Of a stretch of 64,000 nucleotides of DNA, positions 1 to 64,000 are shown piece by piece (position 1 is the first letter of the stretch; each line of letters opens with the position of its first letter). A program made the translations under genes and the position numbers. The stretch covers positions 1 to 64,000 of the forward strand of contig ONKF01000013.1 in the NCBI GenBank assembly GCA_900318335.1. The letters are read 5' to 3'. Below the pieces are notes generated by a model. It did no database searches. It was not told the DNA's origin and worked only from the letters and a program-made list of their open reading frames with translations. The DNA is from an uncultured Prevotellaceae bacterium. Lineage in GTDB: Bacteria > Bacteroidota > Bacteroidia > Bacteroidales > Muribaculaceae.

Positions 1-17
1 TGTGTTATGTTCTTTGA

Positions 18-90
18 GCCTCTTGTCGGATTCGAACCAACGACCCCGAGATTACAAATCACGTGCTCTGGCCAACTGAGCTAAAGAGGC
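18..90 (-). tRNA. tRNA-Thr (anticodon UGU)
   Basis: Read on the minus strand this folds as a complete cloverleaf. The acceptor arms GCCTCTT and AAGAGGC pair perfectly, the D arm contains AGCTCAGTTGG, and the T arm contains GGTTCGAATCC. The seven-base anticodon loop TTTGTAA gives anticodon TGT, which reads ACA and other Thr codons. No CCA is encoded after the acceptor stem, so CCA would be added by nucleotidyltransferase. A good promoter lies just upstream. Confidence 0.95.
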
Positions 91-136
91 ATCTATCGTC
101 GCGCATTGGGAAACGGGGCGTTCCCGATTGCGGATG

Positions 137-166
137 CAAAGGTACAACCATTTTTTAAACTGGCAA
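137..166 (-). promoter_or_regulatory. Promoter of tRNA-Thr
   Basis: On the minus strand a TTG at 166-164 is followed 22 nt later by TACCTTTG at 144-137. This matches the Bacteroidota housekeeping promoter (TTG near -33, TAnnTTTG near -7). Transcription would start near 133, about 40 nt before the mature tRNA. Confidence 0.7.
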
Positions 167-169
167 ATT

Positions 170-501
170 TTTTCTTACTTTTTTTTGAAAAAAGTTTTCA
201 ACGATTATCGCAATATATGTCTAACCTATTGATTCACAGTAGAATAACCACACAAGGATAATCTGCTGCATTTTTCGTGCCACTTTCACATTTCAGCCCC
301 TTATATCTATTATATAATGTACGCGATACCATTTCACCCACCACCCCCCTCCCACGAGGGACTCCATGGAAAAGAGCCGGGGCACAAAGATCATGCAGCC
401 CTCCCACAGATGGCACATTTGCCCCATGAGCGACGTCCCCCGCCGGCGGCATGCGCTGGCAGGGGACGTGATATGTCTTCAATTATGTGGGACGGCAGGA
501 A
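170..501. other. Gene-free gap between hpf and tRNA-Thr
   Basis: No convincing gene was seen here. The left half (about 170-320) is AT-rich. The right half (about 330-480) is GC-rich and can fold. An 82-codon minus-strand reading frame spans 234-482, but its composition is not protein-like (many His, Pro, Gly and Cys, no domain) and I did not call it. The strongest structure is the hairpin at 433-469, listed separately. Confidence 0.5.
433..469 (-). terminator. GC-rich hairpin downstream of hpf
   Basis: ACGTCCCC (433-440) pairs perfectly with GGGGACGT (462-469), and the stem can continue with GCCGGC against GCTGGC inside. It lies just past the hpf stop on the transcribed minus strand, where a 3' end is expected. 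No T-run follows, so it may be an mRNA 3'-end stabiliser or part of a structured RNA instead of a classical intrinsic terminator. Confidence 0.4.
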
Positions 502-795
502 TTACTTGTCGCGGCGGCCCTTCTCGATCTGGCGCTTGAGGGCGTCCACACAGTTATCGATTGCCTCCTCGAATGTGTCGGCTACCTTGCTGGCAAACAA
601 GTCCTCGCTGCGAGGTACCTTGAGCCTCACGGATGCCTCCTTGTTCATGGCGGTCTCGGGTTTTACGACCTTGAGAATGATCTCGGCAGTCGAGACGAGC
701 TCGTTCTGCTTAGCCAACTTCTCTACTTTCTTGTTGATGAAGTCATTCAGTTTCTCGGTTGCTTCAAAATGGATGGCATTAACTTTAATTTCCAT
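502..795 (-). CDS. hpf: Ribosome hibernation promoting factor (short HPF/YfiA type)
   Basis: 97-residue protein starting MEIKVNAIHFEAT, the beginning of the HPF/RaiA fold. It matches the short form that lacks the C-terminal dimerisation domain. Such proteins bind the 30S decoding centre and form inactive ribosomes in stationary phase. A longer frame would begin at 855, but ATG at 795 fits the family start and is preceded by AAAAAAGGAGG ending about 5 nt upstream, a textbook Shine-Dalgarno. That is unusual here, because Bacteroidota genes mostly lack one. The start lies right at the xerC stop (797), so the two are probably co-transcribed, with hpf translated from its own strong ribosome binding site. 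The xerC-hpf order with rpsU nearby is common in Bacteroidota. Confidence 0.9.
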   Translation of the reverse strand: MEIKVNAIHFEATEKLNDFINKKVEKLAKQNELVSTAEIILKVVKPETAMNKEASVRLKVPRSEDLFASKVADTFEEAIDNCVDALKRQIEKGRRDK

Positions 796-796
796 A

Positions 797-1696
797 TTAA
801 CCTCCTTTTTTAAGTGCCCGTGGATGGGCGAGTTCATAATTATGTTGAAGTTCACTCAATGTCACATGGGTGTATACCTGGGTAGCGGCGAGGCTCTCGT
901 GCCCCAGCAGCTCCTTGACGCTGTTGAGCTGCGCGCCATGGTTGAGCATGACGCTCGCAAAGGTGTGGCGCAGCACGTGGGGGCTGAGCTTGCCCGTGCC
1001 TCCGGCTTGCGCCAGCCCGTCGTGAACGACGTGATAGACGAGCGAGGGATACAGGGGCTTGCCCCGGGCTGTTACCAGCAGGTTGCCGCACTCGGGCCTC
1101 ACCTGGTCACGCATCACGCGGTAATCGTCGATCCACTGCGCCAACTCGCTGCCGAACGGGACCAGGCGGTCCTTGTCGCGCTTGCCGTGCACCTTGAGCT
1201 CCCGCTTGACGGTGTCGACAGCCGAGTCCTGCAGGCCGATAAGCTCGCTCAGGCGGATGCCCGTCTGGTAGAAGAGCATCACGATGAGGCGGTCGCGCAC
1301 CTCGCCGAAGTCGTCACGATCGATGTCGGCGTCAAGCAGAGCGTCGACGGTCTTCTCGCGGACGAGTTTGGGCAGGGGCTTGGGCAGCTTGGCCAACTCG
1401 ACCTGGGCAGCAGGATTAGTGGAGACGAGGTTTTTCCTCAACAGATAACGGTAGAGTGCCCTGAGGGCCTGAACACGGCGGCGCAAGGTCGCAGGGCAGT
1501 CACCATGGGCTGCGCGTGCCATCAGCCACGACCTGATGTCACCTGTCGTGACCGAGATCAAGTCAAGCGGCCGCCCGCCGGCAGTCAAGTAGTCTTCCCA
1601 CAAGACGAGGTCACGGCGATAGGTGTCCACCGTTCTCAAGGACAGATTGCGCTCGTGTCGCAGGTATTGCAGGAAACTCTCAACTGTAGCATTCAT
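797..1696 (-). CDS. xerC: Tyrosine recombinase XerC
   Basis: 299-residue site-specific recombinase that would resolve chromosome dimers at dif with XerD. The N-terminal SAM-like DNA-binding domain (about 1-90) precedes the catalytic domain. The catalytic pattern is visible: Arg in TGIRLSELIGL (near 147), a Lys in the KVHGKRDKDR hairpin, HVLRH (near 239), LGHES (near 264) and the nucleophile Tyr in QVYTH (near 274). The frame stays open up to 1798, but the upstream residues look non-coding and MNATVESFLQ at 1696 matches the family start; a promoter lies at 1768-1798. Its stop abuts hpf. I read it as the housekeeping enzyme and not a mobile-element integrase, because of its neighbours and the absence of attachment repeats. 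Confidence 0.9.
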   Translation of the reverse strand: MNATVESFLQYLRHERNLSLRTVDTYRRDLVLWEDYLTAGGRPLDLISVTTGDIRSWLMARAAHGDCPATLRRRVQALRALYRYLLRKNLVSTNPAAQVELAKLPKPLPKLVREKTVDALLDADIDRDDFGEVRDRLIVMLFYQTGIRLSELIGLQDSAVDTVKRELKVHGKRDKDRLVPFGSELAQWIDDYRVMRDQVRPECGNLLVTARGKPLYPSLVYHVVHDGLAQAGGTGKLSPHVLRHTFASVMLNHGAQLNSVKELLGHESLAATQVYTHVTLSELQHNYELAHPRALKKGG

Positions 1697-1767
1697 AGGC
1701 ATACATTCCAGTGTGTGACAAGCAGCTCGTCGGGACATGGTGGGCCCGAGTCGCTGGTTTGCGGTGC

Positions 1768-1798
1768 TAAAGATAGCAACTATTTTTATCCGATGCAA
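1768..1798 (-). promoter_or_regulatory. Promoter of xerC-hpf
   Basis: On the minus strand TTGCAT (1798-1793) is followed 23 nt after the first T by TATCTTTA (1775-1768). This is one mismatch from TAnnTTTG. It supports the xerC start at 1696 and argues against the longer frame. Confidence 0.5.
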
Positions 1799-1919
1799 AT
1801 TTTATACCAAAAAAATGCCTAAAACCGCAAAATATCTTCTTTAACCCACGATTCAGCGACAATCTGTCACATCCTGACATCAGGCGGCCACCCGGCATGA
1901 CAGCTGCGGCCATAACAGT

Positions 1920-1951
1920 GACGGGAGCCACCCTACTGGGCGACTCCCGTC
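1920..1951 (-). terminator. Hairpin downstream of rpsU
   Basis: GACGGGAG (1920-1927) pairs with CTCCCGTC (1944-1951), and the inner bases also partly pair. It lies 25 nt beyond the rpsU stop on the minus strand. There is no clear T-run, so intrinsic termination is uncertain. Confidence 0.45.
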
Positions 1952-1976
1952 GTGTATCTGAGTCAAGACTGCTGTA

Positions 1977-2168
1977 TTAATCCTCGCGGGCACGCAGCTG
2001 CTGTACATACTCAGCCTTCATCATCTTCTTGCGGTTGGTGATAGAGGGCTTCTCAAAAGCCTGACGGCCACGCAGCTCCTTAATAATACCGGTCTTTTCA
2101 GTTTTACGCTTGAATTTCTTGAGGGCGCGCTCGATGTTGTCGCCTTCCTTTACGGGAACAATAATCAT
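1977..2168 (-). CDS. rpsU: 30S ribosomal protein bS21
   Basis: 63 residues, starting MIIVPVKEGDNIERALKKFKRK, typical of bS21, with the basic C-terminal half RKKMMKAEYVQQLRARED. bS21 sits near the 3' end of 16S rRNA. In Bacteroidota it helps hide the anti-Shine-Dalgarno sequence, which explains the general lack of SD-dependent initiation. The gene's own start has only an A-rich upstream region and no SD. Its leader is about 187 nt long and carries an SD in a hairpin loop near the 5' end (see the leader entry), suggesting feedback control by bS21-free ribosomes. Confidence 0.97.
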   Translation of the reverse strand: MIIVPVKEGDNIERALKKFKRKTEKTGIIKELRGRQAFEKPSITNRKKMMKAEYVQQLRARED

Positions 2169-2355
2169 AATGAGTTTGTTTTGTTTTTAATTGTTTTGTA
2201 TTTGTTATTAATTTGAATTTCTCGATAAGTTTGCGGCTCTATATGGATGGCACACCGCCGGCGAGCCACGTGCCGAGCGATGCAGTTTTGGGTCAATATG
2301 TATTGATTTTCAATCTCTTAAAGCAGGCTAAACGACCTCCTTTCATTTTTTAGCG
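2169..2355 (-). promoter_or_regulatory. Long structured leader of rpsU with a looped Shine-Dalgarno
   Basis: Seen: the predicted transcript begins near 2355. It immediately forms a stem GCTAAA (2354-2349) with TTTAGC (2332-2327). The 16-nt loop holds AAAGGAGGT (2343-2335), a perfect anti-SD complement. A second hairpin follows (GGCAC and GTGCC arms around 2256-2281). An ATG in the first loop opens an 17-codon frame ending near 2293. Inference: a cis-regulatory RNA that senses ribosomes with an exposed anti-SD, that is, ribosomes lacking bS21. Confidence 0.45.
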
Positions 2356-2358
2356 CCG

Positions 2359-2389
2359 CAAAGTTACATAATCTTTCCACAACCCGCAA
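2359..2389 (-). promoter_or_regulatory. Promoter of rpsU
   Basis: On the minus strand TTG at 2389-2387 and TAACTTTG at 2366-2359 are 23 nt apart, an excellent match to the Bacteroidota promoter. The predicted start near 2355 creates the long rpsU leader. Confidence 0.75.
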
Positions 2390-2420
2390 GCATTTTTTTG
2401 AAAAATATTTTCACGCCTGA

Positions 2421-2467
2421 TAAAAAAGGCAATGCATGGCACCCCGAAAGTGATGCCATGCATTGCT
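2421..2467 (-). terminator. Terminator of the por/gld operon
   Basis: A 13-bp perfect stem, GCAATGCATGGCA (2429-2441) with TGCCATGCATTGC (2453-2465), is followed on the minus strand by a T-run (2427-2422). It lies 60 nt after the gldN stop, so it ends the type IX secretion operon. It also insulates the rpsU promoter. Confidence 0.8.
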
Positions 2468-2526
2468 GACCAAAAATGATAATGTGTAACTTTAATATGC
2501 GACAGGAAAAGTCCTGTTGTTCATGT

Positions 2527-3786
2527 TTACTTCTTGCGGTTGCGGACGGAGCGGATGCCAGTGTTGACGGTCTGGGTGCTGGTCTTGGGCTTGCGCTCCT
2601 TGATCTTGGTTTTCTTGGACTTGGCTTTGGTCTCCTTCTTGGTGGTTGACTTGGACTTGCTGCCACGCTTGGTGCTGCGGGTGACGGTCTTCTCCTCACC
2701 GCTGTCGGCGGCAGCGTCTTCACCTTCTACCTTCTCGGCACCTTCTTCACCCTCTACGAGTTCACCCTCGGCAGCTGCGCGGGCTTTCTCCTCGGCTTCG
2801 GCACGTGCCTGAAGCACTTCCAGAGGTGGTACCCACAGGTCCTGGTTGAAGCTGCGCAGGCGCTGTTCGATGCTGTCCTGGGCGTGCTTGTAGGCCTCGT
2901 CCTCGGGGTAGAGCTGACGCAGGGACTGGTTGCGCAAGTTCTTGGTTTTATAAATCTCACCTGTGTACATGTTCAGCTTGAAGAAGTCGTCAATGCTGTA
3001 ACGGGGCAGGTTGTTGTCGTCATCGGTGAAGACATACTGCTGTGCCATGTAGGGGCGGATGTCGTTGAGCTTGACCCAGAACATGGGGTAGCGCACGGCT
3101 TCCCCACCCCACTCATCCATGCGGTGGAGCACGGGGCACAAAGCCTCGACACGGGCCTTCATCTGGTTGCTGCGCGTGTCAAACTCCCACTTCTCGATGA
3201 TGTAGTAGCTGAGCACCTCGTTGCTGGGGATGTCGGCGTTCTCAAACTCGTAGATGGGATTCTTGGCTGTGCTGCCCTTGGCCTCGGTATAATAGATGTG
3301 GAAACGGTCCAACATCTCATCGACCTTGATCTTGAACTCGTCGGTGAACATCTCGCGTCCGTCCAGGTACTCATAGGCCGAAATCTGGTTCTTGGCCAGC
3401 AGGCGCATGATGATGAAGAACAGGTTCTCACCGTCGGCATTGGGCTCCTCAGGATAGTAGAGGGCGGGGTTCTTGCCCTTGGTCAAGTCGATGGAGCGGT
3501 AGATGACCTTCATCCACTGCAGGTCGGCATCGTTCGGCTCGCGCACCTCGTAGAACGACTGCTGGCGGTCGGTGACCAGGGGATTGCCATCCTTCTGGCC
3601 TTTCTTGCCACGGTCATTACCCCTGTTGCGCGACACACCGCCTGTAGTGGAGCTTGAGGACGAACTCCTGGTGACGCCTGACGTAGCCGGCTTGTCATCA
3701 TTGCCAGTGCGGCTTGACACTTGAGCATTAACGCTGACTGCTGAACCGATAAGCAGTACCGCGATGATCAATCTAAGAGTTTTCAT
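2527..3786 (-). CDS. gldN: Type IX secretion periplasmic protein GldN/PorN
   Basis: 419 residues. A signal peptide (MKTLRLIIAVLLIGSAVSVNA, cut before QVSS) targets it to the periplasm, where GldN joins the outer-membrane lipoprotein GldK in the ring of the type IX secretion system. The central part (about 70-300) carries the GldN region, with segments such as MKVIYRSIDL and NPLFYP-like ALYYPEEP. It is much longer than usual because of a C-terminal tail of about 100 residues, first Glu/Ala-rich (AEAEEKARAAAEGELVEGEE) and then Lys/Arg/Ser/Thr-rich. It is the last gene of the operon, 33 nt after the gldM C-terminal part, and is followed by a strong terminator. Confidence 0.9.
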   Translation of the reverse strand: MKTLRLIIAVLLIGSAVSVNAQVSSRTGNDDKPATSGVTRSSSSSSTTGGVSRNRGNDRGKKGQKDGNPLVTDRQQSFYEVREPNDADLQWMKVIYRSIDLTKGKNPALYYPEEPNADGENLFFIIMRLLAKNQISAYEYLDGREMFTDEFKIKVDEMLDRFHIYYTEAKGSTAKNPIYEFENADIPSNEVLSYYIIEKWEFDTRSNQMKARVEALCPVLHRMDEWGGEAVRYPMFWVKLNDIRPYMAQQYVFTDDDNNLPRYSIDDFFKLNMYTGEIYKTKNLRNQSLRQLYPEDEAYKHAQDSIEQRLRSFNQDLWVPPLEVLQARAEAEEKARAAAEGELVEGEEGAEKVEGEDAAADSGEEKTVTRSTKRGSKSKSTTKKETKAKSKKTKIKERKPKTSTQTVNTGIRSVRNRKK

Positions 3787-3819
3787 ATCTTCTTGTTGTT
3801 CTGTTTTATCAATTTACGG

Positions 3820-4404
3820 TTAGTTGACAATCACCTCGATGGTGGAGATGTCGCGGGTGATGCCGTCAGGACCGGTGGCCTTGACATGGGAGATGTAGAA
3901 GCGCTTACCGTGCTGCAGACGGCGCATGGCGGTCTTCTGGCGCTCGGAGAATTGCGAGCCGTTGGAAACCTCGGGGATAGCGTTACCCATCGAGTCAAAG
4001 AATACGGTCTCGAACGAAACGACCTTATAGTCGATGTTAAGGATCTCGTCATCGATGGCGGCATCCAGTCCAGGGGCTGCCATGAGCAAGTTCTTGGGGA
4101 AAGGCTTGCCACCCTTGTAGCGGTTGACCTGGCCGTTGGCGTCCTTATAGGTAATGAAGGGCGTCGGGTCGGGCAACTTACGCACCCTGAAGGTGGTGCT
4201 GCCCACGTTGGTGCGCTGGCCGTCCATCTCGGCAGTAACCGAGATGACACACTCGGCACCCACCTTGGAGGGATGCGCTACCCAGCCGTCACCACTCTTG
4301 GTGAGCGTGCCGTTGGTCATCGTGGCGCTGATGCTGCCCTGAGGCACACCAGGCACAGCGATGCTGATGGGGTTGTTGATACCGGCATAGAGCACATTCA
4401 TCAT
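3820..4404 (-). CDS. gldM: GldM/PorM C-terminal part (domains D3-D4), split from the N-terminal part
   Basis: 194 residues corresponding to the periplasmic D3 and D4 domains of GldM. MMNVLYAGINNPISIAVPG is the conserved opening of D3 in this family. The frame is offset from the upstream gldM part, whose TGA overlaps this ATG (ATGA at 4404-4401). Alone this piece has no signal peptide or membrane anchor and would stay in the cytoplasm, where it could not work. About eight residues that normally link YTVMP to ATMMNVLY seem to be missing, so a small non-3n deletion or an assembly error is more likely than a natural gene split. It would be functional only if the frame is restored. Confidence 0.8.
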   Translation of the reverse strand: MMNVLYAGINNPISIAVPGVPQGSISATMTNGTLTKSGDGWVAHPSKVGAECVISVTAEMDGQRTNVGSTTFRVRKLPDPTPFITYKDANGQVNRYKGGKPFPKNLLMAAPGLDAAIDDEILNIDYKVVSFETVFFDSMGNAIPEVSNGSQFSERQKTAMRRLQHGKRFYISHVKATGPDGITRDISTIEVIVN

Positions 4405-5390
4405 CGTGGCATGACAGTGTAGCTTGACTTGAAGTCGCGGCGCGTGACAGTGCCGTCACGTCCCAGGACCTCGATCCAGCCCGAGTAGTCATAGGTTCCA
4501 GCCTTGCTGGTTCCCACCTCATATATACCGTTATTATTGCCCAGGCGACCGCCGTTGACATAGACAACGGGACGCTGGGTGGTGTCGATAGCGGCGAGCA
4601 CAATCTGGGCGCTGTACTTGGTGCCACGCATGACGATACGCGAGTCGGGCACCACAAAGGCGTTGACCAGGTTCACACGGAGGTCACCCAGGTCGACATT
4701 GGTCAGCATCTGGTTCAAGACCTCACCCTCGGCGTAGCGCACATCGTTCTGCAGTTTGGTCAACAGCGTCACGGCTGCGATACAAGGCATATTGTCAAAC
4801 ATGTACTCTTCCCATGTCTTCTTGGTCAACTCCTCACCACGCTCCTTGGGAACAGCCGTCGAGAGCACGGTTTCCAGGTTCTTGCGCTTCTCGGGGTCAT
4901 CGAGGAATGAGGTGACAAACTGGCGGTACTTTTCAATCTGTGTTCTCAGCATCTTGCCGTTGCCGGGTCTTCCCGACCCTTGCGGTGGCAGCATGACGAT
5001 GCTTGCTGCTTCGGTATTATCGCGGTTGCGGATGTTGCTCATGTCCGCTTCCTCACCGTCGGCAGTCTTCACGATCTCGAATTTCAACGAGTCGATGAAG
5101 TTATAGAGTTTGTCGGTCTCCCCCACCACCTGAGTTCCCTTGTCGAGCCACATCTTACCCTTCTCGGGGTTCTTCTCGTTGAAGGCCTGGAGTTGGGCAT
5201 AGAGAGACTGGTTACGAGCGGTGATGGTTCGGTTGGAGCGTGCAAGACCGTCCTGCACCTGACTGAATCCGTTGAGCACGTCGCTGGACACATTCAGTGC
5301 AAGCATGGCCGTCAAGACGATGTACATGAGGTTAATCATCTTCTCTCGCGGCGACATGCGGTTGACGCTCTTATTTTTTGAGGTTGCCAT
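4401..5390 (-). CDS. gldM: GldM/PorM N-terminal part (TM helix, domains D1-D2), frameshifted
   Basis: 329 residues of a protein usually near 515. GldM is an inner-membrane protein whose single N-terminal helix (about 19-39, MINLMYIVLTAMLALNVSSD) pairs with GldL, forming the proton-driven motor of type IX secretion. The rest spans the periplasm to reach GldK/N. D1 (to about 220) and D2 (to about 325) are present. The frame ends after YTVMPR at the D2/D3 border, and the remainder is found in another frame from 4404. It follows gldL after 67 nt. The break is discussed in the findings; the split itself is seen directly, its cause is inferred. Confidence 0.85.
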   Translation of the reverse strand: MATSKNKSVNRMSPREKMINLMYIVLTAMLALNVSSDVLNGFSQVQDGLARSNRTITARNQSLYAQLQAFNEKNPEKGKMWLDKGTQVVGETDKLYNFIDSLKFEIVKTADGEEADMSNIRNRDNTEAASIVMLPPQGSGRPGNGKMLRTQIEKYRQFVTSFLDDPEKRKNLETVLSTAVPKERGEELTKKTWEEYMFDNMPCIAAVTLLTKLQNDVRYAEGEVLNQMLTNVDLGDLRVNLVNAFVVPDSRIVMRGTKYSAQIVLAAIDTTQRPVVYVNGGRLGNNNGIYEVGTSKAGTYDYSGWIEVLGRDGTVTRRDFKSSYTVMPR

Positions 5391-5457
5391 CTATCTGTAT
5401 ATCTCTATCGGTTAGAATAGGAATGATGTCGTTAGTTTAATCATAGTTATGACGCCA

Positions 5458-6429
5458 TTACGCGTCCTGATCGTTGTCGGGCTCGATACCGGGCATGCCA
5501 GGCATGGGACGGTACATGTTGACTGTCATCGCCTTGATCATCTTCTCATAGACGCTGTTCAGCTGCTTCATGTAGCGGGCCATTTTCTCGGTCTCGTCAC
5601 AGTAGTGGGCACTCTCGGCGGCACTCTTCTCGTACATGTCGCGGATGTCCTTGAGGCCACGGTTCACGCGGTCGATGTTCTCGAGCTGCGACGAGATGCT
5701 CTTGAGCTGGATTTCATAGATGGTATTCAAGCCACTGATGTTGTGGTTGAGGGCCTGCATCTGATCCACATAGCCTGTTGAGCTCTCGGTGATGTTCTGG
5801 CTATTGTCGGTGATGGCACGGTAACTGCCGAGCAGTGTCTGGCTCACCTCGTTCAAGGCGGTAGTCGTGGCCTGCAGCTTCTGCATCTGCTCGCTGATGC
5901 CGGCCATCTGGCTCAGATACTGCTGGGTGGCATCGGTCAATTCGGCCATGCGCGAGAGCTGGTCACTGGCAGCCGCCATCTTGGCGATGCTCTCGCTCAG
6001 CGACAGGGTGTCCTCCTCGCTCAGGTTCACGCCTTGAGGCAGTCCCACGGCGTTCTTGGCATCCGAGACACTCACATTGATGTCGCCTCCCTCATATCCT
6101 TCGCCACCGGCACCGCCGATGAAGATGCCGCCACCAGTGTTGAAGTCAGGACGGTCCTCAGGGTTCTGGCTAGCAAGCACGGGGAACACTTCTTCCCAAT
6201 GATACTCCTTCTCGGGCTTATCAAATGCTGTCAGGACGAACATGAGCACCTCGGTACCCATACCGACACTAAGCAGGACATTACCCAGGGGCATGTGCAG
6301 AATCTTGAACAGCGCACCCAGGATAACGATGGCAGCACCAATACTATAGGCAAAGTTGAAAAAACGCTGGCCACTGTCGCTCTTGAGGAATCGGCCTGCT
6401 TTCTTTTTATATCTCTTGATCTTACCCAT
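5458..6429 (-). CDS. gldL: Type IX secretion motor protein GldL/PorL
   Basis: 323 residues. Two membrane helices lie near the N-terminus (about 24-44 and 50-70), followed by a long cytoplasmic region with predicted coiled coil (for example SEQMQKLQATTTALNEVSQ). Charged residues inside the helices, Lys42 and Glu60, correspond to those needed for proton flow in the GldLM motor. The length is close to PorL of Porphyromonas and longer than Flavobacterium GldL. A Gly-rich linker (GGGIFIGGAGGEGYEGG) separates the membrane and coiled-coil parts. It lies between gldK and gldM as in other species. A C-terminal tail ends in MPRPMPGMPGIEPDNDQDA-like Pro/Gly sequence. Confidence 0.92.
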   Translation of the reverse strand: MGKIKRYKKKAGRFLKSDSGQRFFNFAYSIGAAIVILGALFKILHMPLGNVLLSVGMGTEVLMFVLTAFDKPEKEYHWEEVFPVLASQNPEDRPDFNTGGGIFIGGAGGEGYEGGDINVSVSDAKNAVGLPQGVNLSEEDTLSLSESIAKMAAASDQLSRMAELTDATQQYLSQMAGISEQMQKLQATTTALNEVSQTLLGSYRAITDNSQNITESSTGYVDQMQALNHNISGLNTIYEIQLKSISSQLENIDRVNRGLKDIRDMYEKSAAESAHYCDETEKMARYMKQLNSVYEKMIKAMTVNMYRPMPGMPGIEPDNDQDA

Positions 6430-6499
6430 TTTTACTTGAACTATAAAAAATTGAGTGTAATGATTTGATTACTATTGGTTTGATTATTATGCGACAGGA

Positions 6500-7942
6500 T
6501 TAGTCCTTGCAGCAGTTCTTACGCTTACCCTTGACGATACCCACCTTGGAGCGGACGCAACGGAAGCCGATGTAGCTCCTCTGCTCGTTCTGGTACTCCC
6601 ACATGCGCAGGTCGGAGCGCAGGTTGTGCACGACATCCTTCCATGAACCGCCGCGAACGATCTTGCGCGACATCTTGTAGGGGTCCTCCTGTGCCACATA
6701 GTAGCGGTACTCGGGGTTGATGTCGTCGGTCATGCGGTCAATGCTCTCGGTATAGGCCGTCGAGGTCCACTCGCTCACGTTACCCGCCATGTCATACAGG
6801 CCGTAGTCGTTGGGCTCATAGGTGCCCACAGGCGAGGAGATGATGTAACCGTCCTTGACGTAGTTACCCTCGTCGGGCTTGAAGTTGGCATAGAAGCAGC
6901 CCTCGTCCACCGTCAGTGGCAGGTCACCCTCCCAGGGGTACTTGTTCTTGTTCTGGCCAGCACGGGCAGCAAACTCCCACTCGGCCTCGGTGGGCAGACG
7001 GAAGGGTTCCACATAGATGCCCTGATTGCCGAGCGACTTCTTCAGGAACTCAGTACGCCAGTGGCAGAATGCGTTGGCCTGTTCCCAGCTGACACCCACA
7101 ACGGGATAGTTGTTGTAGTTGCCGTTGGCGAAATACATGCGCACATAGGGCTCCTGGTAGGCATTCTCAAAGTCGTTGACCCAGCACGTGGTATCAGGAT
7201 ATATATTAACAATGTAGGTATTCAGGAAGTCGTAGTCGCTCTGCAGGGCGCGGGTGATAGTCTGACGCACGATGCGGCCCTCATCGTCCATGAAGGCGGT
7301 GTCCTTGCTGATGGTGGGAGCCGTGTAATCCACCTCGTGGTCGGTGTTGTAGTCACGGCGTGTGGCATCAAAGCGGTGCTTGCGCTTAGCGGCCTCGGTG
7401 AGGTTATAAATCTCGTAGCGGTAGTTCATCTGGGCAGCGTCAAGCTCCTTCACTCCCGTGATGGGGTTGATGCGATAAACGCTCTCGATGGCGCGCTCCT
7501 CGTCCTCACTGGGGTTCTTCCAGGGAATTGCCTTGTTCCAGTTGAGGTGCGGGGTGATGGGGTTACCTTCCTTGTCCTCCTCGATCTTGAACTCCTCGTT
7601 GCCACCATAGGCGGGGTCGGCGAGACGCTCACGGATAATCGAGTCACGCACCCAGTAAACAAACTGTTTGTACTTAGAATTGCTCACCTCCATCTCATCC
7701 ATCCAGAATGCGTCGACCGACACGCCATGGGCGGTCGAGTCGATACCCCAGATCGAGTCACGCTCGTTGGGACCCTCACGCATCGATCCCACGTCAACCA
7801 GCACCATACCAAAAGGTGTGGTCTCGTTAAACACGGTAGAGCCGACGCCGGTCACTTCACCGCCGCCAGAGCCACCCTTACGGACTGAGCTGCAGGAAAC
7901 AGTCGCCACGGCGACCAACAGTATCAGAAATAATTGTTTCAT
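6500..7942 (-). CDS. gldK: Type IX secretion outer-membrane lipoprotein GldK/PorK
   Basis: 480 residues. A lipoprotein signal (MKQLFLILLVAVATVSC, Cys17) would anchor it in the outer membrane. The rest is a formylglycine-generating-enzyme-like (FGE-sulfatase) fold, seen in PFGMVLVDVGSM near the start, LPTEAEWEFAARAG, YDMAGNVSEWTSTAY and VRGGSWKD to GFRCVRSK at the end. In GldK this fold is structural and not catalytic. With GldN it forms the large periplasmic ring. It starts 4 nt after the porP/sprF stop, so the genes are translationally close. The KRKNCCKD tail is short. Confidence 0.93.
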   Translation of the reverse strand: MKQLFLILLVAVATVSCSSVRKGGSGGGEVTGVGSTVFNETTPFGMVLVDVGSMREGPNERDSIWGIDSTAHGVSVDAFWMDEMEVSNSKYKQFVYWVRDSIIRERLADPAYGGNEEFKIEEDKEGNPITPHLNWNKAIPWKNPSEDEERAIESVYRINPITGVKELDAAQMNYRYEIYNLTEAAKRKHRFDATRRDYNTDHEVDYTAPTISKDTAFMDDEGRIVRQTITRALQSDYDFLNTYIVNIYPDTTCWVNDFENAYQEPYVRMYFANGNYNNYPVVGVSWEQANAFCHWRTEFLKKSLGNQGIYVEPFRLPTEAEWEFAARAGQNKNKYPWEGDLPLTVDEGCFYANFKPDEGNYVKDGYIISSPVGTYEPNDYGLYDMAGNVSEWTSTAYTESIDRMTDDINPEYRYYVAQEDPYKMSRKIVRGGSWKDVVHNLRSDLRMWEYQNEQRSYIGFRCVRSKVGIVKGKRKNCCKD

Positions 7943-7946
7943 ATTC

Positions 7947-8930
7947 TTACATTAAGCGTACGCTTTTTTGTTTGTTCTTGTTCTTCTCGCGGTTGTCGAG
8001 CTTCACGTTATAGGTCACAAACACCTCGTGGCTACCGAATGTCGCCTTGCTGATGGCCGACACCGGGTAGTCATAGGCATAGCCGATGTAGGCATCTTTA
8101 AGGTTCACACCGATGAAAGCAGTCACCGCATCCTTCCAGCGGTAGCCGGCACCGATGTTCAGCATGCGGTTATAACGCATGACAGCAGCCACCTGGGCTG
8201 TCCATGCCTTGGTGTCGGTGACGAACATAGCCGAGGGCTGTATTTCAAATAACGTATTATTGAAGGGAATATTGCCGCCACCCATAAAATAATAGGTGCG
8301 TCTCACGTTGAACTCATAGTAATCGAGAGTCTCACGGGAAATCTTCAAATTAATCGATGGCGAGGTCACATGGGTCATCGAGAAGCCTGCCCAATAGTGG
8401 GGTGCCGAAAAATAGACGCCCACGTTGGCATCGAATGCGGTACCCGACACATCCTGCGTGGGAATGGCCTCGTCATTGCCCTGATGGGTTTCATCCTCGG
8501 GCATGACGACATCCTTGCCGCGGAAAGTCTGCGAGAAAATACCCGGCTGGATACCGACACTCAGGGTCTTGCGGCCGAAGCGCTTTTTCCACGCGATCTG
8601 TGCGCCAATGCGGGTGTTGGTGTACAGACCGATGCGCTCAAACTCAGCCTTCACGCCCAGTCCCAACCGCTGCTCAAGCAACTTGTAGGGCATATCTACC
8701 GTGAGGAAGAAAGTCATGGGCGCATGCTTGAAGTCCACCCACTGCATGCGGCTGCCCAGGGTCATGTGGATTACATTATCATCACCTGCTACAGCAGGGT
8801 TATAGTAGGACTTGCCCACCCAGAAGTGGGAAAATGCCGCATCGGTCTGTGCCAATGCGCAAAGCGTCACAACGGCACCCAGTGCCATTGTGACCAACAA
8901 ACGTTTTATGTCATGCAACTTTCTTGTCAT
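7947..8930 (-). CDS. porP: PorP/SprF family type IX secretion outer-membrane protein
   Basis: 327 residues. The start region has a signal peptide (LLVTMALGAVVTLCALAQ) followed by the PorP/SprF opening TDAAFSHFWVGKSYYNPAVAG. The rest is rich in alternating beta-strand segments ending in VFVTYNVKL, as expected for an outer-membrane barrel. SprF/PorP proteins link the translocon to the GldKN ring. A TTG at 8954 would extend the frame by 8 residues and overlap the upstream gene; I chose ATG at 8930, 16 nt after that stop. The position just before gldK is the standard por gene order. Confidence 0.88.
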   Translation of the reverse strand: MTRKLHDIKRLLVTMALGAVVTLCALAQTDAAFSHFWVGKSYYNPAVAGDDNVIHMTLGSRMQWVDFKHAPMTFFLTVDMPYKLLEQRLGLGVKAEFERIGLYTNTRIGAQIAWKKRFGRKTLSVGIQPGIFSQTFRGKDVVMPEDETHQGNDEAIPTQDVSGTAFDANVGVYFSAPHYWAGFSMTHVTSPSINLKISRETLDYYEFNVRRTYYFMGGGNIPFNNTLFEIQPSAMFVTDTKAWTAQVAAVMRYNRMLNIGAGYRWKDAVTAFIGVNLKDAYIGYAYDYPVSAISKATFGSHEVFVTYNVKLDNREKNKNKQKSVRLM

Positions 8931-8946
8931 CAATTGTTGCTCGTTT

Positions 8947-9693
8947 TCATTCAAAGTAGAATGTGACCACCACCATATCGTTCTTTATCTTGTTGACGCT
9001 CTGGGTAAAGCGGTACAAATCGGGATTATCCTCAAGGTCAGGACGGTTGCGCTCCAGCAGATTCTTCAGGCCGAAACAGAACTTGATTTCGGGACAAAGC
9101 TTGAAGAACGGCATATAGATGTCAAATCCCATGCCCACGGTGAGCATCACGTCATTTCTCTTGAGGCGGTACTGATCGCTACGGTCCTTGGCCAAGTCAC
9201 AGGTGTACATCGCACCGGCAGTGAAGTAGGGTCGCAAGTTGTGGTAGCGTTTAGCGCTCATCTTCAGGTCAATGGGGACCACAATGTAAGTGGACTTGAT
9301 ATTCTGGCTCTGCTTGTAGTGGCTCTGTTCCACCCAATCGGGATTGCCCCTGTGGTTAAGGAAGCGCACCACTTTATTACCAAAATACAAACCTGGCGAC
9401 ACCCTCAAGTTGAAGTGCTCGTGTAGCCTCAAGTCGGCGAGCACGTTCACACTGAAGCCCGGTGAGTGAGAGGGCACGTCGGCATACCACTCCTCGCCGT
9501 CATCGGTGACGAAGCCGTTGTTGGTAATGGCGATATTCTGGAAATTCATACCCACCGAGAAGCCTAAGTGCACCTTCTTGGTGTCGGCATAGGGGCGGTT
9601 CAGAATCATGTCATTATCCTGGGCATGCACACTTGCGCACCCCAGCAGCATCAGCACCGTCAATGCAATATGTCTCAGCTTAGTCAGGTCCAT
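8947..9693 (-). CDS. porT: PorT-like outer-membrane beta-barrel protein
   Basis: 248 residues. A signal peptide (MDLTKLRHIALTVLMLLGCASVHA) is followed by a PorT-type opening with KVHLGFSVGMNFQNIAITNN and a series of amphipathic strands: SPGLYFGNKVVRF, YIVVPIDLKMSAK, LRPYFTAGAMYTCDLA. PorT is required for type IX secretion and belongs to the outer-membrane beta-barrel family. It is the first gene of the por/gld operon seen here and ends 16 nt before porP. The family assignment rests on motif style and context, so the exact PorT orthology is an inference. Confidence 0.8.
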   Translation of the reverse strand: MDLTKLRHIALTVLMLLGCASVHAQDNDMILNRPYADTKKVHLGFSVGMNFQNIAITNNGFVTDDGEEWYADVPSHSPGFSVNVLADLRLHEHFNLRVSPGLYFGNKVVRFLNHRGNPDWVEQSHYKQSQNIKSTYIVVPIDLKMSAKRYHNLRPYFTAGAMYTCDLAKDRSDQYRLKRNDVMLTVGMGFDIYMPFFKLCPEIKFCFGLKNLLERNRPDLEDNPDLYRFTQSVNKIKNDMVVVTFYFE

Positions 9694-9799
9694 TTACCCA
9701 TATAAACGCAAATTTTCTTCGGTTATTGCTCAAATTGTAAAAAACTGTTACAAAACCCTCATGAGACAACCACCTCATCCTCCCTCGGCAAATCAATAA

Positions 9800-10846
9800 T
9801 TATAATGAGCCTTTTGGAGCCAGCAATCTGGACACGGGCCGCGTAAAATAACGGTTCACCAGCCATGCCAACGGCAGCAGCAGGGGGAACACAAACCACG
9901 CCAACTCATGATAGATATCGAGGCCAAAGTGACCTGCCAGCGGGGAAATCCAGTAGTTGAAAATATGAAACGCCACAAATTGCAGCACATATATCTCAAA
10001 ACTCACCTTTCCCAGCCACTGCAGCGGCCAGCACAGCAACAGGCGGCCCACAGCGCCCTCCTGACCATCAAGAAACGCAAAGGCCAGCAATATCGCCCCC
10101 TGAGGCAGGTACCAGTTAATGACATCCTCCCAGGGTTTGAGCCATGTGGTGGTCACGTTGACCGTAATCACTACTGCAAGCAACAGCAAGACACCCACCT
10201 CGATGCAGGTAGCCGCGCGGTATCCCACCACTGGGTAACGGTCGCGCAAGACGCGGTAGAGGTGGAAGAGGAGCAGTCCCACCGTGATGTCAACCACATG
10301 GGACAAAGGGTTGACCACCACCACCTCACGGCCGGGGATGTCGAGTGGCACCAGGATGGCCATCAAGGCCAACGTCAAGACAGCAGTCAACGCGATCTTG
10401 TAACGCAGTCGCCAGCGCCCGATGCAACGGGCAACCAGCGGATAGGCAGCATAGCAGAATACCAGCACACTCATATACCACGCGACAGGATTGATGCCGT
10501 AATGCACATGGTGGACGGGCGACCACGACTGCAAGAGCAGGGCGACCAATGATGCCGTACCCCAATCGAGGTCAGACGGAGTATAGACCAATGCCAGCAA
10601 GACAAGGGCGGCAAGCGCCAACCAGTGCAGAGGGTAGATGCGCAGGAAACGCTTAAAGACAAAATCACGGTATCCGCCCGAGGTGAGCCGGTCAAACGGA
10701 TGCCTCATGGCCAGCAGGAAGGCGCTGGAGAGGAAAAAAAACGTCACTCCGGTCACCGCGATATTCCATATCCAGCCCCAACCGGCATGGAATAGCACCA
10801 CGGTAACTGCCATGAGTCCTCGCCACGAGTTGATTGTCTTAATCAT
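9800..10846 (-). CDS. Membrane acyltransferase (OafA/YrhL type, acyltransferase 3)
   Basis: 348 residues with about ten hydrophobic segments. The N-terminal SWRGLMAVTVVLFHAGWG carries the Arg and His expected in acyltransferase-3 enzymes, which transfer acetyl or other acyl groups from the cytoplasm to sugars on the other side of the membrane. FKRFLRIYPLHWLAL is a second family hallmark. It stands divergently beside the exopolysaccharide flippase, so it probably decorates the polysaccharide made by this locus. The exact acyl group and acceptor cannot be read from the sequence. A weak -7 box TAATTTCG lies at 10898-10891 upstream. Confidence 0.85.
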   Translation of the reverse strand: MIKTINSWRGLMAVTVVLFHAGWGWIWNIAVTGVTFFFLSSAFLLAMRHPFDRLTSGGYRDFVFKRFLRIYPLHWLALAALVLLALVYTPSDLDWGTASLVALLLQSWSPVHHVHYGINPVAWYMSVLVFCYAAYPLVARCIGRWRLRYKIALTAVLTLALMAILVPLDIPGREVVVVNPLSHVVDITVGLLLFHLYRVLRDRYPVVGYRAATCIEVGVLLLLAVVITVNVTTTWLKPWEDVINWYLPQGAILLAFAFLDGQEGAVGRLLLCWPLQWLGKVSFEIYVLQFVAFHIFNYWISPLAGHFGLDIYHELAWFVFPLLLPLAWLVNRYFTRPVSRLLAPKGSL

Positions 10847-10940
10847 TTAATAACGATGGTTTACAGCTGCGCACTTACAGTTTGGGGGTGCGAAATTACA
10901 AACATTTGATGAAAGAAGGTGCAAAAACTCAAGTTTTTTG

Positions 10941-10948
10941 TAACTTTG
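10941..10948 (+). promoter_or_regulatory. -7 box for the exopolysaccharide operon
   Basis: TAACTTTG matches the Bacteroidota -7 box exactly. The -33 region has no good TTG at the right spacing. Transcription would begin near 10952, only about 8 nt before the flippase ATG, giving a nearly leaderless mRNA. Confidence 0.55.
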
Positions 10949-10959
10949 CAGCCGCAAAA

Positions 10960-12414
10960 ATGACAAAGAAAGGCGAAGAGGCAAATATTAAGGCAAAAAG
11001 CCGAAGTTCTAAATTCCTGAAGGACATCGGTATATATGCCATCGGAAACATCGGTTCCAAGATCATCACGTTCATGATGGTGCCGATGTACACCTACTTT
11101 GTCCACGACACATCCGACTTTGGCTATTATGACCTGTGCTTGACCGTGTGCCTGCTGCTCATGCCGTTTGTCACGGTGCAGCTGCGCGACGGCGCCTTCA
11201 GGTTCCTGCTCGACTGCGATGACGAGAACCAGCGTCAGCGCATCGTCACATTTGTGTCCCACACGATGGTGACGACGATTGCCGTGTCGGGCATCATAGC
11301 ATTGTTGATGGCGATGTTCACCAACATCGGATACCTGGGCTATGCCTTCGGGCTGCTTATCGCAATGTCTTTACAGGAAGTTTACTCTCAGGTTTTCAGG
11401 GGATTAAGAAATAACCGAGCCTTTGTTACCGTGGGTATCCTGTCGGCCTTGGGCATCGGTGTGTTCAGCATCTGGTTTGTCGCCGGCCTGGGATGGGGCA
11501 TCAAGGGCATCTTTATGGCCAATATCTTTGCCCGTGTGCTCGCATTGGTACTGGTTGAGTCCCGCGTGCGGCTCATCACACGCCACACCCACTGGGGCCT
11601 CAATGCCGGCAAGGTGGGGCGCGACATCCTGCGCTACACCCTGCCCTTGTTGCCTGGCTCATTGTGCTGGTGGCTCACAGGCAGTAGCGACCGTCTGTTT
11701 ATCACTCATTATCTGGGACTTGACGACAACGGCGTGTATGCTGTGGCCATCCGATTCACGGGCATCATCTACACGCTGGCCATCATCTTCTACCAGGCAT
11801 GGCAGGAGACCGCCATCCTGCAATACAACAGTCCCGACCGCGACCGCTTCTTCTCCAAGATGTTCAACAGTTACATCTTCCTGCTGGCGCTCATCCTGGT
11901 GGGCTATGTGTTCTTGCTCAAGGTCAATTACGGCTGGCTTGTCGCCGACGAATACAGCGAGAGCCTCAAGTATATTTATCCGTTGGGACTGTCGGCGGTG
12001 GTATTTGCTCTGGCGGCGTTCTTTGACATGGGCTACCAGTGCGCCAAGGACACCCCGCGCACCCTGCCCGCCATCATCCTGGCAGCCATTGTCAACGTGG
12101 CCCTCAACTTCGCCTTGATCAAGCCGCTGGGCGTGTATGGCGTGATCATCACCCAACTGGTGACCTACCTGGTGCTGTTCACCTACCGCTGGCATGACAT
12201 GAAACGCTATTTCATCCTCAAGATAGACAAGCGCACGGCAGTGCCCATCCTGATGATGCTGTTGAGCATCGTACCCTTCTACTTCAATGACAACAAGATG
12301 GTTGACATCGCCTTTATGGTCGCTGCCATCGCCCTGATGGCATGGATGTGCCGCCATGAGTTGCGGGAGCAAATCGTGGCAAAAATCACTAAAACTGCAC
12401 ACTCTACAAAATAA
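10960..12414 (+). CDS. Polysaccharide flippase (Wzx-like, MOP superfamily)
   Basis: 484 residues with about 12-14 membrane helices. The segment FLKDIGIYAIGNIGSKIITFMMVPMYT is typical of the first helices of Wzx and MatE-like transporters, which flip undecaprenyl-linked repeat units across the inner membrane. The frame is open from 10882, but the extra residues span the promoter; MTKKGEEANIK at 10960 is the logical start, just after the -7 box. It opens a plus-strand series leading to wza, wzc and wzy homologues, so it belongs to a Wzx/Wzy-dependent polysaccharide pathway. The gap to the export lipoprotein is 56 nt. Confidence 0.88.
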   Translation: MTKKGEEANIKAKSRSSKFLKDIGIYAIGNIGSKIITFMMVPMYTYFVHDTSDFGYYDLCLTVCLLLMPFVTVQLRDGAFRFLLDCDDENQRQRIVTFVSHTMVTTIAVSGIIALLMAMFTNIGYLGYAFGLLIAMSLQEVYSQVFRGLRNNRAFVTVGILSALGIGVFSIWFVAGLGWGIKGIFMANIFARVLALVLVESRVRLITRHTHWGLNAGKVGRDILRYTLPLLPGSLCWWLTGSSDRLFITHYLGLDDNGVYAVAIRFTGIIYTLAIIFYQAWQETAILQYNSPDRDRFFSKMFNSYIFLLALILVGYVFLLKVNYGWLVADEYSESLKYIYPLGLSAVVFALAAFFDMGYQCAKDTPRTLPAIILAAIVNVALNFALIKPLGVYGVIITQLVTYLVLFTYRWHDMKRYFILKIDKRTAVPILMMLLSIVPFYFNDNKMVDIAFMVAAIALMAWMCRHELREQIVAKITKTAHSTK

Positions 12415-12470
12415 TTACACGTTATCCTCGTTTTGATAGTAAGTAAATACTATTCAACAATTACAACCGT

Positions 12471-13277
12471 ATGAAATCAAGATTACTTATAATGCTGGTT
12501 GCTGCGGCCACGTTGCTGTCATGCACATCCACCAAGGAAAACTCCCTTGCCTACTTTAAGGACCTGGAAACCAGCCCAAACGGCACCTTAGCCAATCCAC
12601 AGGGCATCTATCCCATCCGCATCCAGCCCGATGACGAGCTGGTCATCGTTGTAACCTCGGCCGTGCCCGAGGCTACCGCAGCCTATAACCTGCCGATGGA
12701 CAATCCCGCCACCCGCGGCAACCTGCGCCAGACGACCCAGCCCCGCACCCAGACCTATATCGTCGATGACCAGGGCTATATCATGATGCCCGTGCTGGGA
12801 CGCATCTACGTCAACGGCAAGACCCTGGGTGAGATTTCGAAGGAAATCACCGCCATGGTGGCCAAGGACGTTCATGACCCCTATGTCCGCGTGGACATCG
12901 TCAACTTCTCGGTCGATGTGATGGGCGAGGTCAAGAATCCGCAGCGCGTGTATTCTGGTCACGAGCACTTCACCATCCTCGACGCCTTGTCGCAGTGTGG
13001 CGACCTGACCGAGTATGGCAAGCGCGACCACGTGTATGTCATCCGCACCGAGGAGGGCAAGCGCGCCTATCACCGTCTGGACCTCACCAACAGCGAGGTG
13101 TTCAACTCGCCTTACTTCTACCTCAAGCAGAACGACGTCGTGTATGTGGAGCCTAACCAGATCCGCATCGACAATTCCAAGTATAACCAGAACAACGCAT
13201 TCAAGTTGTCGGTCATCTCGACGGTCGTGAGCAGCGTGTCGGTCATCGCATCGCTCATCATCGCGCTCACCCGCTAA
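12471..13277 (+). CDS. Polysaccharide export lipoprotein (Wza-like)
   Basis: 268 residues. The lipoprotein signal MKSRLLIMLVAAATLLSC places the lipidated Cys at 18. A polysaccharide-export domain follows (IRIQPDDELVIVVTS to YIMMPVLGRIYVNGKTL), then an SLBB-like domain (VDVMGEVKNPQRVYSGHEHFTILDALS). A C-terminal hydrophobic stretch (VISTVVSSVSVIASLIIAL) could be the membrane-crossing helix typical of Wza. It would form the outer-membrane channel for the polymer and contact the Wzc homologue encoded 18 nt downstream. Confidence 0.9.
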   Translation: MKSRLLIMLVAAATLLSCTSTKENSLAYFKDLETSPNGTLANPQGIYPIRIQPDDELVIVVTSAVPEATAAYNLPMDNPATRGNLRQTTQPRTQTYIVDDQGYIMMPVLGRIYVNGKTLGEISKEITAMVAKDVHDPYVRVDIVNFSVDVMGEVKNPQRVYSGHEHFTILDALSQCGDLTEYGKRDHVYVIRTEEGKRAYHRLDLTNSEVFNSPYFYLKQNDVVYVEPNQIRIDNSKYNQNNAFKLSVISTVVSSVSVIASLIIALTR

Positions 13278-13295
13278 TCACAATTCAAGAACATC

Positions 13296-15623
13296 ATGGC
13301 AAAATTCAACACACCTCCTACTGCTCAACAAGAGGAGCAGATTGTGGATTTCAGCGCCTTTGTGCGCAAGTACAAGCGATACTGGTGGCTCTTCCTGTTA
13401 TCGCTCGTGGCTTGTATTTCACTGGCATTTGTCTATCTCAAGTTTGCCAAGCGCATCTATAACGTCAAGGCAGTCGTGCTCGTTGCCCAGGAGGATAACG
13501 GTGCCGGCGCCGGTGCCAGCCTGCTCAAGAGCATGAAACTCATGGGCCAGGGCAGCAAGGTCGATGATGAGATGATCGTCTTCTCGTCCCAAGAGTTGTG
13601 CACCCAAGTCGTCAAGCAGCTGGGCATCAACCACAGCTACCTTGAGGACAAGGGATGGTACAAACCCGAGAAAGACCACTATAACACCTCGCCCATCGAG
13701 GTCATCGCCCCCGAGGAGATGTTTGACACCCTCTCGAGCGTCAAGTTCAAGATTGACTTGGACAAGACAGGCAAGGCCAACATCAGGGCCACCAGCGGCA
13801 AGGACAAACTAGCCAACGTCAAGGGAGTCACCCTGCCCACGACGCTGAAGACCACCTACGGCACCTTTGCCATCAAGGCCACCGATAAATACAAGCAGGG
13901 CAAGCCCTGCCACATCACTGCCCGCCTGACGGGTAACCAGATTATGGGCGAACGCCTGAATAAGCGCATCAAGGTTAAGTTGGCCACCAAGAAGTCCAAC
14001 GGCATCAACCTGAACATTGCCGAGAACAACAAGTCGCGCGGCAAGGACATCCTCAACAAGCTCATTGAGCTGTATAACGAGCGCGGCCAGCACGAGAAGG
14101 ACGAGCAGGCCATCAATACCGCCAAGTTCATCGACGAGCGTCTGGCACTCATCTACAAGGGGCTGACCAGCAGCGAGGCCGACATCGAGTCCTACAAGCG
14201 TGCCCACAAGATTGTGGATCCCGAGTTGCAGGTCAAGTCGGCTATTGCTAAACAGGAGCTCAGCGACCGTGCCATCATCAAGCTGGAAACCAACAGGCAA
14301 CTGCTGGGCATGGTCAGGGACTTTGTCAACAATCCCGCCAACAAGCATAGCTATATCCCCTTTGAAGTGGACTCGAGCGCCGCATCAGGTTCCATCAGGG
14401 CTTATAACAACCTGCTCGCCAAGCGCCAGGAACTGGCACAGTCGGCCAAGGGCGACAACCTTGCCCTCAAGCAGATTGATGAACAGATCGAGACCATGCA
14501 CCACAACGTGCTGCAAGGCCTCAACAGCTCTATCAAGGGCGTTGACATGCAGCTGAACAAGGTTCGCGGCCAGGCCAACCAGACGGCCGGCGACCTGGGC
14601 CAAGTGCCCACCCAGGAGCGTGAGGCCCGTGAGCTGCTGCGTCAGCAGGGCATCCAGAACACGCTCTACACCTTCCTGCTCGAGAAGCGCGAGGAGAACG
14701 CCCTCGTGCTCGCCGCCACGACCCCCAAGGGCAAAATCGTGGACCATGCCTATTCCGAGACCACGCCCGTGAGTCCCAACAAGATGATTATCCTGGCCAT
14801 GGCACTGCTGGCAGGCTTGATGCTGCCCATGATGCTCGTGTACCTGAAGGACCTGTTCACCACCAAGTTCTCCAATCAGGAGGAACTCGAGGAGATTTCC
14901 CAGGTGCCCTTCATCGGCCATATCCACCACAACCGCCACAATACCCAGCTGGTTGTCAGGGACGGCAAGACTTCCTCGATTGTGGAGCTCTTCCGCTATG
15001 TGCGTAACAATCTGCAGTTCCTGCTCAACAAGGAGGACGACAAGGTCATCCTGGTCACCAGCAGCATCAGTGGCGAGGGCAAGTCGTTCATCAGCACCAA
15101 CATCGCCTCGTCGTTTGCCCTGCTGGGCAAGCGTGTGGCCCTGGTAGGCATGGACATCCGCAACCCCAAGCTGGCTCAGATGCTCAACCTCAACGAGATG
15201 CCTGGTGTGACCAGTTACCTGTCGCGCAGTGATGTCTCGCTCGAGCAAGTCGCCCAGCCCTGCAAGGAGGTCAACGGCATGGACGTGTTTGTCGGTGGCG
15301 CTATCCCGCCCAACCCGTCGGAGTTGCTGCTGAGCGACCGCGTGAAGGACTTCTTCAACGACCTGCGTGAACACTATGACGTGATTATCGTGGATTCGGC
15401 TCCCGTTGCCCAGGTGAGCGACAGCTTCGCCCTGGACAAGTACAGCAACGCCACGGTCTATGTCACCCGCGCCAACTACACGCGCCGCAACCTCATCAAG
15501 TTCATGAACCGCATCGCCGCCAACAAGCAGCTGAAGAACATGTGCGTTGTTCTGAACGATACCAAACCGAGCAACGACAACACCTACGGCTACGGCATCA
15601 CCAACAACAAGGACGAGGATTAA
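13296..15623 (+). CDS. Polysaccharide co-polymerase / BY-kinase (Wzc-like)
   Basis: 775 residues. A Wzz domain lies between two membrane helices (about 28-50 and 497-520), with a long coiled-coil periplasmic part. The cytoplasmic tyrosine-kinase domain has Walker A TSSISGEGKS (near 590), Walker A' VALVGMDIRNP (near 615) and Walker B VIIVDSAP (near 695). Such proteins set polymer length and control export through cycles of tail phosphorylation. The tail here, NTYGYGITNNKDED, has only two Tyr, fewer than the cluster in E. coli Wzc. It follows the Wza-like gene by 18 nt and precedes the Wzy-like gene by 18 nt, forming one operon. Confidence 0.92.
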   Translation: MAKFNTPPTAQQEEQIVDFSAFVRKYKRYWWLFLLSLVACISLAFVYLKFAKRIYNVKAVVLVAQEDNGAGAGASLLKSMKLMGQGSKVDDEMIVFSSQELCTQVVKQLGINHSYLEDKGWYKPEKDHYNTSPIEVIAPEEMFDTLSSVKFKIDLDKTGKANIRATSGKDKLANVKGVTLPTTLKTTYGTFAIKATDKYKQGKPCHITARLTGNQIMGERLNKRIKVKLATKKSNGINLNIAENNKSRGKDILNKLIELYNERGQHEKDEQAINTAKFIDERLALIYKGLTSSEADIESYKRAHKIVDPELQVKSAIAKQELSDRAIIKLETNRQLLGMVRDFVNNPANKHSYIPFEVDSSAASGSIRAYNNLLAKRQELAQSAKGDNLALKQIDEQIETMHHNVLQGLNSSIKGVDMQLNKVRGQANQTAGDLGQVPTQEREARELLRQQGIQNTLYTFLLEKREENALVLAATTPKGKIVDHAYSETTPVSPNKMIILAMALLAGLMLPMMLVYLKDLFTTKFSNQEELEEISQVPFIGHIHHNRHNTQLVVRDGKTSSIVELFRYVRNNLQFLLNKEDDKVILVTSSISGEGKSFISTNIASSFALLGKRVALVGMDIRNPKLAQMLNLNEMPGVTSYLSRSDVSLEQVAQPCKEVNGMDVFVGGAIPPNPSELLLSDRVKDFFNDLREHYDVIIVDSAPVAQVSDSFALDKYSNATVYVTRANYTRRNLIKFMNRIAANKQLKNMCVVLNDTKPSNDNTYGYGITNNKDED

Positions 15624-15641
15624 CCCCACGACACATTGTAG

Positions 15642-17126
15642 ATGGATAGAGCGCTCATATTCGTGACGTTGGCCTTTGCGCTGGTGTTCTACATCGCGCG
15701 CGAAGGCAATCGCCTGACACGTGAGCGCCTATACGAGATCATCATTGCCATTTACACCTTCTCGTGTTGCTTCGCCCGCCTGTTTCTGCCCATCCTCAAG
15801 GGGGATGAAGACTCCACGGGCTCATTTGGCAACAGCCTCTCGATATGGCCGTTCTATGCGATGGGGCTTCTACTGCTGTGGATTGTCGGCCACCAGAAAC
15901 AGTGGCGCATCCGGCGGCCCAACCTGTGGCTATTCTTCATCTTCGCGGGCTATGGAGCCTATAGCCTGGCCAATCCCTACAACTTGGCCCGACGCGAGAC
16001 GCTTGTCGAGGTATTCTATCTGCTCTCGTTTGCAGTGTTCATGTACCTGCTCACTAACAGTTTCTCGGCCAAAAACATCGTACGTGGCATCTATATGGGA
16101 CTGGCGGCTACCGTCGTCTTACATTTCCTGCTTGCCATCTGCTATCCCGTGCTGGGCATGGAGAGCGCTGTCAAGATTTTTGACAGCAAGGCGGCGACAC
16201 GCAGCGAGGAGCGCGTGGGAGCCGTGGGCACCATGGGCCATCCCAATGTGATGGGCACCTATGTGTCCTATTACTTCACCTTCTTTGCCGCCTGCTTTTT
16301 CACGGCCTATAAGCGCCGCGAGAGTGCCGTATTTGCCGCCATGGCCTTTATCGTAATCATCCTGAGTGCCAGCCGCAGCGCTCTGTTGGCGTCGGTAGTT
16401 GCACTGGTCGGTATTGTGGTGTTTTACGTCTATCGCCGCTACAAGTTGCTCAGTCTCCAGAGCATCCTCAAGGGCATCATCCCGCTGGGTGTGTTTATCG
16501 CCCTGTTGCTGACGGGCCCGCTCAGCTTCTTGTTCAGCGACATTGATGACCTGGACGAGATGACGACCTCCCGCCTGATGCACTACTACTGCGGCTACGA
16601 GATTTTCCAGGACCACCCGCTGGTGGGCGTGGGCTTGAATTCCCACCTTGTTTATCTTGTGGAAAACAGTTCGGCAGTCATGTTTGAACAGGTGTTTGAC
16701 GCCGCCGACATCTGGCAGCCTGAGGAATTCATGTTCTCCAACCCCATCCACAACATCTGGATTATCCTGATTGTTGAGCTTGGCCTTATCGGCTTCCTGC
16801 CCGTGCTTGCGTTTATCATCTGGTATATAGCTACTTTCAAGCGACGAACGCGCAAGTCGCAGAACCGCTACTACAACATCTTGAATATATCAGGACTGGG
16901 CGTCGTGTTCTGCTGGCTTATCCAGGGTAACAGCGACTGGGCGCCACTCACGCCTCAGGTTTTGAGCCTGTCGCTCATGTTCCTCGCCCTGTCGCTCAAC
17001 AGCCATTATGCGGCCGAGGTGCATCCCGAGTTTGAAACCGTCGAGGCATCAAGACGCCGCCTTGCCCAAGAAAGCCAGGAAGAAGCCGAAAGCGAAGAGG
17101 AAACCCTTAAGCCCCAACTCGCATGA
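15642..17126 (+). CDS. O-antigen ligase/polymerase family membrane protein (Wzy-like)
   Basis: 494 residues with about 11-12 membrane helices and a large periplasmic loop before the last helices, containing YEIFQDHPLVGVGLNSH, typical of the Wzy_C/WaaL family. GTMGHPNVMGTYVSYYF is another conserved stretch. It would polymerise repeat units delivered by the flippase. The C-terminal tail (ASRRRLAQESQEEAESEEETLKP) is charged and cytoplasmic. The stop overlaps the next start by ATGA (17123-17126), so translation of the glycosyltransferase is probably coupled to it. Confidence 0.88.
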   Translation: MDRALIFVTLAFALVFYIAREGNRLTRERLYEIIIAIYTFSCCFARLFLPILKGDEDSTGSFGNSLSIWPFYAMGLLLLWIVGHQKQWRIRRPNLWLFFIFAGYGAYSLANPYNLARRETLVEVFYLLSFAVFMYLLTNSFSAKNIVRGIYMGLAATVVLHFLLAICYPVLGMESAVKIFDSKAATRSEERVGAVGTMGHPNVMGTYVSYYFTFFAACFFTAYKRRESAVFAAMAFIVIILSASRSALLASVVALVGIVVFYVYRRYKLLSLQSILKGIIPLGVFIALLLTGPLSFLFSDIDDLDEMTTSRLMHYYCGYEIFQDHPLVGVGLNSHLVYLVENSSAVMFEQVFDAADIWQPEEFMFSNPIHNIWIILIVELGLIGFLPVLAFIIWYIATFKRRTRKSQNRYYNILNISGLGVVFCWLIQGNSDWAPLTPQVLSLSLMFLALSLNSHYAAEVHPEFETVEASRRRLAQESQEEAESEEETLKPQLA

Positions 17127-18244
17127 TACAGAATGGGAAGCACATATTGTTTCTCGCCACCGAATATGCGGCAGGCATGAGGCCCTATGCCAACGCCATC
17201 ATCCACACGCTGTGGCAACCTGGTGACCATGTTCTCATCGTTGCCAAGGAAGACAGCGTCAAGCACGACTTTGACGACCTGCCCACCGAGGCGGTCACTT
17301 GGATTGATTATCCGACTGCAAAGTTCAACAAATTGGTTTACCGGTTCAAGCCAACTCGCCTGGTCCGGGAAATCGAGCGTCTCGTGACCGACCACGAGCT
17401 TCAACTCATCTATTGCCTCACCGGTGAGCTCGTCCTGGCAAGGACCGTCAAGCGATTGCAACGCTTAGCCTGCCTGCTCTATACTGTACACGACGCCGTG
17501 GGGCATGACTCCAAGTTTGAGAGTTGGGCATCATGGCTCAAGCACAGAATCCTGGTGCAAGGTCCTCAACAAAGCATCATCAGGCGCACGCAGTGCCAAA
17601 TCACCAACAGCAAGGAACAGTTGCGGCAGATCAAGGAACGGTATCCTTATCACAAAGTCTATTACGCCCCATTTCCCTCTCTCGTGACCGATGATATAGC
17701 CAATGGCAACGCGTCATCCCCCGAACTGAAGGACGTGAACGGGGAATACATCCTCTTCTTTGGAAACTTGCAATTATACAAGGGGGTTCACGTGCTCTAC
17801 GAAGCCTATCTCTCCCACCCCGAGCTCCAAAATATGCCTCTGGTTATCGCAGGGTCAGGCTACATCTACTTCAAGCGTCAGAAAAAGGAGAATGGCAATA
17901 TTATCTTTATCAACCGCTATATCGATGACAGCGAACTCAAGGACCTGTTCAGCCGTGCCTCTGTAGTCGTTTACCCCTACATCTCGGCCACCCAGAGCGG
18001 TGTGACCAGTATCGCCAGCTACTTCGGCAAACCGATGGTGCTGAGCGACCTGCCCTTCTTTAAGCAAACCTGTGAAGGTTGCCAAGGCATCGAATTCTTC
18101 CCTGTCGGCGACACTGACGCCCTCGCCACCGCCATTGTACGCTCATTGCAGTCCACAAATACTACAAGCGAATTGTATCAGAGGGAATATGCTCCAGCTG
18201 CCATGCGCGATGCCCTTGACGCCATCATCATAGACCTCATGTAA
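17123..18244 (+). CDS. Glycosyltransferase, GT4-like
   Basis: 373 residues with a two-domain GT-B layout. The C-terminal half has LFFGNLQLYKGVHVLYEAY, the usual start of the second Rossmann domain, and YPYISATQSGVTSIASYFGKPMVLS, the donor-binding region. The common E-x7-E motif is replaced by Ser/Thr-rich residues, as in some GT4 relatives. It would add one sugar to the lipid-linked repeat unit in the cytoplasm. It is translationally coupled to the Wzy-like gene through the ATGA overlap. The sugar is unknown. Confidence 0.85.
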   Translation: MIQNGKHILFLATEYAAGMRPYANAIIHTLWQPGDHVLIVAKEDSVKHDFDDLPTEAVTWIDYPTAKFNKLVYRFKPTRLVREIERLVTDHELQLIYCLTGELVLARTVKRLQRLACLLYTVHDAVGHDSKFESWASWLKHRILVQGPQQSIIRRTQCQITNSKEQLRQIKERYPYHKVYYAPFPSLVTDDIANGNASSPELKDVNGEYILFFGNLQLYKGVHVLYEAYLSHPELQNMPLVIAGSGYIYFKRQKKENGNIIFINRYIDDSELKDLFSRASVVVYPYISATQSGVTSIASYFGKPMVLSDLPFFKQTCEGCQGIEFFPVGDTDALATAIVRSLQSTNTTSELYQREYAPAAMRDALDAIIIDLM

Positions 18245-18264
18245 TGAATTTCACCTACAGCCGT

Positions 18265-18294
18265 TTGCTATCTCACAAATAAACATTATCTTTG
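18265..18294 (+). promoter_or_regulatory. Promoter of the beta-helix gene
   Basis: TTG at 18265-18267 and TATCTTTG at 18287-18294 are 22 nt apart, a near-perfect Bacteroidota promoter. It allows the second half of the exopolysaccharide locus to be transcribed separately. Confidence 0.7.
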
Positions 18295-18327
18295 GCATCA
18301 AGTCTAATAGATAAATTATTAGTTTCT

Positions 18328-20013
18328 ATGAAAAAGTTCTTGAAATATAATTGGCTTGTAATGTTCACCTGCTTGGTGGCATTGTCGTCTCATGCCCGCA
18401 CCATCACCATCCAAGCCGATGGCGTGAAGAAGAATCTGACGCAATATCTGCGTCAAGTGGGCGAAACTTCCAATAGAAAGGACACCGTTGTACTTACCTT
18501 TGGCACGGGCAGTTATACCATCGATGGATCTATCGTCTTCAAGAGTCACTTGGTCATCAGGGGCGAAGGTGCGCAGCGCTCAACGGTCATCTTTGACAAG
18601 GGCAACGATAGGGCTGGTTTTAAAGCCTTTACCGCCGATTGCTTCATAGACGTGTACGGCACGCCGGCCCAACAATTATCGTTAAGTATTAGCGATATCT
18701 CGTTCCGTGTAAAGGAACATAAGGGCATCTGGTGGGATGAGAAGAGCAATTACCTGTTTAAAATCCGCCACTGCAACAGCGTGAACATCCATCATATAAA
18801 AAGCTACAACTACAACGCCAGTCTCACCAACTTTGACTTGCAGGTGTGCTCCAATGTCAACATCACCGACTGCGACATCACCAACTACAACAACAGCCAC
18901 AATGGCGGTTGCCTGTGGCTGCGAGGCGAGATGCATAACGTCAACATCAAGCGCAATAAGATTGTCAAATACGGAAAAGACGAGGCCGTAGCCATTTTTG
19001 ATCGCCTGGTGGACCATTCCAAGAAATACATTCGCGGCAAGGTCAATCGTACCGACATTTTTATTGAGGACAACGAGTTCTACTATGGATGGGATGAGAA
19101 AGACAAGAAAAAAGAGCCGGTGTGTGACATGATCGTCTCCCTTTTCACTGACCATCGTGCAAGCGAGGACCGTTGCATGACCAGCAATTTCCACCTGCGC
19201 GGCAACACGTTCCACATCAACGACATCTGCACCCGCTGCATCTACGTCGGCTTTGATCCTGCTGATGACCATCGCGATATCTATATAGAGAACAACGAGA
19301 TCATCCACAGTCCACTGAGCAGTAACGACCCCTTTTATTACAGTGATATTGAAATCCATGACCAGAGTGCGTCAACCGATGTCATCCATATCAACGGCAA
19401 CAGTCTGAAAAACGACAACGCCATCGTGAACAAATTTGGCACAACAGGATTTGCCTTCATTGTCATGCGAGGCGGACAAGTGAGCATGGCAGATAACAGA
19501 GTGGTTAACAACGTGACCAGGAACCCCCAAACGGGTAAGCCTTATGGCATCGAACTCGTGTGGTGCAAATCCGACGCCAACTCCATAGTTTCAATGACAG
19601 GCAACGTGTGCAAGGGTTTGGACTGTGTTGCTCACTTCGGTGCATGGGAATTTGCCGACGCATTTTCTCTTCATGCCAGCAACAACTACTTTGCTGGCAA
19701 CACGAGAGTTCTCTGTGAAAGTGTCAGGAAACTGGACTTGGATTTCAAGGGGAACACGTTCAGCAGCCAAGTTGATGAGTTCTTCCTTGATGGTTTTGCC
19801 CAAAAAGGGACCGTCATGTTCAAGAATAATGATGTCACCGTAAACACAGGAAACGGGCAATTCATGACCCGCAAGCAGAAATCACAAAACCGCATTGACA
19901 AATTGGAAATCAAGAATAATGTCTTCAAGGGCGTCAAAAGCGAGAGCGAAATGCTCAAGAACGCCACTAATGTCAGGAAACGGAAAATCAGCAACAACAG
20001 CATCTCAAGGTAA
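18328..20013 (+). CDS. Secreted right-handed beta-helix repeat protein
   Basis: 561 residues. The frame opens at 18292, but MKKFLKYNWLVMFTCLVALSSHA at 18328 is a good signal peptide and follows a promoter at 18265-18294. The body is made of Asn-rich turns typical of parallel beta-helices, for example NITDCDITNYNNSHN, VNIKRNKIVKYGKDEAV, DIYIENNEII and LEIKNNVFKGV. Such proteins are polysaccharide lyases, hydrolases or epimerases, or structural. I see no family-specific catalytic motif, so the activity is unknown. Being within the exopolysaccharide cluster, it may trim or modify the polymer in the periplasm. Confidence 0.8.
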   Translation: MKKFLKYNWLVMFTCLVALSSHARTITIQADGVKKNLTQYLRQVGETSNRKDTVVLTFGTGSYTIDGSIVFKSHLVIRGEGAQRSTVIFDKGNDRAGFKAFTADCFIDVYGTPAQQLSLSISDISFRVKEHKGIWWDEKSNYLFKIRHCNSVNIHHIKSYNYNASLTNFDLQVCSNVNITDCDITNYNNSHNGGCLWLRGEMHNVNIKRNKIVKYGKDEAVAIFDRLVDHSKKYIRGKVNRTDIFIEDNEFYYGWDEKDKKKEPVCDMIVSLFTDHRASEDRCMTSNFHLRGNTFHINDICTRCIYVGFDPADDHRDIYIENNEIIHSPLSSNDPFYYSDIEIHDQSASTDVIHINGNSLKNDNAIVNKFGTTGFAFIVMRGGQVSMADNRVVNNVTRNPQTGKPYGIELVWCKSDANSIVSMTGNVCKGLDCVAHFGAWEFADAFSLHASNNYFAGNTRVLCESVRKLDLDFKGNTFSSQVDEFFLDGFAQKGTVMFKNNDVTVNTGNGQFMTRKQKSQNRIDKLEIKNNVFKGVKSESEMLKNATNVRKRKISNNSISR

Positions 20014-20036
20014 CATCTTGACCAGCTACTTTTAGC

Positions 20037-21155
20037 ATGAAGATACTGATCATCAACTGCATTCTCTCGACAGCCGAGCATGGCATCATCAAGCGCAAGG
20101 AATCTATCAGCGATTGCATGATCAGTAACTTTGCGCGCGGATTCATCGAGCTGGGGCACCAAGTGACACTGCTGGCATCCGAGGAGTTCAAGCCGACAGG
20201 CGAGGACAAGGGTTTGCCCTTTGAGGTCATCTATTTCCCATCACGGTTGCCGCAGGTGTTCAAGCCCTCGCTGCTACCGTGGCCTCGTGGGATGCACCAG
20301 TGGCTCAAGCAGCATGCGGGAAGTTATGACCTGGTTATCACCAGCGAAGCCTTCCAGATTCCTTCACTCATCGCCTCGCGGGTGTGTCCCTCGCGCCTAA
20401 TCATCTGGCAGGAGATGGACCGTCACCAGCGGCTTTTATTCAAGTTGCCGTCCAAGCTATGGCACAATGCCATCGTGCCCATGTTCATGCGCAACGTGAC
20501 CGTGGTACCACGCAGTGAGCCAGCCAAGCGCTTTATCAGCCATTACAGCCGCCGCGTCAGCGACGTGATTGTTGATCACGGCACCGATGCCCACACCCTC
20601 TACCCTACCGATGAACACGATAACGCTTTTATTGTGGTGTCACAACTGGTAGAGCGCAAGCGAGTTGACAAGATTATAACTAAATTTGCTAAACTTGTCG
20701 ACAATGATTCCTATCGTCATTACCGCTTGGATATCATCGGTGACGGCGACCAACGACAGGAACTGGAACGTTTAGCGGCAACCTTAGGCATCAAGGACAA
20801 GGTCGTTTTCCACGGTTTCATGCCCCATGAGCAACTGGCGTCCCCACTGAGGCGCTCTCTTGCCCTGCTGGTGGACACGAGCAGCGACCTGAACATGGTG
20901 ACCATTGCCGAGGCCATCACTAGCGGCACACCCGTGGTCACCAACACCAAGCCCTCCACGGCCTCGTTTATCGCAGCCAACGGGCTCGGCGTCGTGCGCG
21001 ACAACTGGGACGAGAACGACCTGATAGAAATCATCAACAACTATGACAAGATGCATGAGGCATGCGTCAGAGAGGGCAAAGAGCTGACCAACGTAGCCTG
21101 CGCCCACAAGATGATCTCGATTAACCCGCCTCTTGTAAAGCAGAAAATGCACTAA
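20037..21155 (+). CDS. Glycosyltransferase family 4
   Basis: 372 residues. The N-terminal Rossmann domain opens with MKILIINCILSTAEHG and includes GFIELGHQVTLLAS. The C-terminal domain has VVSQLVERKRVDKII, IIGDGDQRQELERLA and the donor-binding region DLNMVTIAEAITSGTPVV, with an Asp in place of the first Glu of E-x7-E. It is expected to transfer a sugar from a nucleotide donor to the growing lipid-linked unit. It lies 24 nt after the beta-helix gene and is likely in the same transcript. The C-terminus (NPPLVKQKMH) is short but the family core looks complete. Confidence 0.87.
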   Translation: MKILIINCILSTAEHGIIKRKESISDCMISNFARGFIELGHQVTLLASEEFKPTGEDKGLPFEVIYFPSRLPQVFKPSLLPWPRGMHQWLKQHAGSYDLVITSEAFQIPSLIASRVCPSRLIIWQEMDRHQRLLFKLPSKLWHNAIVPMFMRNVTVVPRSEPAKRFISHYSRRVSDVIVDHGTDAHTLYPTDEHDNAFIVVSQLVERKRVDKIITKFAKLVDNDSYRHYRLDIIGDGDQRQELERLAATLGIKDKVVFHGFMPHEQLASPLRRSLALLVDTSSDLNMVTIAEAITSGTPVVTNTKPSTASFIAANGLGVVRDNWDENDLIEIINNYDKMHEACVREGKELTNVACAHKMISINPPLVKQKMH

Positions 21156-21251
21156 GTAATTTAGATTCATTTTCCCGAATATTGTGTGATTATTGGTGCA
21201 ATAAACACATGCTAATCACGTTTTTATTATGTCTAACCTTAAATAACCCAA

Positions 21252-22760
21252 ATGCTGAAAATAAGACTGATCATATTTCTCATGGCCATCATGCTATCTA
21301 GCATTACGCTGAGTGGTCAAGGCGGTTTGCGTCCTCGCGGCGACGTGAACTGCGATTGGGAAGTGACCATCGCCGATGTCAATATAATGCTGGACTCGGT
21401 GATGAGTGGAGCACAGTATCACAGTTATTACACCTATGCCCTTGACGTCAACGGCGACAGGGAAATCACCATCGCCGACATCAACCTGCTCATCGATGCC
21501 ATACTGGGTGGCGAACTGCCTCCCATGCCTTCTTACTCGGGCACCCTCCCCGTCCTCTTTATCAACACCGAGGGACATCGCGACATCGTCAGCAAGGAGG
21601 AATACCTGGATGCCGACTGGTGGCTCGATAACATGGGCAATGACGAGTATGAATCCATCGGATCTCCCGCATACCCTTTAGGTATGCGAATCAAAGGACG
21701 CGGCAATTATACCTGGACGAACCACGAAAAAAAGCCTTTCAGGCTCAAGCTAAATTATGCTCTCTCCATACTGGGAATGCCGCCAAGCCATCATTGGGTG
21801 CTACTCAGCGGAGCTGATTACTGGATTGGGCAAATCAATGACATGCTGCCGTTTGAAATCGGACGCCAGATGGGTATGTCTTGGAATCCGCACCAAGTGC
21901 CTATCGAGGTGGTACTTAACGGGCAATACATCGGATTGTATCACTTGACTGAGAAGATTCACGTCGATGTAAACCGCGTAAATATTGTCAAGCAGAAAGA
22001 CAATGAAACCGATTCTACCCTAGTAACGGGCGGTTGGCTTATGGAAATTGACAACTATTATGAACCTAATCAGATTGCGTTTACCGAGGGCAACGGTTGG
22101 CCTTTCTGGGCCACACCTCATTCTCCCGAAGAATTGAGCAGTGTGCAACGGACCTATATAACAGATTTCCTCATGCAAGCCGACAGCGCTATCTATTGTG
22201 AGGACAAAAGCAATATGGAGTGGGAGCATTACGTTGACATTGACTCGCTGGCCGTCTTCTATATCATTCAGGAAATCATGGACAATGCTGAGGGCTTTCA
22301 TGGCAGTTGCTATTTCCACAAACACCGAGGGGATAGCACTAAACTGATATTTGGCCCGCTTTGGGACTTCGGCAGTGCCTTTGCACGCTACACGGACACC
22401 TATGAATTCAATCATTTCATCTATGACAATGCCTCCTCAAACCTTCATTTGCGCTGGATTGCCGAAATTGCCAAGTACCCCAAATTCCAACTATGCGTGC
22501 GTCAACATTGGCAGCGATTCTATCATGACATATATCCCCAATTAGACCAATTACTGGATGAGTATGGTGACAGAATCGAGGCAGCCTGCGACTGTGACTA
22601 CATACGCTGGCCCAAGTCGGAATGCGATAACATCAAGAACAGAATTGATTTTACCCGCAATAACTGCCTAAACAAAAAAATCGCTTGGCTGCAATCCCAG
22701 TGGGGCTGGCCCGAACCTGTTGACCCTAAAGGTCCCCAGAGTAAGGATATAAAAGAATAA
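21252..22760 (+). CDS. Secreted CotH-kinase protein with N-terminal dockerin repeats
   Basis: 502 residues. After a signal peptide (MLKIRLIIFLMAIMLSSITLSG) come two dockerin-like calcium-binding repeats, GDVNCDWEVTIADVNIMLDS and DVNGDREITIADINLLIDA (about 30-80). Then a CotH domain follows (about 100-480), with LPVLFINTEG, GMRIKGRGNYTW, KKPFRLKLN, PHQVPIEVVLNGQYIGLYHLTEKI and GPLWDFGSAF. CotH proteins are atypical protein kinases in spore coats; many Bacteroidota homologues are secreted and of unknown role. An N-terminal dockerin is unusual. It sits beside glycosyltransferases and may be a surface protein linked to the exopolysaccharide. Confidence 0.83.
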   Translation: MLKIRLIIFLMAIMLSSITLSGQGGLRPRGDVNCDWEVTIADVNIMLDSVMSGAQYHSYYTYALDVNGDREITIADINLLIDAILGGELPPMPSYSGTLPVLFINTEGHRDIVSKEEYLDADWWLDNMGNDEYESIGSPAYPLGMRIKGRGNYTWTNHEKKPFRLKLNYALSILGMPPSHHWVLLSGADYWIGQINDMLPFEIGRQMGMSWNPHQVPIEVVLNGQYIGLYHLTEKIHVDVNRVNIVKQKDNETDSTLVTGGWLMEIDNYYEPNQIAFTEGNGWPFWATPHSPEELSSVQRTYITDFLMQADSAIYCEDKSNMEWEHYVDIDSLAVFYIIQEIMDNAEGFHGSCYFHKHRGDSTKLIFGPLWDFGSAFARYTDTYEFNHFIYDNASSNLHLRWIAEIAKYPKFQLCVRQHWQRFYHDIYPQLDQLLDEYGDRIEAACDCDYIRWPKSECDNIKNRIDFTRNNCLNKKIAWLQSQWGWPEPVDPKGPQSKDIKE

Positions 22761-22786
22761 AAGCCAAAGGGGAAAGCCACAACGTC

Positions 22787-23860
22787 TTAGCCTATTGCCA
22801 AATCGTACTGTTGCTGAACTTGGCTGGCAATGGATTGCCAGTTGTAGTGCTGCAGGTCATAGTGTTGGGGCTCATTAGGGGTATTGAGCAAGCGTGTGAT
22901 GGCGGCACACAGCGAATCGACGTCCTTGACGGTGAAGTAGTCCTGCTCGGGCAAATCGACTTGACGCGTGCCGGGGATATCGCTGCACAGGATGGGCAAG
23001 CCGTAGGCCATGGCTTCGAGCAACACCATCGGGAAACCCTCGTTGACCGACGGCAGGACAAAGGCACGGGCATGGCTATAGAGTTGGCGCAAGTCCTCGC
23101 CACTGGTGAAACCCGTAAAAATGACTTTCTTATTCACATCCAATCGTTCCAATGACTGGCGATAAGCGCTGTCGTGGTCGCTGGCACCTGCGATGACCAC
23201 CTGCTGCACTTGGGGCAGACGATTGGCCGCCCCGACGAGGTATTCCAAGCCCTTCTCGGGCGTTAAACGACCAACGGCAAGCAGATACTCACCCTGGCGG
23301 ATGCCGTGCTTGTCAAGAAACGAAGTCGAATTGCTGCGGGTGACGGGATCGATACCATTGGGAATAAAAACGCTCTTGTCGAGGGCTCCGCATTTCTCCA
23401 TCTGATATCGGTTGACAAAGATGACACGGTTGCTGGAGCGGAGCGAGATGCGCTCGCACTGGCGTAACAGCCAGCGGGCAGGCGCGCTCCACTTGCTGTG
23501 CTCATAATTAGGACTGTGATAGGTCAGCACCACGGGCAGCCCCATCAATCGAATGAGCGGGGCAAACATGCCGGGCCCGATGTTGTGGATGTGTACCACA
23601 TCAGGGCGGTGGAACAAGATGTGCAACACACTCAACAAGGTGTGCCACACGGCCTCAAAGCCCTTGATGCGGGTCGAGGGCAGGTCGATGTACTCGATGT
23701 TGGGGAAAGACTGTTGCGACTGCTCAGTCAGGTAAGCGCGACGACGGTAGAGGCGCACACAGACGTCGTCCATGTGGGTATAGAGGTGATAGCTATGAGC
23801 CTCGACACCGCCCTGGATTCCAGGAAAACCGCGCGTGCCGATTACCGCTATCGTTCTCAT
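22787..23860 (-). CDS. Glycosyltransferase family 4 (DUF1972 type)
   Basis: 357 residues, starting MRTIAVIGTRGFPGIQGGVEAH, the characteristic opening of the DUF1972 branch, which includes rhamnosyltransferases of capsule and exopolysaccharide loci. The C-terminal domain has AVGRLTPEKGLEYLV and the donor site SVNEGFPMVLLEAMAYGLP with a complete E-x7-E. It runs opposite to the main locus and converges with the CotH gene (27 nt gap, no clear terminator). The upstream gap to the radical SAM gene contains a palindromic mini-element (23882-23962). The sugar donor cannot be read from sequence. Confidence 0.88.
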   Translation of the reverse strand: MRTIAVIGTRGFPGIQGGVEAHSYHLYTHMDDVCVRLYRRRAYLTEQSQQSFPNIEYIDLPSTRIKGFEAVWHTLLSVLHILFHRPDVVHIHNIGPGMFAPLIRLMGLPVVLTYHSPNYEHSKWSAPARWLLRQCERISLRSSNRVIFVNRYQMEKCGALDKSVFIPNGIDPVTRSNSTSFLDKHGIRQGEYLLAVGRLTPEKGLEYLVGAANRLPQVQQVVIAGASDHDSAYRQSLERLDVNKKVIFTGFTSGEDLRQLYSHARAFVLPSVNEGFPMVLLEAMAYGLPILCSDIPGTRQVDLPEQDYFTVKDVDSLCAAITRLLNTPNEPQHYDLQHYNWQSIASQVQQQYDLAIG

Positions 23861-23881
23861 TTTTCTATCGCTTATTAAAAT

Positions 23882-23962
23882 GAAGACAATAAATACAATA
23901 AAAACAAATTTATCTAATTCTCTCGATGATAAAAAATTGTATTTGTTGTACTTATTGTTTTC
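23882..23962. mobile_element. 81-bp MITE-like palindromic element (no gene)
   Basis: Two 26-nt ends, 23882-23907 and 23937-23962, are inverted repeats of one another. The same ends flank the GxxExxY gene near 57 kb. The right end here differs at one base from the right end there, and shares its AAGTAC variant, whereas both left ends have AAATAC. The interior is about 29 nt and resembles the left part of the larger element up to ATGATAAA, as if the gene had been deleted. It lies 9 nt beyond the radical SAM stop. Confidence 0.6.
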
Positions 23963-23971
23963 TTTTTTTCT

Positions 23972-24979
23972 TTAGTCCCAGCAGAGGTCTTGACCCTTGC
24001 GGATGCGCCACTTGTTCTTGAGGATCCACATGATGGGCACCCATGGACGGCGCACCATGTCGTGACGCTCGGTGACGATAAAAGTGCAGTTGCGCTTGCA
24101 GTTGCGCACTTTCTCCATGGCCTCACGGGCCTTGTCGCTGGCCAGGATGTTCTCGAGGCTGTCTTCCTTGATGTTACCGAGTTTCCACTCCTCGCTGCTG
24201 CCGTTGCACGGGGTAACATTGCCCCACGGGTCAATGAAGAAGAAATCGCTCAGGGCGCCGCAAGGCGGACGGTACTCGTCGGTATCGCCACGCAGGCGGC
24301 GATGAATCGAGCGGTTGAAATAGGCTCGGCCGTAGTCCTTGAGGCGGTCCTTGAGGTGGCGACGCTTGCTGGTGAGCAGGGCCTTGACAAACTTCTCGTG
24401 CTGTTCCAGGGCCTTCTCGCTCTCGATCTGGTTGTCCTCCTTGTGGAAATACCATGAATTGTGCACCGCGCTGTTGCCCAGCTCCACGTCGAGTGCCACG
24501 CACAAGTCGTAGAGATGAAGCAAATCCTCGTAGTTGTCGGGCGAAATGACCACCGAGAAGCCAATGTTCTTGCACTTGGTCTTCTTCAGCTCCAGCATGG
24601 TGCGCAGGGCGTGGTCAAAACCGTCCTTGATGCCACGCTTGGCGTCGTTGATCTTGGGCAGACCCTCGACACTCACACGGATAAGGATATTGGGATATTT
24701 GTTGGCCAGCTCAACAATCTTGGCCGTGTTATAGCCATTGGTGCTCAGCTCCAGCAGACGGGATTTCGGGTAGAGGATTTCAAAAATCTTATCGATGTCA
24801 CGACGCAATGTAGGCTCACCACCCGTGATGTTGATGCGCAACCCCGCGGGCAGGTTCTCATAGTAGGAGGCGTCTATTTCTTCGTTAGGGTTAGTCTGGA
24901 ACTTCCAGATATTGCACATGTTACATTGCGCATTGCACCTGAAAGTCGTAATCAGACTGCCCTGAATTACATTCTTCAT
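23972..24979 (-). CDS. Radical SAM protein with SPASM-like C-terminus
   Basis: 335 residues. CNAQCNMC near the N-terminus (Cys15, 19, 22) is the CxxxCxxC signature for the SAM-binding [4Fe-4S] cluster, followed by NITGGEPTLR. The C-terminal Cys-rich region (PPCGALSDFFFIDPWGNVTPC and NCKRNC) resembles a SPASM or twitch auxiliary-cluster domain. The frame opens with TTG at 24991; ATG at 24979 fits better. Its substrate is unknown. Because it lies between glycosyltransferases, a role in making or modifying a sugar or lipid of the polysaccharide is plausible, but a peptide-modifying role cannot be excluded. A promoter lies at 25038-25071. Confidence 0.82.
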   Translation of the reverse strand: MKNVIQGSLITTFRCNAQCNMCNIWKFQTNPNEEIDASYYENLPAGLRINITGGEPTLRRDIDKIFEILYPKSRLLELSTNGYNTAKIVELANKYPNILIRVSVEGLPKINDAKRGIKDGFDHALRTMLELKKTKCKNIGFSVVISPDNYEDLLHLYDLCVALDVELGNSAVHNSWYFHKEDNQIESEKALEQHEKFVKALLTSKRRHLKDRLKDYGRAYFNRSIHRRLRGDTDEYRPPCGALSDFFFIDPWGNVTPCNGSSEEWKLGNIKEDSLENILASDKAREAMEKVRNCKRNCTFIVTERHDMVRRPWVPIMWILKNKWRIRKGQDLCWD

Positions 24980-25037
24980 TGCTACCGTCAATAAGCCTTT
25001 TACACTTATTTAACTATTATAGTCACAAAATATTGTG

Positions 25038-25071
25038 CAAAGTTAATAAAAAAACGTAACGGGGGTATCAA
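25038..25071 (-). promoter_or_regulatory. Promoter of the radical SAM gene
   Basis: On the minus strand TAACTTTG (25045-25038) lies 26 nt after a TTG (25071-25069). The -7 box is perfect and the spacing a little long. It lies at the 3' end of the upstream glycosyltransferase gene. Confidence 0.6.
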
Positions 25072-26273
25072 AAACCGTAAATATCTTGCATCAAAGTGCG
25101 CAAATGGGCTTCGGAGCCAAAACGCTCGAGTGCTTTGCGGGCAATCTCCTGATGGTTCCACTCACGTGCCATCGACATGGTGATGGCCGTACTCATGGCC
25201 TCCTGGTCAAATGCCTGGAACACAACCCCATTCTCACTGTCGATAAGTTCGGGGATACCACCCATGCGCGTACCGGCAACTGGCGTACCGGCACACAGCG
25301 ACTCGACGACGCTCAACGGATTATTCTCGTACCACTGTGATGGAATGACGCTTAACTTGGCCCCCGTGAGCACTTTAACGACACCCGCCGCATCGAGCAT
25401 CCCCAGAAACTCGATATTGCCGCAAGAAGCATACTTCTCGCGCAGCTCGGCCTCGAGCGGGCCGCCACCGGCGACCTTGAGACGGTAAGGCAGACGCGAC
25501 GCCACCTGAAGCAGGTCGGCAACGCCCTTCTCGGGCGCGAGACGGCCCACATAGCAGTAGTAATCCTCACGCGGTGAGGTCATGTCGATGGTCTGGTAGC
25601 GCTCCAGCTTGACCGGGTCGAGGAAATTGTTGAGCACCTTGACCTTGGCAGGGTCAAATCCACCCGCACGCATTTTGTCGGCCATAAAACTGCTGGGACA
25701 CACAAACACGTCGGTATTCTGCTCCAGTTTACGGCGGTTCCACTTCACGGCCTCGAGCCACGCCACCGCACTGGCAGGCAGGGAGCCCTTCATGCAACGG
25801 TGGGTGAGCACCCCCCACTTAGCGCCCTTGAAGCATCGCTCACAGGGCTTGCCGTCGAGCAGGCAGTCATAGCGGGGACACAGCAGCTTGTAATCGTGCA
25901 ACGTCCACACCACACGGATACCGCGCTTGCGGGCCAACTCGCCCACCACGGGCGAGAGATAGCTGTGGATATTGTGCAGATGCACCACGTCGGGGCGGAA
26001 CTCGTCGAGCACGGCCTCGAAACTGGCTCTCACGTCACCCAGGCCCAATGTGCGCTTCATGGCACGCATCATATTGCCCATACCACCGCCGAAGCTCACT
26101 TCGCTGGCGAACAAGGCCTGATAACGTGACATCAGGTTTTGAGGGTACTTCATGGCAAACACCTCGGTATCCACCCCGTTGTCACGGAGCAGCGCCTCGG
26201 TATTGAGGACGACGATACAATCGCCGCCCCTCGGGTAGTAGAACTTATTGACCAGAAGCACTCTTTTGGACAT
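25068..26273 (-). CDS. Glycosyltransferase family 4
   Basis: 401 residues. It opens with MSKRVLLVNKFYYPRGGDC, typical of GT4 enzymes of capsule loci. WTLHDYKLLCPRYDCLLDGKPCERC is a conserved segment with several Cys found in this subgroup. The C-terminal domain contains YVGRLAPEKGVADLL and the donor site SQWYENNPLSVVESLCAGTPV with an E-x7-E. It is expected to act in the same polysaccharide pathway as the neighbouring genes. It ends before the radical SAM promoter and begins 36 nt after the ychF stop, so it may be read from ychF transcripts. Confidence 0.88.
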   Translation of the reverse strand: MSKRVLLVNKFYYPRGGDCIVVLNTEALLRDNGVDTEVFAMKYPQNLMSRYQALFASEVSFGGGMGNMMRAMKRTLGLGDVRASFEAVLDEFRPDVVHLHNIHSYLSPVVGELARKRGIRVVWTLHDYKLLCPRYDCLLDGKPCERCFKGAKWGVLTHRCMKGSLPASAVAWLEAVKWNRRKLEQNTDVFVCPSSFMADKMRAGGFDPAKVKVLNNFLDPVKLERYQTIDMTSPREDYYCYVGRLAPEKGVADLLQVASRLPYRLKVAGGGPLEAELREKYASCGNIEFLGMLDAAGVVKVLTGAKLSVIPSQWYENNPLSVVESLCAGTPVAGTRMGGIPELIDSENGVVFQAFDQEAMSTAITMSMAREWNHQEIARKALERFGSEAHLRTLMQDIYGF

Positions 26274-26308
26274 GGGATTCTTTAGGCTTTAGGTGTTAAG
26301 GTATTCCG

Positions 26309-27412
26309 TCACACGTTGAAGCGGAAGACCACGATGTCGCCATCCTGCATGACGTATTCCTTACCCTCGATGTGCAGCTTGCCGGCTTCCTTGACAGCGG
26401 CCTCGCTGCCGTAGTGGATGTAGTCGTCATACTTGATGATCTCGGCACGGATAAAGCCGCGCTCAAAATCGCTGTGGATCACACCCGCGCATTGCGGCGC
26501 CTTGCTGCCGCGGCGGAAAGTCCACGCACGCACCTCCTTGGGACCAGCGGTGAGGAAGGTCTCGAGGTTAAGCAGGGCATAGGCCGACTTAATGATGCGG
26601 TTCACACCACTCTCCTCCAGGCCAATCTCGGCAAGGAACATCTGGCGCTCCTCGTAGTCCTCGAGTTCGGCAATCTCGCTCTCGGTCTGAGCGGCGACAA
26701 CCAGTATCTGGGCATTCTCGTCCTTGACAGCCTCGCGCACGGCGTCCACATAGGCGTTGCCGCTCACGGCGCTCTTGTCGTCCACGTTGCAGACGTAGAG
26801 AACGGGCTTGTTGGTCAGCAGGAAGAGCTCATGGGCGATTTTCTCCTCGTCCTTGTTGAGCAGTTCGACCGTGCGAGCGCTGCGGCCCTGCTCCAGAGCC
26901 TCCTTGTACCGCTTGAGCACCTCATACTGGGCCTTGGCCTCACGATCGCCACCGGTCTGGGCCTGTTTCTGTACACGGTTGATGCGGCTCTCGATGGTCT
27001 CCAGGTCGCGCAGTTGCAGCTCCAGGTCGATAACCTCCTTGTCGCGCACGGGGTCCACGGTGCCGTCCACATGGGTCACGTTGTCGTCATCAAAGCAGCG
27101 CAGCACATGGATGATGGCATCAGTCTCACGGATATTGCCCAAGAACTTATTTCCCAATCCCTCGCCACGGCTGGCGCCCTTGACCAGGCCCGCAATATCG
27201 ACGATCTCGACGGTGGTGGGCACGATGCGTGCTGGATTCACCAGCTTGGCGAGCTCGTTGAGACGCTCATCGGGAACGGTGATGACACCCACGTTGGGCT
27301 CAATGGTGCAAAAAGGGAAATTGGCCGACTGCGCCTTGGCATTCGACAAACAGTTGAACAGGGTTGATTTTCCCACATTGGGCAACCCCACGATTCCACA
27401 TTGTAATGACAT
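26309..27412 (-). CDS. ychF: Redox-regulated ATPase/GTPase YchF (Obg family)
   Basis: 367 residues, the usual family length. G1 is GLPNVGKSTLFN (residues 8-19), G3 is VDIAGLVKGASRGEGLGN, and the G4 position reads NVDD in place of NKxD, which is the YchF hallmark for ATP preference. The C-terminal TGS domain ends LHIEGKEYVMQDGDIVVFRFNV. YchF binds ribosomes and affects translation and stress response. It is preceded by two TACCTTTG boxes. There is no functional link to the flanking sugar genes. Confidence 0.96.
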   Translation of the reverse strand: MSLQCGIVGLPNVGKSTLFNCLSNAKAQSANFPFCTIEPNVGVITVPDERLNELAKLVNPARIVPTTVEIVDIAGLVKGASRGEGLGNKFLGNIRETDAIIHVLRCFDDDNVTHVDGTVDPVRDKEVIDLELQLRDLETIESRINRVQKQAQTGGDREAKAQYEVLKRYKEALEQGRSARTVELLNKDEEKIAHELFLLTNKPVLYVCNVDDKSAVSGNAYVDAVREAVKDENAQILVVAAQTESEIAELEDYEERQMFLAEIGLEESGVNRIIKSAYALLNLETFLTAGPKEVRAWTFRRGSKAPQCAGVIHSDFERGFIRAEIIKYDDYIHYGSEAAVKEAGKLHIEGKEYVMQDGDIVVFRFNV

Positions 27413-27446
27413 AGTCTATATCTTGTTTTTATTATATTCCAGCCTG

Positions 27447-27476
27447 CAAAGGTACTGCAAGCCTCGCTGAGAACAA
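27447..27476 (-). promoter_or_regulatory. Promoter of ychF
   Basis: TTG (27476-27474) and TACCTTTG (27454-27447) are 22 nt apart on the minus strand, 35 nt upstream of the ychF start. A second TACCTTTG lies at 27535-27528 and may be an additional start site. Confidence 0.65.
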
Positions 27477-27572
27477 AGAGAATTCATTCTTTTTTTATCC
27501 CGAGGCGTCGCCAACCCTCGCCGAAGGCAAAGGTAAACTTTTATTGTCATATATCCAAACCTAATGGCCCAG

Positions 27573-27586
27573 TGCAATCGGTTGCA
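27573..27586. promoter_or_regulatory. LacI-type operator upstream of the maltodextrin operon
   Basis: TGCAATCGGTTGCA has perfect TGCAA/TTGCA half-sites around a CG-containing centre, the standard pattern for LacI-family operators. Two related sites occur at 47988 and 55817, all beside starch genes. Its centre is about 72 nt upstream of the -7 box at 27652. Confidence 0.7.
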
Positions 27587-27624
27587 TTGATTTTTTAGTT
27601 CTGATGTACATTATTTATAATAAT

Positions 27625-27659
27625 TTGGACGCAGAAAGTGTTATTTTTGTAGGTGCTTA
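27625..27659 (+). promoter_or_regulatory. Promoter of the maltodextrin operon
   Basis: TATTTTTG (27652-27659) is a good -7 box. The nearest TTG (27625-27627) is 27 nt upstream, longer than the 22-23 nt seen elsewhere in this window. This suits an activator-dependent promoter. Confidence 0.55.
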
Positions 27660-27706
27660 ACCCTTAGACAATAAAATTATTACAATATCATAAAAAATCT
27701 ACGATT

Positions 27707-29032
27707 ATGAAGACTAAACCGGATTTGAAATTCAACCAGCTGTGGAACATCAGCTTTGGATTCTTTGGAGTGCAGATTGCTTACGCACTGCAGAGCGCTA
27801 ACATCAGCCGTATCTTTGCGACACTGGGCGCCGACCCCCACAACCTGAGTTATTTCTGGATTTTGCCGCCGTTGATGGGCATGGTGGTGCAGCCGCTGGT
27901 GGGCTACTTCAGCGACAAGACGTGGCTGGGCCGCTGGGGCCGCCGCATCCCTTACCTGCTCATCGGTGCTTTTGCTGCGATCATCGTGATGTGTCTGCTC
28001 CCCAATGCGGGTTCATTCGGACTGACTGTTGCCGGAGCGATGACCTTCGGCCTGATTGCCCTGATGTTCCTTGACACGAGCATCAATATGGCTATGCAGC
28101 CCTTCAAAATGATGGTGGGCGACATGGTCAACGAGAAACAGAAGGCCAAAGCCTACAGCATCCAGTCGTTCCTGTGCAACGCGGGTTCACTGGTGGGCTA
28201 CATCTTCCCCTTCCTGTTCACCGCCATCGGCATTGCCAACGTGGCCGCCGAGGGTGTTGTCCCCGACAGCGTGAAGTGGTCCTTCTATGTCGGTGCGGCA
28301 ATCCTCATCCTGTGCGTCATCTACACCATCAGCCATGTGAAGGAATACACCCCGCAGGAGATGGCCGAGTTTAACGCAGCCGCCAATGCCGAGGGCGCCA
28401 GCGAGCAAGCGGCAACCGAGATGAGCCCCGCTCAGAAGAAGCATGCCTACAAGGTATTCTTTGAGGTGGGTCTTGTACAGTTCTTCTGCTGGGCCGCATT
28501 CATGTACATGTGGACCTATACCAACGGCACCATCGCCGACACCGTTTGGAACACCACCGACACCGCCAGCGAGGGCTATCAGGAAGCCGGTAACTGGGTA
28601 GGCATCCTGTTTGCCGTACAGGCTATCGGCAGTGTGCTGTGGGCAATGGCATTGCCACAGTTCAAGAACATCAAGGTGGCCTATGCCTTGAGTCTTGTCA
28701 TCGGTGGCATCGGCTTTGCCATGGTACCCTACATCCACAACCAGTACATGCTGTTTGTGCCCTACTTCCTCATCGGTTTCGCTTGGGCTGCCATGCTGGC
28801 TATGCCGTTCACCATGGTGACCAACGCATTTGAGGGCAGCAGCCGCATGGGTACCGCACTGGGTCTGTTCAACTGCACCATCTGCATCCCGCAGATTGTT
28901 GCCGCCGCACTGGGTGGCGTGCTGCTGGCAGCCATGGGCAGCGTTCAGGGCAATATGCTCCTGCTGGCTGGCATCCTGCTCGTTGTCGGAGCCGTGTGTG
29001 TATTCATCATCGAGGACAAGAAGCACAAATAA
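27707..29032 (+). CDS. MFS maltose/maltodextrin importer (SLC45/GPH-like)
   Basis: 441 residues and 12 predicted membrane helices. PLVGYFSDKTWLGRWGRRIPYL in the loop between helices 2 and 3 is the family signature of sugar/proton symporters of the SLC45 type. MQPFKMMVGDMVNEKQKAKAYS is also conserved. In Bacteroidota, transporters of this kind sit next to malQ and import maltose or maltooligosaccharides from the periplasm, as here. It is first in an operon with the glucanotransferase and pullulanase, under a LacI-type operator. The 71-nt gap before malQ contains a short direct repeat (29064-29093). Confidence 0.85.
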   Translation: MKTKPDLKFNQLWNISFGFFGVQIAYALQSANISRIFATLGADPHNLSYFWILPPLMGMVVQPLVGYFSDKTWLGRWGRRIPYLLIGAFAAIIVMCLLPNAGSFGLTVAGAMTFGLIALMFLDTSINMAMQPFKMMVGDMVNEKQKAKAYSIQSFLCNAGSLVGYIFPFLFTAIGIANVAAEGVVPDSVKWSFYVGAAILILCVIYTISHVKEYTPQEMAEFNAAANAEGASEQAATEMSPAQKKHAYKVFFEVGLVQFFCWAAFMYMWTYTNGTIADTVWNTTDTASEGYQEAGNWVGILFAVQAIGSVLWAMALPQFKNIKVAYALSLVIGGIGFAMVPYIHNQYMLFVPYFLIGFAWAAMLAMPFTMVTNAFEGSSRMGTALGLFNCTICIPQIVAAALGGVLLAAMGSVQGNMLLLAGILLVVGAVCVFIIEDKKHK

Positions 29033-29063
29033 TTAGGCTTTAGACATCTTGAGTGAATAACTC

Positions 29064-29093
29064 ACTGAAAACTGATAACTAAAAACTGATAAC
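29064..29093. repeat. Short direct repeat, ACTGAAAACTGAT family
   Basis: Two tandem copies of an ACTxAAAACTGATAAC unit lie in the gap between the MFS gene and malQ. A related unit recurs as an inverted repeat at 49573-49646 between susE and susF. Such sequences are common as dispersed intergenic repeats in Bacteroidota. Confidence 0.5.
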
Positions 29094-29103
29094 CAAAAAA
29101 GAT

Positions 29104-30831
29104 ATGAAAGTTAGATTTAACATCGAGTACGGCACGGTTTACGGTGAAAACCTCGTGCTCAATATCGTGAATAACGCCGATGGCGAGAAAGTGGCCAGCC
29201 ATGTCATGAAACCCGCCAGCGACAAAGTGTGGAAATGCGACCTGGACATTCCCGCCAAGGCTGGACAAGTCGATTACTACTATAGCGTGGAGCGCGACGG
29301 CAAGGAAACGCGCCACGAGTGGACCGTGATCACCCACCGTCTGGACCTGAATGCCGCCAAGGCCACGAGATACACCACCTATGACCACTGGAATGACATG
29401 CCCGACGACAGCTACCTGTACAGCTCGGCGTTTACCGACTGTGTGGCACTGCGTCCCCAGAATGTCCTGGCCAAGAGCAAATACCCGACCATCATCCAGC
29501 TCAAGGTGCGCGCACCGCAGCTGCGCACGGGCGAGGTGCTTGGTGTCGTGGGCAACGAGCCCACCCTGGGTGACTGGAACGAGGACAAAGCCCTGAAGAT
29601 GACCGAGCATAACCACAACGAGTGGGTCATCGCCCTCGACGGTGCCGCATTCAGGAAAGCGTTTGTCGAGTTTAAGTTCGTCATCATGGGTGGCAAGGGC
29701 AAGAACGCCATCTGGGAGACTGGCGACAACCGCACGGTGCTGCTGCCCGTCCTCAAGGAGGGTGAGCATATCGTGTATGAGCTGCAGCAGGCCTACTTCC
29801 CGCTCTATCCCGTCAAGCTGGCCGGTACCGTAGTGCCCATATTCTCGCTGCGCAGCGAGGGCAGCTTCGGCGTGGGTGACTTCGGTGACCTCAAGCTGAT
29901 GGTGGACTGGGTGGCCAGCACAGGCCAGCGTGCCCTGCAGGTGTTGCCCATCAACGACACCACCATCACCCACACCTGGAGCGACAGCTACCCCTACAAC
30001 AGCATCAGCATCTATGCCCTGCACCCGCAGTACATGGACCTGCGCCAACTGCCCAAACTCGCTGACAAGAAACGTGCCGCCGAGTTTGAGAAACTGCGCA
30101 AGGAGCTGAATGTCCTGCCCCAGATCGACTATGAGCGCGTGAACAAAGCCAAGCGCGAGTACATGCAACTGCTGTTTGAGCAGGAGGGTGCCCAAGTGCT
30201 CAAGAGCGACGAGTTCAAGGCATTCTTCCAGGCCAATGAGGACTGGCTCGTGCCCTATGCCGCATTCTGCCACTACCGTGACCTGTACGGCACATCGACC
30301 TTCTCGAAGTGGCCGTCCAACCACACCTTCAGCGACGAGGAGCGTGCAGCGATGTCCAACCCGCGTACCAAGTCCTTCAAGGAGGTGGCCTCGTGGTACT
30401 ATATCCAGTACTACCTGGACAAGCAGATGCACGGAGCACACGAGTATGCCCAGAGCAAGCACGTCATCCTCAAGGGTGACATCCCCATCGGCATCAGCCG
30501 CGACAGCGTTGAGGCTTGGGTCGAGCCCAAATACTTCAACCTCAACGGCCAGGCCGGTGCTCCACCCGATGCCTTCTCGACCAACGGCCAGAACTGGGGC
30601 TTCCCGACCTATAACTGGGACGTGATGCTCGCCGACGGCTGCAAGTGGTGGGTAAAACGTTTCCGCAAGATGTCTCAGTATTTTGACGCCTACCGCATCG
30701 ACCACGTGCTCCGAGCCGTTCATTGCCGACTGGGTGCTGGACCGCATCTTCGGCAAGCTGGCCAACATCGTGCGCGAGAAATATGTAGAGCGTGTTCACG
30801 ACGACATCTATCGCATGAAGCCCGAGTATGA
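29104..30831 (+). CDS. malQ: 4-alpha-glucanotransferase, N-terminal part (CBM20 x2 + GH77 start), frameshifted
   Basis: The open frame is 575 codons, but homology stops near residue 535 (nt 30709). Two CBM20 starch-binding modules are visible (about 1-115, and 130-230 with GEVLGVVGNEPTLGDWNEDKAL), then the GH77 domain from about 245 (GTVVPIFSLRSEGSFGVGDFGDL). The region with the catalytic nucleophile Asp, AYRIDHVL, is just before the break. The expected continuation (GFFRIWEIP-like, about 50 residues) is missing, and the protein resumes in another frame at 30711. The last 40 codons of this frame are out-of-frame reading. MalQ disproportionates maltodextrins in the cytoplasm; this copy is probably inactive unless the break is a sequencing or assembly error. 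Confidence 0.85.
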   Translation: MKVRFNIEYGTVYGENLVLNIVNNADGEKVASHVMKPASDKVWKCDLDIPAKAGQVDYYYSVERDGKETRHEWTVITHRLDLNAAKATRYTTYDHWNDMPDDSYLYSSAFTDCVALRPQNVLAKSKYPTIIQLKVRAPQLRTGEVLGVVGNEPTLGDWNEDKALKMTEHNHNEWVIALDGAAFRKAFVEFKFVIMGGKGKNAIWETGDNRTVLLPVLKEGEHIVYELQQAYFPLYPVKLAGTVVPIFSLRSEGSFGVGDFGDLKLMVDWVASTGQRALQVLPINDTTITHTWSDSYPYNSISIYALHPQYMDLRQLPKLADKKRAAEFEKLRKELNVLPQIDYERVNKAKREYMQLLFEQEGAQVLKSDEFKAFFQANEDWLVPYAAFCHYRDLYGTSTFSKWPSNHTFSDEERAAMSNPRTKSFKEVASWYYIQYYLDKQMHGAHEYAQSKHVILKGDIPIGISRDSVEAWVEPKYFNLNGQAGAPPDAFSTNGQNWGFPTYNWDVMLADGCKWWVKRFRKMSQYFDAYRIDHVLRAVHCRLGAGPHLRQAGQHRAREICRACSRRHLSHEARV

Positions 30832-31654
30832 CACCCAGCGCAAGATTGAGGCAGCATTCCAGGGCAAGACCAGCGATGAGGACATCTGGCTGCGCGACGG
30901 TCTGTATGCCCTCATCAGCGATGTGCTGTTTGTGCGCGACCGCAAGAATCCCGCACTGTACCACCCGCGCATCTCGGTACAATTCGACTTCATCTACGAG
31001 GCGCTTTACGACAACGACAAGGCCGCCTTCAACAAGCTCTATAACGAGTACTATTACCACCGCAACAACGACTTCTGGTACCACGAGGCGATGAAGAAGC
31101 TGCCCAAACTGGTGCAGGCTACCCGCATGCTCGTGTGTGCCGAGGACTTGGGCATGGTGCCCGACTGCGTGGCATGGGTAATGAACGAATTGCGCATCCT
31201 GAGCCTCGAGATCCAATCGATGCCCAAGGACAACCACATCAAGTTCGGCAACCTGAACACCAACCCCTACCGCAGCGTCGCCACCATCTCGACCCACGAC
31301 ATGCCCACACTGAGGCAATGGTGGGAAGAGGACTGGGACCGCACCCAGGAATACTACAACACCGCCCTGTGGCATGGCGATGCCGCACCCCATCCGCTGC
31401 CCGGCTGGCTGGCCGATGACATCGTGCGCGCCCACCTGGCATGCCCGTCGATGCTGTGCCTGCTATCGTTGCAGGACTGGCTGGCTATCGACGAGAAGAT
31501 GCGGCTCGAGGATGCCGATGCCGAGCGCATCAACATCCCCGCTAATCCCCGCCACTACTGGCGCTACCGCATGCACATGACCATCGAGCAGTTGATAAAG
31601 GCCGGTGAGTTCAACAGTCACGTGAAAGATCTGATTGCTCAAAACGGACGCTGA
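30683..31654 (+). CDS. malQ: 4-alpha-glucanotransferase, C-terminal part (GH77), frameshifted
   Basis: 323 codons, of which the first nine or so are out of frame and the rest, from EPFIADWVLDRIFGK, are the GH77 C-terminal half. The acid/base Glu in VCAEDLGMVPDCV and the transition-state-stabilising Asp in STHDMPTLRQWW are here, while the nucleophile is in the upstream piece, so neither fragment can be active alone. Together the two pieces would give about 850 residues; Bacteroidota MalQ is nearer 890-900, consistent with a deletion of about 50 codons plus a frame change. The stop overlaps the pullulanase start (TGATG at 31652-31656). Confidence 0.82.
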   Translation: MTPTASTTCSEPFIADWVLDRIFGKLANIVREKYVERVHDDIYRMKPEYDTQRKIEAAFQGKTSDEDIWLRDGLYALISDVLFVRDRKNPALYHPRISVQFDFIYEALYDNDKAAFNKLYNEYYYHRNNDFWYHEAMKKLPKLVQATRMLVCAEDLGMVPDCVAWVMNELRILSLEIQSMPKDNHIKFGNLNTNPYRSVATISTHDMPTLRQWWEEDWDRTQEYYNTALWHGDAAPHPLPGWLADDIVRAHLACPSMLCLLSLQDWLAIDEKMRLEDADAERINIPANPRHYWRYRMHMTIEQLIKAGEFNSHVKDLIAQNGR

Positions 31655-33582
31655 TGAAACGTATCACTTCATTACTGGTAGCGATAATCATGGCATTACT
31701 CGTACCGCTATCCATCAATGCACGCACCGGGGTCAACTATGGCCCCAGTGCGAGTGCTTTTTCTGTTGAGACCAACACCGACGCCCAGCAGGTGAAACTG
31801 CGCATCTATAAGGACGGGCTAGGTGGCAAACCCGTCAAGACCGTCAACATGAAGCGCGCCCTGAAGGGCGGCACGTTGTGGCAAGCTTCGGTCAAGGGCG
31901 ACCTGAAGGGCATGTTCTACACGTTCGACGTGAAATACGGCGGCAAATTCCGCGGCGAATGCGCTGGCGTGTGGGCCACCGCTGTTGGCGTGAACGGCAA
32001 GCGCGGTGCCATTGTCAACATGGCCGAGACCGACCCGCAGGGCTGGAGCGCCGACAAGCGCCCCTCAATTCCTGCCAAGGACCTCATCCTCTATGAGATG
32101 CACCACCGTGATTTCTCGATTGACGAATCGGGCGACTTTACTCACAGGGGCAAGTTCCTGGCCTTAACCGAGCCACGTGCCATCGGGCATCTGAAGGCGC
32201 TGGGAGTGAATGCAGTTCACATCCTGCCATCGTTTGACTACGCGTCGGTTGATGAGACCCGCCTCGATGAACCGCAATACAACTGGGGTTATGATCCCGT
32301 GAACTACAACGTGCCCGAGGGAGGCTACTCTACCGACCCTTACAAACCTGAAGTGCGCATCAACGAGTTCAAGCAGATGGTCCAGGCCTTGCACCGTGCG
32401 GGTATCAAGGTGATTCTCGACGTGGTGTATAACCACACTTGGGACATTGACGGCAGCAACTTCCAGCGCACGCGTCCCGACTACTACTACCGCAAGAATG
32501 CCGACGGCACCTACAGCAACGGCAGCGGTTGCGGCAACGAGACAGCAAGCGATCGCGAAGGCATGCGCCAGTTCATGGTCGAGAGCGTGAAATATTGGGT
32601 TGATGAGTACCATATCGACGGTTTCCGCTTCGACCTGATGGGTGTGCACGATATCGAGACAATGAATGCCATTCGTGCCGCTGTGCCCCAGGACATCTTC
32701 ATCTATGGTGAAGGCTGGAGTGCCGGCAGTTGCGCCTATCCTGGCGAGAAGCTGGCCATGAAGGCCAACATCCAGCAGATGCCGGGCATCGCCGCCTTCA
32801 GCGACTGCATGCGCGACGGACTGCGAGGCCCGTGGGACAGCAATAGCAAGGCCGCCTTCCTGGGCGGAGTCAAGGGCTACGAGGAAAGCATCAAGTTTGG
32901 CATCGCGGGAGCTATCCAGCACCCCGGAGTGGACTACAGTAAGGTGAACTACAGCAAGGCACCCTACGCCACTGAACCCACCCAGATGATTGCCTACGTG
33001 AGCTGCCACGACGACATGTGCCTGGTGGACCGCCTCAAAGCCAGCGTCAAGGGCATTACCATCGACGAACTCATCCGCCTCGACCTGTTGGCTCAGACCG
33101 TGGTGATGACGTCCCAGGGTGTGCCGTTCATGCTTAGCGGTGAGGAGATGCTGCGCGACAAGAAGGGCGTGCACAACAGCTACGAGAGTCCCGACAGCAT
33201 CAACCACCTGGATTGGACCAACCTGGAGCGTTATCCCCAGGTGATGGACTACTATAAGAACCTGATTGCCATGCGCAAGGCACATCCCGCCTTCCATATG
33301 GGCAGTGCCGACATGGTGCGCCGCAATCTGGACTTCTTGCCCACCGAGAACTGCCTCGTGGCCTTCCACATCAACGGCCGCAACGTGCCGGGCGAGAGCT
33401 GGGGTGACATCTATGTTGCCTTCAATGCCCACAAGCGCGCCCGCACCATCGAGGTCCCCGAGGGCACCTACACCGTCGTCTGCCGCAATATCAAGTGTGA
33501 CCAAGCCGGCCTCACCACCGTCAAAACCAAAGGCGGCAAAGTCACCATCCCCGCCCAATCAGCGTTGATTATCCACAACTAA
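31654..33582 (+). CDS. pulA: Type I pullulanase (GH13)
   Basis: 642 residues. A signal peptide (MKRITSLLVAIIMALLVPLSINA) places it in the periplasm or at the surface. A CBM48-like domain precedes the GH13 barrel. YNWGYDPVNYNVPEG is the type I pullulanase signature. The catalytic residues are the Asp in GFRFDLMG, the Glu in IYGEGWSAG and the Asp in SCHDDMCL. It cuts alpha-1,6 branch points in pullulan or branched dextrins. It overlaps the malQ stop by ATG/TGA, so translation is coupled. A strong hairpin with T-run follows (33609-33675). Confidence 0.93.
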   Translation: MKRITSLLVAIIMALLVPLSINARTGVNYGPSASAFSVETNTDAQQVKLRIYKDGLGGKPVKTVNMKRALKGGTLWQASVKGDLKGMFYTFDVKYGGKFRGECAGVWATAVGVNGKRGAIVNMAETDPQGWSADKRPSIPAKDLILYEMHHRDFSIDESGDFTHRGKFLALTEPRAIGHLKALGVNAVHILPSFDYASVDETRLDEPQYNWGYDPVNYNVPEGGYSTDPYKPEVRINEFKQMVQALHRAGIKVILDVVYNHTWDIDGSNFQRTRPDYYYRKNADGTYSNGSGCGNETASDREGMRQFMVESVKYWVDEYHIDGFRFDLMGVHDIETMNAIRAAVPQDIFIYGEGWSAGSCAYPGEKLAMKANIQQMPGIAAFSDCMRDGLRGPWDSNSKAAFLGGVKGYEESIKFGIAGAIQHPGVDYSKVNYSKAPYATEPTQMIAYVSCHDDMCLVDRLKASVKGITIDELIRLDLLAQTVVMTSQGVPFMLSGEEMLRDKKGVHNSYESPDSINHLDWTNLERYPQVMDYYKNLIAMRKAHPAFHMGSADMVRRNLDFLPTENCLVAFHINGRNVPGESWGDIYVAFNAHKRARTIEVPEGTYTVVCRNIKCDQAGLTTVKTKGGKVTIPAQSALIIHN

Positions 33583-33608
33583 GCCTCACGCTAAGGCACA
33601 AAGTTAAT

Positions 33609-33675
33609 AAACTACGAATTACGCTAACTGAACTAATTTATGAGTTCGTGAAATTAGCGTAATTCGTAGTTTTTA
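33609..33675 (+). terminator. Long perfect hairpin terminator after pulA
   Basis: A 19-bp perfect stem (33609-33627 with 33654-33672) is followed by a T-run. The 26-nt loop can pair further (GAACT at 33630-33634 with AGTTC at 33643-33647). It ends the MFS-malQ-pulA operon. The stem is unusually long and exact. Confidence 0.8.
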
Positions 33676-33730
33676 TGCTTATTTAATTGCCCTCTAACAG
33701 AAGGTCTATTTTTATTTAGTTGACTGAATT

Positions 33731-33760
33731 TTGTTGGATGAGAAATAGTCGTTACCTTTG
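33731..33760 (+). promoter_or_regulatory. Promoter of the BspA-like gene
   Basis: TTG (33731-33733) and TACCTTTG (33753-33760) are 22 nt apart. The leader to the ATG at 33856 is about 90 nt. Confidence 0.7.
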
Positions 33761-33855
33761 TCGATAGGTTTTATGTATACTTATACTTGTTTTTGAGCCT
33801 AAAAACCTAATGATCAACATTATACAACCAACCATAAACCTAATTATTACACATC

Positions 33856-36213
33856 ATGAACCAACTATTGAAAGCCATCCCGGTGTTGATGGCCATTCTG
33901 CTGCCTGCTATTGCGACAGCCCACGACATTGAAGTCGATGGCATCTACTACAAAATCAACGGCAATGAGGCTTCAGTTACCTATCGTGGGACATCCGCAG
34001 GCTCCTACGCCGATGAGTATTCAGGCGATATTGTCATTCCAGCCACAGTGACCGCTAATGGCATGACCTATCCTGTCACAGCCATTGGCGAAAGGGCATT
34101 TGCCGATTGTAGTGGCTTGACAGGCATCACAATCCCCAATTCCGTTACCAGCATCAGCTATTATGCGTTTTCGCACTGCACCAGCCTGGATAATGTCGTC
34201 ATTCCCAACTCAATCACTAAAATCAACGATCATACGTTCTATTGCTGCAGTAGCTTGACCAATGTCACTATCGGCAACTCTGTCACCATGATCGACTGGG
34301 GAGCGTTCTACCAATGCAGCAACCTCAAGAGCATTGACATCCCCAACTCAGTAACAGATATCGGCAACGATGCATTCAATGGCTGTAGCAGTTTGGCCAA
34401 CGTCACCATCGGCAACTCTGTCAAATCTATAGGTAAGTGGGCATTTGCAAAATGCTCCAGCCTTGAAAACATTACAGTGGCAGGCGGCAATGCGGTCTAT
34501 GATTCACACGACAATTGCAACGCAATCATCAAGACAGCCACCAATGAATTAACCGTCGGTTGCAACAATACTATTATCCCTGGTTCCGTCACCTCAATCG
34601 ACGACTACGCCTTTATCGGCAGCGGCTTGACCAGCATCAATATTCCCAATAGTGTCAGCAAAATCGGCTATGAGGCCTTCCATGGATGCGCCAACCTTAC
34701 CAGTGTCAACATTGGCACCAAGGTAAAGACCATCAGCGACAGGGCCTTCAGTTTTTGTCCAAACCTGACGAGCATCACAGTGGCCAGCGGGAATACGGTT
34801 CTGGATTCCCGCGACAACTGCAATGCTGTGTTCAACACATCGTCCAATACCCTAATTGCTGGCTGCAAGAACACAGTCATTCCCAGTTCCACCAGCGCCA
34901 TCGGCAATTGGGCATTTGAGGGCTGTACGGGTTTGACCGACATCACCCTCCCCACTGGAGTCATAACGCTTGGCGACTATGCCTTTTCTAATTGCGAGAA
35001 CCTGACCAACATCGAACTCCCAAACACCCTAACGGAAATCAACAGTCATGCCTTCGGCAGCTGTTCAAGTCTGGCCTGCATCATCATTCCCGCAAGTGTT
35101 AATCACATCGGTTTTGCCGCATTTCAAGGTTGCAGCAACCTGACCAGCATCAATCTCCCGGATGCTATCACTGCTATCGATGACGCCATTTTCCAATATT
35201 GCAGCAGCCTTGAGGACATTGTCATTCCCGAGACCGTCACATATATCGGTGAGGAAGCTTTCGCTAATTGCTTAGGGTTAACGGAGATTGAAATCCCCAG
35301 CGCCACCACATTCATCGGTTCAGGAGCATTCCGCGACTGCACCAATCTGACCAGCATTGTCATGAACAACACCGACGGTTACAGTCTCAGTTCTGGTGTT
35401 TTCGGTTCCGTCAGCCCGAATATGAAATTCTATAGCTACATCTCGGATCCCGCTCTGGTGAATCTGCACGAAACCGCTTTTGGCTTTGTGAATGGAGAGG
35501 GAAATTATTCCGGTCGCACACTCTATGTTCCCGGAGGTTCTCTTGACAAATATCAAACCGACAACCGATGGAGCCCATTTTTTGGCCAAATTGTGGAAAT
35601 GGGCAATTACCTCTCAATCAATGATACCACTGCACAACAGGGCAAGACAATCCGCACCCCAGTGAAAATCAAAGCCAAAGCCAGTATCAAGTCATTGCAG
35701 ACATATATCAAGTTGCCCGATGGGCTGAGAATGGTGATGGCTAATGGCACATACCTCATCGAGCCATCGGAGCACTTGGCGCTCACACACAGCATCTTCA
35801 GTCTTGAGATGGCAAATGGTGACATCTGTACGCTGTGCTATCCCATCAACGGCATGCCTTACAGTAGCGAGGTGGACGAGGTACTGTTCTACATCACCGT
35901 CAAGGTGGACGACAATGCCAGCGGCGACTACACTATCTGGCTGAATCAATCGCAATACACCACTCCAGACAATGAGGAAATCCTGATGGACAATGGTCAC
36001 GGTACAGTAACTGTAATCAACCATTCAGACTTGCCTGGCGACGTGAACGGCGACGGTGTGGTGAATGTCATTGATGTCACCACATTAATTGATATGCTGC
36101 TGGGGGATGGCACCACCTATAGCGACAGCAATGCCGATGCCAACAATGATGGCGTTATCAACATTGTCGACGTCACCGCTCTGATTGATGCCCTGTTGGG
36201 AGGAAAACAATAG
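33856..36213 (+). CDS. BspA-like leucine-rich repeat surface protein with cohesin-like and dockerin modules
   Basis: 785 residues. A signal peptide (MNQLLKAIPVLMAILLPAIATA) leads into LRR_5/BspA repeats of about 23 residues (about 70-540), each like IPNSVTSIGxxAFxxCSSLTN. Two insert-like repeats share the NCNAxxxTxxNxLxxGCxNTxIP pattern. Residues about 585-720 look like a cohesin-type domain: GKTIRTPVKIKAKASIKSLQ, IKLPDGLRMV, and VDEVLFYITVKVDDNASGDYTIWL. The C-terminus has two dockerin repeats (GDVNGDGVVNVIDVTTLID and NNDGVINIVDVTALIDALLG). BspA proteins mediate binding to host or other bacteria. There is no clear type IX C-terminal signal. Confidence 0.87.
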   Translation: MNQLLKAIPVLMAILLPAIATAHDIEVDGIYYKINGNEASVTYRGTSAGSYADEYSGDIVIPATVTANGMTYPVTAIGERAFADCSGLTGITIPNSVTSISYYAFSHCTSLDNVVIPNSITKINDHTFYCCSSLTNVTIGNSVTMIDWGAFYQCSNLKSIDIPNSVTDIGNDAFNGCSSLANVTIGNSVKSIGKWAFAKCSSLENITVAGGNAVYDSHDNCNAIIKTATNELTVGCNNTIIPGSVTSIDDYAFIGSGLTSINIPNSVSKIGYEAFHGCANLTSVNIGTKVKTISDRAFSFCPNLTSITVASGNTVLDSRDNCNAVFNTSSNTLIAGCKNTVIPSSTSAIGNWAFEGCTGLTDITLPTGVITLGDYAFSNCENLTNIELPNTLTEINSHAFGSCSSLACIIIPASVNHIGFAAFQGCSNLTSINLPDAITAIDDAIFQYCSSLEDIVIPETVTYIGEEAFANCLGLTEIEIPSATTFIGSGAFRDCTNLTSIVMNNTDGYSLSSGVFGSVSPNMKFYSYISDPALVNLHETAFGFVNGEGNYSGRTLYVPGGSLDKYQTDNRWSPFFGQIVEMGNYLSINDTTAQQGKTIRTPVKIKAKASIKSLQTYIKLPDGLRMVMANGTYLIEPSEHLALTHSIFSLEMANGDICTLCYPINGMPYSSEVDEVLFYITVKVDDNASGDYTIWLNQSQYTTPDNEEILMDNGHGTVTVINHSDLPGDVNGDGVVNVIDVTTLIDMLLGDGTTYSDSNADANNDGVINIVDVTALIDALLGGKQ

Positions 36214-36272
36214 TGACCAATACTGATCTTGCCCGATCAGCAAGGAAACCGATAACCGACTCTACTGAAAAG

Positions 36273-36312
36273 AAACGGAGTGAACAGGATAACCCATTCA
36301 CTCCGTTTTATT
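36273..36312. terminator. Bidirectional terminator between the BspA-like gene and ddl
   Basis: AAACGGAGTGAA (36273-36284) pairs with TTCACTCCGTTT (36297-36308). T-rich sequence follows on the plus strand and A-rich sequence precedes it, so it can stop transcripts from both convergent genes. Confidence 0.8.
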
Positions 36313-36337
36313 ATTTAATCAATTATTACCGCTGATG

Positions 36338-37339
36338 TCAGAACTGGTTCTCGACGATGTCGGTGAGGACGTCGGTGAGCGAGAGACCGGCCGCACGCAC
36401 TTGCTGGGGGATGAAGCTGGTGGCTGTCATACCGGGGGTGGTGTTGATCTCCAGCAGATTGATGTGGTCGGTGCCATCGGGGTTCTTGGTGATGATGAAG
36501 TCGATGCGGATAATACCGTTGCAATGCAGGATGTCATAGATGCGCGATGTCTCAGCTTGCAGGGCTGCGGTCAACTTGTCGCTGATGCGGGCAGGGGTGA
36601 TTTCCTCGACTTGGCCGTTGTACTTGGCGTCATAGTCAAAGAACTCGTTGTCGGTAACCACCTCGGTAACGGGGAAGACAACTGATTTATCCTTGGTCTT
36701 GTAGCAACCCACGGTCACCTCGGTACCATCCAAGAAACGCTCTATCATCACATTGTCGCACTGCTTGAAGGCAAACTCCATAGCCTCATCCAACTGGTCA
36801 CAGCTTTTTACCTTGGTCACGCCGAAACTGGAACCATCGGCAGTGGGTTTAACAAAGCAGGGCATACCCAGATAGTCCTTGACTTTCTCGGCTGTCCAGC
36901 CGTGAGGCACGCCGCGGCGCACCTGGATGCTGTCAGGGACCGAGCAGCCAAAAGCCTTCAGATAATTGTTCAGGGCAAACTTGTGGAACGTGAGCGCCTC
37001 GACCAGCACGTTGCAGGTCGAGTAAGGCAGGTCTATCATGTCAAAATAGCCCTGAAGCACACCGTTCTCACCAGGTGTGCCATGGATGGTGATATAAGCA
37101 TAGTCAAAACGGATTTTCTCGCCGTCTTTCATAAACGAGAAGTCGTTTTTGTCGATGACCGGCTGCTGTCCGTCAGGCAAGTTAACATGCCAGTCATTCT
37201 TCCTGATCATGACGATATAGACGTTGTAACGCTCATGGTCAAAGGCCGAGTCAATACCCTGTGCCGAACGCAGGGAAACTTCATACTCTGAGGAGTCGCC
37301 ACCACAAACGATGGCTATGGTTCTTTTGGTAGTATTCAT
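36338..37339 (-). CDS. ddl: D-alanine--D-alanine ligase
   Basis: 333 residues from ATG at 37339 (an in-frame ATG at 37354 is less likely, given the promoter at 37379-37372). MNTTKRTIAIVCGGDSSEYEVSLRSA is the N-terminal substrate-binding fold; HGTPGENGVLQGYFD, VKPTADGSSFGVTKV and INLLEINTTPGMTATSFIPQ are the ATP-grasp and D-Ala-binding motifs. It makes the dipeptide that MurF adds to UDP-MurNAc-tripeptide. It is divergent from murF across a 91-bp promoter gap, so the two consecutive cell-wall steps are coded back to back. Confidence 0.96.
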   Translation of the reverse strand: MNTTKRTIAIVCGGDSSEYEVSLRSAQGIDSAFDHERYNVYIVMIRKNDWHVNLPDGQQPVIDKNDFSFMKDGEKIRFDYAYITIHGTPGENGVLQGYFDMIDLPYSTCNVLVEALTFHKFALNNYLKAFGCSVPDSIQVRRGVPHGWTAEKVKDYLGMPCFVKPTADGSSFGVTKVKSCDQLDEAMEFAFKQCDNVMIERFLDGTEVTVGCYKTKDKSVVFPVTEVVTDNEFFDYDAKYNGQVEEITPARISDKLTAALQAETSRIYDILHCNGIIRIDFIITKNPDGTDHINLLEINTTPGMTATSFIPQQVRAAGLSLTDVLTDIVENQF

Positions 37340-37371
37340 TGTATTATCGCACACACATTAAAAATCGAGTG

Positions 37372-37409
37372 CAAAAGTACACAAAAAATCCGCTTTTTGT
37401 GTATTTTTG
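37372..37409. promoter_or_regulatory. Divergent promoters of ddl and murF
   Basis: TACTTTTG (37379-37372, minus) points to ddl and TATTTTTG (37402-37409, plus) points to murF. The predicted leaders are short, about 29 and 18 nt. The two boxes are only 22 nt apart, so the polymerase sites overlap. Confidence 0.65.
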
Positions 37410-37430
37410 CAGCAAATAAACGTATAGAAT

Positions 37431-38744
37431 ATGAACAGCAAGGAACTTTACGCAATCTATGAGCAGCATCCCGTGATCACCACCGACAGCCGCGACTGTC
37501 CCGCGGGCAGTATTTTCATTGCCCTGAAGGGTGAAACATTTGACGGAAACCAGTTTGCCAGCCAGGCACTGGAAAAGGGCTGTGCCGTCGCCATCGTCAG
37601 CGACGAGCAGGTATATAACAACTATCACGGCGAGAAGCAAATGATTCTCGTGCCCGACACCTTGCAGGCCTATAAAGACCTGGCGCGCGAACACCGCCGC
37701 CGGTTTGACATCCCCGTCATCGGCATCACCGGCACCAACGGCAAGACAACCACCAAGGAACTCGTGAACGCCGTCCTCACCGAGCGCTATGACGGAATGG
37801 CCACCGAGGGCAACTTCAATAACGATGTGGGCGTTCCCAAGACGTTGCTCCGCTTGAGCGTCATGGACGAAATCGCCGTTATCGAGATGGGCGCCAGCCA
37901 CCCAGGCGACATCAAGACGCTGGTCGAGACCGCCGAGCCCACCTGTGGCCTGATCACCAATGTGGGCAAGGCTCACCTGCAGGGCTTTGGCTCGCTCGAG
38001 GGTGTCATCCACACCAAGGGTGAACTCTATGATTTCCTGGCCACCCGCGAGGATAGTGTCATCTTTATCAACGCCGACAACGAGCACCTGATGGGCATCC
38101 TGCCCAAGAACGTCAAGGCCGAGTACTATACCCGCGATGAAAGCAAGGCCGGAGCCAGTGTTTACGGCCAGATTATCGCCTGCGACCCGTTCCTGCGGCT
38201 CAAGTGGCGACAAGGTGACGGCGAGTGGCATGAGGTGACCACACACCTTATCGGCAGCTATAACCTGGACAACGCGCTTGCAGCCGTGACTGTGGGTCTG
38301 CACTTTGACGTGTCGGCCGAGCAGATTTGCCATGCGCTGGAGAACTATGTGCCTTCCAATAACCGTTCCCAACTCACCGAAACAGAGCATAACCACCTGA
38401 TCGTGGACGCCTATAACGCTAACCCCACCTCGATGGCAGCAGCCCTGGACAACTTCAGCCTGATGGAAGTGAGCCCCAAGATGGCCATCCTGGGTGAGAT
38501 GCGTGAGCTGGGTGCCAGCAGCCGCGAAGAGCACGAGCGCATCATCGGGAAGCTGAAAGACTGCCCGTTTGACGAGATTTGGCTCGTGGGACAGGAGTTC
38601 AAGGACATTGATTGCCCATACCGCAAGTTTGATGACGTGGAACAGGTCAAAGCCGCCATCGCAGCCGACCGTCCCGAAGGCCGTTACATCCTCATCAAGG
38701 GCTCCAACGGCACCCGCCTGTTCCAATTGCCTCCCCTGCTTTAA
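37431..38744 (+). CDS. murF: UDP-N-acetylmuramoyl-tripeptide--D-alanyl-D-alanine ligase
   Basis: 437 residues with the three Mur ligase domains. The N-terminal domain has TTDSRDCPAGSIFIALKGE; the central ATP-binding loop is GITGTNGKTTTKELV, followed by NFNNDVGVPKTLLRL and VIEMGASHPGDI; the C-terminal domain has VDAYNANPTSMAAAL and ILGEMRELG. It catalyses the last cytoplasmic step before MraY. It is divergent from ddl. A GT2 gene follows after 24 nt, which may be read through. Confidence 0.96.
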   Translation: MNSKELYAIYEQHPVITTDSRDCPAGSIFIALKGETFDGNQFASQALEKGCAVAIVSDEQVYNNYHGEKQMILVPDTLQAYKDLAREHRRRFDIPVIGITGTNGKTTTKELVNAVLTERYDGMATEGNFNNDVGVPKTLLRLSVMDEIAVIEMGASHPGDIKTLVETAEPTCGLITNVGKAHLQGFGSLEGVIHTKGELYDFLATREDSVIFINADNEHLMGILPKNVKAEYYTRDESKAGASVYGQIIACDPFLRLKWRQGDGEWHEVTTHLIGSYNLDNALAAVTVGLHFDVSAEQICHALENYVPSNNRSQLTETEHNHLIVDAYNANPTSMAAALDNFSLMEVSPKMAILGEMRELGASSREEHERIIGKLKDCPFDEIWLVGQEFKDIDCPYRKFDDVEQVKAAIAADRPEGRYILIKGSNGTRLFQLPPLL

Positions 38745-38768
38745 ATCAACCATCGAACAAACCAAGCG

Positions 38769-39713
38769 ATGAAGAAAATATCCATTTTAATTCCTTGTTA
38801 TAACGAGGAGCAATCATTGCCGCTATTGTATCCAGAGTTAAAAAAACTCATGGGTTCAAACGGTGACTATGATTGGGAACTCATGTTTGTCAATGACGGC
38901 AGCAAGGATAACACCCTTGAGGAACTGAAGCGATTAAGAGCGGCAGACCCCAGGGTAAACTATATCGATCTGTCACGAAACTTCGGCAAGGAGACGGCTA
39001 TGCTTGCCGGATTTGACTATGTGACAGGAGATTGCACAGTAATCATCGACGCCGATCTGCAACACCCCCCAACATTGATTCCCGATATGATCAAGCTGTG
39101 GGAAGAGGGATATGAAGATGTCTATGCCAAGCGTAAGTCACGAGGCAAGGAGAGCTGGCTGCGTAAACGGCTGTCTCTACAGTTCTACAAGCTACTGCAG
39201 AGTTCTTCCCGATTTGACGTGCTGCAGAACGTGGGTGATTTCCGGCTCCTGGACCGCAAGTGCATCAAAGCCCTAAAGAAACTGCGCGAAAGTGAGCGGT
39301 ACACCAAGGGCATGTATTGCTGGATCGGATTCAAGAAGAAAGAGATTGAATTTGAACAAGGCGACCGTATTGCAGGAGAATCATCCTGGAATTACCACCA
39401 GCTGTTCTCGTTGGCGATTGATGGCATCACATCGTTCACCAATGTCCCGCTGCGCATATCGACCATCACGGGAATTATAGTCTCCATGCTGGCCTTCATT
39501 TACATGGTGTGGGTATTCGTCAATGCCCTCATCTGGGGTGATCCCGTGCAAGGCTACCCCACCCTGGTGACACTCATCCTGTTCCTGGGTGGAGTTCAAC
39601 TGCTGTCGTTAGGCATTATCGGCGAATACATTGGCCGCATCTATAACGAGACCAAGAACCGACCCAATTACTTCGTCCGTGATTTCAACGGCAACACCGA
39701 TATCGATCCGTAA
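38769..39713 (+). CDS. GT2 polyprenyl-phosphate glycosyltransferase (DPM1/GtrB/ArnC type)
   Basis: 314 residues. The catalytic domain has ISILIPCYNEEQSLP, MFVNDGSKDNT and the DxD-type site VIIDADLQHPP, with QNVGDFRLLDRK and RYTKGMYCWIGF typical of the GtrB/ArnC group. Two C-terminal helices follow (ISTITGIIVSMLAFIYMVW and LILFLGGVQLLSLGIIGEY). Such enzymes load a sugar onto undecaprenyl phosphate for later transfer outside the membrane. The GT87-like protein at 43256 could be one user. It lies 24 nt after murF. Confidence 0.92.
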   Translation: MKKISILIPCYNEEQSLPLLYPELKKLMGSNGDYDWELMFVNDGSKDNTLEELKRLRAADPRVNYIDLSRNFGKETAMLAGFDYVTGDCTVIIDADLQHPPTLIPDMIKLWEEGYEDVYAKRKSRGKESWLRKRLSLQFYKLLQSSSRFDVLQNVGDFRLLDRKCIKALKKLRESERYTKGMYCWIGFKKKEIEFEQGDRIAGESSWNYHQLFSLAIDGITSFTNVPLRISTITGIIVSMLAFIYMVWVFVNALIWGDPVQGYPTLVTLILFLGGVQLLSLGIIGEYIGRIYNETKNRPNYFVRDFNGNTDIDP

Positions 39714-39738
39714 TATTACTTTATAAGAATAACCAAAA

Positions 39739-41598
39739 ATGAAGAGATTATTGTTGTTGATGGCTGTGGCATTGGGAATGCTGATCGGCCATGCAGCGGT
39801 CAAGGTGGACCGCATCGAGCCCACCAACTGGTATGTGGGCATGAAGGATCCCAGTGTTCAACTCATGGTCTATGGCGAGGGCATCCGTGATGCCGAGGTG
39901 GCCATCGACTATGCCGGGGTGACCATCGACAGCCTGGTGCGCATGGATTCACCCAACTACCTGCTCATCTATCTCAACACCCGCGGTGCCCAGCCCGGGA
40001 CGATGGACATCACCTTTAAGCAGGGACGCAGCAAGAAGAAAGTGAAATACCAGCTGCTCGCCCGCGAGATGAGCGGTGACAAGCGCAAGGGCTTCACCAA
40101 TGCCGACGTTCTCTACATGCTGATGCCTGACCGCTTTGCCGACGGTAATCCCGCCAACAACCAGATTGCAGGCATGGAGGCCTACAAGAACGACAGGACG
40201 CAGCCCAGCCTGCGCCATGGCGGTGATATCGAGGGCATCAGGCAGCATCTGGATTACTTCACCCAACTTGGTGTGACCGCCTTGTGGTTCACCCCCGTAC
40301 TGGAAAACAATTCACCCGACGGTCACAATCACTCGACCTACCACGGCTATGCCACGACCAACTACTACCGTGTGGATCCACGTTTTGGCACCAACGAGGA
40401 GTACCGTCGCCTATGCGACGAGGCCCACAGCCGTGGCCTCAAGGTGGTGATGGACATGATCTTCAACCACTGCGGTGACTACCATCCCTGGCTCAAGGAT
40501 ATGCCCAACCACGACTGGTTCAACCAGCCCGACTACAAGAACAACTACCTGCAGACGAGCTACAAGCTCACCCCCGTGATGGACCCCTATGCCAGCGAAA
40601 TTGACCTCAAGGAGACCGTCGAGGGCTGGTTTGTGCGCTCGATGCCCGACTTGAACCACCACAACGTCCATGTGATGAATTACCTCATCCAGAACAGCAT
40701 CTGGTGGATTGAGACCGTGGGCATCGATGGCATCAGGATGGACACCTACCCCTATGCCTACGCCGATGCAATGGCCCGCTGGATGAAACGCCTCGACACC
40801 GAGTACCCCAACTTCAATACCGTGGGCGAGACCTGGGTCGAGAATCCAGCCTATACCGCAGCCTGGCAGAAGGGCAACAAGATGGGCAAACCCGAGAGTT
40901 ACCTCAAGACGGTGATGGACTTCTCCTTCTACGAGAAAGTTGACAGCGCGCGGCACGAGGAGACCGATGGCTGGTGGCGTGGCTACAACCGCGTGTATAA
41001 CAGCCTGTGCCTCGACTACCTCTATCCCAAGCCCGAAAACGTGATGGCCTTTATCGAAAATCACGATACCGACCGCTACCTGCACGACGGCCAAGACGTT
41101 GATGCGCTGAAACAGGCGTTAGCCCTCCTGCTCACCATCAAGCGCATCCCGCAATTATACTACGGCACCGAAGTGCTCATGAACGGCACCAAGCGAATCA
41201 CCGACGGCAACGTGCGTAAAGACTTCCCCGGCGGTTTCCCTGGTGACCAGCAGAACGCTTTTACCGCCGAGGGCCGCACCCCTGCCCAGAACGACATGTT
41301 CAACTGGCTGAGTGCCTTGCTGCACTGGCGCCAGGGCAATGAGGTCATCACCAAGGGCAAGATGGTACAATTCATCCCTTACAACGGCATCTACGTTATC
41401 GACCGCAGTTATCAGGGCCGCCATGCCGTGACCATCATCAACGGCACGACCCAGCAGCGCGAGATGAAGCTGGACCGCTACAAGGAGACCTTCGGTAATG
41501 CCAGCGTAGCCCGCGACGTTCCCACCGGCAAGTGCGTGAACCTTGCCAACGGCGTGCTCACCCTGCCCGCACGAGGTACCCTTGTCCTCGAGTTCTAA
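39739..41598 (+). CDS. susA: Periplasmic neopullulanase/alpha-amylase (SusA-like, GH13)
   Basis: 619 residues. A signal peptide (MKRLLLLMAVALGMLIGHA) is followed by an N-terminal Ig-like domain (about 22-115) and the GH13 barrel. Catalytic residues are the Asp in GIDGIRMDTYPYAY, the Glu in NTVGETWVENP and the Asp in ENHDTDRYL. The layout matches SusA of Bacteroides, which cuts imported maltooligosaccharides in the periplasm. Unlike in Bacteroides it is not beside susC; it follows the GT2 gene by 25 nt. No operator resembling the other starch genes was found upstream, so its regulation may differ. Confidence 0.9.
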   Translation: MKRLLLLMAVALGMLIGHAAVKVDRIEPTNWYVGMKDPSVQLMVYGEGIRDAEVAIDYAGVTIDSLVRMDSPNYLLIYLNTRGAQPGTMDITFKQGRSKKKVKYQLLAREMSGDKRKGFTNADVLYMLMPDRFADGNPANNQIAGMEAYKNDRTQPSLRHGGDIEGIRQHLDYFTQLGVTALWFTPVLENNSPDGHNHSTYHGYATTNYYRVDPRFGTNEEYRRLCDEAHSRGLKVVMDMIFNHCGDYHPWLKDMPNHDWFNQPDYKNNYLQTSYKLTPVMDPYASEIDLKETVEGWFVRSMPDLNHHNVHVMNYLIQNSIWWIETVGIDGIRMDTYPYAYADAMARWMKRLDTEYPNFNTVGETWVENPAYTAAWQKGNKMGKPESYLKTVMDFSFYEKVDSARHEETDGWWRGYNRVYNSLCLDYLYPKPENVMAFIENHDTDRYLHDGQDVDALKQALALLLTIKRIPQLYYGTEVLMNGTKRITDGNVRKDFPGGFPGDQQNAFTAEGRTPAQNDMFNWLSALLHWRQGNEVITKGKMVQFIPYNGIYVIDRSYQGRHAVTIINGTTQQREMKLDRYKETFGNASVARDVPTGKCVNLANGVLTLPARGTLVLEF

Positions 41599-41641
41599 AA
41601 TCAGAAATCGATATAAGGGTTCGATTTACTGAATTCACCTA

Positions 41642-41672
41642 TTGCCAATTCAAGCAAAATGACGTAATTTTG
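41642..41672 (+). promoter_or_regulatory. Promoter of the methyltransferase gene
   Basis: TTG (41642-41644) and TAATTTTG (41665-41672) are 23 nt apart, ending 27 nt before the ATG at 41699. Confidence 0.75.
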
Positions 41673-41698
41673 TGGTTTGATAACAAGATTCATCCAAG

Positions 41699-42325
41699 AT
41701 GGGCAAGATACACAGGTACTATAGACGCGGAAGGCATCCCAGAGGATTCTGGGGCAGGCGTGCGCTCATTGCCATGAACGGCAAGCGGCACAAGGCCCTG
41801 CCCGATTGGGTTTTTGACCAACTGAGCCTGCAGGATAACCTCCGCATTTTGGACATGGGATGCGGTGGTGGCGGCAACATCAAGCGCCTGCTGGAAATGT
41901 GCCCCAATGGCCATGTGACGGGACTTGACATCTCAAAACTTGCCGTCGAGATGACCACCGACACCAATTACCCGGCCGTCAAGGACGGCTTTTGCCTGGT
42001 GGTGGGAGGCAATGCTGTACAGATGCCGCTGGCCAAGGAGATTTTTGACCTGGTGACCGCCTTTGAAACCGTTTATTACTGGTCCACGCTGGAAGGAGGA
42101 TTTACCGAAGCCCATCGAGTGCTCAAACCTGGCGGCATGCTTGTCATTGCCAACGAGCTTGACGGGCTTGATCCCGATGACGAGATTCTGGCCCGGAGGG
42201 TGGGTCCCATGCGTGTATATACTCCCGATGAAATAGAATTCAGTCTTAAAGAGGCCGGTTTTACAGATATCAGCGTCAACCGTGACGAGCAGCGGCACTT
42301 CTTGTGCATCACTGCCAAGAAATAA
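41699..42325 (+). CDS. Class I SAM-dependent methyltransferase
   Basis: 208 residues. LRILDMGCGGGGNIKRLL is motif I (SAM binding), HVTGLDISKLAVEM the acidic loop, DLVTAFETVYYW motif IV, and EAHRVLKPGGMLVIANE motif VI of the Methyltransf_11 family. The substrate is unknown. A basic N-terminal region (MGKIHRYYRRGRHPRGFWGRR) precedes the fold. It has its own promoter and a strong terminator, so it is a single-gene unit. Confidence 0.88.
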   Translation: MGKIHRYYRRGRHPRGFWGRRALIAMNGKRHKALPDWVFDQLSLQDNLRILDMGCGGGGNIKRLLEMCPNGHVTGLDISKLAVEMTTDTNYPAVKDGFCLVVGGNAVQMPLAKEIFDLVTAFETVYYWSTLEGGFTEAHRVLKPGGMLVIANELDGLDPDDEILARRVGPMRVYTPDEIEFSLKEAGFTDISVNRDEQRHFLCITAKK

Positions 42326-42365
42326 GTCAGCCTCTTTATCAATTACTGTCACATCCTATCTTCTC

Positions 42366-42401
42366 ACAAAAAACTGACTCCCATTTAGAGTCAGTTTTTT
42401 T
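42366..42401 (+). terminator. Intrinsic terminator after the methyltransferase gene
   Basis: ACAAAAAACTGACTC (42366-42380) pairs with GAGTCAGTTTTTTTG (42388-42402), with a T-run inside the right arm. The hairpin lies 40 nt after the stop. Confidence 0.85.
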
Positions 42402-42423
42402 GTGCCACCTCCATATTTCTTCG

Positions 42424-42431
42424 TAATTTTG
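42424..42431 (+). promoter_or_regulatory. -7 box of the deacetylase gene
   Basis: TAATTTTG is a perfect -7 box. Transcription would begin near 42435, about 6 nt before the ATG at 42441, so the mRNA is almost leaderless. It also shows that the upstream in-frame ATG at 42402 cannot be used from this promoter. Confidence 0.6.
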
Positions 42432-42440
42432 CGCCTTGTT

Positions 42441-43259
42441 ATGAATGAAGCTAATTTGATATTATTGAGTTTTGACACCGAAGAGTTTGACCTGCCCCGG
42501 GAGCAGGGAGTGGACATCGAGTTTGAAAAAAGCATCGAGGTCTCGGCTACCGGCACCAATCTCATCCTGGATACGCTGAAGCAAAACCAGGTGAAGGCCA
42601 CCTTCTTCTGCACCGCAAACTTCGCCCAGCATGCATCCGACATCATGCAGCGCATCATCAACGAGGGGCATGAGGTCGCATGTCACGGCGTGGATCACTT
42701 CAGCCCCAAGGACAGTGACCCCAGGCAATCCAAGGAGATTATCGAACGTCTTACCCAAACCACGGTCAACGGCTACCGCCAGCCTCGCATGTTTGCCGTC
42801 GATGACGAGGAACTGGAGCGCATCGGCTACCTCTACAACTCATCCTTACATCCCGCCTTCATTCCTGGCAGATACATGCACCTGGATGTGCCACGGACAC
42901 CATTCTATAAAGGCAAGGTATTGCAGATTCCCGCATCGGTGACACCATGGCTGCGCCTACCGGTATTCTGGCTGGCCTGCCACAACTACCCGATGTGGCT
43001 CTACAAGAAGTTAATACTCTGGACCCTGCGTCACGACGGTCAGTTTGTCATCTATTTCCATCCCTGGGAATACTACCCACTGAAGGAGCATGCCGAATGG
43101 AAGATTCCTTATATCATCAAGCGCAACTCAGGAACCGATGCCGTCAAGCGTCTGGACAGCATCATCAAGACTTTCAAAAAGCACGGGGCACAATTTGCCA
43201 CGTACACTGAATTCACACAGCATTTCAACAAAACGACCCACTCATCCACAGCAAAATGA
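42441..43259 (+). CDS. Polysaccharide deacetylase (NodB/CE4 family)
   Basis: 272 residues from ATG at 42441 (an earlier in-frame ATG at 42402 lies in the terminator/promoter region). Metal-site motifs are LLSFDTEEFD (Asp) and EVACHGVDHF (two His), with VNGYRQPRMFA in place of the usual RPP. FVIYFHPWEYYP is the C-terminal motif of the DUF3473-type group found in exopolysaccharide loci. It would remove N-acetyl groups from a lipid-linked sugar or a polymer. No signal peptide is visible, so it may act in the cytoplasm. Its stop overlaps the next start (ATGA at 43256). Confidence 0.88.
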   Translation: MNEANLILLSFDTEEFDLPREQGVDIEFEKSIEVSATGTNLILDTLKQNQVKATFFCTANFAQHASDIMQRIINEGHEVACHGVDHFSPKDSDPRQSKEIIERLTQTTVNGYRQPRMFAVDDEELERIGYLYNSSLHPAFIPGRYMHLDVPRTPFYKGKVLQIPASVTPWLRLPVFWLACHNYPMWLYKKLILWTLRHDGQFVIYFHPWEYYPLKEHAEWKIPYIIKRNSGTDAVKRLDSIIKTFKKHGAQFATYTEFTQHFNKTTHSSTAK

Positions 43260-44395
43260 CCCTTAAACTGAACGACAGCATCAAGCGAAACCCTAAGACC
43301 TCGGTTTACATCCTGGGCCTCATCGTCGCCATCATCGCTACAGCGATCGAGACCATCAGGCTGAGGTATGCCAACTACCTTGTATATACCGACTCGACCC
43401 TGAGCTTCTGGACAGGAGTTAATCCCTACACGATGGACTTTGTGGAGGCTCACGGACGTTATTTCCTCTACACACCGGTCTTCTCGGTGCTCTACTGGCC
43501 CATTGCCATGTTGCCCAATTGGCTGGGACCGTTTGTCTGGAATCTGGGTAACTACTCATTGTTTGCCTTGTCGATATTCACCCTGCCCAAGCGCTATGAT
43601 GCCTACAAGGTGAAGATCTTCCTATTCCTGCTGCTGGTGCTCGAGCAGAGCGTTTTCCCGTTCCAGTATAACATTGTCGTGGCCTACATCTTCCTGTTCT
43701 CGTTCAGCCTGCTGGAACGTGGCAAGGGGTTATGGGCCGTGTTGCTGATTATGATATCGGCTACTACCAAGGTGTATGGTATCGTGGAGTTACTGATCCT
43801 GTTTTGCTATCCCAAGCCTTTCCGACGCCTCGGTCTTGCGGCACTCATTGGTATCCTGTTGCTCCTCTCACCGGCAATCAAGGTAGGCATCGACGGTCTC
43901 ATCCCCTGCTATATGAACTGGTGGAACATGCTGTCACAACACCAGAGCAGCGACACCTTTGCGTCACTGCTCTATGCCTATCCGTTAAGATACATCCTTG
44001 ACCAATACCGCATTGTGCAGATTGTGACTATAGGCCTGATCATCGCCTTGTTCTTTGTGAAACGCAACCGTTGGCACGAGTTTGAATTCCGCGCCACAAC
44101 TCTCGGTGTCCTCATGGGTTGGATCATCGTGTTTGGCGACTCATCTGAGGTTCACACCTATCTCATTGCCCTGTCGGGTTACATGCTGTGGTACTATCTG
44201 CAAGAGCATCACACCGTGTTGGACAAAGTATTGTTCTGGGCTCTGATCGTATTCTTCGGCATCATACCCACCGATGTACTGGTGCCGTCCAGAGTTCACA
44301 ACTTCCTGAACGGCACCTTATACATAAATGTATATCTCTACACCATCGTGTGGTGCAAGATGGTATGGTCAATGATTAGCGGACGAAATTCTTAA
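43256..44395 (+). CDS. Multi-pass glycosyltransferase (GT87/DUF2029-like)
   Basis: 379 residues with about ten membrane helices. The first periplasmic loop has YTDSTLSFWTGVNPYTMDF and YFLYTPVFSVLYWPIA, with the Asp typical of GT-C enzymes that use polyprenyl-phosphate sugars. This matches the DUF2029/GT87 group. It would transfer a sugar outside the membrane, possibly one loaded by the GT2 protein at 38769. It is translationally coupled to the deacetylase gene (ATGA overlap) and overlaps the convergent GH53 gene by 20 nt at its 3' end. Confidence 0.82.
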   Translation: MTLKLNDSIKRNPKTSVYILGLIVAIIATAIETIRLRYANYLVYTDSTLSFWTGVNPYTMDFVEAHGRYFLYTPVFSVLYWPIAMLPNWLGPFVWNLGNYSLFALSIFTLPKRYDAYKVKIFLFLLLVLEQSVFPFQYNIVVAYIFLFSFSLLERGKGLWAVLLIMISATTKVYGIVELLILFCYPKPFRRLGLAALIGILLLLSPAIKVGIDGLIPCYMNWWNMLSQHQSSDTFASLLYAYPLRYILDQYRIVQIVTIGLIIALFFVKRNRWHEFEFRATTLGVLMGWIIVFGDSSEVHTYLIALSGYMLWYYLQEHHTVLDKVLFWALIVFFGIIPTDVLVPSRVHNFLNGTLYINVYLYTIVWCKMVWSMISGRNS

Positions 44396-45734
44396 GCTCG
44401 TAGAGGGCGGGGGTTGCCTTGCCCGTCTCGTGGTCCCACAATCCGGCGTTGTACCAAGCATCGTTGACGTGCAGGGTGCTCCACATCGAGCCACCCAGGC
44501 CATACTCATTGGCCTCGGGGAACCACCAGAACAATCCCTTGACCTTAACATAAGACTTGAGGCGCCCAACCAGGTCGGCAGTGAACTGCCGTTGTCCCTC
44601 ATAGGTAAGGGGCCAGGTTGACGAGAAGTCCATGTCTCCCACCTTGTAGTGATAGCTGTAGCCCGTCTCAACAATCATGATGTCCTTGTCCTGATAGTAA
44701 TTGGTCAGGTTGTTGAGTGCATTGGCCAGCACCGACAAGGCCCCATGGTAGTAGGGATAATAGCTCAAACCAATAATGTCATAGTCCACCTGCTTGTCAC
44801 GCATCTGGTTGTAGAAGTTGAGCATGATGCTTACCTTGGCGGCACGCTCGGTGTGCAGGATAATCTTGGCACGCGGGCACTGCTCACGGCAAGCACGGCC
44901 TGCTGCTTTAAGCAGATTGGTGAAGCGTTCCCAATTGGCCTCGTCACCGCTGTAGCACTTCTTGAGTTGGGCTGTCGGGGTACCCACGGGTCCCCACAAC
45001 ATGCCGTAACTGATCTCGTTACCAGTCTGGATATAGTCGGGCGTTGCGCCAGCTGCCTTGAGTTCAATCAGGCAGTCACGGGTGTACTCATAGATGCGCT
45101 GGGTCAATGCATCATCATCCAGGTCAGCCCATGCCGCAGGCGTGTACTGCTTGACAGGGTCGGCCCAACTGTCACTGTAGTGGAAATCGAGCATGAATTT
45201 CATGCCGGCGGCCTTGATGCGGCGTCCCAGCACCTTGACGGTGTCCAGGTTCTGAATCACGCCCTGACCCTTGTCGGCGGTCGAGGCATTCTCGGGATTG
45301 ACAAACAGGCGCACGCGCGCTGCGTTCCAGCCCTGCTGCTTGAGCCAAGGGATCACATCAGGTATTACCTGTCCATTGATGTCATAGTAATGGGCATTGG
45401 TGATATTGTAGCGCAGGGCCATCTGCTGGTGAGCCTCATACTTGGTCAACATCGAGATGTCTCCACCCACGACAAACTGTACTTCGGGCTCTACCCCGCC
45501 ATTAAGGATAATGTCGATGAGGGCATTCACATCACTGATGCCCACCTCACCGTCACCGTTGACGTCACCGATCTCCTGGACGTTATCGGTAAGAATCATG
45601 TCGATAACGGCATTCACGTCACTGATGGTCACCTCGCCATCACCATTCACGTCGCCCTTGATAGCAGCATTGGCGCTGACGAAACCAAGCGCCAGTGCCA
45701 ATACCAAAAAGATACTTCTATACTGCCTTTTCAT
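44376..45734 (-). CDS. Arabinogalactan endo-beta-1,4-galactanase (GH53) with N-terminal dockerin
   Basis: 452 residues. A signal peptide (MKRQYRSIFLVLALALGFVSANA) is followed at once by two dockerin repeats (GDVNGDGEVTISDVNAVID and GDVNGDGEVGISDVNALID, about 28-82). The GH53 barrel follows: GGDISMLTKYEAHQQ, ARVRLFVNPEN, MLDFHYSDSWADP, the acid/base Glu in QTGNEISYGMLW and the nucleophile Glu in IMIVETGYSYHY. It would cut beta-1,4-galactan side chains of pectin. It lies 23 nt after the amylase gene in the starch cluster, so a galactan enzyme shares starch control. Confidence 0.9.
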   Translation of the reverse strand: MKRQYRSIFLVLALALGFVSANAAIKGDVNGDGEVTISDVNAVIDMILTDNVQEIGDVNGDGEVGISDVNALIDIILNGGVEPEVQFVVGGDISMLTKYEAHQQMALRYNITNAHYYDINGQVIPDVIPWLKQQGWNAARVRLFVNPENASTADKGQGVIQNLDTVKVLGRRIKAAGMKFMLDFHYSDSWADPVKQYTPAAWADLDDDALTQRIYEYTRDCLIELKAAGATPDYIQTGNEISYGMLWGPVGTPTAQLKKCYSGDEANWERFTNLLKAAGRACREQCPRAKIILHTERAAKVSIMLNFYNQMRDKQVDYDIIGLSYYPYYHGALSVLANALNNLTNYYQDKDIMIVETGYSYHYKVGDMDFSSTWPLTYEGQRQFTADLVGRLKSYVKVKGLFWWFPEANEYGLGGSMWSTLHVNDAWYNAGLWDHETGKATPALYELKNFVR

Positions 45735-45757
45735 GGAAGTTGTCTATTCTATAGGAT

Positions 45758-47818
45758 TTAAACAGCATTCAAGATAATGTCGATGACGGCATTCACGTCG
45801 GCGATGCCAACCTCTCCGTCACCATCCACATCACCAGCAAGATCAATCCTACCCGTCAGGACCATGTCGATAATCGCATTCACATCGGCAATATTGACCT
45901 CGCTATCACCATTCACGTCACCATGGACACCATCGAGGTATGGCAGATACTGGTCGGTAACATCCTTCACCTGATACTTGTTGGTCTGGGTGGTCACCTC
46001 AAAGAAAGAGGTCTTGTTGACAAAGGTCACATCCTCGGTCTGGACGTTACTCGGTCCCTGGTTGAAGACGAAGTTCATGTAATAATCCTTGCTCGTAATC
46101 ATGTAAGTCCTGTAATAGAACTTCACGCCGTTAACCACCTTGGTGTCGGTGGTTGCCTGACCGGGCCAATTACCGTTGAACTGCTGGTTAGAGCTGTCCC
46201 AAGTGTAATAGTTGACAACGCTCCAGTTGTTGGGTGCGACTGTCGGGTCCTTGAGGAAGACGGTAATCTCGTAGGGCTCAAACACAGCGTTGTCGATGGT
46301 GTACTTGCGGGTAATCACGCCACTCACGGCACCATTGATGAGAAGACCTGCCTTGAGAACCGCACTCTGGCTGATGGTCACGCTCGCGCCATCGGCCACC
46401 TTGGTGCCATTGGTGGCGGTGGGCTCGCTACCGTCGAGGGTATAGACGAGCTGGGCGCCGTTGGTCTGGCTCACTGCGGTGAGCGTCACATCGAAGGCGG
46501 CATCATACTCGCCACTGGGCTTGCTGGCCCAAGCGGTCTCGGTGGTCTTGCTCAATGCTAAGCGGTAGTTGGGGCCGCTGGCTACCACCACAAAGGTGGA
46601 AGGAATATTATAGGACGTGCTACCCATAGCTGCGACAAGTGTACCACGTGTACCAATTGTGCGCTGAGCGTAATAGTTAGGCGAAGTGCCGGAGCTCAAG
46701 TTGCTCGTCTGGCTCGTGTTGGTGACGCCAGCCAGCTGTCGGGCATAAATCATCTGCTTGATGCTCTCCTTGTATTCAATCCAGTGCTTGAGGAAGATAC
46801 AGGGTGTACCAGGCATGGCGAGGATGTAGGCATTACCGGCCTCGATGTTGTTGCGGATGGGATCCTGCTGCTCGCTGGCACTGCGGTACTCGGTATCGTG
46901 ATTCTCGATAAAGGTGACTGCATAGCGGCGGTAGTTGGTCTCCATGCACAAGCCCTTGTTAGTGCCACCCAGGTTGGTCCAGTTGTTATAGTTGACCGCG
47001 TCGCGGATGGTGTAGCGGAAGGGGAAGTCGAATGCTGCGCTTTGTACCACGCCATCGACCTTGGTGCCATCAATCCAAGCCTTCACGATGCCCAGGTTGC
47101 CATCCCAGTACTCGCCCACCGAAAACTCAGGAGCGGCATAGGCATTGTACATGCCCGTGTACTGAGAAGCATAGCCCTTGACCATATCATAGCGGAAACC
47201 AGCATAACCCAGGTCGTTGAGCAACATCTTGACATAGGCCTTGACGGTCTCCTGCACATTGGTGCTGCGGTGATCCAGGTCACGCATACCGCCCCAGTCC
47301 TCACCGGTGTCATAGTTATTGCTCAGGCTCTTGCCGTTCTGGTTTGCCCAGGTCAGGGTAGCACCACCGTCATCGTCCTTGCAGATGTCGGTGGACTTGA
47401 GCTGATAGGTCACGCCCTTATAGACCTCGGTGGGGAAAGTCACCCAGTCGTTGATGGTCGCGCGGTGGTTGATCACGACATCGGCAATGGTGCCGATGCC
47501 CTTGCTCTTGAAGGTATTGATCATCGAGCGCAGCTGCGACTCGTTACCGAACGAGGAATTATAGTTGGTGAACCAGTACAGGTCATCATAGCCCATCGAA
47601 GTGCTGTTGCTGCACTGGGCGCTTTGGGGCACCCACACGAGTTTGAAGAACTCGGCCAATTCATCGGCCTGAGCCTCGAGTTTGGGCCAGCGGGATTCAT
47701 TGTAGGAATTCCAGTAAAAGCCCTGCAACATCACGCCGTCATACCTTGACGGCCATCCCTGTGCCATCATCATCAATGGCAACAATGCAACCAGTGCTGT
47801 AGTAAAAAACTTTTTCAT
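45758..47818 (-). CDS. Secreted alpha-amylase (GH13) with starch-binding and dockerin modules
   Basis: 686 residues. A signal peptide (MKKFFTTALVALLPLMMMAQ) is followed by a GH13 barrel: IADVVINHRA, AGFRYDMVKG (nucleophile Asp), FSVGEYWDGN (acid/base Glu) and FIENHDTEYR (Asp). After the barrel come a chitobiase-like beta domain (VYTLDGSEPTATNGTKV), a CBM26-like starch-binding module (YTWDSSNQQFNGNWPGQ) and two C-terminal dockerin repeats (GDVNGDSEVNIADVNAIID, GDVDGDGEVGIADVNAVID). It would cut starch outside the cell. An operator and promoter lie upstream, after the susF terminator, so it and GH53 form their own operon. Confidence 0.92.
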   Translation of the reverse strand: MKKFFTTALVALLPLMMMAQGWPSRYDGVMLQGFYWNSYNESRWPKLEAQADELAEFFKLVWVPQSAQCSNSTSMGYDDLYWFTNYNSSFGNESQLRSMINTFKSKGIGTIADVVINHRATINDWVTFPTEVYKGVTYQLKSTDICKDDDGGATLTWANQNGKSLSNNYDTGEDWGGMRDLDHRSTNVQETVKAYVKMLLNDLGYAGFRYDMVKGYASQYTGMYNAYAAPEFSVGEYWDGNLGIVKAWIDGTKVDGVVQSAAFDFPFRYTIRDAVNYNNWTNLGGTNKGLCMETNYRRYAVTFIENHDTEYRSASEQQDPIRNNIEAGNAYILAMPGTPCIFLKHWIEYKESIKQMIYARQLAGVTNTSQTSNLSSGTSPNYYAQRTIGTRGTLVAAMGSTSYNIPSTFVVVASGPNYRLALSKTTETAWASKPSGEYDAAFDVTLTAVSQTNGAQLVYTLDGSEPTATNGTKVADGASVTISQSAVLKAGLLINGAVSGVITRKYTIDNAVFEPYEITVFLKDPTVAPNNWSVVNYYTWDSSNQQFNGNWPGQATTDTKVVNGVKFYYRTYMITSKDYYMNFVFNQGPSNVQTEDVTFVNKTSFFEVTTQTNKYQVKDVTDQYLPYLDGVHGDVNGDSEVNIADVNAIIDMVLTGRIDLAGDVDGDGEVGIADVNAVIDIILNAV

Positions 47819-47851
47819 AGTCAGTATAGTTTTATATGGTTATATTTTCTA

Positions 47852-47931
47852 CAAAATTAGTGCAAGTCGAGCACAAAAACAAATAAACGTTTTTGATTTT
47901 GCCGAGACGAAACCTAATTTATGCAAAAATA
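47852..47931 (-). promoter_or_regulatory. Candidate promoters of the amylase-GH53 operon
   Basis: Two minus-strand -7 boxes are seen, TATTTTTG (47931-47924) and TAATTTTG (47859-47852). The first has a TTG 21 nt upstream (47952-47950). It also lies about 63 nt from the operator centre, the same distance as at susC, so I prefer it. Confidence 0.5.
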
Positions 47932-47987
47932 GCAAATTATCCTCAATTCCAAACTATTGACAGAAAAATCTCAAGAGAAAATCAATA

Positions 47988-48001
47988 TGCAATCGTTTAC
48001 A
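47988..48001. promoter_or_regulatory. LacI-type operator upstream of the amylase-GH53 operon
   Basis: TGCAATCGTTTACA shares its first eight bases with the operators at 27573 and 55817 and keeps the inverted half-sites. It sits between the susF terminator and the amylase promoter. Confidence 0.65.
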
Positions 48002-48035
48002 GGAGTAAAACAGGCTGGCCGTCAAGCAAAAATCA

Positions 48036-48066
48036 GCGGGGACACGCCCTGATGGCATGTCCCCGC
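48036..48066 (-). terminator. Terminator of the susCDEF operon
   Basis: GCGGGGACA (48036-48044) pairs with TGTCCCCGC (48058-48066), and GCC with GGC inside. On the minus strand the hairpin is followed by TGATTTTTG. It lies 28 nt after the susF stop and separates susCDEF from the amylase unit. Confidence 0.75.
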
Positions 48067-48093
48067 CGGGATAGTTATCGCTGTGGCAAGTGT

Positions 48094-49557
48094 TTACTTG
48101 GCAATGAAGTAGTACTCGCCCAGGATGTCGTTGAAGATGACGTCATAGGTACCAGCCTCAACAGGAATGTTGTCACCATTCTGCACACCAATGCCCAAGG
48201 GGAAGGTGGCAGCACCCCAGTTGATGTCCCAGCTACCGTTAGCAGCGAACTTCAACTCGGTGGCGTCATAGGTAGCACCCTTCATGATCCAGTCATGGTT
48301 CTCGTGAGTGGTACTCATGCCGCTCATCAGCGTAGCCTCGGGGCTCCAGCCCTGGTAACCGCCAGGCATACCGATCATGTCGTAGATATTCACTGTGCCA
48401 GTGTACTTCATGATGGTCAGCACATCCTTCTCCATGTCGTAGGTGATCTGGTAGTAACCATCCTCGGGCACGGTGATGTCGCTGCTACCGCCGTCGTTCT
48501 TGACAAATATGCCATCCTTCTGACCCCACTGCTCGTCCCAGTTGCCGGGAGTGTGGATGAGCTTGAAGCCCTGTCCGGCGGGGAAGTAGCCAACGTAGGT
48601 GTTGATGGAGTAGTTGTCTACCTGAGGATACATGGGAATCAGAGCCACGCCGACATTGCCGGCAGCATTGCCCCACGAACCGTCACCGATGCAGCTACCC
48701 ACGAGATACCACAGGTCGGGAGTACCGAGATCCTTGAGGGGCTCGATTGTGAAGGTACGCTCCATCATGTCGAAAGTCAGACGATACTTATCAGCCTCGA
48801 TGTCAGCGGGAATCTTGAACGAGAATGCCACCTGATCATTGACACCCTCAACAAAGTCACCGCTCATTCCGTTCTCACCATTAACGGCGTAACCGATGAA
48901 GTTGGATGACCAGAAGTCAGCCTCGGCAACGTCCATGGTCTCCTGGGGATAGATCTTGAACCAGTTATCCTCACCAGTAGCGGGAATAATCACGGTGAAC
49001 ACGGGGTTAGCGTAAACGTCGCCACCACCATTGTCCAGCTTGTAAGTGGGATCAAACGGAGTCCAGCCATTGCTGGTACCGATGTAGTAATAAGCGCTCG
49101 AGATCACGGGTGCATCGGGGATGACACTAACAGTGAACTCTTCACTCCAGATGGTTGTAGCGGTCGTGCCGTCGTCCATGACACTCTTCACCTTAGCGGT
49201 GAGGTGACGCACCTCAGGTGCCTGACCATAAGCTGAAATGACATAAGCCAACAGATCATCGGCATTAATCTTACCCTCCTCATCCATAGCAAAGGGGTAA
49301 CCATTCAGATAGATGGTGTACACGGGAGTATAAGCAGGATCGGTGGTTGAAGGTGCAGTGATGTCACACACCTTAACCATCTCAACGGTGTCAGCAATCT
49401 CGGCAAAGTCAATCACGCCAACAGAAGCCACAGAGCCGGAACCGAAGGAAACCACCTCGCCCTGAGGATTGCTCTGGGGCTCAGCCCAGTTCTTGAAATC
49501 CTCGGTACAGCTTGTCAGCATCAAAGCAGCTGCTGCAAAATATAAAAACTTCTTCAT
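48094..49557 (-). CDS. susF: SusF-like outer-membrane starch-binding lipoprotein
   Basis: 487 residues. The lipoprotein signal MKKFLYFAAAALMLTSC gives lipidated Cys17. An N-terminal SusE-type domain (about 18-160) is followed by three repeated starch-binding domains, with SAYYYIGTSNGWTPFD, LWYLVGSCIGDGSWGN and the C-terminal domain YDMIGMPGGYQGWSPE to FNDILGEYYFIAK. SusE and SusF hold starch at the surface but are not enzymes. The last domain is very similar to that of the upstream SusE, so one arose by duplication. It is the last gene before the terminator at 48036. Confidence 0.88.
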   Translation of the reverse strand: MKKFLYFAAAALMLTSCTEDFKNWAEPQSNPQGEVVSFGSGSVASVGVIDFAEIADTVEMVKVCDITAPSTTDPAYTPVYTIYLNGYPFAMDEEGKINADDLLAYVISAYGQAPEVRHLTAKVKSVMDDGTTATTIWSEEFTVSVIPDAPVISSAYYYIGTSNGWTPFDPTYKLDNGGGDVYANPVFTVIIPATGEDNWFKIYPQETMDVAEADFWSSNFIGYAVNGENGMSGDFVEGVNDQVAFSFKIPADIEADKYRLTFDMMERTFTIEPLKDLGTPDLWYLVGSCIGDGSWGNAAGNVGVALIPMYPQVDNYSINTYVGYFPAGQGFKLIHTPGNWDEQWGQKDGIFVKNDGGSSDITVPEDGYYQITYDMEKDVLTIMKYTGTVNIYDMIGMPGGYQGWSPEATLMSGMSTTHENHDWIMKGATYDATELKFAANGSWDINWGAATFPLGIGVQNGDNIPVEAGTYDVIFNDILGEYYFIAK

Positions 49558-49572
49558 TTTTTTATTCTTATG

Positions 49573-49646
49573 GTTTTCAGTCCTCAGCCCTCAGTTTTCA
49601 GTTGCCAGTGGAATCCACATTCAACTGAAAACTGATGACTGAAAAC
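49573..49646. repeat. Inverted repeat between susE and susF (ACTGAAAACTGAT family)
   Basis: The left arm (about 49573-49603) and the right arm (49624-49646) form a long hairpin with a short insertion, the loop including GTGGA/TCCAC. The unit is related to the direct repeat at 29064-29093. In the transcript it would form a stable structure between susE and susF. Confidence 0.55.
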
Positions 49647-49662
49647 TCGATGATTAATTACT

Positions 49663-50856
49663 CTACTGCAACACAAAGTTGTAGGTGCCAAGGATGTCGT
49701 TGAAGTAAACATTGTAGGTACCAGCGGCAACGGGGATATTGGAGCCGTTCTGAGTGCCGACGCCATAGGGGAAGTCGGTAGCACCCCAGTTCACATCCCA
49801 AGCATTGTCGGCAGCAAACTTGAGTTCGGTGCCCTCATAGGTCACGCTCATCAAGTACCAGTCGTGGTTCTCGACACTGGTGCTCATCGGGTTCATCACG
49901 TTATCACCAGTGCTCCAACCCTGATACTCACCAGGCATCGAAATCATCGTGTAAACACCCACAGCGCCCTCGATGCGCTCGATAACGAGCTCGTCGGTTG
50001 CGGTGTTGAGGCGGATGCGATAGTAGCCATCCTCAACGATACCGATGTTGTGGTTGTCACCATCCAGGTCGGCAAGGAAGCTGCCGGGATCCTTCACATT
50101 GGTGAAGTTGAGCTGCTCGTCCCAGCTACCAGGAGTCTTGATGAGCTTGAACTGAACACTGCTGGAGAAGAAGCCAGCGTACTCAATCTCGCCCTGACCA
50201 GTGCGGGAATCATACTCGTTACCCATGATAGGATACATGGGCAACAGACCGCCAACAGCAACGCTACCTGCACCATTGTCCCAATCCTTGGAACCGATGC
50301 CTGCACCAACGAGGTACCAGATCTCAATGGGAGCGTCAGAAAGCTCGATATAGTAGGGATTCACCTCGAGGCTAACCACATTAGAGTAAACCTTCTTGGC
50401 ACCGGGAGTGACAGCCGAGCAGCGAACGTAAACGGTCTGCTTCTCGGGCACTTCGTCCTCACTCCACTGGTAGATCTTCAACAGAGCCTTGTCAAGTTCT
50501 TCGGCAGCGATCTCTCCCTTGCATACCGAGAAAGTCGAACTCATGATAGCATAGTCTGCAGCAGTAAAACCTTCCTCATCAGCATCAGCCTCATCGGTCG
50601 ATACATTCCACTCATTGGTGGGTGACACCTCCAGCTGATACTCCACAGCAGCGGGCCAGCCACCGTAATCGGGCTGTGACCACTCAAAGGGGATGGCTGT
50701 GGACTCAAACAGGTCAACCAGCTTGTTCACGGGATTGTTGAGCGCGAACGTCGTGGGCTGTACCAGCGTGGGATTAGAACCATTGTCATCCTCGCAAGCA
50801 GTGAACATGAGAGCCATGCTCAACAGCATCAGTGATGATAAAAATATCTTTTTCAT
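49663..50856 (-). CDS. susE: SusE-like outer-membrane starch-binding lipoprotein
   Basis: 397 residues from ATG at 50856; the frame opens at 50901 but overlaps susD there. The lipoprotein signal MKKIFLSSLMLLSMALMFTAC has Cys21. A SusE N-terminal domain follows (TTFALNNPVNKLVDL, IPFEWSQPDYGGWPAAVEYQLEVS), then two starch-binding domains, IEIWYLVGAGIGSKDWDN and the C-terminal YTMISMPGEYQGWSTG to FNDILGTYNFVLQ. It helps SusC/D capture starch. It is 41 nt after susD, and a hairpin-forming repeat separates it from susF. Confidence 0.88.
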   Translation of the reverse strand: MKKIFLSSLMLLSMALMFTACEDDNGSNPTLVQPTTFALNNPVNKLVDLFESTAIPFEWSQPDYGGWPAAVEYQLEVSPTNEWNVSTDEADADEEGFTAADYAIMSSTFSVCKGEIAAEELDKALLKIYQWSEDEVPEKQTVYVRCSAVTPGAKKVYSNVVSLEVNPYYIELSDAPIEIWYLVGAGIGSKDWDNGAGSVAVGGLLPMYPIMGNEYDSRTGQGEIEYAGFFSSSVQFKLIKTPGSWDEQLNFTNVKDPGSFLADLDGDNHNIGIVEDGYYRIRLNTATDELVIERIEGAVGVYTMISMPGEYQGWSTGDNVMNPMSTSVENHDWYLMSVTYEGTELKFAADNAWDVNWGATDFPYGVGTQNGSNIPVAAGTYNVYFNDILGTYNFVLQ

Positions 50857-50897
50857 ATTCTTATTGTCAATTATATATAATGTTAGACATTGCTGAA

Positions 50898-52544
50898 TCA
50901 ATAACCGGGATTCTGGACAAGGTTGGTGTTCACAACCAGGTCATTGGTCGGGATAGCAAACAAGTTGCGGTACTCGTCGAAGTTGCGACCGGCATAGGTA
51001 CCACCCTTCCAGCTCCAAACGTAATCGGTATTGCCACCGAAGCGGTTGAAGCGGATCAGGTCGATGCGGCGACGGCCCTCGAAGAAGAACTCACGGCCCC
51101 ACTCATCCAGAATCTGGTTGAGGGTGTAGGTCGAACGCTGGTCGGCGTTGGCACGGCCACGGATGGCGTTGATGGCTGCAACGGCCTCGGCAGGTGCGGT
51201 ACCACCAGCCTGGCGGGTCAATGCCTCGGCATAGGTCAGATAGGCCTCGGCCGAACGCATGAAGAAGAAGTCACCATCGGGGAAGGTGGCATCCTTACCT
51301 GCGCTGCCATCGGTCTTGAAGTTGTTGTACTTGGCAACGGCATAACCGTTCTTGAACACACCGGGATCCAAGTTCTCGAGGATGCGGTCACCAGCGGTGT
51401 TGAACAACGCGCGGTCGTCACCTGCCGACTGAGCCACCTCATAGCCAGCGCCGATGGGAGCATCGTCGTTGGGGAAGAACAGACGGACAAGTTCGCGACG
51501 GGCACGGTTACCACCCCACTGCTGACTGGCAACGCCATTGGTAGCATCGCTGTTGAAGGGATCCTCGTGCATGTCGGCATCAAAGGTCGATGCCATCATG
51601 AACAACGAGGTACCCCAGCTGGTGGTGCGGATACCATCCTGAAGAACGGGGAAGATAGCCTCGGTAGCTGCGCTGGTCGAACCATTGTCGCCCATGAACA
51701 GCATCTGATAAGGAGTATAGTACCAGTCAAAGTCGGCACCCGAGCGGTTCACACCAGTGGTGTTGAGCTTGTGGGGGCCATCCATGACCATCTTGGCATA
51801 CTTGGCGGCATCGGCCCAACGGGGAGTACCGGAATAAACCTCAGCATTGAGGTAGAGGCGAGCCAGCAACAGGTCGGCGGCATCGCGGTCAACACGGCCA
51901 TAACCTTCCTGACCCTTCTTGAGGGCACGGGGAGCGCTCAAGCCTTCACGCAGGTCGAGAAGCTCCTTCTCCAACCACTCAAACAGGGCGGCACGGCTCA
52001 CCTGCTCGGGATTCTCGGCAGTGGGTGAAGTCACCAGAGCGACATTGCCCCAACCATCGAGCAGATAGTAATAATCCAGTGCACGGATGAAGCGGATCTC
52101 GGCAGTCATCGTGTCATCATACTCTCCAAAGCTTGCCAAGTAATCATTGCAGAAAACGATACTGGTGTACAGACGATAGTACAGACCCGTCAACATCGGG
52201 TGGCTGGCATCGTAGGCATTGTAGCAGAACTCGGGGATACCGGGGTCACCCCAGCCACAGATGGCCTCATCGGTGGTCAGCTCGTTAGCATTCCACACCT
52301 GACGCACGTAGCCCGAGGTACCGCCATCGATACCGTCAACGTCGCTATCACCATTGGCACCACCGTTACCAGCGACACCGATGCAGGCGTAGCACTTGTT
52401 GAACAACTGCTCGGCATCAATAGAGTCGGCCGTAACCAGATTGGGGTTGATAGGCTTGACGTCCAAGTCGTTCACACAAGACGTGGTTCCTGCAGCAAGC
52501 AGCAGCAAAGCAGCGGGAACAATATGTTTGAAAAACTTATTCAT
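50898..52544 (-). CDS. susD: SusD-like starch-binding lipoprotein
   Basis: 548 residues. The lipoprotein signal (MNKFFKHIVPAALLLLAAGTTSC, Cys23) is followed by the SusD/RagB fold with its TPR-like helices: TGLYYRLYTSIVFCNDYLAS, ETIRFIRALDYYYLLDGWGN-type AEIRFIRALDYYYLLDGWGN, and the C-terminal EWGREFFFEGRRRIDLIRFNRFG. SusD forms the lid over the SusC barrel. The length matches Bacteroides SusD, and the context (SusC before, SusE/F after) supports starch as substrate. It begins 28 nt after the susC stop. Confidence 0.93.
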   Translation of the reverse strand: MNKFFKHIVPAALLLLAAGTTSCVNDLDVKPINPNLVTADSIDAEQLFNKCYACIGVAGNGGANGDSDVDGIDGGTSGYVRQVWNANELTTDEAICGWGDPGIPEFCYNAYDASHPMLTGLYYRLYTSIVFCNDYLASFGEYDDTMTAEIRFIRALDYYYLLDGWGNVALVTSPTAENPEQVSRAALFEWLEKELLDLREGLSAPRALKKGQEGYGRVDRDAADLLLARLYLNAEVYSGTPRWADAAKYAKMVMDGPHKLNTTGVNRSGADFDWYYTPYQMLFMGDNGSTSAATEAIFPVLQDGIRTTSWGTSLFMMASTFDADMHEDPFNSDATNGVASQQWGGNRARRELVRLFFPNDDAPIGAGYEVAQSAGDDRALFNTAGDRILENLDPGVFKNGYAVAKYNNFKTDGSAGKDATFPDGDFFFMRSAEAYLTYAEALTRQAGGTAPAEAVAAINAIRGRANADQRSTYTLNQILDEWGREFFFEGRRRIDLIRFNRFGGNTDYVWSWKGGTYAGRNFDEYRNLFAIPTNDLVVNTNLVQNPGY

Positions 52545-52571
52545 TGTCGTTATTATTATTTTAATGTGTGA

Positions 52572-55500
52572 TTAGAAATTGAGGCTAAGACCAAAGATGA
52601 ACGAGATGGGACGCGGATACATCGAGTTGTCGATACCACTGAACACCTCGGGATCAATACCTTCATACTTAGTGATGCAGAACACGTTGCTCACGGTACC
52701 ATAGACACGGCCACTGATGCCGTCCCAGCTGTTCTTGCGGGCGATACCTGCAAAGCTGTAACCCAGGGTGATGTTGTCACACTTGAGGAACGAGGCGTTC
52801 TGTACCCAACGGTCGGTAAGGATAGCATGGTTGCTATAGGTCTGATAGTTGTAGGGCAACACGTAGATGGGACGGTTGCTCAGATAGTTGGTCGATGTCA
52901 GGATTTCGCTGGCGTTCAAGTTGCTGGCACCTGCCATCAGGTCATTGAACACATAGTTACCCAGACTGGCACGGAACGACATGCCCAGGTCCCAGTTCTT
53001 CCACTCCAGGCGAGAGGCGAGACCCATGGTCACGTCGGGAGCCGGATTCTTGTAGAAGTACATATCGTCGGGGCTGATCTGGCCATCACCGTTGCGGTCA
53101 ACAACCTGACCCTCGATGGGCATACCATTCTGGTCGTAAACCTGCTGATATACGCGGAACGAGCTTGCAGGGTAGCCAACGGCATGACCCTGAATGTTGT
53201 TACCGGTACCTGACGAGATACCACCAGTGGGAACATAGTAGTCCTCATCATCGCCACCAATCAGCTCAATAATCTTATTGCTGTTCCAGGTGGCGTTGTA
53301 ATCGATGGTCCAGTTCCAGTCGGTAACCTGAATGGCCTTCCAGCTGATGGCGAACTCGAGACCAGTATTGCGCAGTGAACCGATGTTCTTGTTCATCATG
53401 TTGCGGGGCTGAGTACCTGCTGAGTTGTAGGCATAGTTGATCAGGTCGGTGGTCTTGCGGTAATACCAATCGATGCTACCGCTGATGCGCTGGTTCATGA
53501 AACCATAGTCCAAGCCGACGTTGGTCGTCGTGGTGGTCTCCCACCTCAGATCTTCGTTGCGGGTGTCGGGGCGAACCATCGAACCGTCACCAATCACGTC
53601 ATAGAAACTACCCTGGTTGCCAGAGCTCTTGGAATAGGTGGCAATCCAACCATAATCCCAACCGATATCCTGCTGACCAGTCTTACCCCAACCGAGGCGG
53701 AGCTTCAGGTCGCTCAATGCAGTAACGTTGCGCAGGAAGGGCTCGTCGTTGATGCGCCATGCAAAGGCGAATGAGGGGAATAATGCCCAGTGTTTCATAA
53801 AGCGCGAGCTACCATCATCACGCACGGTGGCGGTCAGGTAGTAACGGCCCTTGAAGATGTAGTTGGCACGGCCGAAGAACGATATAAGATAATTCTCGCT
53901 CGCGTCCCTGGAATCGCTATAGTTGTGAAGCCTGCCGCTCACGCCCTTATCCTTGTTAGAGAGGTTTTCGGGATAATTGTCCCAATAGTGATTGGTCGTG
54001 CGATGCCAGAAGTGCTGCCACTCGTAACCACCCATGATGTCGAAGTGGTTGTCGTCGTTGAAGTCCTTGTAGTACTGGGCATAGGTGCTCAAGGTATAGG
54101 CGCGCTTGATTATCTGCTCCCAGCCGTGGCTGCCATAATAAGTGGCCTGGGGCGCGGCGGGATCAACATCGGTCCACTGCTTACCCTTGGCCAGATCGGC
54201 ACCCAGGGTCAAGTGGAGTCGTAAATCCTCAAAACCGTGAACCTGATAGTCGATATCGGCATTACCGATGAAGTCGCGGCTGATGGCACGGTCATTTCTC
54301 AGGTTGAGCATGGCAACGGGGTTGGAGGTTGCCAGCGAGTTGCGGGTATAGGGCCATGCGCTGTCGTGGAGGGCAGAGCCGTCGCCCAGCCACTCGAAGT
54401 AACCACCGAAGTTGTCATACAGCGGGTCGGTGGACGTAACGGGCTGGGTGGGATCCATCCAGACTGCTGCGCTGATGGCGCCACCGTCGGCATAGCGGTT
54501 CTTACCCCACATGAACTTACCGTTCAAGTTCAGGCGCAGGTGGTCGTTAAAGAACGAGGGATTCAGGTTTAACGCGGTGGTGAAACGCTTGAAGTCACTC
54601 GTCTTCAAAATACCCTGCTGGTCGGTATAACCTAACGATATACGGTAGGGCAGCCAGTCGCCGGCCGAACCCGTCAGTGTCACGTTATGGTCATGAGAGA
54701 GGGCGGTACGGTAGATCTGATCCTGCCAGTTGGTGTTCTCCTTGCCCAGGGCTTTCATGGCAGCGTCGTAGCGGTCATTACCCTTGTACAGATTGCCCAC
54801 GAACTCGCGGAACTGGTCACCATCCATGACGTCGACAGACTTCTTCTTCATGCTCACAGTCACGTTACCATTATAGGCAACACTGGGGCGCTGACCGCGA
54901 CGGCCTTTCTTGGTGGTGATGATGATGACACCATTGCTACCACGGCTACCATAGATAGCGGTGGCCGAAGCGTCCTTCAGCACGTTGAAGCTCTCGATGT
55001 CCTGGGGGTTGATGATAGCCAAGCCATTTGGGAAACCCTTCACACCGCTGTTGTCCATGGGGACACCATCGATAACGATCAGGGGGTCGTTGCTGGCGTT
55101 CAGTGACGAACCACCACGGATACGGATGGTAGCGCCACCACCAGGAGTACCGCCACCACTGGTGACGTTCACACCGGCGATTTTACCACCGAGCATGTCC
55201 TGTGCACTAACGACAACACCTTTGTTCTTGGAATCGGGCTTGAGAGCCGTTACCGAACCGGTCAAGTCGTTTTTCTTAACTACACCATAACCGATGACCA
55301 CCAGATTCTGGAGCATCTGGCTGCCCTCGCTCAAGGTGACTACTACATTGCTGGCTGCGGTGACCTCTTGCGGGTCGTAGCCAACAGACGTGATTTGGAG
55401 CTTGGCGCCCTGGGGCACACCCTCAAGAATAAAGTTACCGTCAAAGTCGGTAGCTGTACCCATCTGTGTGCCAACGACGCGAACACTCGCGCCGATAACA

Positions 55501-55625
55501 GGCTCGCCGGTAGCATCCTTAACAAGGCCATTCACAGTAATCTGTGCATAGGCACCCAGTGACAGGAACAGTCCCATCACGAGGGTAAGAATCCTAAACG
55601 GAATTCTGATGTTTACCTGCTTCAT
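52572..55625 (-). CDS. susC: SusC-like TonB-dependent starch oligosaccharide transporter
   Basis: 1017 residues. A signal peptide (MKQVNIRIPFRILTLVMGLFLSLGAYA) is followed by a carboxypeptidase-D-like domain (ITVNGLVKDATGEPVIGASV), the TonB-box region (NLVVIGYGVVKKNDLTGSV), the plug (GVNVTSGGGTPGGGATIRIRGG, IESFNVLKDASATAIYGSRG, NGVIIITTKKGRRGQ) and a 22-strand barrel ending ISFIFGLSLNF. It imports starch fragments through the outer membrane, powered by TonB-ExbBD. It heads the susCDEF operon, divergent from lacI, with the shared operator at 55817. Confidence 0.95.
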   Translation of the reverse strand: MKQVNIRIPFRILTLVMGLFLSLGAYAQITVNGLVKDATGEPVIGASVRVVGTQMGTATDFDGNFILEGVPQGAKLQITSVGYDPQEVTAASNVVVTLSEGSQMLQNLVVIGYGVVKKNDLTGSVTALKPDSKNKGVVVSAQDMLGGKIAGVNVTSGGGTPGGGATIRIRGGSSLNASNDPLIVIDGVPMDNSGVKGFPNGLAIINPQDIESFNVLKDASATAIYGSRGSNGVIIITTKKGRRGQRPSVAYNGNVTVSMKKKSVDVMDGDQFREFVGNLYKGNDRYDAAMKALGKENTNWQDQIYRTALSHDHNVTLTGSAGDWLPYRISLGYTDQQGILKTSDFKRFTTALNLNPSFFNDHLRLNLNGKFMWGKNRYADGGAISAAVWMDPTQPVTSTDPLYDNFGGYFEWLGDGSALHDSAWPYTRNSLATSNPVAMLNLRNDRAISRDFIGNADIDYQVHGFEDLRLHLTLGADLAKGKQWTDVDPAAPQATYYGSHGWEQIIKRAYTLSTYAQYYKDFNDDNHFDIMGGYEWQHFWHRTTNHYWDNYPENLSNKDKGVSGRLHNYSDSRDASENYLISFFGRANYIFKGRYYLTATVRDDGSSRFMKHWALFPSFAFAWRINDEPFLRNVTALSDLKLRLGWGKTGQQDIGWDYGWIATYSKSSGNQGSFYDVIGDGSMVRPDTRNEDLRWETTTTTNVGLDYGFMNQRISGSIDWYYRKTTDLINYAYNSAGTQPRNMMNKNIGSLRNTGLEFAISWKAIQVTDWNWTIDYNATWNSNKIIELIGGDDEDYYVPTGGISSGTGNNIQGHAVGYPASSFRVYQQVYDQNGMPIEGQVVDRNGDGQISPDDMYFYKNPAPDVTMGLASRLEWKNWDLGMSFRASLGNYVFNDLMAGASNLNASEILTSTNYLSNRPIYVLPYNYQTYSNHAILTDRWVQNASFLKCDNITLGYSFAGIARKNSWDGISGRVYGTVSNVFCITKYEGIDPEVFSGIDNSMYPRPISFIFGLSLNF

Positions 55626-55753
55626 TTTTAAATTTTTAAAGTTAATATTATGTTGGTAATCAATTATATAAACTCAACAACAGTAGTGGTTATGTCTAAT
55701 GCGACACGGGTCGCTGGGTTTTAAATGGCCGCTTTAAGGCAATTAAAACAAGG

Positions 55754-55761
55754 CAAAAATA
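55754..55761 (-). promoter_or_regulatory. -7 box of the susCDEF operon
   Basis: TATTTTTG on the minus strand (55761-55754). No TTG occurs at the usual -33 spacing, which fits a promoter that needs an activator. The operator centre is about 63 nt upstream. Confidence 0.5.
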
Positions 55762-55816
55762 GAAATTTTAAAGTAATTTTTCTTTTTTTATAATGTTAAA
55801 TTTTCCACTAAATAAA

Positions 55817-55830
55817 TGCAATCGTTTGCG
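55817..55830. promoter_or_regulatory. LacI-type operator in the susC/lacI divergent gap
   Basis: TGCAATCGTTTGCG matches the sites at 27573 and 47988. Its right half contains the TTTG (55825-55828) that forms the -33 element of the lacI promoter. Binding there should block lacI transcription while lying upstream of the susC promoter. Confidence 0.65.
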
Positions 55831-55856
55831 CAATCCGTTTTTTTGTTCTATCTTCG
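55826..55856 (+). promoter_or_regulatory. Promoter of the lacI-type regulator gene
   Basis: TTG (55826-55828) and TATCTTCG (55849-55856) are exactly 23 nt apart. The -7 box has one mismatch to TAnnTTTG. The -33 element lies inside the LacI-type operator. Confidence 0.55.
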
Positions 55857-55921
55857 CAGCCAAACGCAAGACACCGTTTTGCTGTAAATCATTAACCAAC
55901 GCAAGTTAACCACGACTACCA

Positions 55922-56953
55922 ATGGATGATAAAAGACACCTGACAATGAAGGATATCGCCCGCGAACTGGGCGTATCGGTTGCGACCGTATCGAGGGCGC
56001 TGAGCGACAGCCCGAGCATTTCCCGCGAACGTCGCCAGGCCATTCAGCAATATGCCCGCGAACACAATTATTTTCCTAATGTCATTGCCGAGCAGCTGCG
56101 CCACAGCCGCCGTAACCCCTCCCGTGCCATCGGTGTGATCGTTCCCGAGCTGGTGCATTACTATTTCTCGTCGATTCTTGACGGTATCGAGGGCGAAGCC
56201 TCGGCGCGCGGTTATCAGATCATGGTAGCCAAGAGCAACGAGAGCTACGAGCGCGAGGTAGAAATCTGTGAGGCGATGCTCAAGAATAAGGTGTGCGGCA
56301 TCATTGTGTCCCAGGCCAAGGACACCGAGAAATATGACCACTTCCTGCATCTGGATGCTGCCGGCGTGCCGTTGGTCTTCTTTGACCGCATCTGCCCGGC
56401 CCTGAACGCCAGCCGCGTGGTCGTTGACGATTACATGGGGACTCTCAATGCAGTTTCCTATCTCATCAGCACAGGCTGCAAGCGCATCGCCTTCTATGGC
56501 GCGCCCATGAACATGGTGATAGCCAAGAACCGCTATAACGGTTACCGCGACGCCCTGTACAAGCACGGCCTGACGGTCGATGAGAAACTGGTGCGAATCT
56601 GCGACAACCGCGCCGACGCCGAGCGCATCACCCCCGCCATGATGCACATGGAGGACAGGCCCGACGCCTTCTTTGCCGTCAACGACGAGACGGCAATCGG
56701 CATCCTTTCGGTGGTGAAGCGCATGGGGTTCACTGTACCCGACGACGTGAGCATCTGCGGCTTCACTAACGGTTTCCGCGCCACCGTGTGCGACCCGATG
56801 CTGACTACAGTGGAGCAGCGGGGCAGCCAGGTGGGCAAGGAGGCGGCCGATATCCTCATCGGCCTGGTCGAGGGCACCCTCCCCACCGACCATGCCGAGA
56901 AACGCATCGTCAAGACCCGCCTAGTCGTCCGCGGCACCACCCGCCACCCCTAA
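55922..56953 (+). CDS. LacI-family transcriptional regulator of starch genes
   Basis: 343 residues. The N-terminal helix-turn-helix MKDIARELGVSVATVSRALSDSPSISRERR (about 9-38) is followed by the hinge (VIAEQLRHSRRNPSRAIGVIV) and a periplasmic-binding-like sensor domain with VPLVFFDRI, GCKRIAFYG, DAFFAVNDETAIGIL and TTVEQRGSQVGKEAADILI. It probably binds a maltose-type sugar. It is divergent from susC, and matching operators occur at three starch promoters including its own. Unlike Bacteroides, where SusR controls sus, this locus uses a LacI-type protein. Activator or repressor action is inferred from operator positions. Confidence 0.92.
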   Translation: MDDKRHLTMKDIARELGVSVATVSRALSDSPSISRERRQAIQQYAREHNYFPNVIAEQLRHSRRNPSRAIGVIVPELVHYYFSSILDGIEGEASARGYQIMVAKSNESYEREVEICEAMLKNKVCGIIVSQAKDTEKYDHFLHLDAAGVPLVFFDRICPALNASRVVVDDYMGTLNAVSYLISTGCKRIAFYGAPMNMVIAKNRYNGYRDALYKHGLTVDEKLVRICDNRADAERITPAMMHMEDRPDAFFAVNDETAIGILSVVKRMGFTVPDDVSICGFTNGFRATVCDPMLTTVEQRGSQVGKEAADILIGLVEGTLPTDHAEKRIVKTRLVVRGTTRHP

Positions 56954-56990
56954 CCCCCCACCAACCCAAAAACAAAAAACAAAGAAAGAT

Positions 56991-57513
56991 AAAAAGAAAA
57001 CAATAAATACAATAAATACAAATTATAAACGGCTAATAATGATAAATTTAGAAAATCTAAAGAATCATCTATTTGATATAGTAGGCGCTTTATATGAAGT
57101 TCATACTGAACTAGGACCTGGTCTAAACGAATACTGTTATCAAGAAGGGTTACGTTTACAATTTGAAGAACAAGGAATCTCTTATCAAAAGGAGCTAACT
57201 TTTCATCCTTCTTACCATGGAAAACAAATGAATGCTGTGTATCGCGTTGATTTTCTGTGTAAGGGGGATATTATTGTTGAATGTAAGTCAGTTGATGCTC
57301 TTAATGCAGACATGAGGGCACAACTTTACAACTATATGCGCCTGCTTAAATGCCCGTGTGGCATCATTGTGAACTTTGCTGGAAAGAAAGCTGAAGTCGA
57401 GAGATATTTCTATGATGACCAATCGCGCAACATTTTGACGGTTGATGGACGCAGTGTTCATAAATATCGCCAATAAAATATTGTATTTATTGTACTTATT
57501 GTTTTCCTTTTTT
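56991..57513. mobile_element. Element with inverted-repeat ends carrying the GxxExxY gene
   Basis: The ends 56996-57021 and 57481-57506 are 26-nt inverted repeats with one mismatch. They enclose one AT-rich gene. The same ends occur around an 81-bp gene-less copy at 23882-23962. A-rich sequence lies on the outside of the left end and T-rich on the outside of the right end. No clear target-site duplication was found. It is set between GC-rich genes, indicating recent arrival. Confidence 0.6.
57039..57476 (+). CDS. GxxExxY protein (PDDEXK_3 nuclease-like)
   Basis: 145 residues. GPGLNEYCYQEGL contains the GxxExxY motif that names the family. YRVDFLCKGDIIVECKSVD provides the Asp and ExK of a PD-(D/E)xK nuclease core, and AQLYNYMRLLKCPCGIIVNF the following conserved Gln/Tyr helix and strand. 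The function of the family is not known; many Bacteroidota and Planctomycetes genomes carry several copies. The gene is much richer in A/T than its neighbours and lies between 26-nt inverted repeats, so it looks acquired. It sits 39 nt or so upstream of the phosphatase gene, and may have displaced that gene's promoter. Confidence 0.9.
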   Translation: MINLENLKNHLFDIVGALYEVHTELGPGLNEYCYQEGLRLQFEEQGISYQKELTFHPSYHGKQMNAVYRVDFLCKGDIIVECKSVDALNADMRAQLYNYMRLLKCPCGIIVNFAGKKAEVERYFYDDQSRNILTVDGRSVHKYRQ

Positions 57514-57551
57514 AACAAGTATTGAACAAACAGATTTATAGTTTTTTACGT

Positions 57552-59015
57552 ATGGAGAGAATGAAGAGATTATTAGTTGTATTGATGGCTGTGGTGGCGT
57601 TGTGTGCCAGCGCACAGCCTGAGAGGCCCAAACTGATTGTGGGACTGGTTGTGGACCAGATGAGATGGGACTACCTTTATAACTACGAGTGGGGCGAGGG
57701 CGGCTTCAAGACCTTGCTCCAGGATGGTTACCGCTGCAACAACACCATCATCGACTATGTGCCCACTGTCACCGCCATCGGCCACTCCTCGATCTACACG
57801 GGCACGACACCCGCATTTCACGGCATCGCCGGCAATAACTTCATGCTCAACGGAAAGAACGTGACGAGCGTGCAGGATGACACCGAGCGTGGCGTGGGTG
57901 GCAACGACAAGACCCGCGGCAAATCGCCTCGCAACCTTATCACCACCACCATCGCCGACCAGTTGCAACTGGCCACTGGCTTCAAGAGCCGCACCGTGGG
58001 CATCGCCCTCAAAGACCGCGCCGCCATCCTGCCAGCGGGCCATCACCCCATTGGCGCCTATTGGTTTGATAAGGACTGCTCATCGTTTGTCACCAGCACC
58101 TATTACATGGACAAGTTGCCCAAGTGGGTCAGCGACTTCAACAAGAAGCATCGCGCGGAACTCTCGTTGGAACTAAATTACGTGCCCATGGGCACCATCA
58201 TGACCTTTGCCATGGCCGAGCAGGCCCTGATCAACGAGAACCTGGGCATGGGCGAGGCGACCGACATGCTCGCCATCAGCGTCTCTAACACCGACATGTG
58301 CAGCCACTACTATGGGACCCACTCGCCTAAGGTCGATTCCATCTACATGCAGCTGGACAAGGAAATCGCCCATTTCATCGAGGTTTTGGACCAGCGCATC
58401 GGCCGCGGCAACTACCTGTTGTTCCTCTCGGCCGACCATGGCGGAACCCACAACTATCACCGCATGAAGTCCCACGGCCTGCCCAGCGGCTGCTGGAACA
58501 GTCCCGACGCCCTCATTGCCGCAAATGAATTGCTGGAGAAGCGATTTGGCGTGAAAGACCTGATCAAGGCCGAGATGGAATACACCTTCTACCTGAACCA
58601 CGAAGTCATTGACGCCGCACATCTCGACTACGATGAGGTGATGCGTGCCGCTTGTCAGGCGCTGGAAACTCCTGAGGAAATACAATGGGCCATCGACGTA
58701 GCGCATATCGACTCCTACCCCATCCCCAGCATCCTCAAGGAGCGCATCAAGCTGGGCTATTTCCCCGGACGCAGCGGCGAAATCTACATCGTGCCGCGCA
58801 CGGGCGTGTATGCCGGCAAAACCGAGTGGGCGGGTTCCAATCACGGCACGTGGAGCCAGAGCGACTCCCACATCCCCCTGATCTTCATGGGATGGCACAT
58901 CACGCCTGGCGAGACTAACCGCTTGACCCACATGACCGACATCGCCGCTACAGTGTGCGCCATGCTCCACATCCAGACTCCTAACGGCTGCATCGGCACA
59001 TCGGTGTTCGAGTAA
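57552..59015 (+). CDS. PafA-like alkaline phosphatase / phosphodiesterase-type hydrolase
   Basis: 487 residues from ATG at 57552 (ATG at 57561 is also possible; a TTG at 57522 is not preferred). A signal peptide (MKRLLVVLMAVVALCASAQ) exports it. VVDQMRWDYL holds a metal ligand, PTVTAIGHSSIYTGT the catalytic Thr, LKDRAAILPAGHHP the Lys/Arg pair of PafA, and FLSADHGGTHNY another metal site. PafA removes phosphate from many esters. The usual TD-x-x-GH motif here reads TDMCSHYYG; the His is kept but the Gly is replaced. It is followed by a strong terminator at 59051-59085. Confidence 0.88.
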   Translation: MERMKRLLVVLMAVVALCASAQPERPKLIVGLVVDQMRWDYLYNYEWGEGGFKTLLQDGYRCNNTIIDYVPTVTAIGHSSIYTGTTPAFHGIAGNNFMLNGKNVTSVQDDTERGVGGNDKTRGKSPRNLITTTIADQLQLATGFKSRTVGIALKDRAAILPAGHHPIGAYWFDKDCSSFVTSTYYMDKLPKWVSDFNKKHRAELSLELNYVPMGTIMTFAMAEQALINENLGMGEATDMLAISVSNTDMCSHYYGTHSPKVDSIYMQLDKEIAHFIEVLDQRIGRGNYLLFLSADHGGTHNYHRMKSHGLPSGCWNSPDALIAANELLEKRFGVKDLIKAEMEYTFYLNHEVIDAAHLDYDEVMRAACQALETPEEIQWAIDVAHIDSYPIPSILKERIKLGYFPGRSGEIYIVPRTGVYAGKTEWAGSNHGTWSQSDSHIPLIFMGWHITPGETNRLTHMTDIAATVCAMLHIQTPNGCIGTSVFE

Positions 59016-59050
59016 CGGCCGCCTCTCACAACATTTGTTAAAGAAGAGCT

Positions 59051-59085
59051 AAACTGGTCTTAGTCTGCGACTAAGGCCAGTTTTG
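59051..59085 (+). terminator. Intrinsic terminator after the phosphatase gene
   Basis: AAACTGGTCTTAGTC (59051-59065) pairs with GACTAAGGCCAGTTT (59069-59083), with one G-T pair and a 3-nt loop, then TTGTTT. It lies 36 nt after the stop. Confidence 0.85.
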
Positions 59086-59153
59086 TTTCGCCATCAGATT
59101 GAAATGTGATAACATTTTTTCGTAATTTTTTCAACTATTTTAAAAATTTGTTG

Positions 59154-59161
59154 TAATTTTG
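59154..59161 (+). promoter_or_regulatory. -7 box of the second susC/susD pair
   Basis: TAATTTTG is a perfect -7 box, about 118 nt before the susC-like start. No good -33 TTG is seen. The long leader from about 59165 may be regulatory, but I saw no clear hairpin and no LacI-type operator. Confidence 0.55.
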
Positions 59162-59278
59162 TAACATTCTTACCGAATGACACATTAATATTGTTCCAAT
59201 CACATGCGGTTTTCACTTGATTAACGCAACTTAACAGTCGCAGAATTATTATTTTTATAACTATAAAATTAAACGTGT

Positions 59279-62200
59279 ATGAAAAGATTCTATTCATTGC
59301 TTGCGAGCCTGCTGCTTGTAACCACGGCAGCGCTTGCACAGGTTTCAATCACCGGCACTGTAGTGTCGGCGCATGACAACGAACCTGTCATCGGTGCGAC
59401 AGTCACCGTTGTAGGCACCAAGACGGGCACAGCCACCGACCTGGATGGCCGTTTCACCGTCAATGTGCCTAATGCCAACAGTCAACTGAACATTTCGTAT
59501 ATCGGCATGACGCCTATCACCGTCAAGGCCGAGAACGGCATGATCGTTGAACTCCACAGCAACTCCCAGGACCTTGACGAGGTGGTGGTAGTTGCCTATG
59601 GTACCGCCAAGAAGAGTGAGCTCACCGGTGCCGTGTCCCAGGTGACCTCCCAGCAGATTGAAGCCCGCCCCGTGACCAGTGTCACCTCGGCACTGGAGGG
59701 CACCACGACCGGTCTGGTAGTCAACTCGACCTATGGCCAGCCCGGTAGCGACGCTTCGGTCCGCATCCGCGGTTTCGCTTCGATCACCGGTAGCAACGAG
59801 CCGCTGTATGTCGTCGACGGTGTCCCCTACACTGCCAACATCAGTGACTTGAACAGCGCCGACATCGAGAGCATTACCGTGCTGAAAGACGCGACTTCGG
59901 CCGCCCTGTATGGTAACCGCGCCGGTAACGGTGTCATCCTGATTAACACCAAGAAGGGCCGCAACGACAAGACCCGCATCAACGCATCAGTCATGCTGGG
60001 TACCTACAACCGCGGTATTCCCGAGTATGACCGCATGAATCCCCGTCAGTGGATGAACGCCATGATGCAGAGCTACGTGCGCCAGATCTACGTTAACGGC
60101 AATAATGGCGAGAACCCCGACGGCACACCCAAGGTCATGAGTTGGAGTGAAGCAATGGGTGTAGCCAATAAGGAAATCATCGATTCATATCTGAAATACA
60201 ACATCTTCAACCAGCCCAACGACCAGTTGTTCAATGGTTTCAAGTTGAGGGATGATGCCCAGATCAAGAGCGGCATCGCCGACGACCTCGACTGGTTCAA
60301 GGCCGCTATCCGCAGCGGTTTCCGCCAGGAGTACAACATCAGTGGTGATGGTGGCACCAAGAACGCTAACTATTACCTGGGTGTAGGTTACACCAAGGAG
60401 GAAGGCTACACCAAGGAGTCGGGCTTTGAGCGCATCAATGGTCGCGCTCGCGTCAACCTGGAGCCCAAATCCTGGTTCAAGACCGGCTTGAACATCTCCG
60501 GTTCTCACCAGGTCATCAATTTCCACAGCGAAAATGAGAGCAGTTACAAGAACGCCTTCAGCTACTGCCGCAACATTGCGCCCATCTATCCCGTCTATCA
60601 GCATGACCTGTCTTCTCCTAACGGCGATTACATCCTGGACGAGCAGGGTAACAAGATGTATGACAGCGGTGAAGCCAACGGCCGTCCCCAGTATTCGGGC
60701 CGCCACTATCTGTGGGAGATCGGACTTGACATGGACAGGACCTACCGCAACACCCTGGCCGGCCAGGGCAATGTCACCTTTGTTCTGCCTTATGGATTTG
60801 ACATCACCTTGAATGCCGACTTGAATTTGCGCAATACCGAGAACCGCGAGTATGACAACGCCATCATCGGTGACGGTATGGGTAACAATGCCCGCACCAA
60901 GCGCCTCATCTACCGCTATAAGAACTACACGTTCCAGCAATTGTTGAACTGGAACCGCACCTATGCCGACCGCCACACATTTGAGGTGCTGCTGGGTCAT
61001 GAGAGCTACTACTACAAGTACAACTACCTGTATGGTTTCAAGGCTGTCGAAACCCTTGCCGGCCACGTCGACATGATTAACTTCTCGGACATCCAGAACC
61101 TGTATGATTACGAGGAGAATGACCGCAAGGAGAGCTATCTGGGCCGCGTGCGCTACGTCCTCGATGACAAGTATGCGTTTGAGGGTTCATTCCGCCGTGA
61201 CGGTAGCTCGCGCTTCCATCCCGACCATCGCTGGGGTAACTTCTACAGCGTCGGTGCCAGTTGGATCCTGAGCCGTGAGGACTTTATCCGCAAGTATGAG
61301 TGGATCAACAACCTGAAACTGCGTGCAGCTTATGGTGAGGTAGGTAACGACCGTGGAGCCTCCTACTACAGCTACATGGCCCTGTATGACATCACCGTTA
61401 ATGGTGGCATGGGTGCTCTGGTCAAGAGCCAGCTCACCAACGAGCTCCTGAGCTGGGAGTCGGTAAGGAACCTGAGTGTGGGTCTCGAAGGCCGCCTGTT
61501 CAACCGCCTGAACTTCAGCCTCGAGTTCTTTAACAAGGTATCCCACGACCTGATCTTCAAACTCAACCAGCCGCTGTCGGCCGGTGCCACCAGCACCAGT
61601 ACTGCTGCATCACAGGTACTGATCAACCTGGGTAACATGGCTAACCGCGGTATTGAGTTCTCGATCGACGCCGACATCGTTAAGGCCAAGGACTTCCGTT
61701 TCAACATGGGCCTGAACATGACCTACCTGCACAACGTGATCACCAAGATGCCCGACATCTACAATGTGGGCGGCGAGAAGGATGAGTACGATGCAGGTTT
61801 GCAGGACGGCCAGTACAACTACCGCAAGGGCCACTCGATGTACGAGTTCTATACTTTCACCTTCAAGGGTATCGACGACATGACCGGTAGATCGCTCTAT
61901 GCCTTTAACGATCATGACTGCTATATTCCCGGCATGGTGAAAGACGGTGAGGACGTCACTAATCGCAAAGCTTTAACCGCTGATGAGTATGTTGTCATCG
62001 ACGGTGTGCCCTATGTTTACAACCCCGGCTCCTATGGCAAGCGCGAGTGGCACGGCTCTGCAGTGCCCAAGTTCTATGGTAGCCTCAATCCCACGATTGA
62101 GTACAAGAACTTCACGCTGGGTGCCATCTTCTCATACCAATTGGGCGGCAAGTGTATCGACTGGACCTACCAGAGCCTGACCTCGATGGGCGGCACCCCC

Positions 62201-62644
62201 AGTGCCCTCCACACCGACATGGAGAATGCTTGGGTCAAGGACCTCGATGGCACCGTAACCACCTATACCGATGAGCAGATCAAGGCAATGACCGTGGGTG
62301 AGGGCGAGAACAGCTATGTGAACTATCCCGCCAGCCGCCTGGATCCCAATGGAACCCCCGCGGTTTACGCGACCGACAATAGCTTCAACTCCGCTACCAG
62401 CAATCGCTACATCACCTCGTCTAACTACTTTATTGTTAAGAATATCGGCCTGACTTACCGCTTGCCCAACAGCCTGCTGAAGAAGATTGGCTTTACCAAC
62501 ATCGCGCTCAACGCCACAGTTGAGAACCTGTACACCAAGACTGCCCGCAAGGGTATGAACGCTCAGCAGAACTTCAGCGGTTACGTGGGTGACTACCTGG
62601 TAACTCCGCGCGTGTTCTCGTTCGGTGTGAAGTTTGGTTTCTAA
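59279..62644 (+). CDS. SusC/RagA-type TonB-dependent outer-membrane transporter (second)
   Basis: 1121 residues. A signal peptide (MKRFYSLLASLLLVTTAALA) is followed by the carboxypeptidase-D-like domain (VSITGTVVSAHDNEPVIGATV), the TonB-box region (LDEVVVVAYGTAKKSELTGAV), the plug (SDASVRIRGFASITGSNEPLYVVDG, IESITVLKDATSAALYGNRAGNG) and the barrel ending VFSFGVKFGF. It is about 100 residues longer than the starch SusC in this window and has a different plug, so it has a different substrate, which is not known. It is the first gene of a pair with the SusD-like gene 34 nt downstream. No regulator (ECF sigma or anti-sigma) is seen upstream. Confidence 0.93.
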   Translation: MKRFYSLLASLLLVTTAALAQVSITGTVVSAHDNEPVIGATVTVVGTKTGTATDLDGRFTVNVPNANSQLNISYIGMTPITVKAENGMIVELHSNSQDLDEVVVVAYGTAKKSELTGAVSQVTSQQIEARPVTSVTSALEGTTTGLVVNSTYGQPGSDASVRIRGFASITGSNEPLYVVDGVPYTANISDLNSADIESITVLKDATSAALYGNRAGNGVILINTKKGRNDKTRINASVMLGTYNRGIPEYDRMNPRQWMNAMMQSYVRQIYVNGNNGENPDGTPKVMSWSEAMGVANKEIIDSYLKYNIFNQPNDQLFNGFKLRDDAQIKSGIADDLDWFKAAIRSGFRQEYNISGDGGTKNANYYLGVGYTKEEGYTKESGFERINGRARVNLEPKSWFKTGLNISGSHQVINFHSENESSYKNAFSYCRNIAPIYPVYQHDLSSPNGDYILDEQGNKMYDSGEANGRPQYSGRHYLWEIGLDMDRTYRNTLAGQGNVTFVLPYGFDITLNADLNLRNTENREYDNAIIGDGMGNNARTKRLIYRYKNYTFQQLLNWNRTYADRHTFEVLLGHESYYYKYNYLYGFKAVETLAGHVDMINFSDIQNLYDYEENDRKESYLGRVRYVLDDKYAFEGSFRRDGSSRFHPDHRWGNFYSVGASWILSREDFIRKYEWINNLKLRAAYGEVGNDRGASYYSYMALYDITVNGGMGALVKSQLTNELLSWESVRNLSVGLEGRLFNRLNFSLEFFNKVSHDLIFKLNQPLSAGATSTSTAASQVLINLGNMANRGIEFSIDADIVKAKDFRFNMGLNMTYLHNVITKMPDIYNVGGEKDEYDAGLQDGQYNYRKGHSMYEFYTFTFKGIDDMTGRSLYAFNDHDCYIPGMVKDGEDVTNRKALTADEYVVIDGVPYVYNPGSYGKREWHGSAVPKFYGSLNPTIEYKNFTLGAIFSYQLGGKCIDWTYQSLTSMGGTPSALHTDMENAWVKDLDGTVTTYTDEQIKAMTVGEGENSYVNYPASRLDPNGTPAVYATDNSFNSATSNRYITSSNYFIVKNIGLTYRLPNSLLKKIGFTNIALNATVENLYTKTARKGMNAQQNFSGYVGDYLVTPRVFSFGVKFGF

Positions 62645-62678
62645 TCATCAATCATTACATTTATAAATAGAATACATT

Positions 62679-64000
62679 ATGAAAAAATTCAAATATATAC
62701 TGATTGCAGGTATTGCAGCACTGGGTATGTCATCATGTTCAAGTGACTTCCTTGAAACTGCGCCGACCGCCGAAACCGGTGCGGCTACCGCTTTCGAAAC
62801 GACCGAGAATGTAGAGTTGGCCATCAATGGCTGCGCCCGTGTGATGATGAACCAGTACCTGAGTACACAGGGTATGTGTGGCGAGGGTTGCATCAAGATG
62901 TGGTACGGCAACTATCCTGGCCAGGACTTCTTTGTGAACCTTCCTGGATGGGCATCGCTGATCAACCAAGAGATACACGACACACCCACTAGTCTGTACA
63001 CTTACTATCCCTGGTTCTACTACTACAAGCTGATCAGCAACGCCAATAGTATCGTCCAGAACGTTGACGGTGCCCAAGGCCCCGAGGATGACAAGAAGTT
63101 CCTCAAAGCCCAGGCTTTGACCTTCCGCGCCTATGCCTACATGATGCTGGCACAAATCTATTGCAAGCGCTGGGTTGATTCAGATAACGGCAACTGCCCG
63201 GGTCTCGTTCTGCGTCTGGACGAGAGTGTGGGTGACCTGCCCTTGACTTCACTGGCCGACGCCTACGAACAGATTTACGCCGACCTTGACGAGGCCATCA
63301 ATCTCTATGAGGAGTCTGGCCGTCGTCGTGCGGAAATAGATTTCTTCCTGCCCGACATCGAGGTGGCTTACGCAACCTATGCCCGCGCTGCCCTGAACCG
63401 CTGTGACTGGAACAACGCATCTAAGTATGCCAAGCTGGCCCGCGCCGACCACCCGCTCATGAGCAATACCGAACTGATGAGTAACGGTTTCTGCACCCAC
63501 AACAGCGAGTGGATCTGGGGTGGCTACAGCGCTAGCGACCAGACACTGTATTACTACAGCTACCATGCTTACATTGCCTACAACAGCAATGCCGGTAACG
63601 TGCGCAACTATCCCAAGTGCATCAGCAGGGAGCTGTTCAATCAGATTCCCGAAACCGACATTCGCCGCCAGTGGTGGCTTGACCCCACAGGTTACACTTA
63701 CACCACCTCGACCGGTGAAGCCGCCAACAGCACCCAGCTGGCTAAAGATACCCGTGCCAAATATCCCGACCTGCTGAGCAACGCCAAGGTATTTGCCTAC
63801 ATGCAGTTCAAGGTGCGTTGTAATGACACCCCGGGTGTGGGTGAGCTGAACAACTTCCGCTCCAGTGAGATGCTGCTCATCGAGGCCGAGGCCGAGTACA
63901 TGCTGAACAACCCCAGTGGAGCACAGGCTGCCCTGATTGCCCTGAACAAGACTTCGGGCCGCGATCCCGAGTACAGCTGCAACAAGACGGGTGCCGACCT
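62679..64000 (+). CDS. SusD/RagB-type lipoprotein, cut by the window end
   Basis: At least 440 residues, open at the right edge. ATG at 62679 begins MKKFKYILIAGIAALGMSSC, a lipoprotein signal with Cys20. SSDFLETAPT, TYYPWFYYYKLISNANSIV, KFLKAQALTFRAYAYMMLAQIYCKRW and NNFRSSEMLLIEAEAEYML are SusD/RagB motifs. It pairs with the SusC-like transporter just upstream. The C-terminal part lies outside the window. The substrate is unknown. Confidence 0.92.
   Translation, partial: MKKFKYILIAGIAALGMSSCSSDFLETAPTAETGAATAFETTENVELAINGCARVMMNQYLSTQGMCGEGCIKMWYGNYPGQDFFVNLPGWASLINQEIHDTPTSLYTYYPWFYYYKLISNANSIVQNVDGAQGPEDDKKFLKAQALTFRAYAYMMLAQIYCKRWVDSDNGNCPGLVLRLDESVGDLPLTSLADAYEQIYADLDEAINLYEESGRRRAEIDFFLPDIEVAYATYARAALNRCDWNNASKYAKLARADHPLMSNTELMSNGFCTHNSEWIWGGYSASDQTLYYYSYHAYIAYNSNAGNVRNYPKCISRELFNQIPETDIRRQWWLDPTGYTYTTSTGEAANSTQLAKDTRAKYPDLLSNAKVFAYMQFKVRCNDTPGVGELNNFRSSEMLLIEAEAEYMLNNPSGAQAALIALNKTSGRDPEYSCNKTGAD

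Follow-up and report, generated by a model that had tools for sequence, protein, structure and literature searches.

A predicted nuclease gene of the GxxExxY family shares its inverted short-unit arms with dispersed gene-less hairpins in an uncultured Prevotellaceae bacterium and its congeners

A GxxExxY gene and gene-less palindromes in the window

The stretch of DNA considered here (the window; 64,000 nucleotides from an uncultured Prevotellaceae bacterium, whose genome of 3.15 Mb is denoted G000) contains a cassette of about 520 bp that is located between protein-coding ORFs and not in a helix of 23S rRNA. The cassette consists of a left arm (56991..57021, + strand) built from T-type units ACAATAAAT, a GxxExxY (PDDEXK_3) gene of 145 amino acids (57039..57476, + strand; based on ORF, profile match and alignment), and a right arm (57481..57511, − strand) with the units ACAATAAGT and ACAATAAAT. 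Both arms are 31 nt long and 94% complementary; the 26-nt inverted ends with one mismatch (56996-57021 and 57481-57506) described in a sequence-only reading of this DNA are present and can be extended to this length. A gap of 17 nt separates the left arm from the start codon, and one of 4 nt separates the stop codon from the right arm, hence arm, ORF and arm are considered as one cassette. The neighbouring ORFs, both named by eye, encode a LacI-type regulator on the left (55922..56953, + strand) and an alkaline-phosphatase-like protein on the right (57552..59015, + strand, start inferred), and both run in the same direction as the GxxExxY gene. The gene has an inverted-repeat score of 25, whereas none of the other 43 non-nested ORFs tested in the window exceeds 11.

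The presence of a GxxExxY gene inside the ends, likewise part of the sequence-only reading, is borne out by matches of the protein to the profiles PF13366 (E-value 1.3e-30, 106.6 bits, cut-off 22) and TIGR04256 (E-value 3.5e-34, 117.6 bits, cut-off 35). In the GxxExxY alignment of 41 relatives, the residues D71, E81, K83, Q95 and Y99 are invariant. The catalytic residues of PD-(D/E)XK enzymes are present in the window protein, a predicted nuclease; QxxxY is a motif of the Cas4/RecB type, and a weak match exists between Cas4b and the window protein (E-value 0.0075). No profile other than PDDEXK_3 matches the gene at an E-value of 0.001, and it does not qualify as a Y1 HUH tyrosine transposase. 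A search of solved structures with the GxxExxY protein yielded no credible match (five hits, all with an E-value of 0.6 or worse).

A gene-less copy with the same ends as the gene copy is found elsewhere in the window (left arm 23883..23905, + strand; right arm 23939..23961, − strand). The ends that had been noted around 23882-23962 do recur, with the qualification that these arms are only 81% complementary over only 21 nt. RNA folding of the palindrome (23876-23970) gives z-scores of −7.7 for the + strand and −4.9 for the − strand. A 20-mer arm with at most three mismatches has five matches in the window, compared with a mean of 0.00 in 100 shuffles. The sequence-only reading took the mini-copy for a deletion derivative of the gene copy, with an interior resembling the left flank of the gene. 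This part was not confirmed: the interior of the mini-copy is not significantly similar to the interior on the left side of the gene copy (a fraction of 0.24 of the shuffles score as high), and for all 17 of the 17 mini interiors tested in the genome, the one in the window included, the likeness to the interior of the gene copy does not exceed that of shuffles, with a lowest shuffle fraction of 0.19. With an interior likeness at chance level, origin by deletion is unsupported.

Two further gene-less structures are found in the window. The palindrome at 33611..33670 (unstranded; arm family ACTACGAATTACGCTAA) belongs to the ACTACGAATTAC family, which is present in 36 of 101 congeneric genomes (one per species) with 0 reversed-control matches, and which borders distant GxxExxY genes (loci L165 and L172) in two other species, G048 (on both sides) and G016. 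The intergenic gap 49558..49662 (unstranded) harbors 7-nt AGT, CAGTTTT-like units in an inverted array that lacks a gene; this is the arm type of the IVP genes described below.

The site of the mini-copy was compared in 30 of the 82 matching genomes, each representing a species. A T-type palindrome is, by eye, found at this site in G000 only. An ungapped palindrome test beats all 100 shuffles in 11 of the 30 species, and inverted unit arrays are present in 22 of the 30 (1% of shuffles or less), mostly with 7-nt AGT units. Since many of these arrays are of the related 7-nt AGT type, the repeat family is not a different one in each species. Applied to the intergenic gaps of the window, the same array test is positive in 3 of 21, namely the gene copy, the mini-copy, and the 7-nt array at 49.6 kb.

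Dispersal of the arms in the genome of the window

The arms are periodic, each consisting of two to three 9-nt units ACAAnAAnn. Throughout G000, 80 arm-like 20-mers are found (39 and 41, respectively, on the two strands), compared with 0 for the reversed-pattern control. The multi-copy, MITE-like repeat family that had been proposed to accompany the PDDEXK-like gene is hence present, and the outcome named as refuting the proposal, ends that occur nowhere else, did not materialize. Thirty T-like arm matches correspond to 17 gene-less palindromes of 62-180 bp plus the gene copy, some arms having no clear partner. The ends AAATAC (left) and AAGTAC (right) are found in both copies in the window and in 9 of 10 T-type gene copies, in agreement with the earlier claim of distinguishable ends; the claim does not extend to all elements, as the 18 paired T-type elements of G000, counted by hand with the gene copy included and one pair excluded because of its different ends, comprise 13 with unlike and 5 with like ends, making end polarity a tendency. 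Inspection by eye revealed no target duplications at the 17 T-type minis, the ends of which are not sharply defined.

Several individual loci deserve mention. At L002 and L003 (about 1344-1523), a second palindrome with C-type units seems, by eye, to lie inside the T-type arms, as in nested or composite hairpins. Arrays of TTTAAACT near GCGAGC/GCTCGC motifs recur beside palindromes in the flanks of L017, L019 and L025. The third GxxExxY gene of G000 (L031, G000:C69:46549-46905) has an in-frame TAA, lacks strong arms (arm score of 12), and looks like a dying copy.

With regard to orientation, 11 of the 18 T-type elements (gene copy included) are located between co-directional ORFs and only 2 between convergent ORFs. 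Terminators of convergent genes were rejected as an explanation on the basis of the latter count. Another explanation is that the hairpins are useful to the host, being terminator-like or mRNA-stabilizing and kept alike by concerted evolution, and that the gene borrows one of them as its border. The strong RNA fold, the A/T-rich tails, and the occurrence, in most of the species compared, of inverted unit arrays of one kind or another at the mini site are in line with such a role; the preference for co-directional over convergent positions, the repeat families that differ among species at one address, and the match between arms and gene subclade (see below) argue against it, and we consider it very unlikely.

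Arm families of GxxExxY subclades across the genus

A GxxExxY homolog (E-value 1e-15 or better) is present in 79 of the 101 congeneric genomes. The full-length matches listed are divided into clade 1 (about 50% identity or more) and clade 2 (45% or less). Flanks were examined for 76 of the 77 listed clade-1 matches, leaving out G084:C4, which is shortened and contains a stop, as well as for a sample of 16 clade-2 loci taken from a longer match list. Strong inverted repeats (score of at least 16) are found between the flanks of 55 of the 76 clade-1 (close) and 8 of the 16 clade-2 (distant) loci, with 21 of 76 and 8 of 16, respectively, below this score. The same score is reached by 37 of 1691 flank pairs from loci of unlike arm label, and by 35 of 263 pairs of same-type flanks taken from different sites. 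At one distant locus above the score (L160) the repeat overlaps the end of the gene and is not a unit array.

The arm units of clade 1 vary with the gene subclade, namely ACAATAA (T), ACAAGAA (G), ACAAC (C), ACGATTA and GACAATTA; the arm units of clade 2 are CACGAATGAC and ACTACGAATTAC. T-type arms are found in 40 of the 101 genomes (755 arms in sum, one match of the reversed control overall), G-type arms in 44 of the 101 (about 40 scattered control matches, counted by hand), and a third arm family, ACTACGAATTACRCKAA, in 36 of the 101, with 0 control matches across all 101 genomes. The arm sequences are particular to GxxExxY subclades, and they also form dispersed families of gene-less hairpins.

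A further 36 loci stem from metagenome-assembled genomes of Prevotella, other Bacteroidales, Kiritimatiellae and Verrucomicrobia; 25 of them score at least 16, and 21 of these 25 have ACAAC units. The set, which possibly includes members of the same genus, was obtained from 80 loci, of which 43 were set aside by eye as already studied and 37 were scored, one of the latter (L345) being identical to L091. The contigs titled Kiritimatiellae or Verrucomicrobia (L335, L341, L358 and L361, with arm scores of 18, 9, 21 and 15, respectively) encode GxxExxY proteins that are 60-64% identical to that of the window. These genes reflect either a transfer across phyla or a binning error.

Fixed addresses and replacement of cassettes

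Clustering of 92 loci by both flanks assigns 27 loci to a first address (the site in the window), 26 to a second and 13 to a third, and all other clusters consist of 1-3 loci. The sequence-only reading implied free hopping of gene copies, which is not what the loci reveal: 53 of the 92 are found at two addresses, where whole cassettes are swapped, and it is the gene-less palindromes that are dispersed. One address seems to be common to L090 (clade 1) and L163 (clade 2), which are loci of two species (cluster S5).

Short sequence patterns served to assign the arm labels; among the 13 loci at the third address, 7 are unlabelled. The first address, between the LacI-type regulator and the phosphatase-like ORF, is occupied in 27 species by cassettes of T type (10), G type (12) and C type (5); prior to the tree test the label of L089 was corrected by hand from C to G, the earlier counts being T 10, G 11, C 6. 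On the gene tree of these 27 loci the arm type changes twice, which is the minimum, and 0 of 200 shuffles are as low. The flank tree of these loci requires 12 changes, with a shuffled mean of 11.9 and 133 of 200 shuffles as low; resolution of this tree is weak, 13 of its 24 inner branches being open, and its strongly supported branches alone force 4-5 changes per type. Because the arm type follows the gene tree and not the flank tree, gene and arms together represent a cassette that is replaced at a fixed address. Gene tree and flank tree disagree, hence the vertical inheritance that is a feature of REPIN-RAYT systems is not found here.

The replacement can be followed in individual pairs. The flanks of L066 and L085 are 95% identical on both sides, their proteins are 69% identical, and their arms are of T and G type, respectively; in the alignment, identity reaches the intergenic edges and breaks in the cassette. 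Four further switched pairs with flank identities of 83-94% give the same picture. The cassette is the unit of inheritance at fixed intergenic addresses, and between close species one cassette type takes the place of another with the flanking genes undisturbed. Homologous recombination of the ordinary kind, between species and with tracts whose ends fall by chance in the flanking genes, might account for such an exchange. The address is conserved with long and similar flanks, as this explanation would have it, and just one switched pair reaches 95%, which leaves room for short foreign tracts in the other four; the 95% identity of L066 and L085 up to both intergenic edges, with no foreign flank tract, counts against it, and we regard it as unlikely.

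A set of 20 loci sampled for the first address was inspected by eye, and the gene was found in one of them. Gene-less palindromes at this address (also by eye) are of C type in G067 and G100, of G type in G089, and consist of other units in G021 and G087; remnants comprise one arm in G018 and G057 and are mixed in G016 and G091. In G056 and several more distant species neither the gene nor such arms were seen by eye at this address. The arm pairs without gene at the gene's own address (G067, G100, G089) fit a loss of the gene with the arms being kept. Fixation of both window sites, the other outcome held to refute the sequence-only reading, is not observed at the species level, as the mini site is T-type in 1 of 30 species and the gene site is empty or gene-less elsewhere.

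Selection, expression, and abundance of the arms

The T-type protein is under purifying selection: among 6 of the 10 T-type genes, dN/dS could be computed for 12 of 15 pairs and amounts to 0.01-0.06, most dS values being close to 1 or higher. Of 21 callable GxxExxY sites (neighbours called by ORF length only), 20 have an upstream neighbour that runs in the same direction, whereas the T-type minis of G000 that have unlike ends are divided into 6 with and 5 against the direction of the neighbour (hand count). The difference points to selection for gene expression; it suggests that transcription of the genes starts in the host DNA upstream, with the genes being read from host transcripts, and that this matters for gene-bearing copies only.

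Among the 40 genomes with T arms, and uncorrected for kinship, the median number of T arms per genome is 28.5 with a T-type gene versus 11 without (p = 0.006), and the number of G arms is 8 with a G-type gene versus 6 without (p = 0.02). The cross comparisons, likewise uncorrected for kinship, are weaker: T arms by G-type gene amount to 21.5 versus 9 (p = 0.08), and G arms by T-type gene, in the same 40 T-arm genomes, to 7 versus 7 (p = 0.56). Arms persist without the cognate gene, an example being G100 with 46 T arms and no T-type gene.

Genes for Y1_Tnp are found in 92 of the 101 genomes, and many of the Y1_Tnp (RAYT-like) loci L205-L236 have inverted repeats of their own, including AACACCATGCAAG, GGTCGAAGACC and CGTCGCTGGAGGCGACCCC. 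The palindromes might be spread by such a RAYT/IS200-like Y1 transposase, or by replication slippage, with the GxxExxY gene as cargo between the arms. The prevalence of Y1_Tnp and the persistence of arms in genomes lacking the gene would suit a passenger protein. Against it stand the 0 arms in 32 Y1 loci (71 kb; 20 loci picked from T-arm-rich genomes), the often GC-rich character of the Y1 loci's own inverted repeats, and the arm type that follows the GxxExxY subclade at a shared address. As about two arms are expected by chance in 71 kb at the density of G000, the absence indicates a lack of linkage, not of action; a Y1 transposase as the linked enzyme is rejected on this ground, and the passenger explanation as a whole appears quite unlikely.

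Four-helix-bundle genes with the same plan

The 23S_rRNA_IVP genes (PF05635) encode four-helix-bundle proteins, a family that is unrelated to GxxExxY and has no known nuclease fold. They are present in 91 of the 101 genomes. In a sample of 30 IVP loci, 22 are located between inverted arrays (score of at least 16), with AGTnnnn units in 19 of the 22, and all of the 29 callable loci have a co-directional upstream neighbour (called by ORF length; sites are possibly shared). AGTnnnn arrays are found in 86 of the 101 genomes. The count of the 7-nt pattern in G000 is 73 versus 0 for the reversed control, but reversed counts are high in some genomes (G049, 588 versus 272), such that the pattern is a weak proxy there. 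TCAGTTA, the other strand of TAACTGA, is present in some of the IVP-locus arms (L292, L296). Since unrelated four-helix-bundle genes share the architecture, nuclease activity may not be the mover of the arms, and the step that the two gene families have in common may be binding of the units rather than cutting.

The same observations bear on a reading at the RNA level, in which such cassettes are to intergenic DNA what intervening sequences are to 23S rRNA. Folding of the arms would take place in the host transcript, RNase III would either release the ORF or excise the hairpin, and the protein would be an RNA-binding one. The occurrence of 23S_rRNA_IVP genes in the same kind of inverted arrays at 22 of 30 loci speaks for such a reading, and cassettes located downstream of co-directional genes and a gene-less copy that forms a strong RNA hairpin agree with it. 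In PMC4990558, a 23S intervening sequence is described that consists of a 28-bp terminal stem, an S23p ORF, and heptamers, and that is cleaved by RNase III. An RNA-level process alone does not explain why the arm type tracks the gene subclade, or why cassettes are replaced. The invariant PD-(D/E)XK nuclease residues of GxxExxY also count against it, as a PD-(D/E)XK nuclease usually is a DNA enzyme. Moreover, the authors of PMC4990558 conclude that their S23p protein is probably not made in vivo and is expendable, unlike the GxxExxY gene, which is under selection. We regard the RNA-level reading as somewhat unlikely.

Relation to known systems

In RAYT systems the repeat type is specific to the gene lineage. 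According to PMC8049555, the RAYT is a few-copy, vertically inherited gene at fixed positions, bordered by a repeat that is dispersed as gene-less palindromes, and REPIN repeats are commoner where the gene is present. The cassettes described here resemble REPIN-RAYT systems in that a gene with few copies at fixed positions is bordered by a palindromic repeat that is also dispersed without gene, in that the repeat type goes with the gene lineage, and in that the repeats are more numerous in genomes with the gene. They differ in the gene, judged from its sequence to be a PD-(D/E)XK nuclease instead of a Y1 HUH transposase, in the arms, which are AT-rich tandem 9-10-nt units, and in that cassettes replace each other at an address, unlike the vertically inherited RAYTs.

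Gene-less 23S rRNA intervening sequences exist. In the intervening sequence of PMC4990558, tandem heptamers are located just upstream of the S23p ORF. Terminal inverted repeats around one small ORF and tandem short units beside the ORF are shared with the cassettes described here, and the PF05635 genes, mostly with 7-nt-unit arms, parallel the heptamers. Unlike these sequences, the cassette is intergenic, the gene in the window encodes a predicted nuclease of an unrelated family, and gene-less copies are dispersed.

Intergenic heptamer repeats are also found in cyanobacteria (STRR). The TAACTGA arrays consist of tandem 7-nt units in intergenic regions, with five Bacteroidetes among their carriers; they are direct repeats with one inverted case, and the functions of the ORFs downstream of them follow no pattern (PMC4679880). 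The arrays considered here are, by contrast, paired in inverted orientation, with or without a gene between them.

MITEs and IS elements likewise have short terminal inverted repeats and gene-less copies. The differences are a gene for PDDEXK_3 and not for a known transposase, periodic ends, gene copies at fixed addresses, and mini interiors that, unlike those of a MITE of an IS, show no sign of derivation from the gene copy (17 of 17 at shuffle level). A lack of target duplications may be a further difference, as none was seen by eye around the 17 minis with their loosely defined ends.

Among the literature matches listed, which cover few subscription journals and leave preprints aside, no title or beginning of an abstract describes the pairing of GxxExxY with hairpins. 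The mentions of GxxExxY or PF13366 in the retrieved texts concern other subjects, with one passage that refers to it only in passing.

Interpretation and significance

The results suggest that the nuclease gene is a partner of small hairpin repeats. Our best reading, held tentatively and at somewhat less than even confidence, is a partnership like that of REPINs and RAYTs with a PDDEXK nuclease in place of the transposase; its anatomy and the replacement of cassettes are observed, and mobilization by the nuclease is what we infer. The ORF would be read from the transcript of the upstream host gene, and the PD-(D/E)XK nuclease with its QxxxY motif would recognize the 9-10-nt units of its cognate arms as a hairpin or cruciform and cut these arms. 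Repair or copying would then give rise to palindromes in new intergenic sites, as well as to swaps of palindromes and cassettes.

A wider formulation, possible but on the doubtful side, is a broad class of palindromes of inverted short-unit arrays that carry either GxxExxY, with units of 9-10 nt, or a four-helix-bundle protein, with units of 7 nt, or no gene at all. Its members would undergo homing-like, hairpin-to-hairpin replacement at conserved intergenic addresses, with the protein acting on the cognate units, and 23S rRNA intervening sequences would be members that settled in rRNA.

To our knowledge, neither the GxxExxY nor the IVP four-helix-bundle genes have an agreed function. If each family has cognate hairpins, two protein families would gain a testable substrate, and many short bacterial repeats would gain a candidate enzyme. 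The spread of 23S rRNA intervening sequences, an old question, would then become testable in intergenic DNA.
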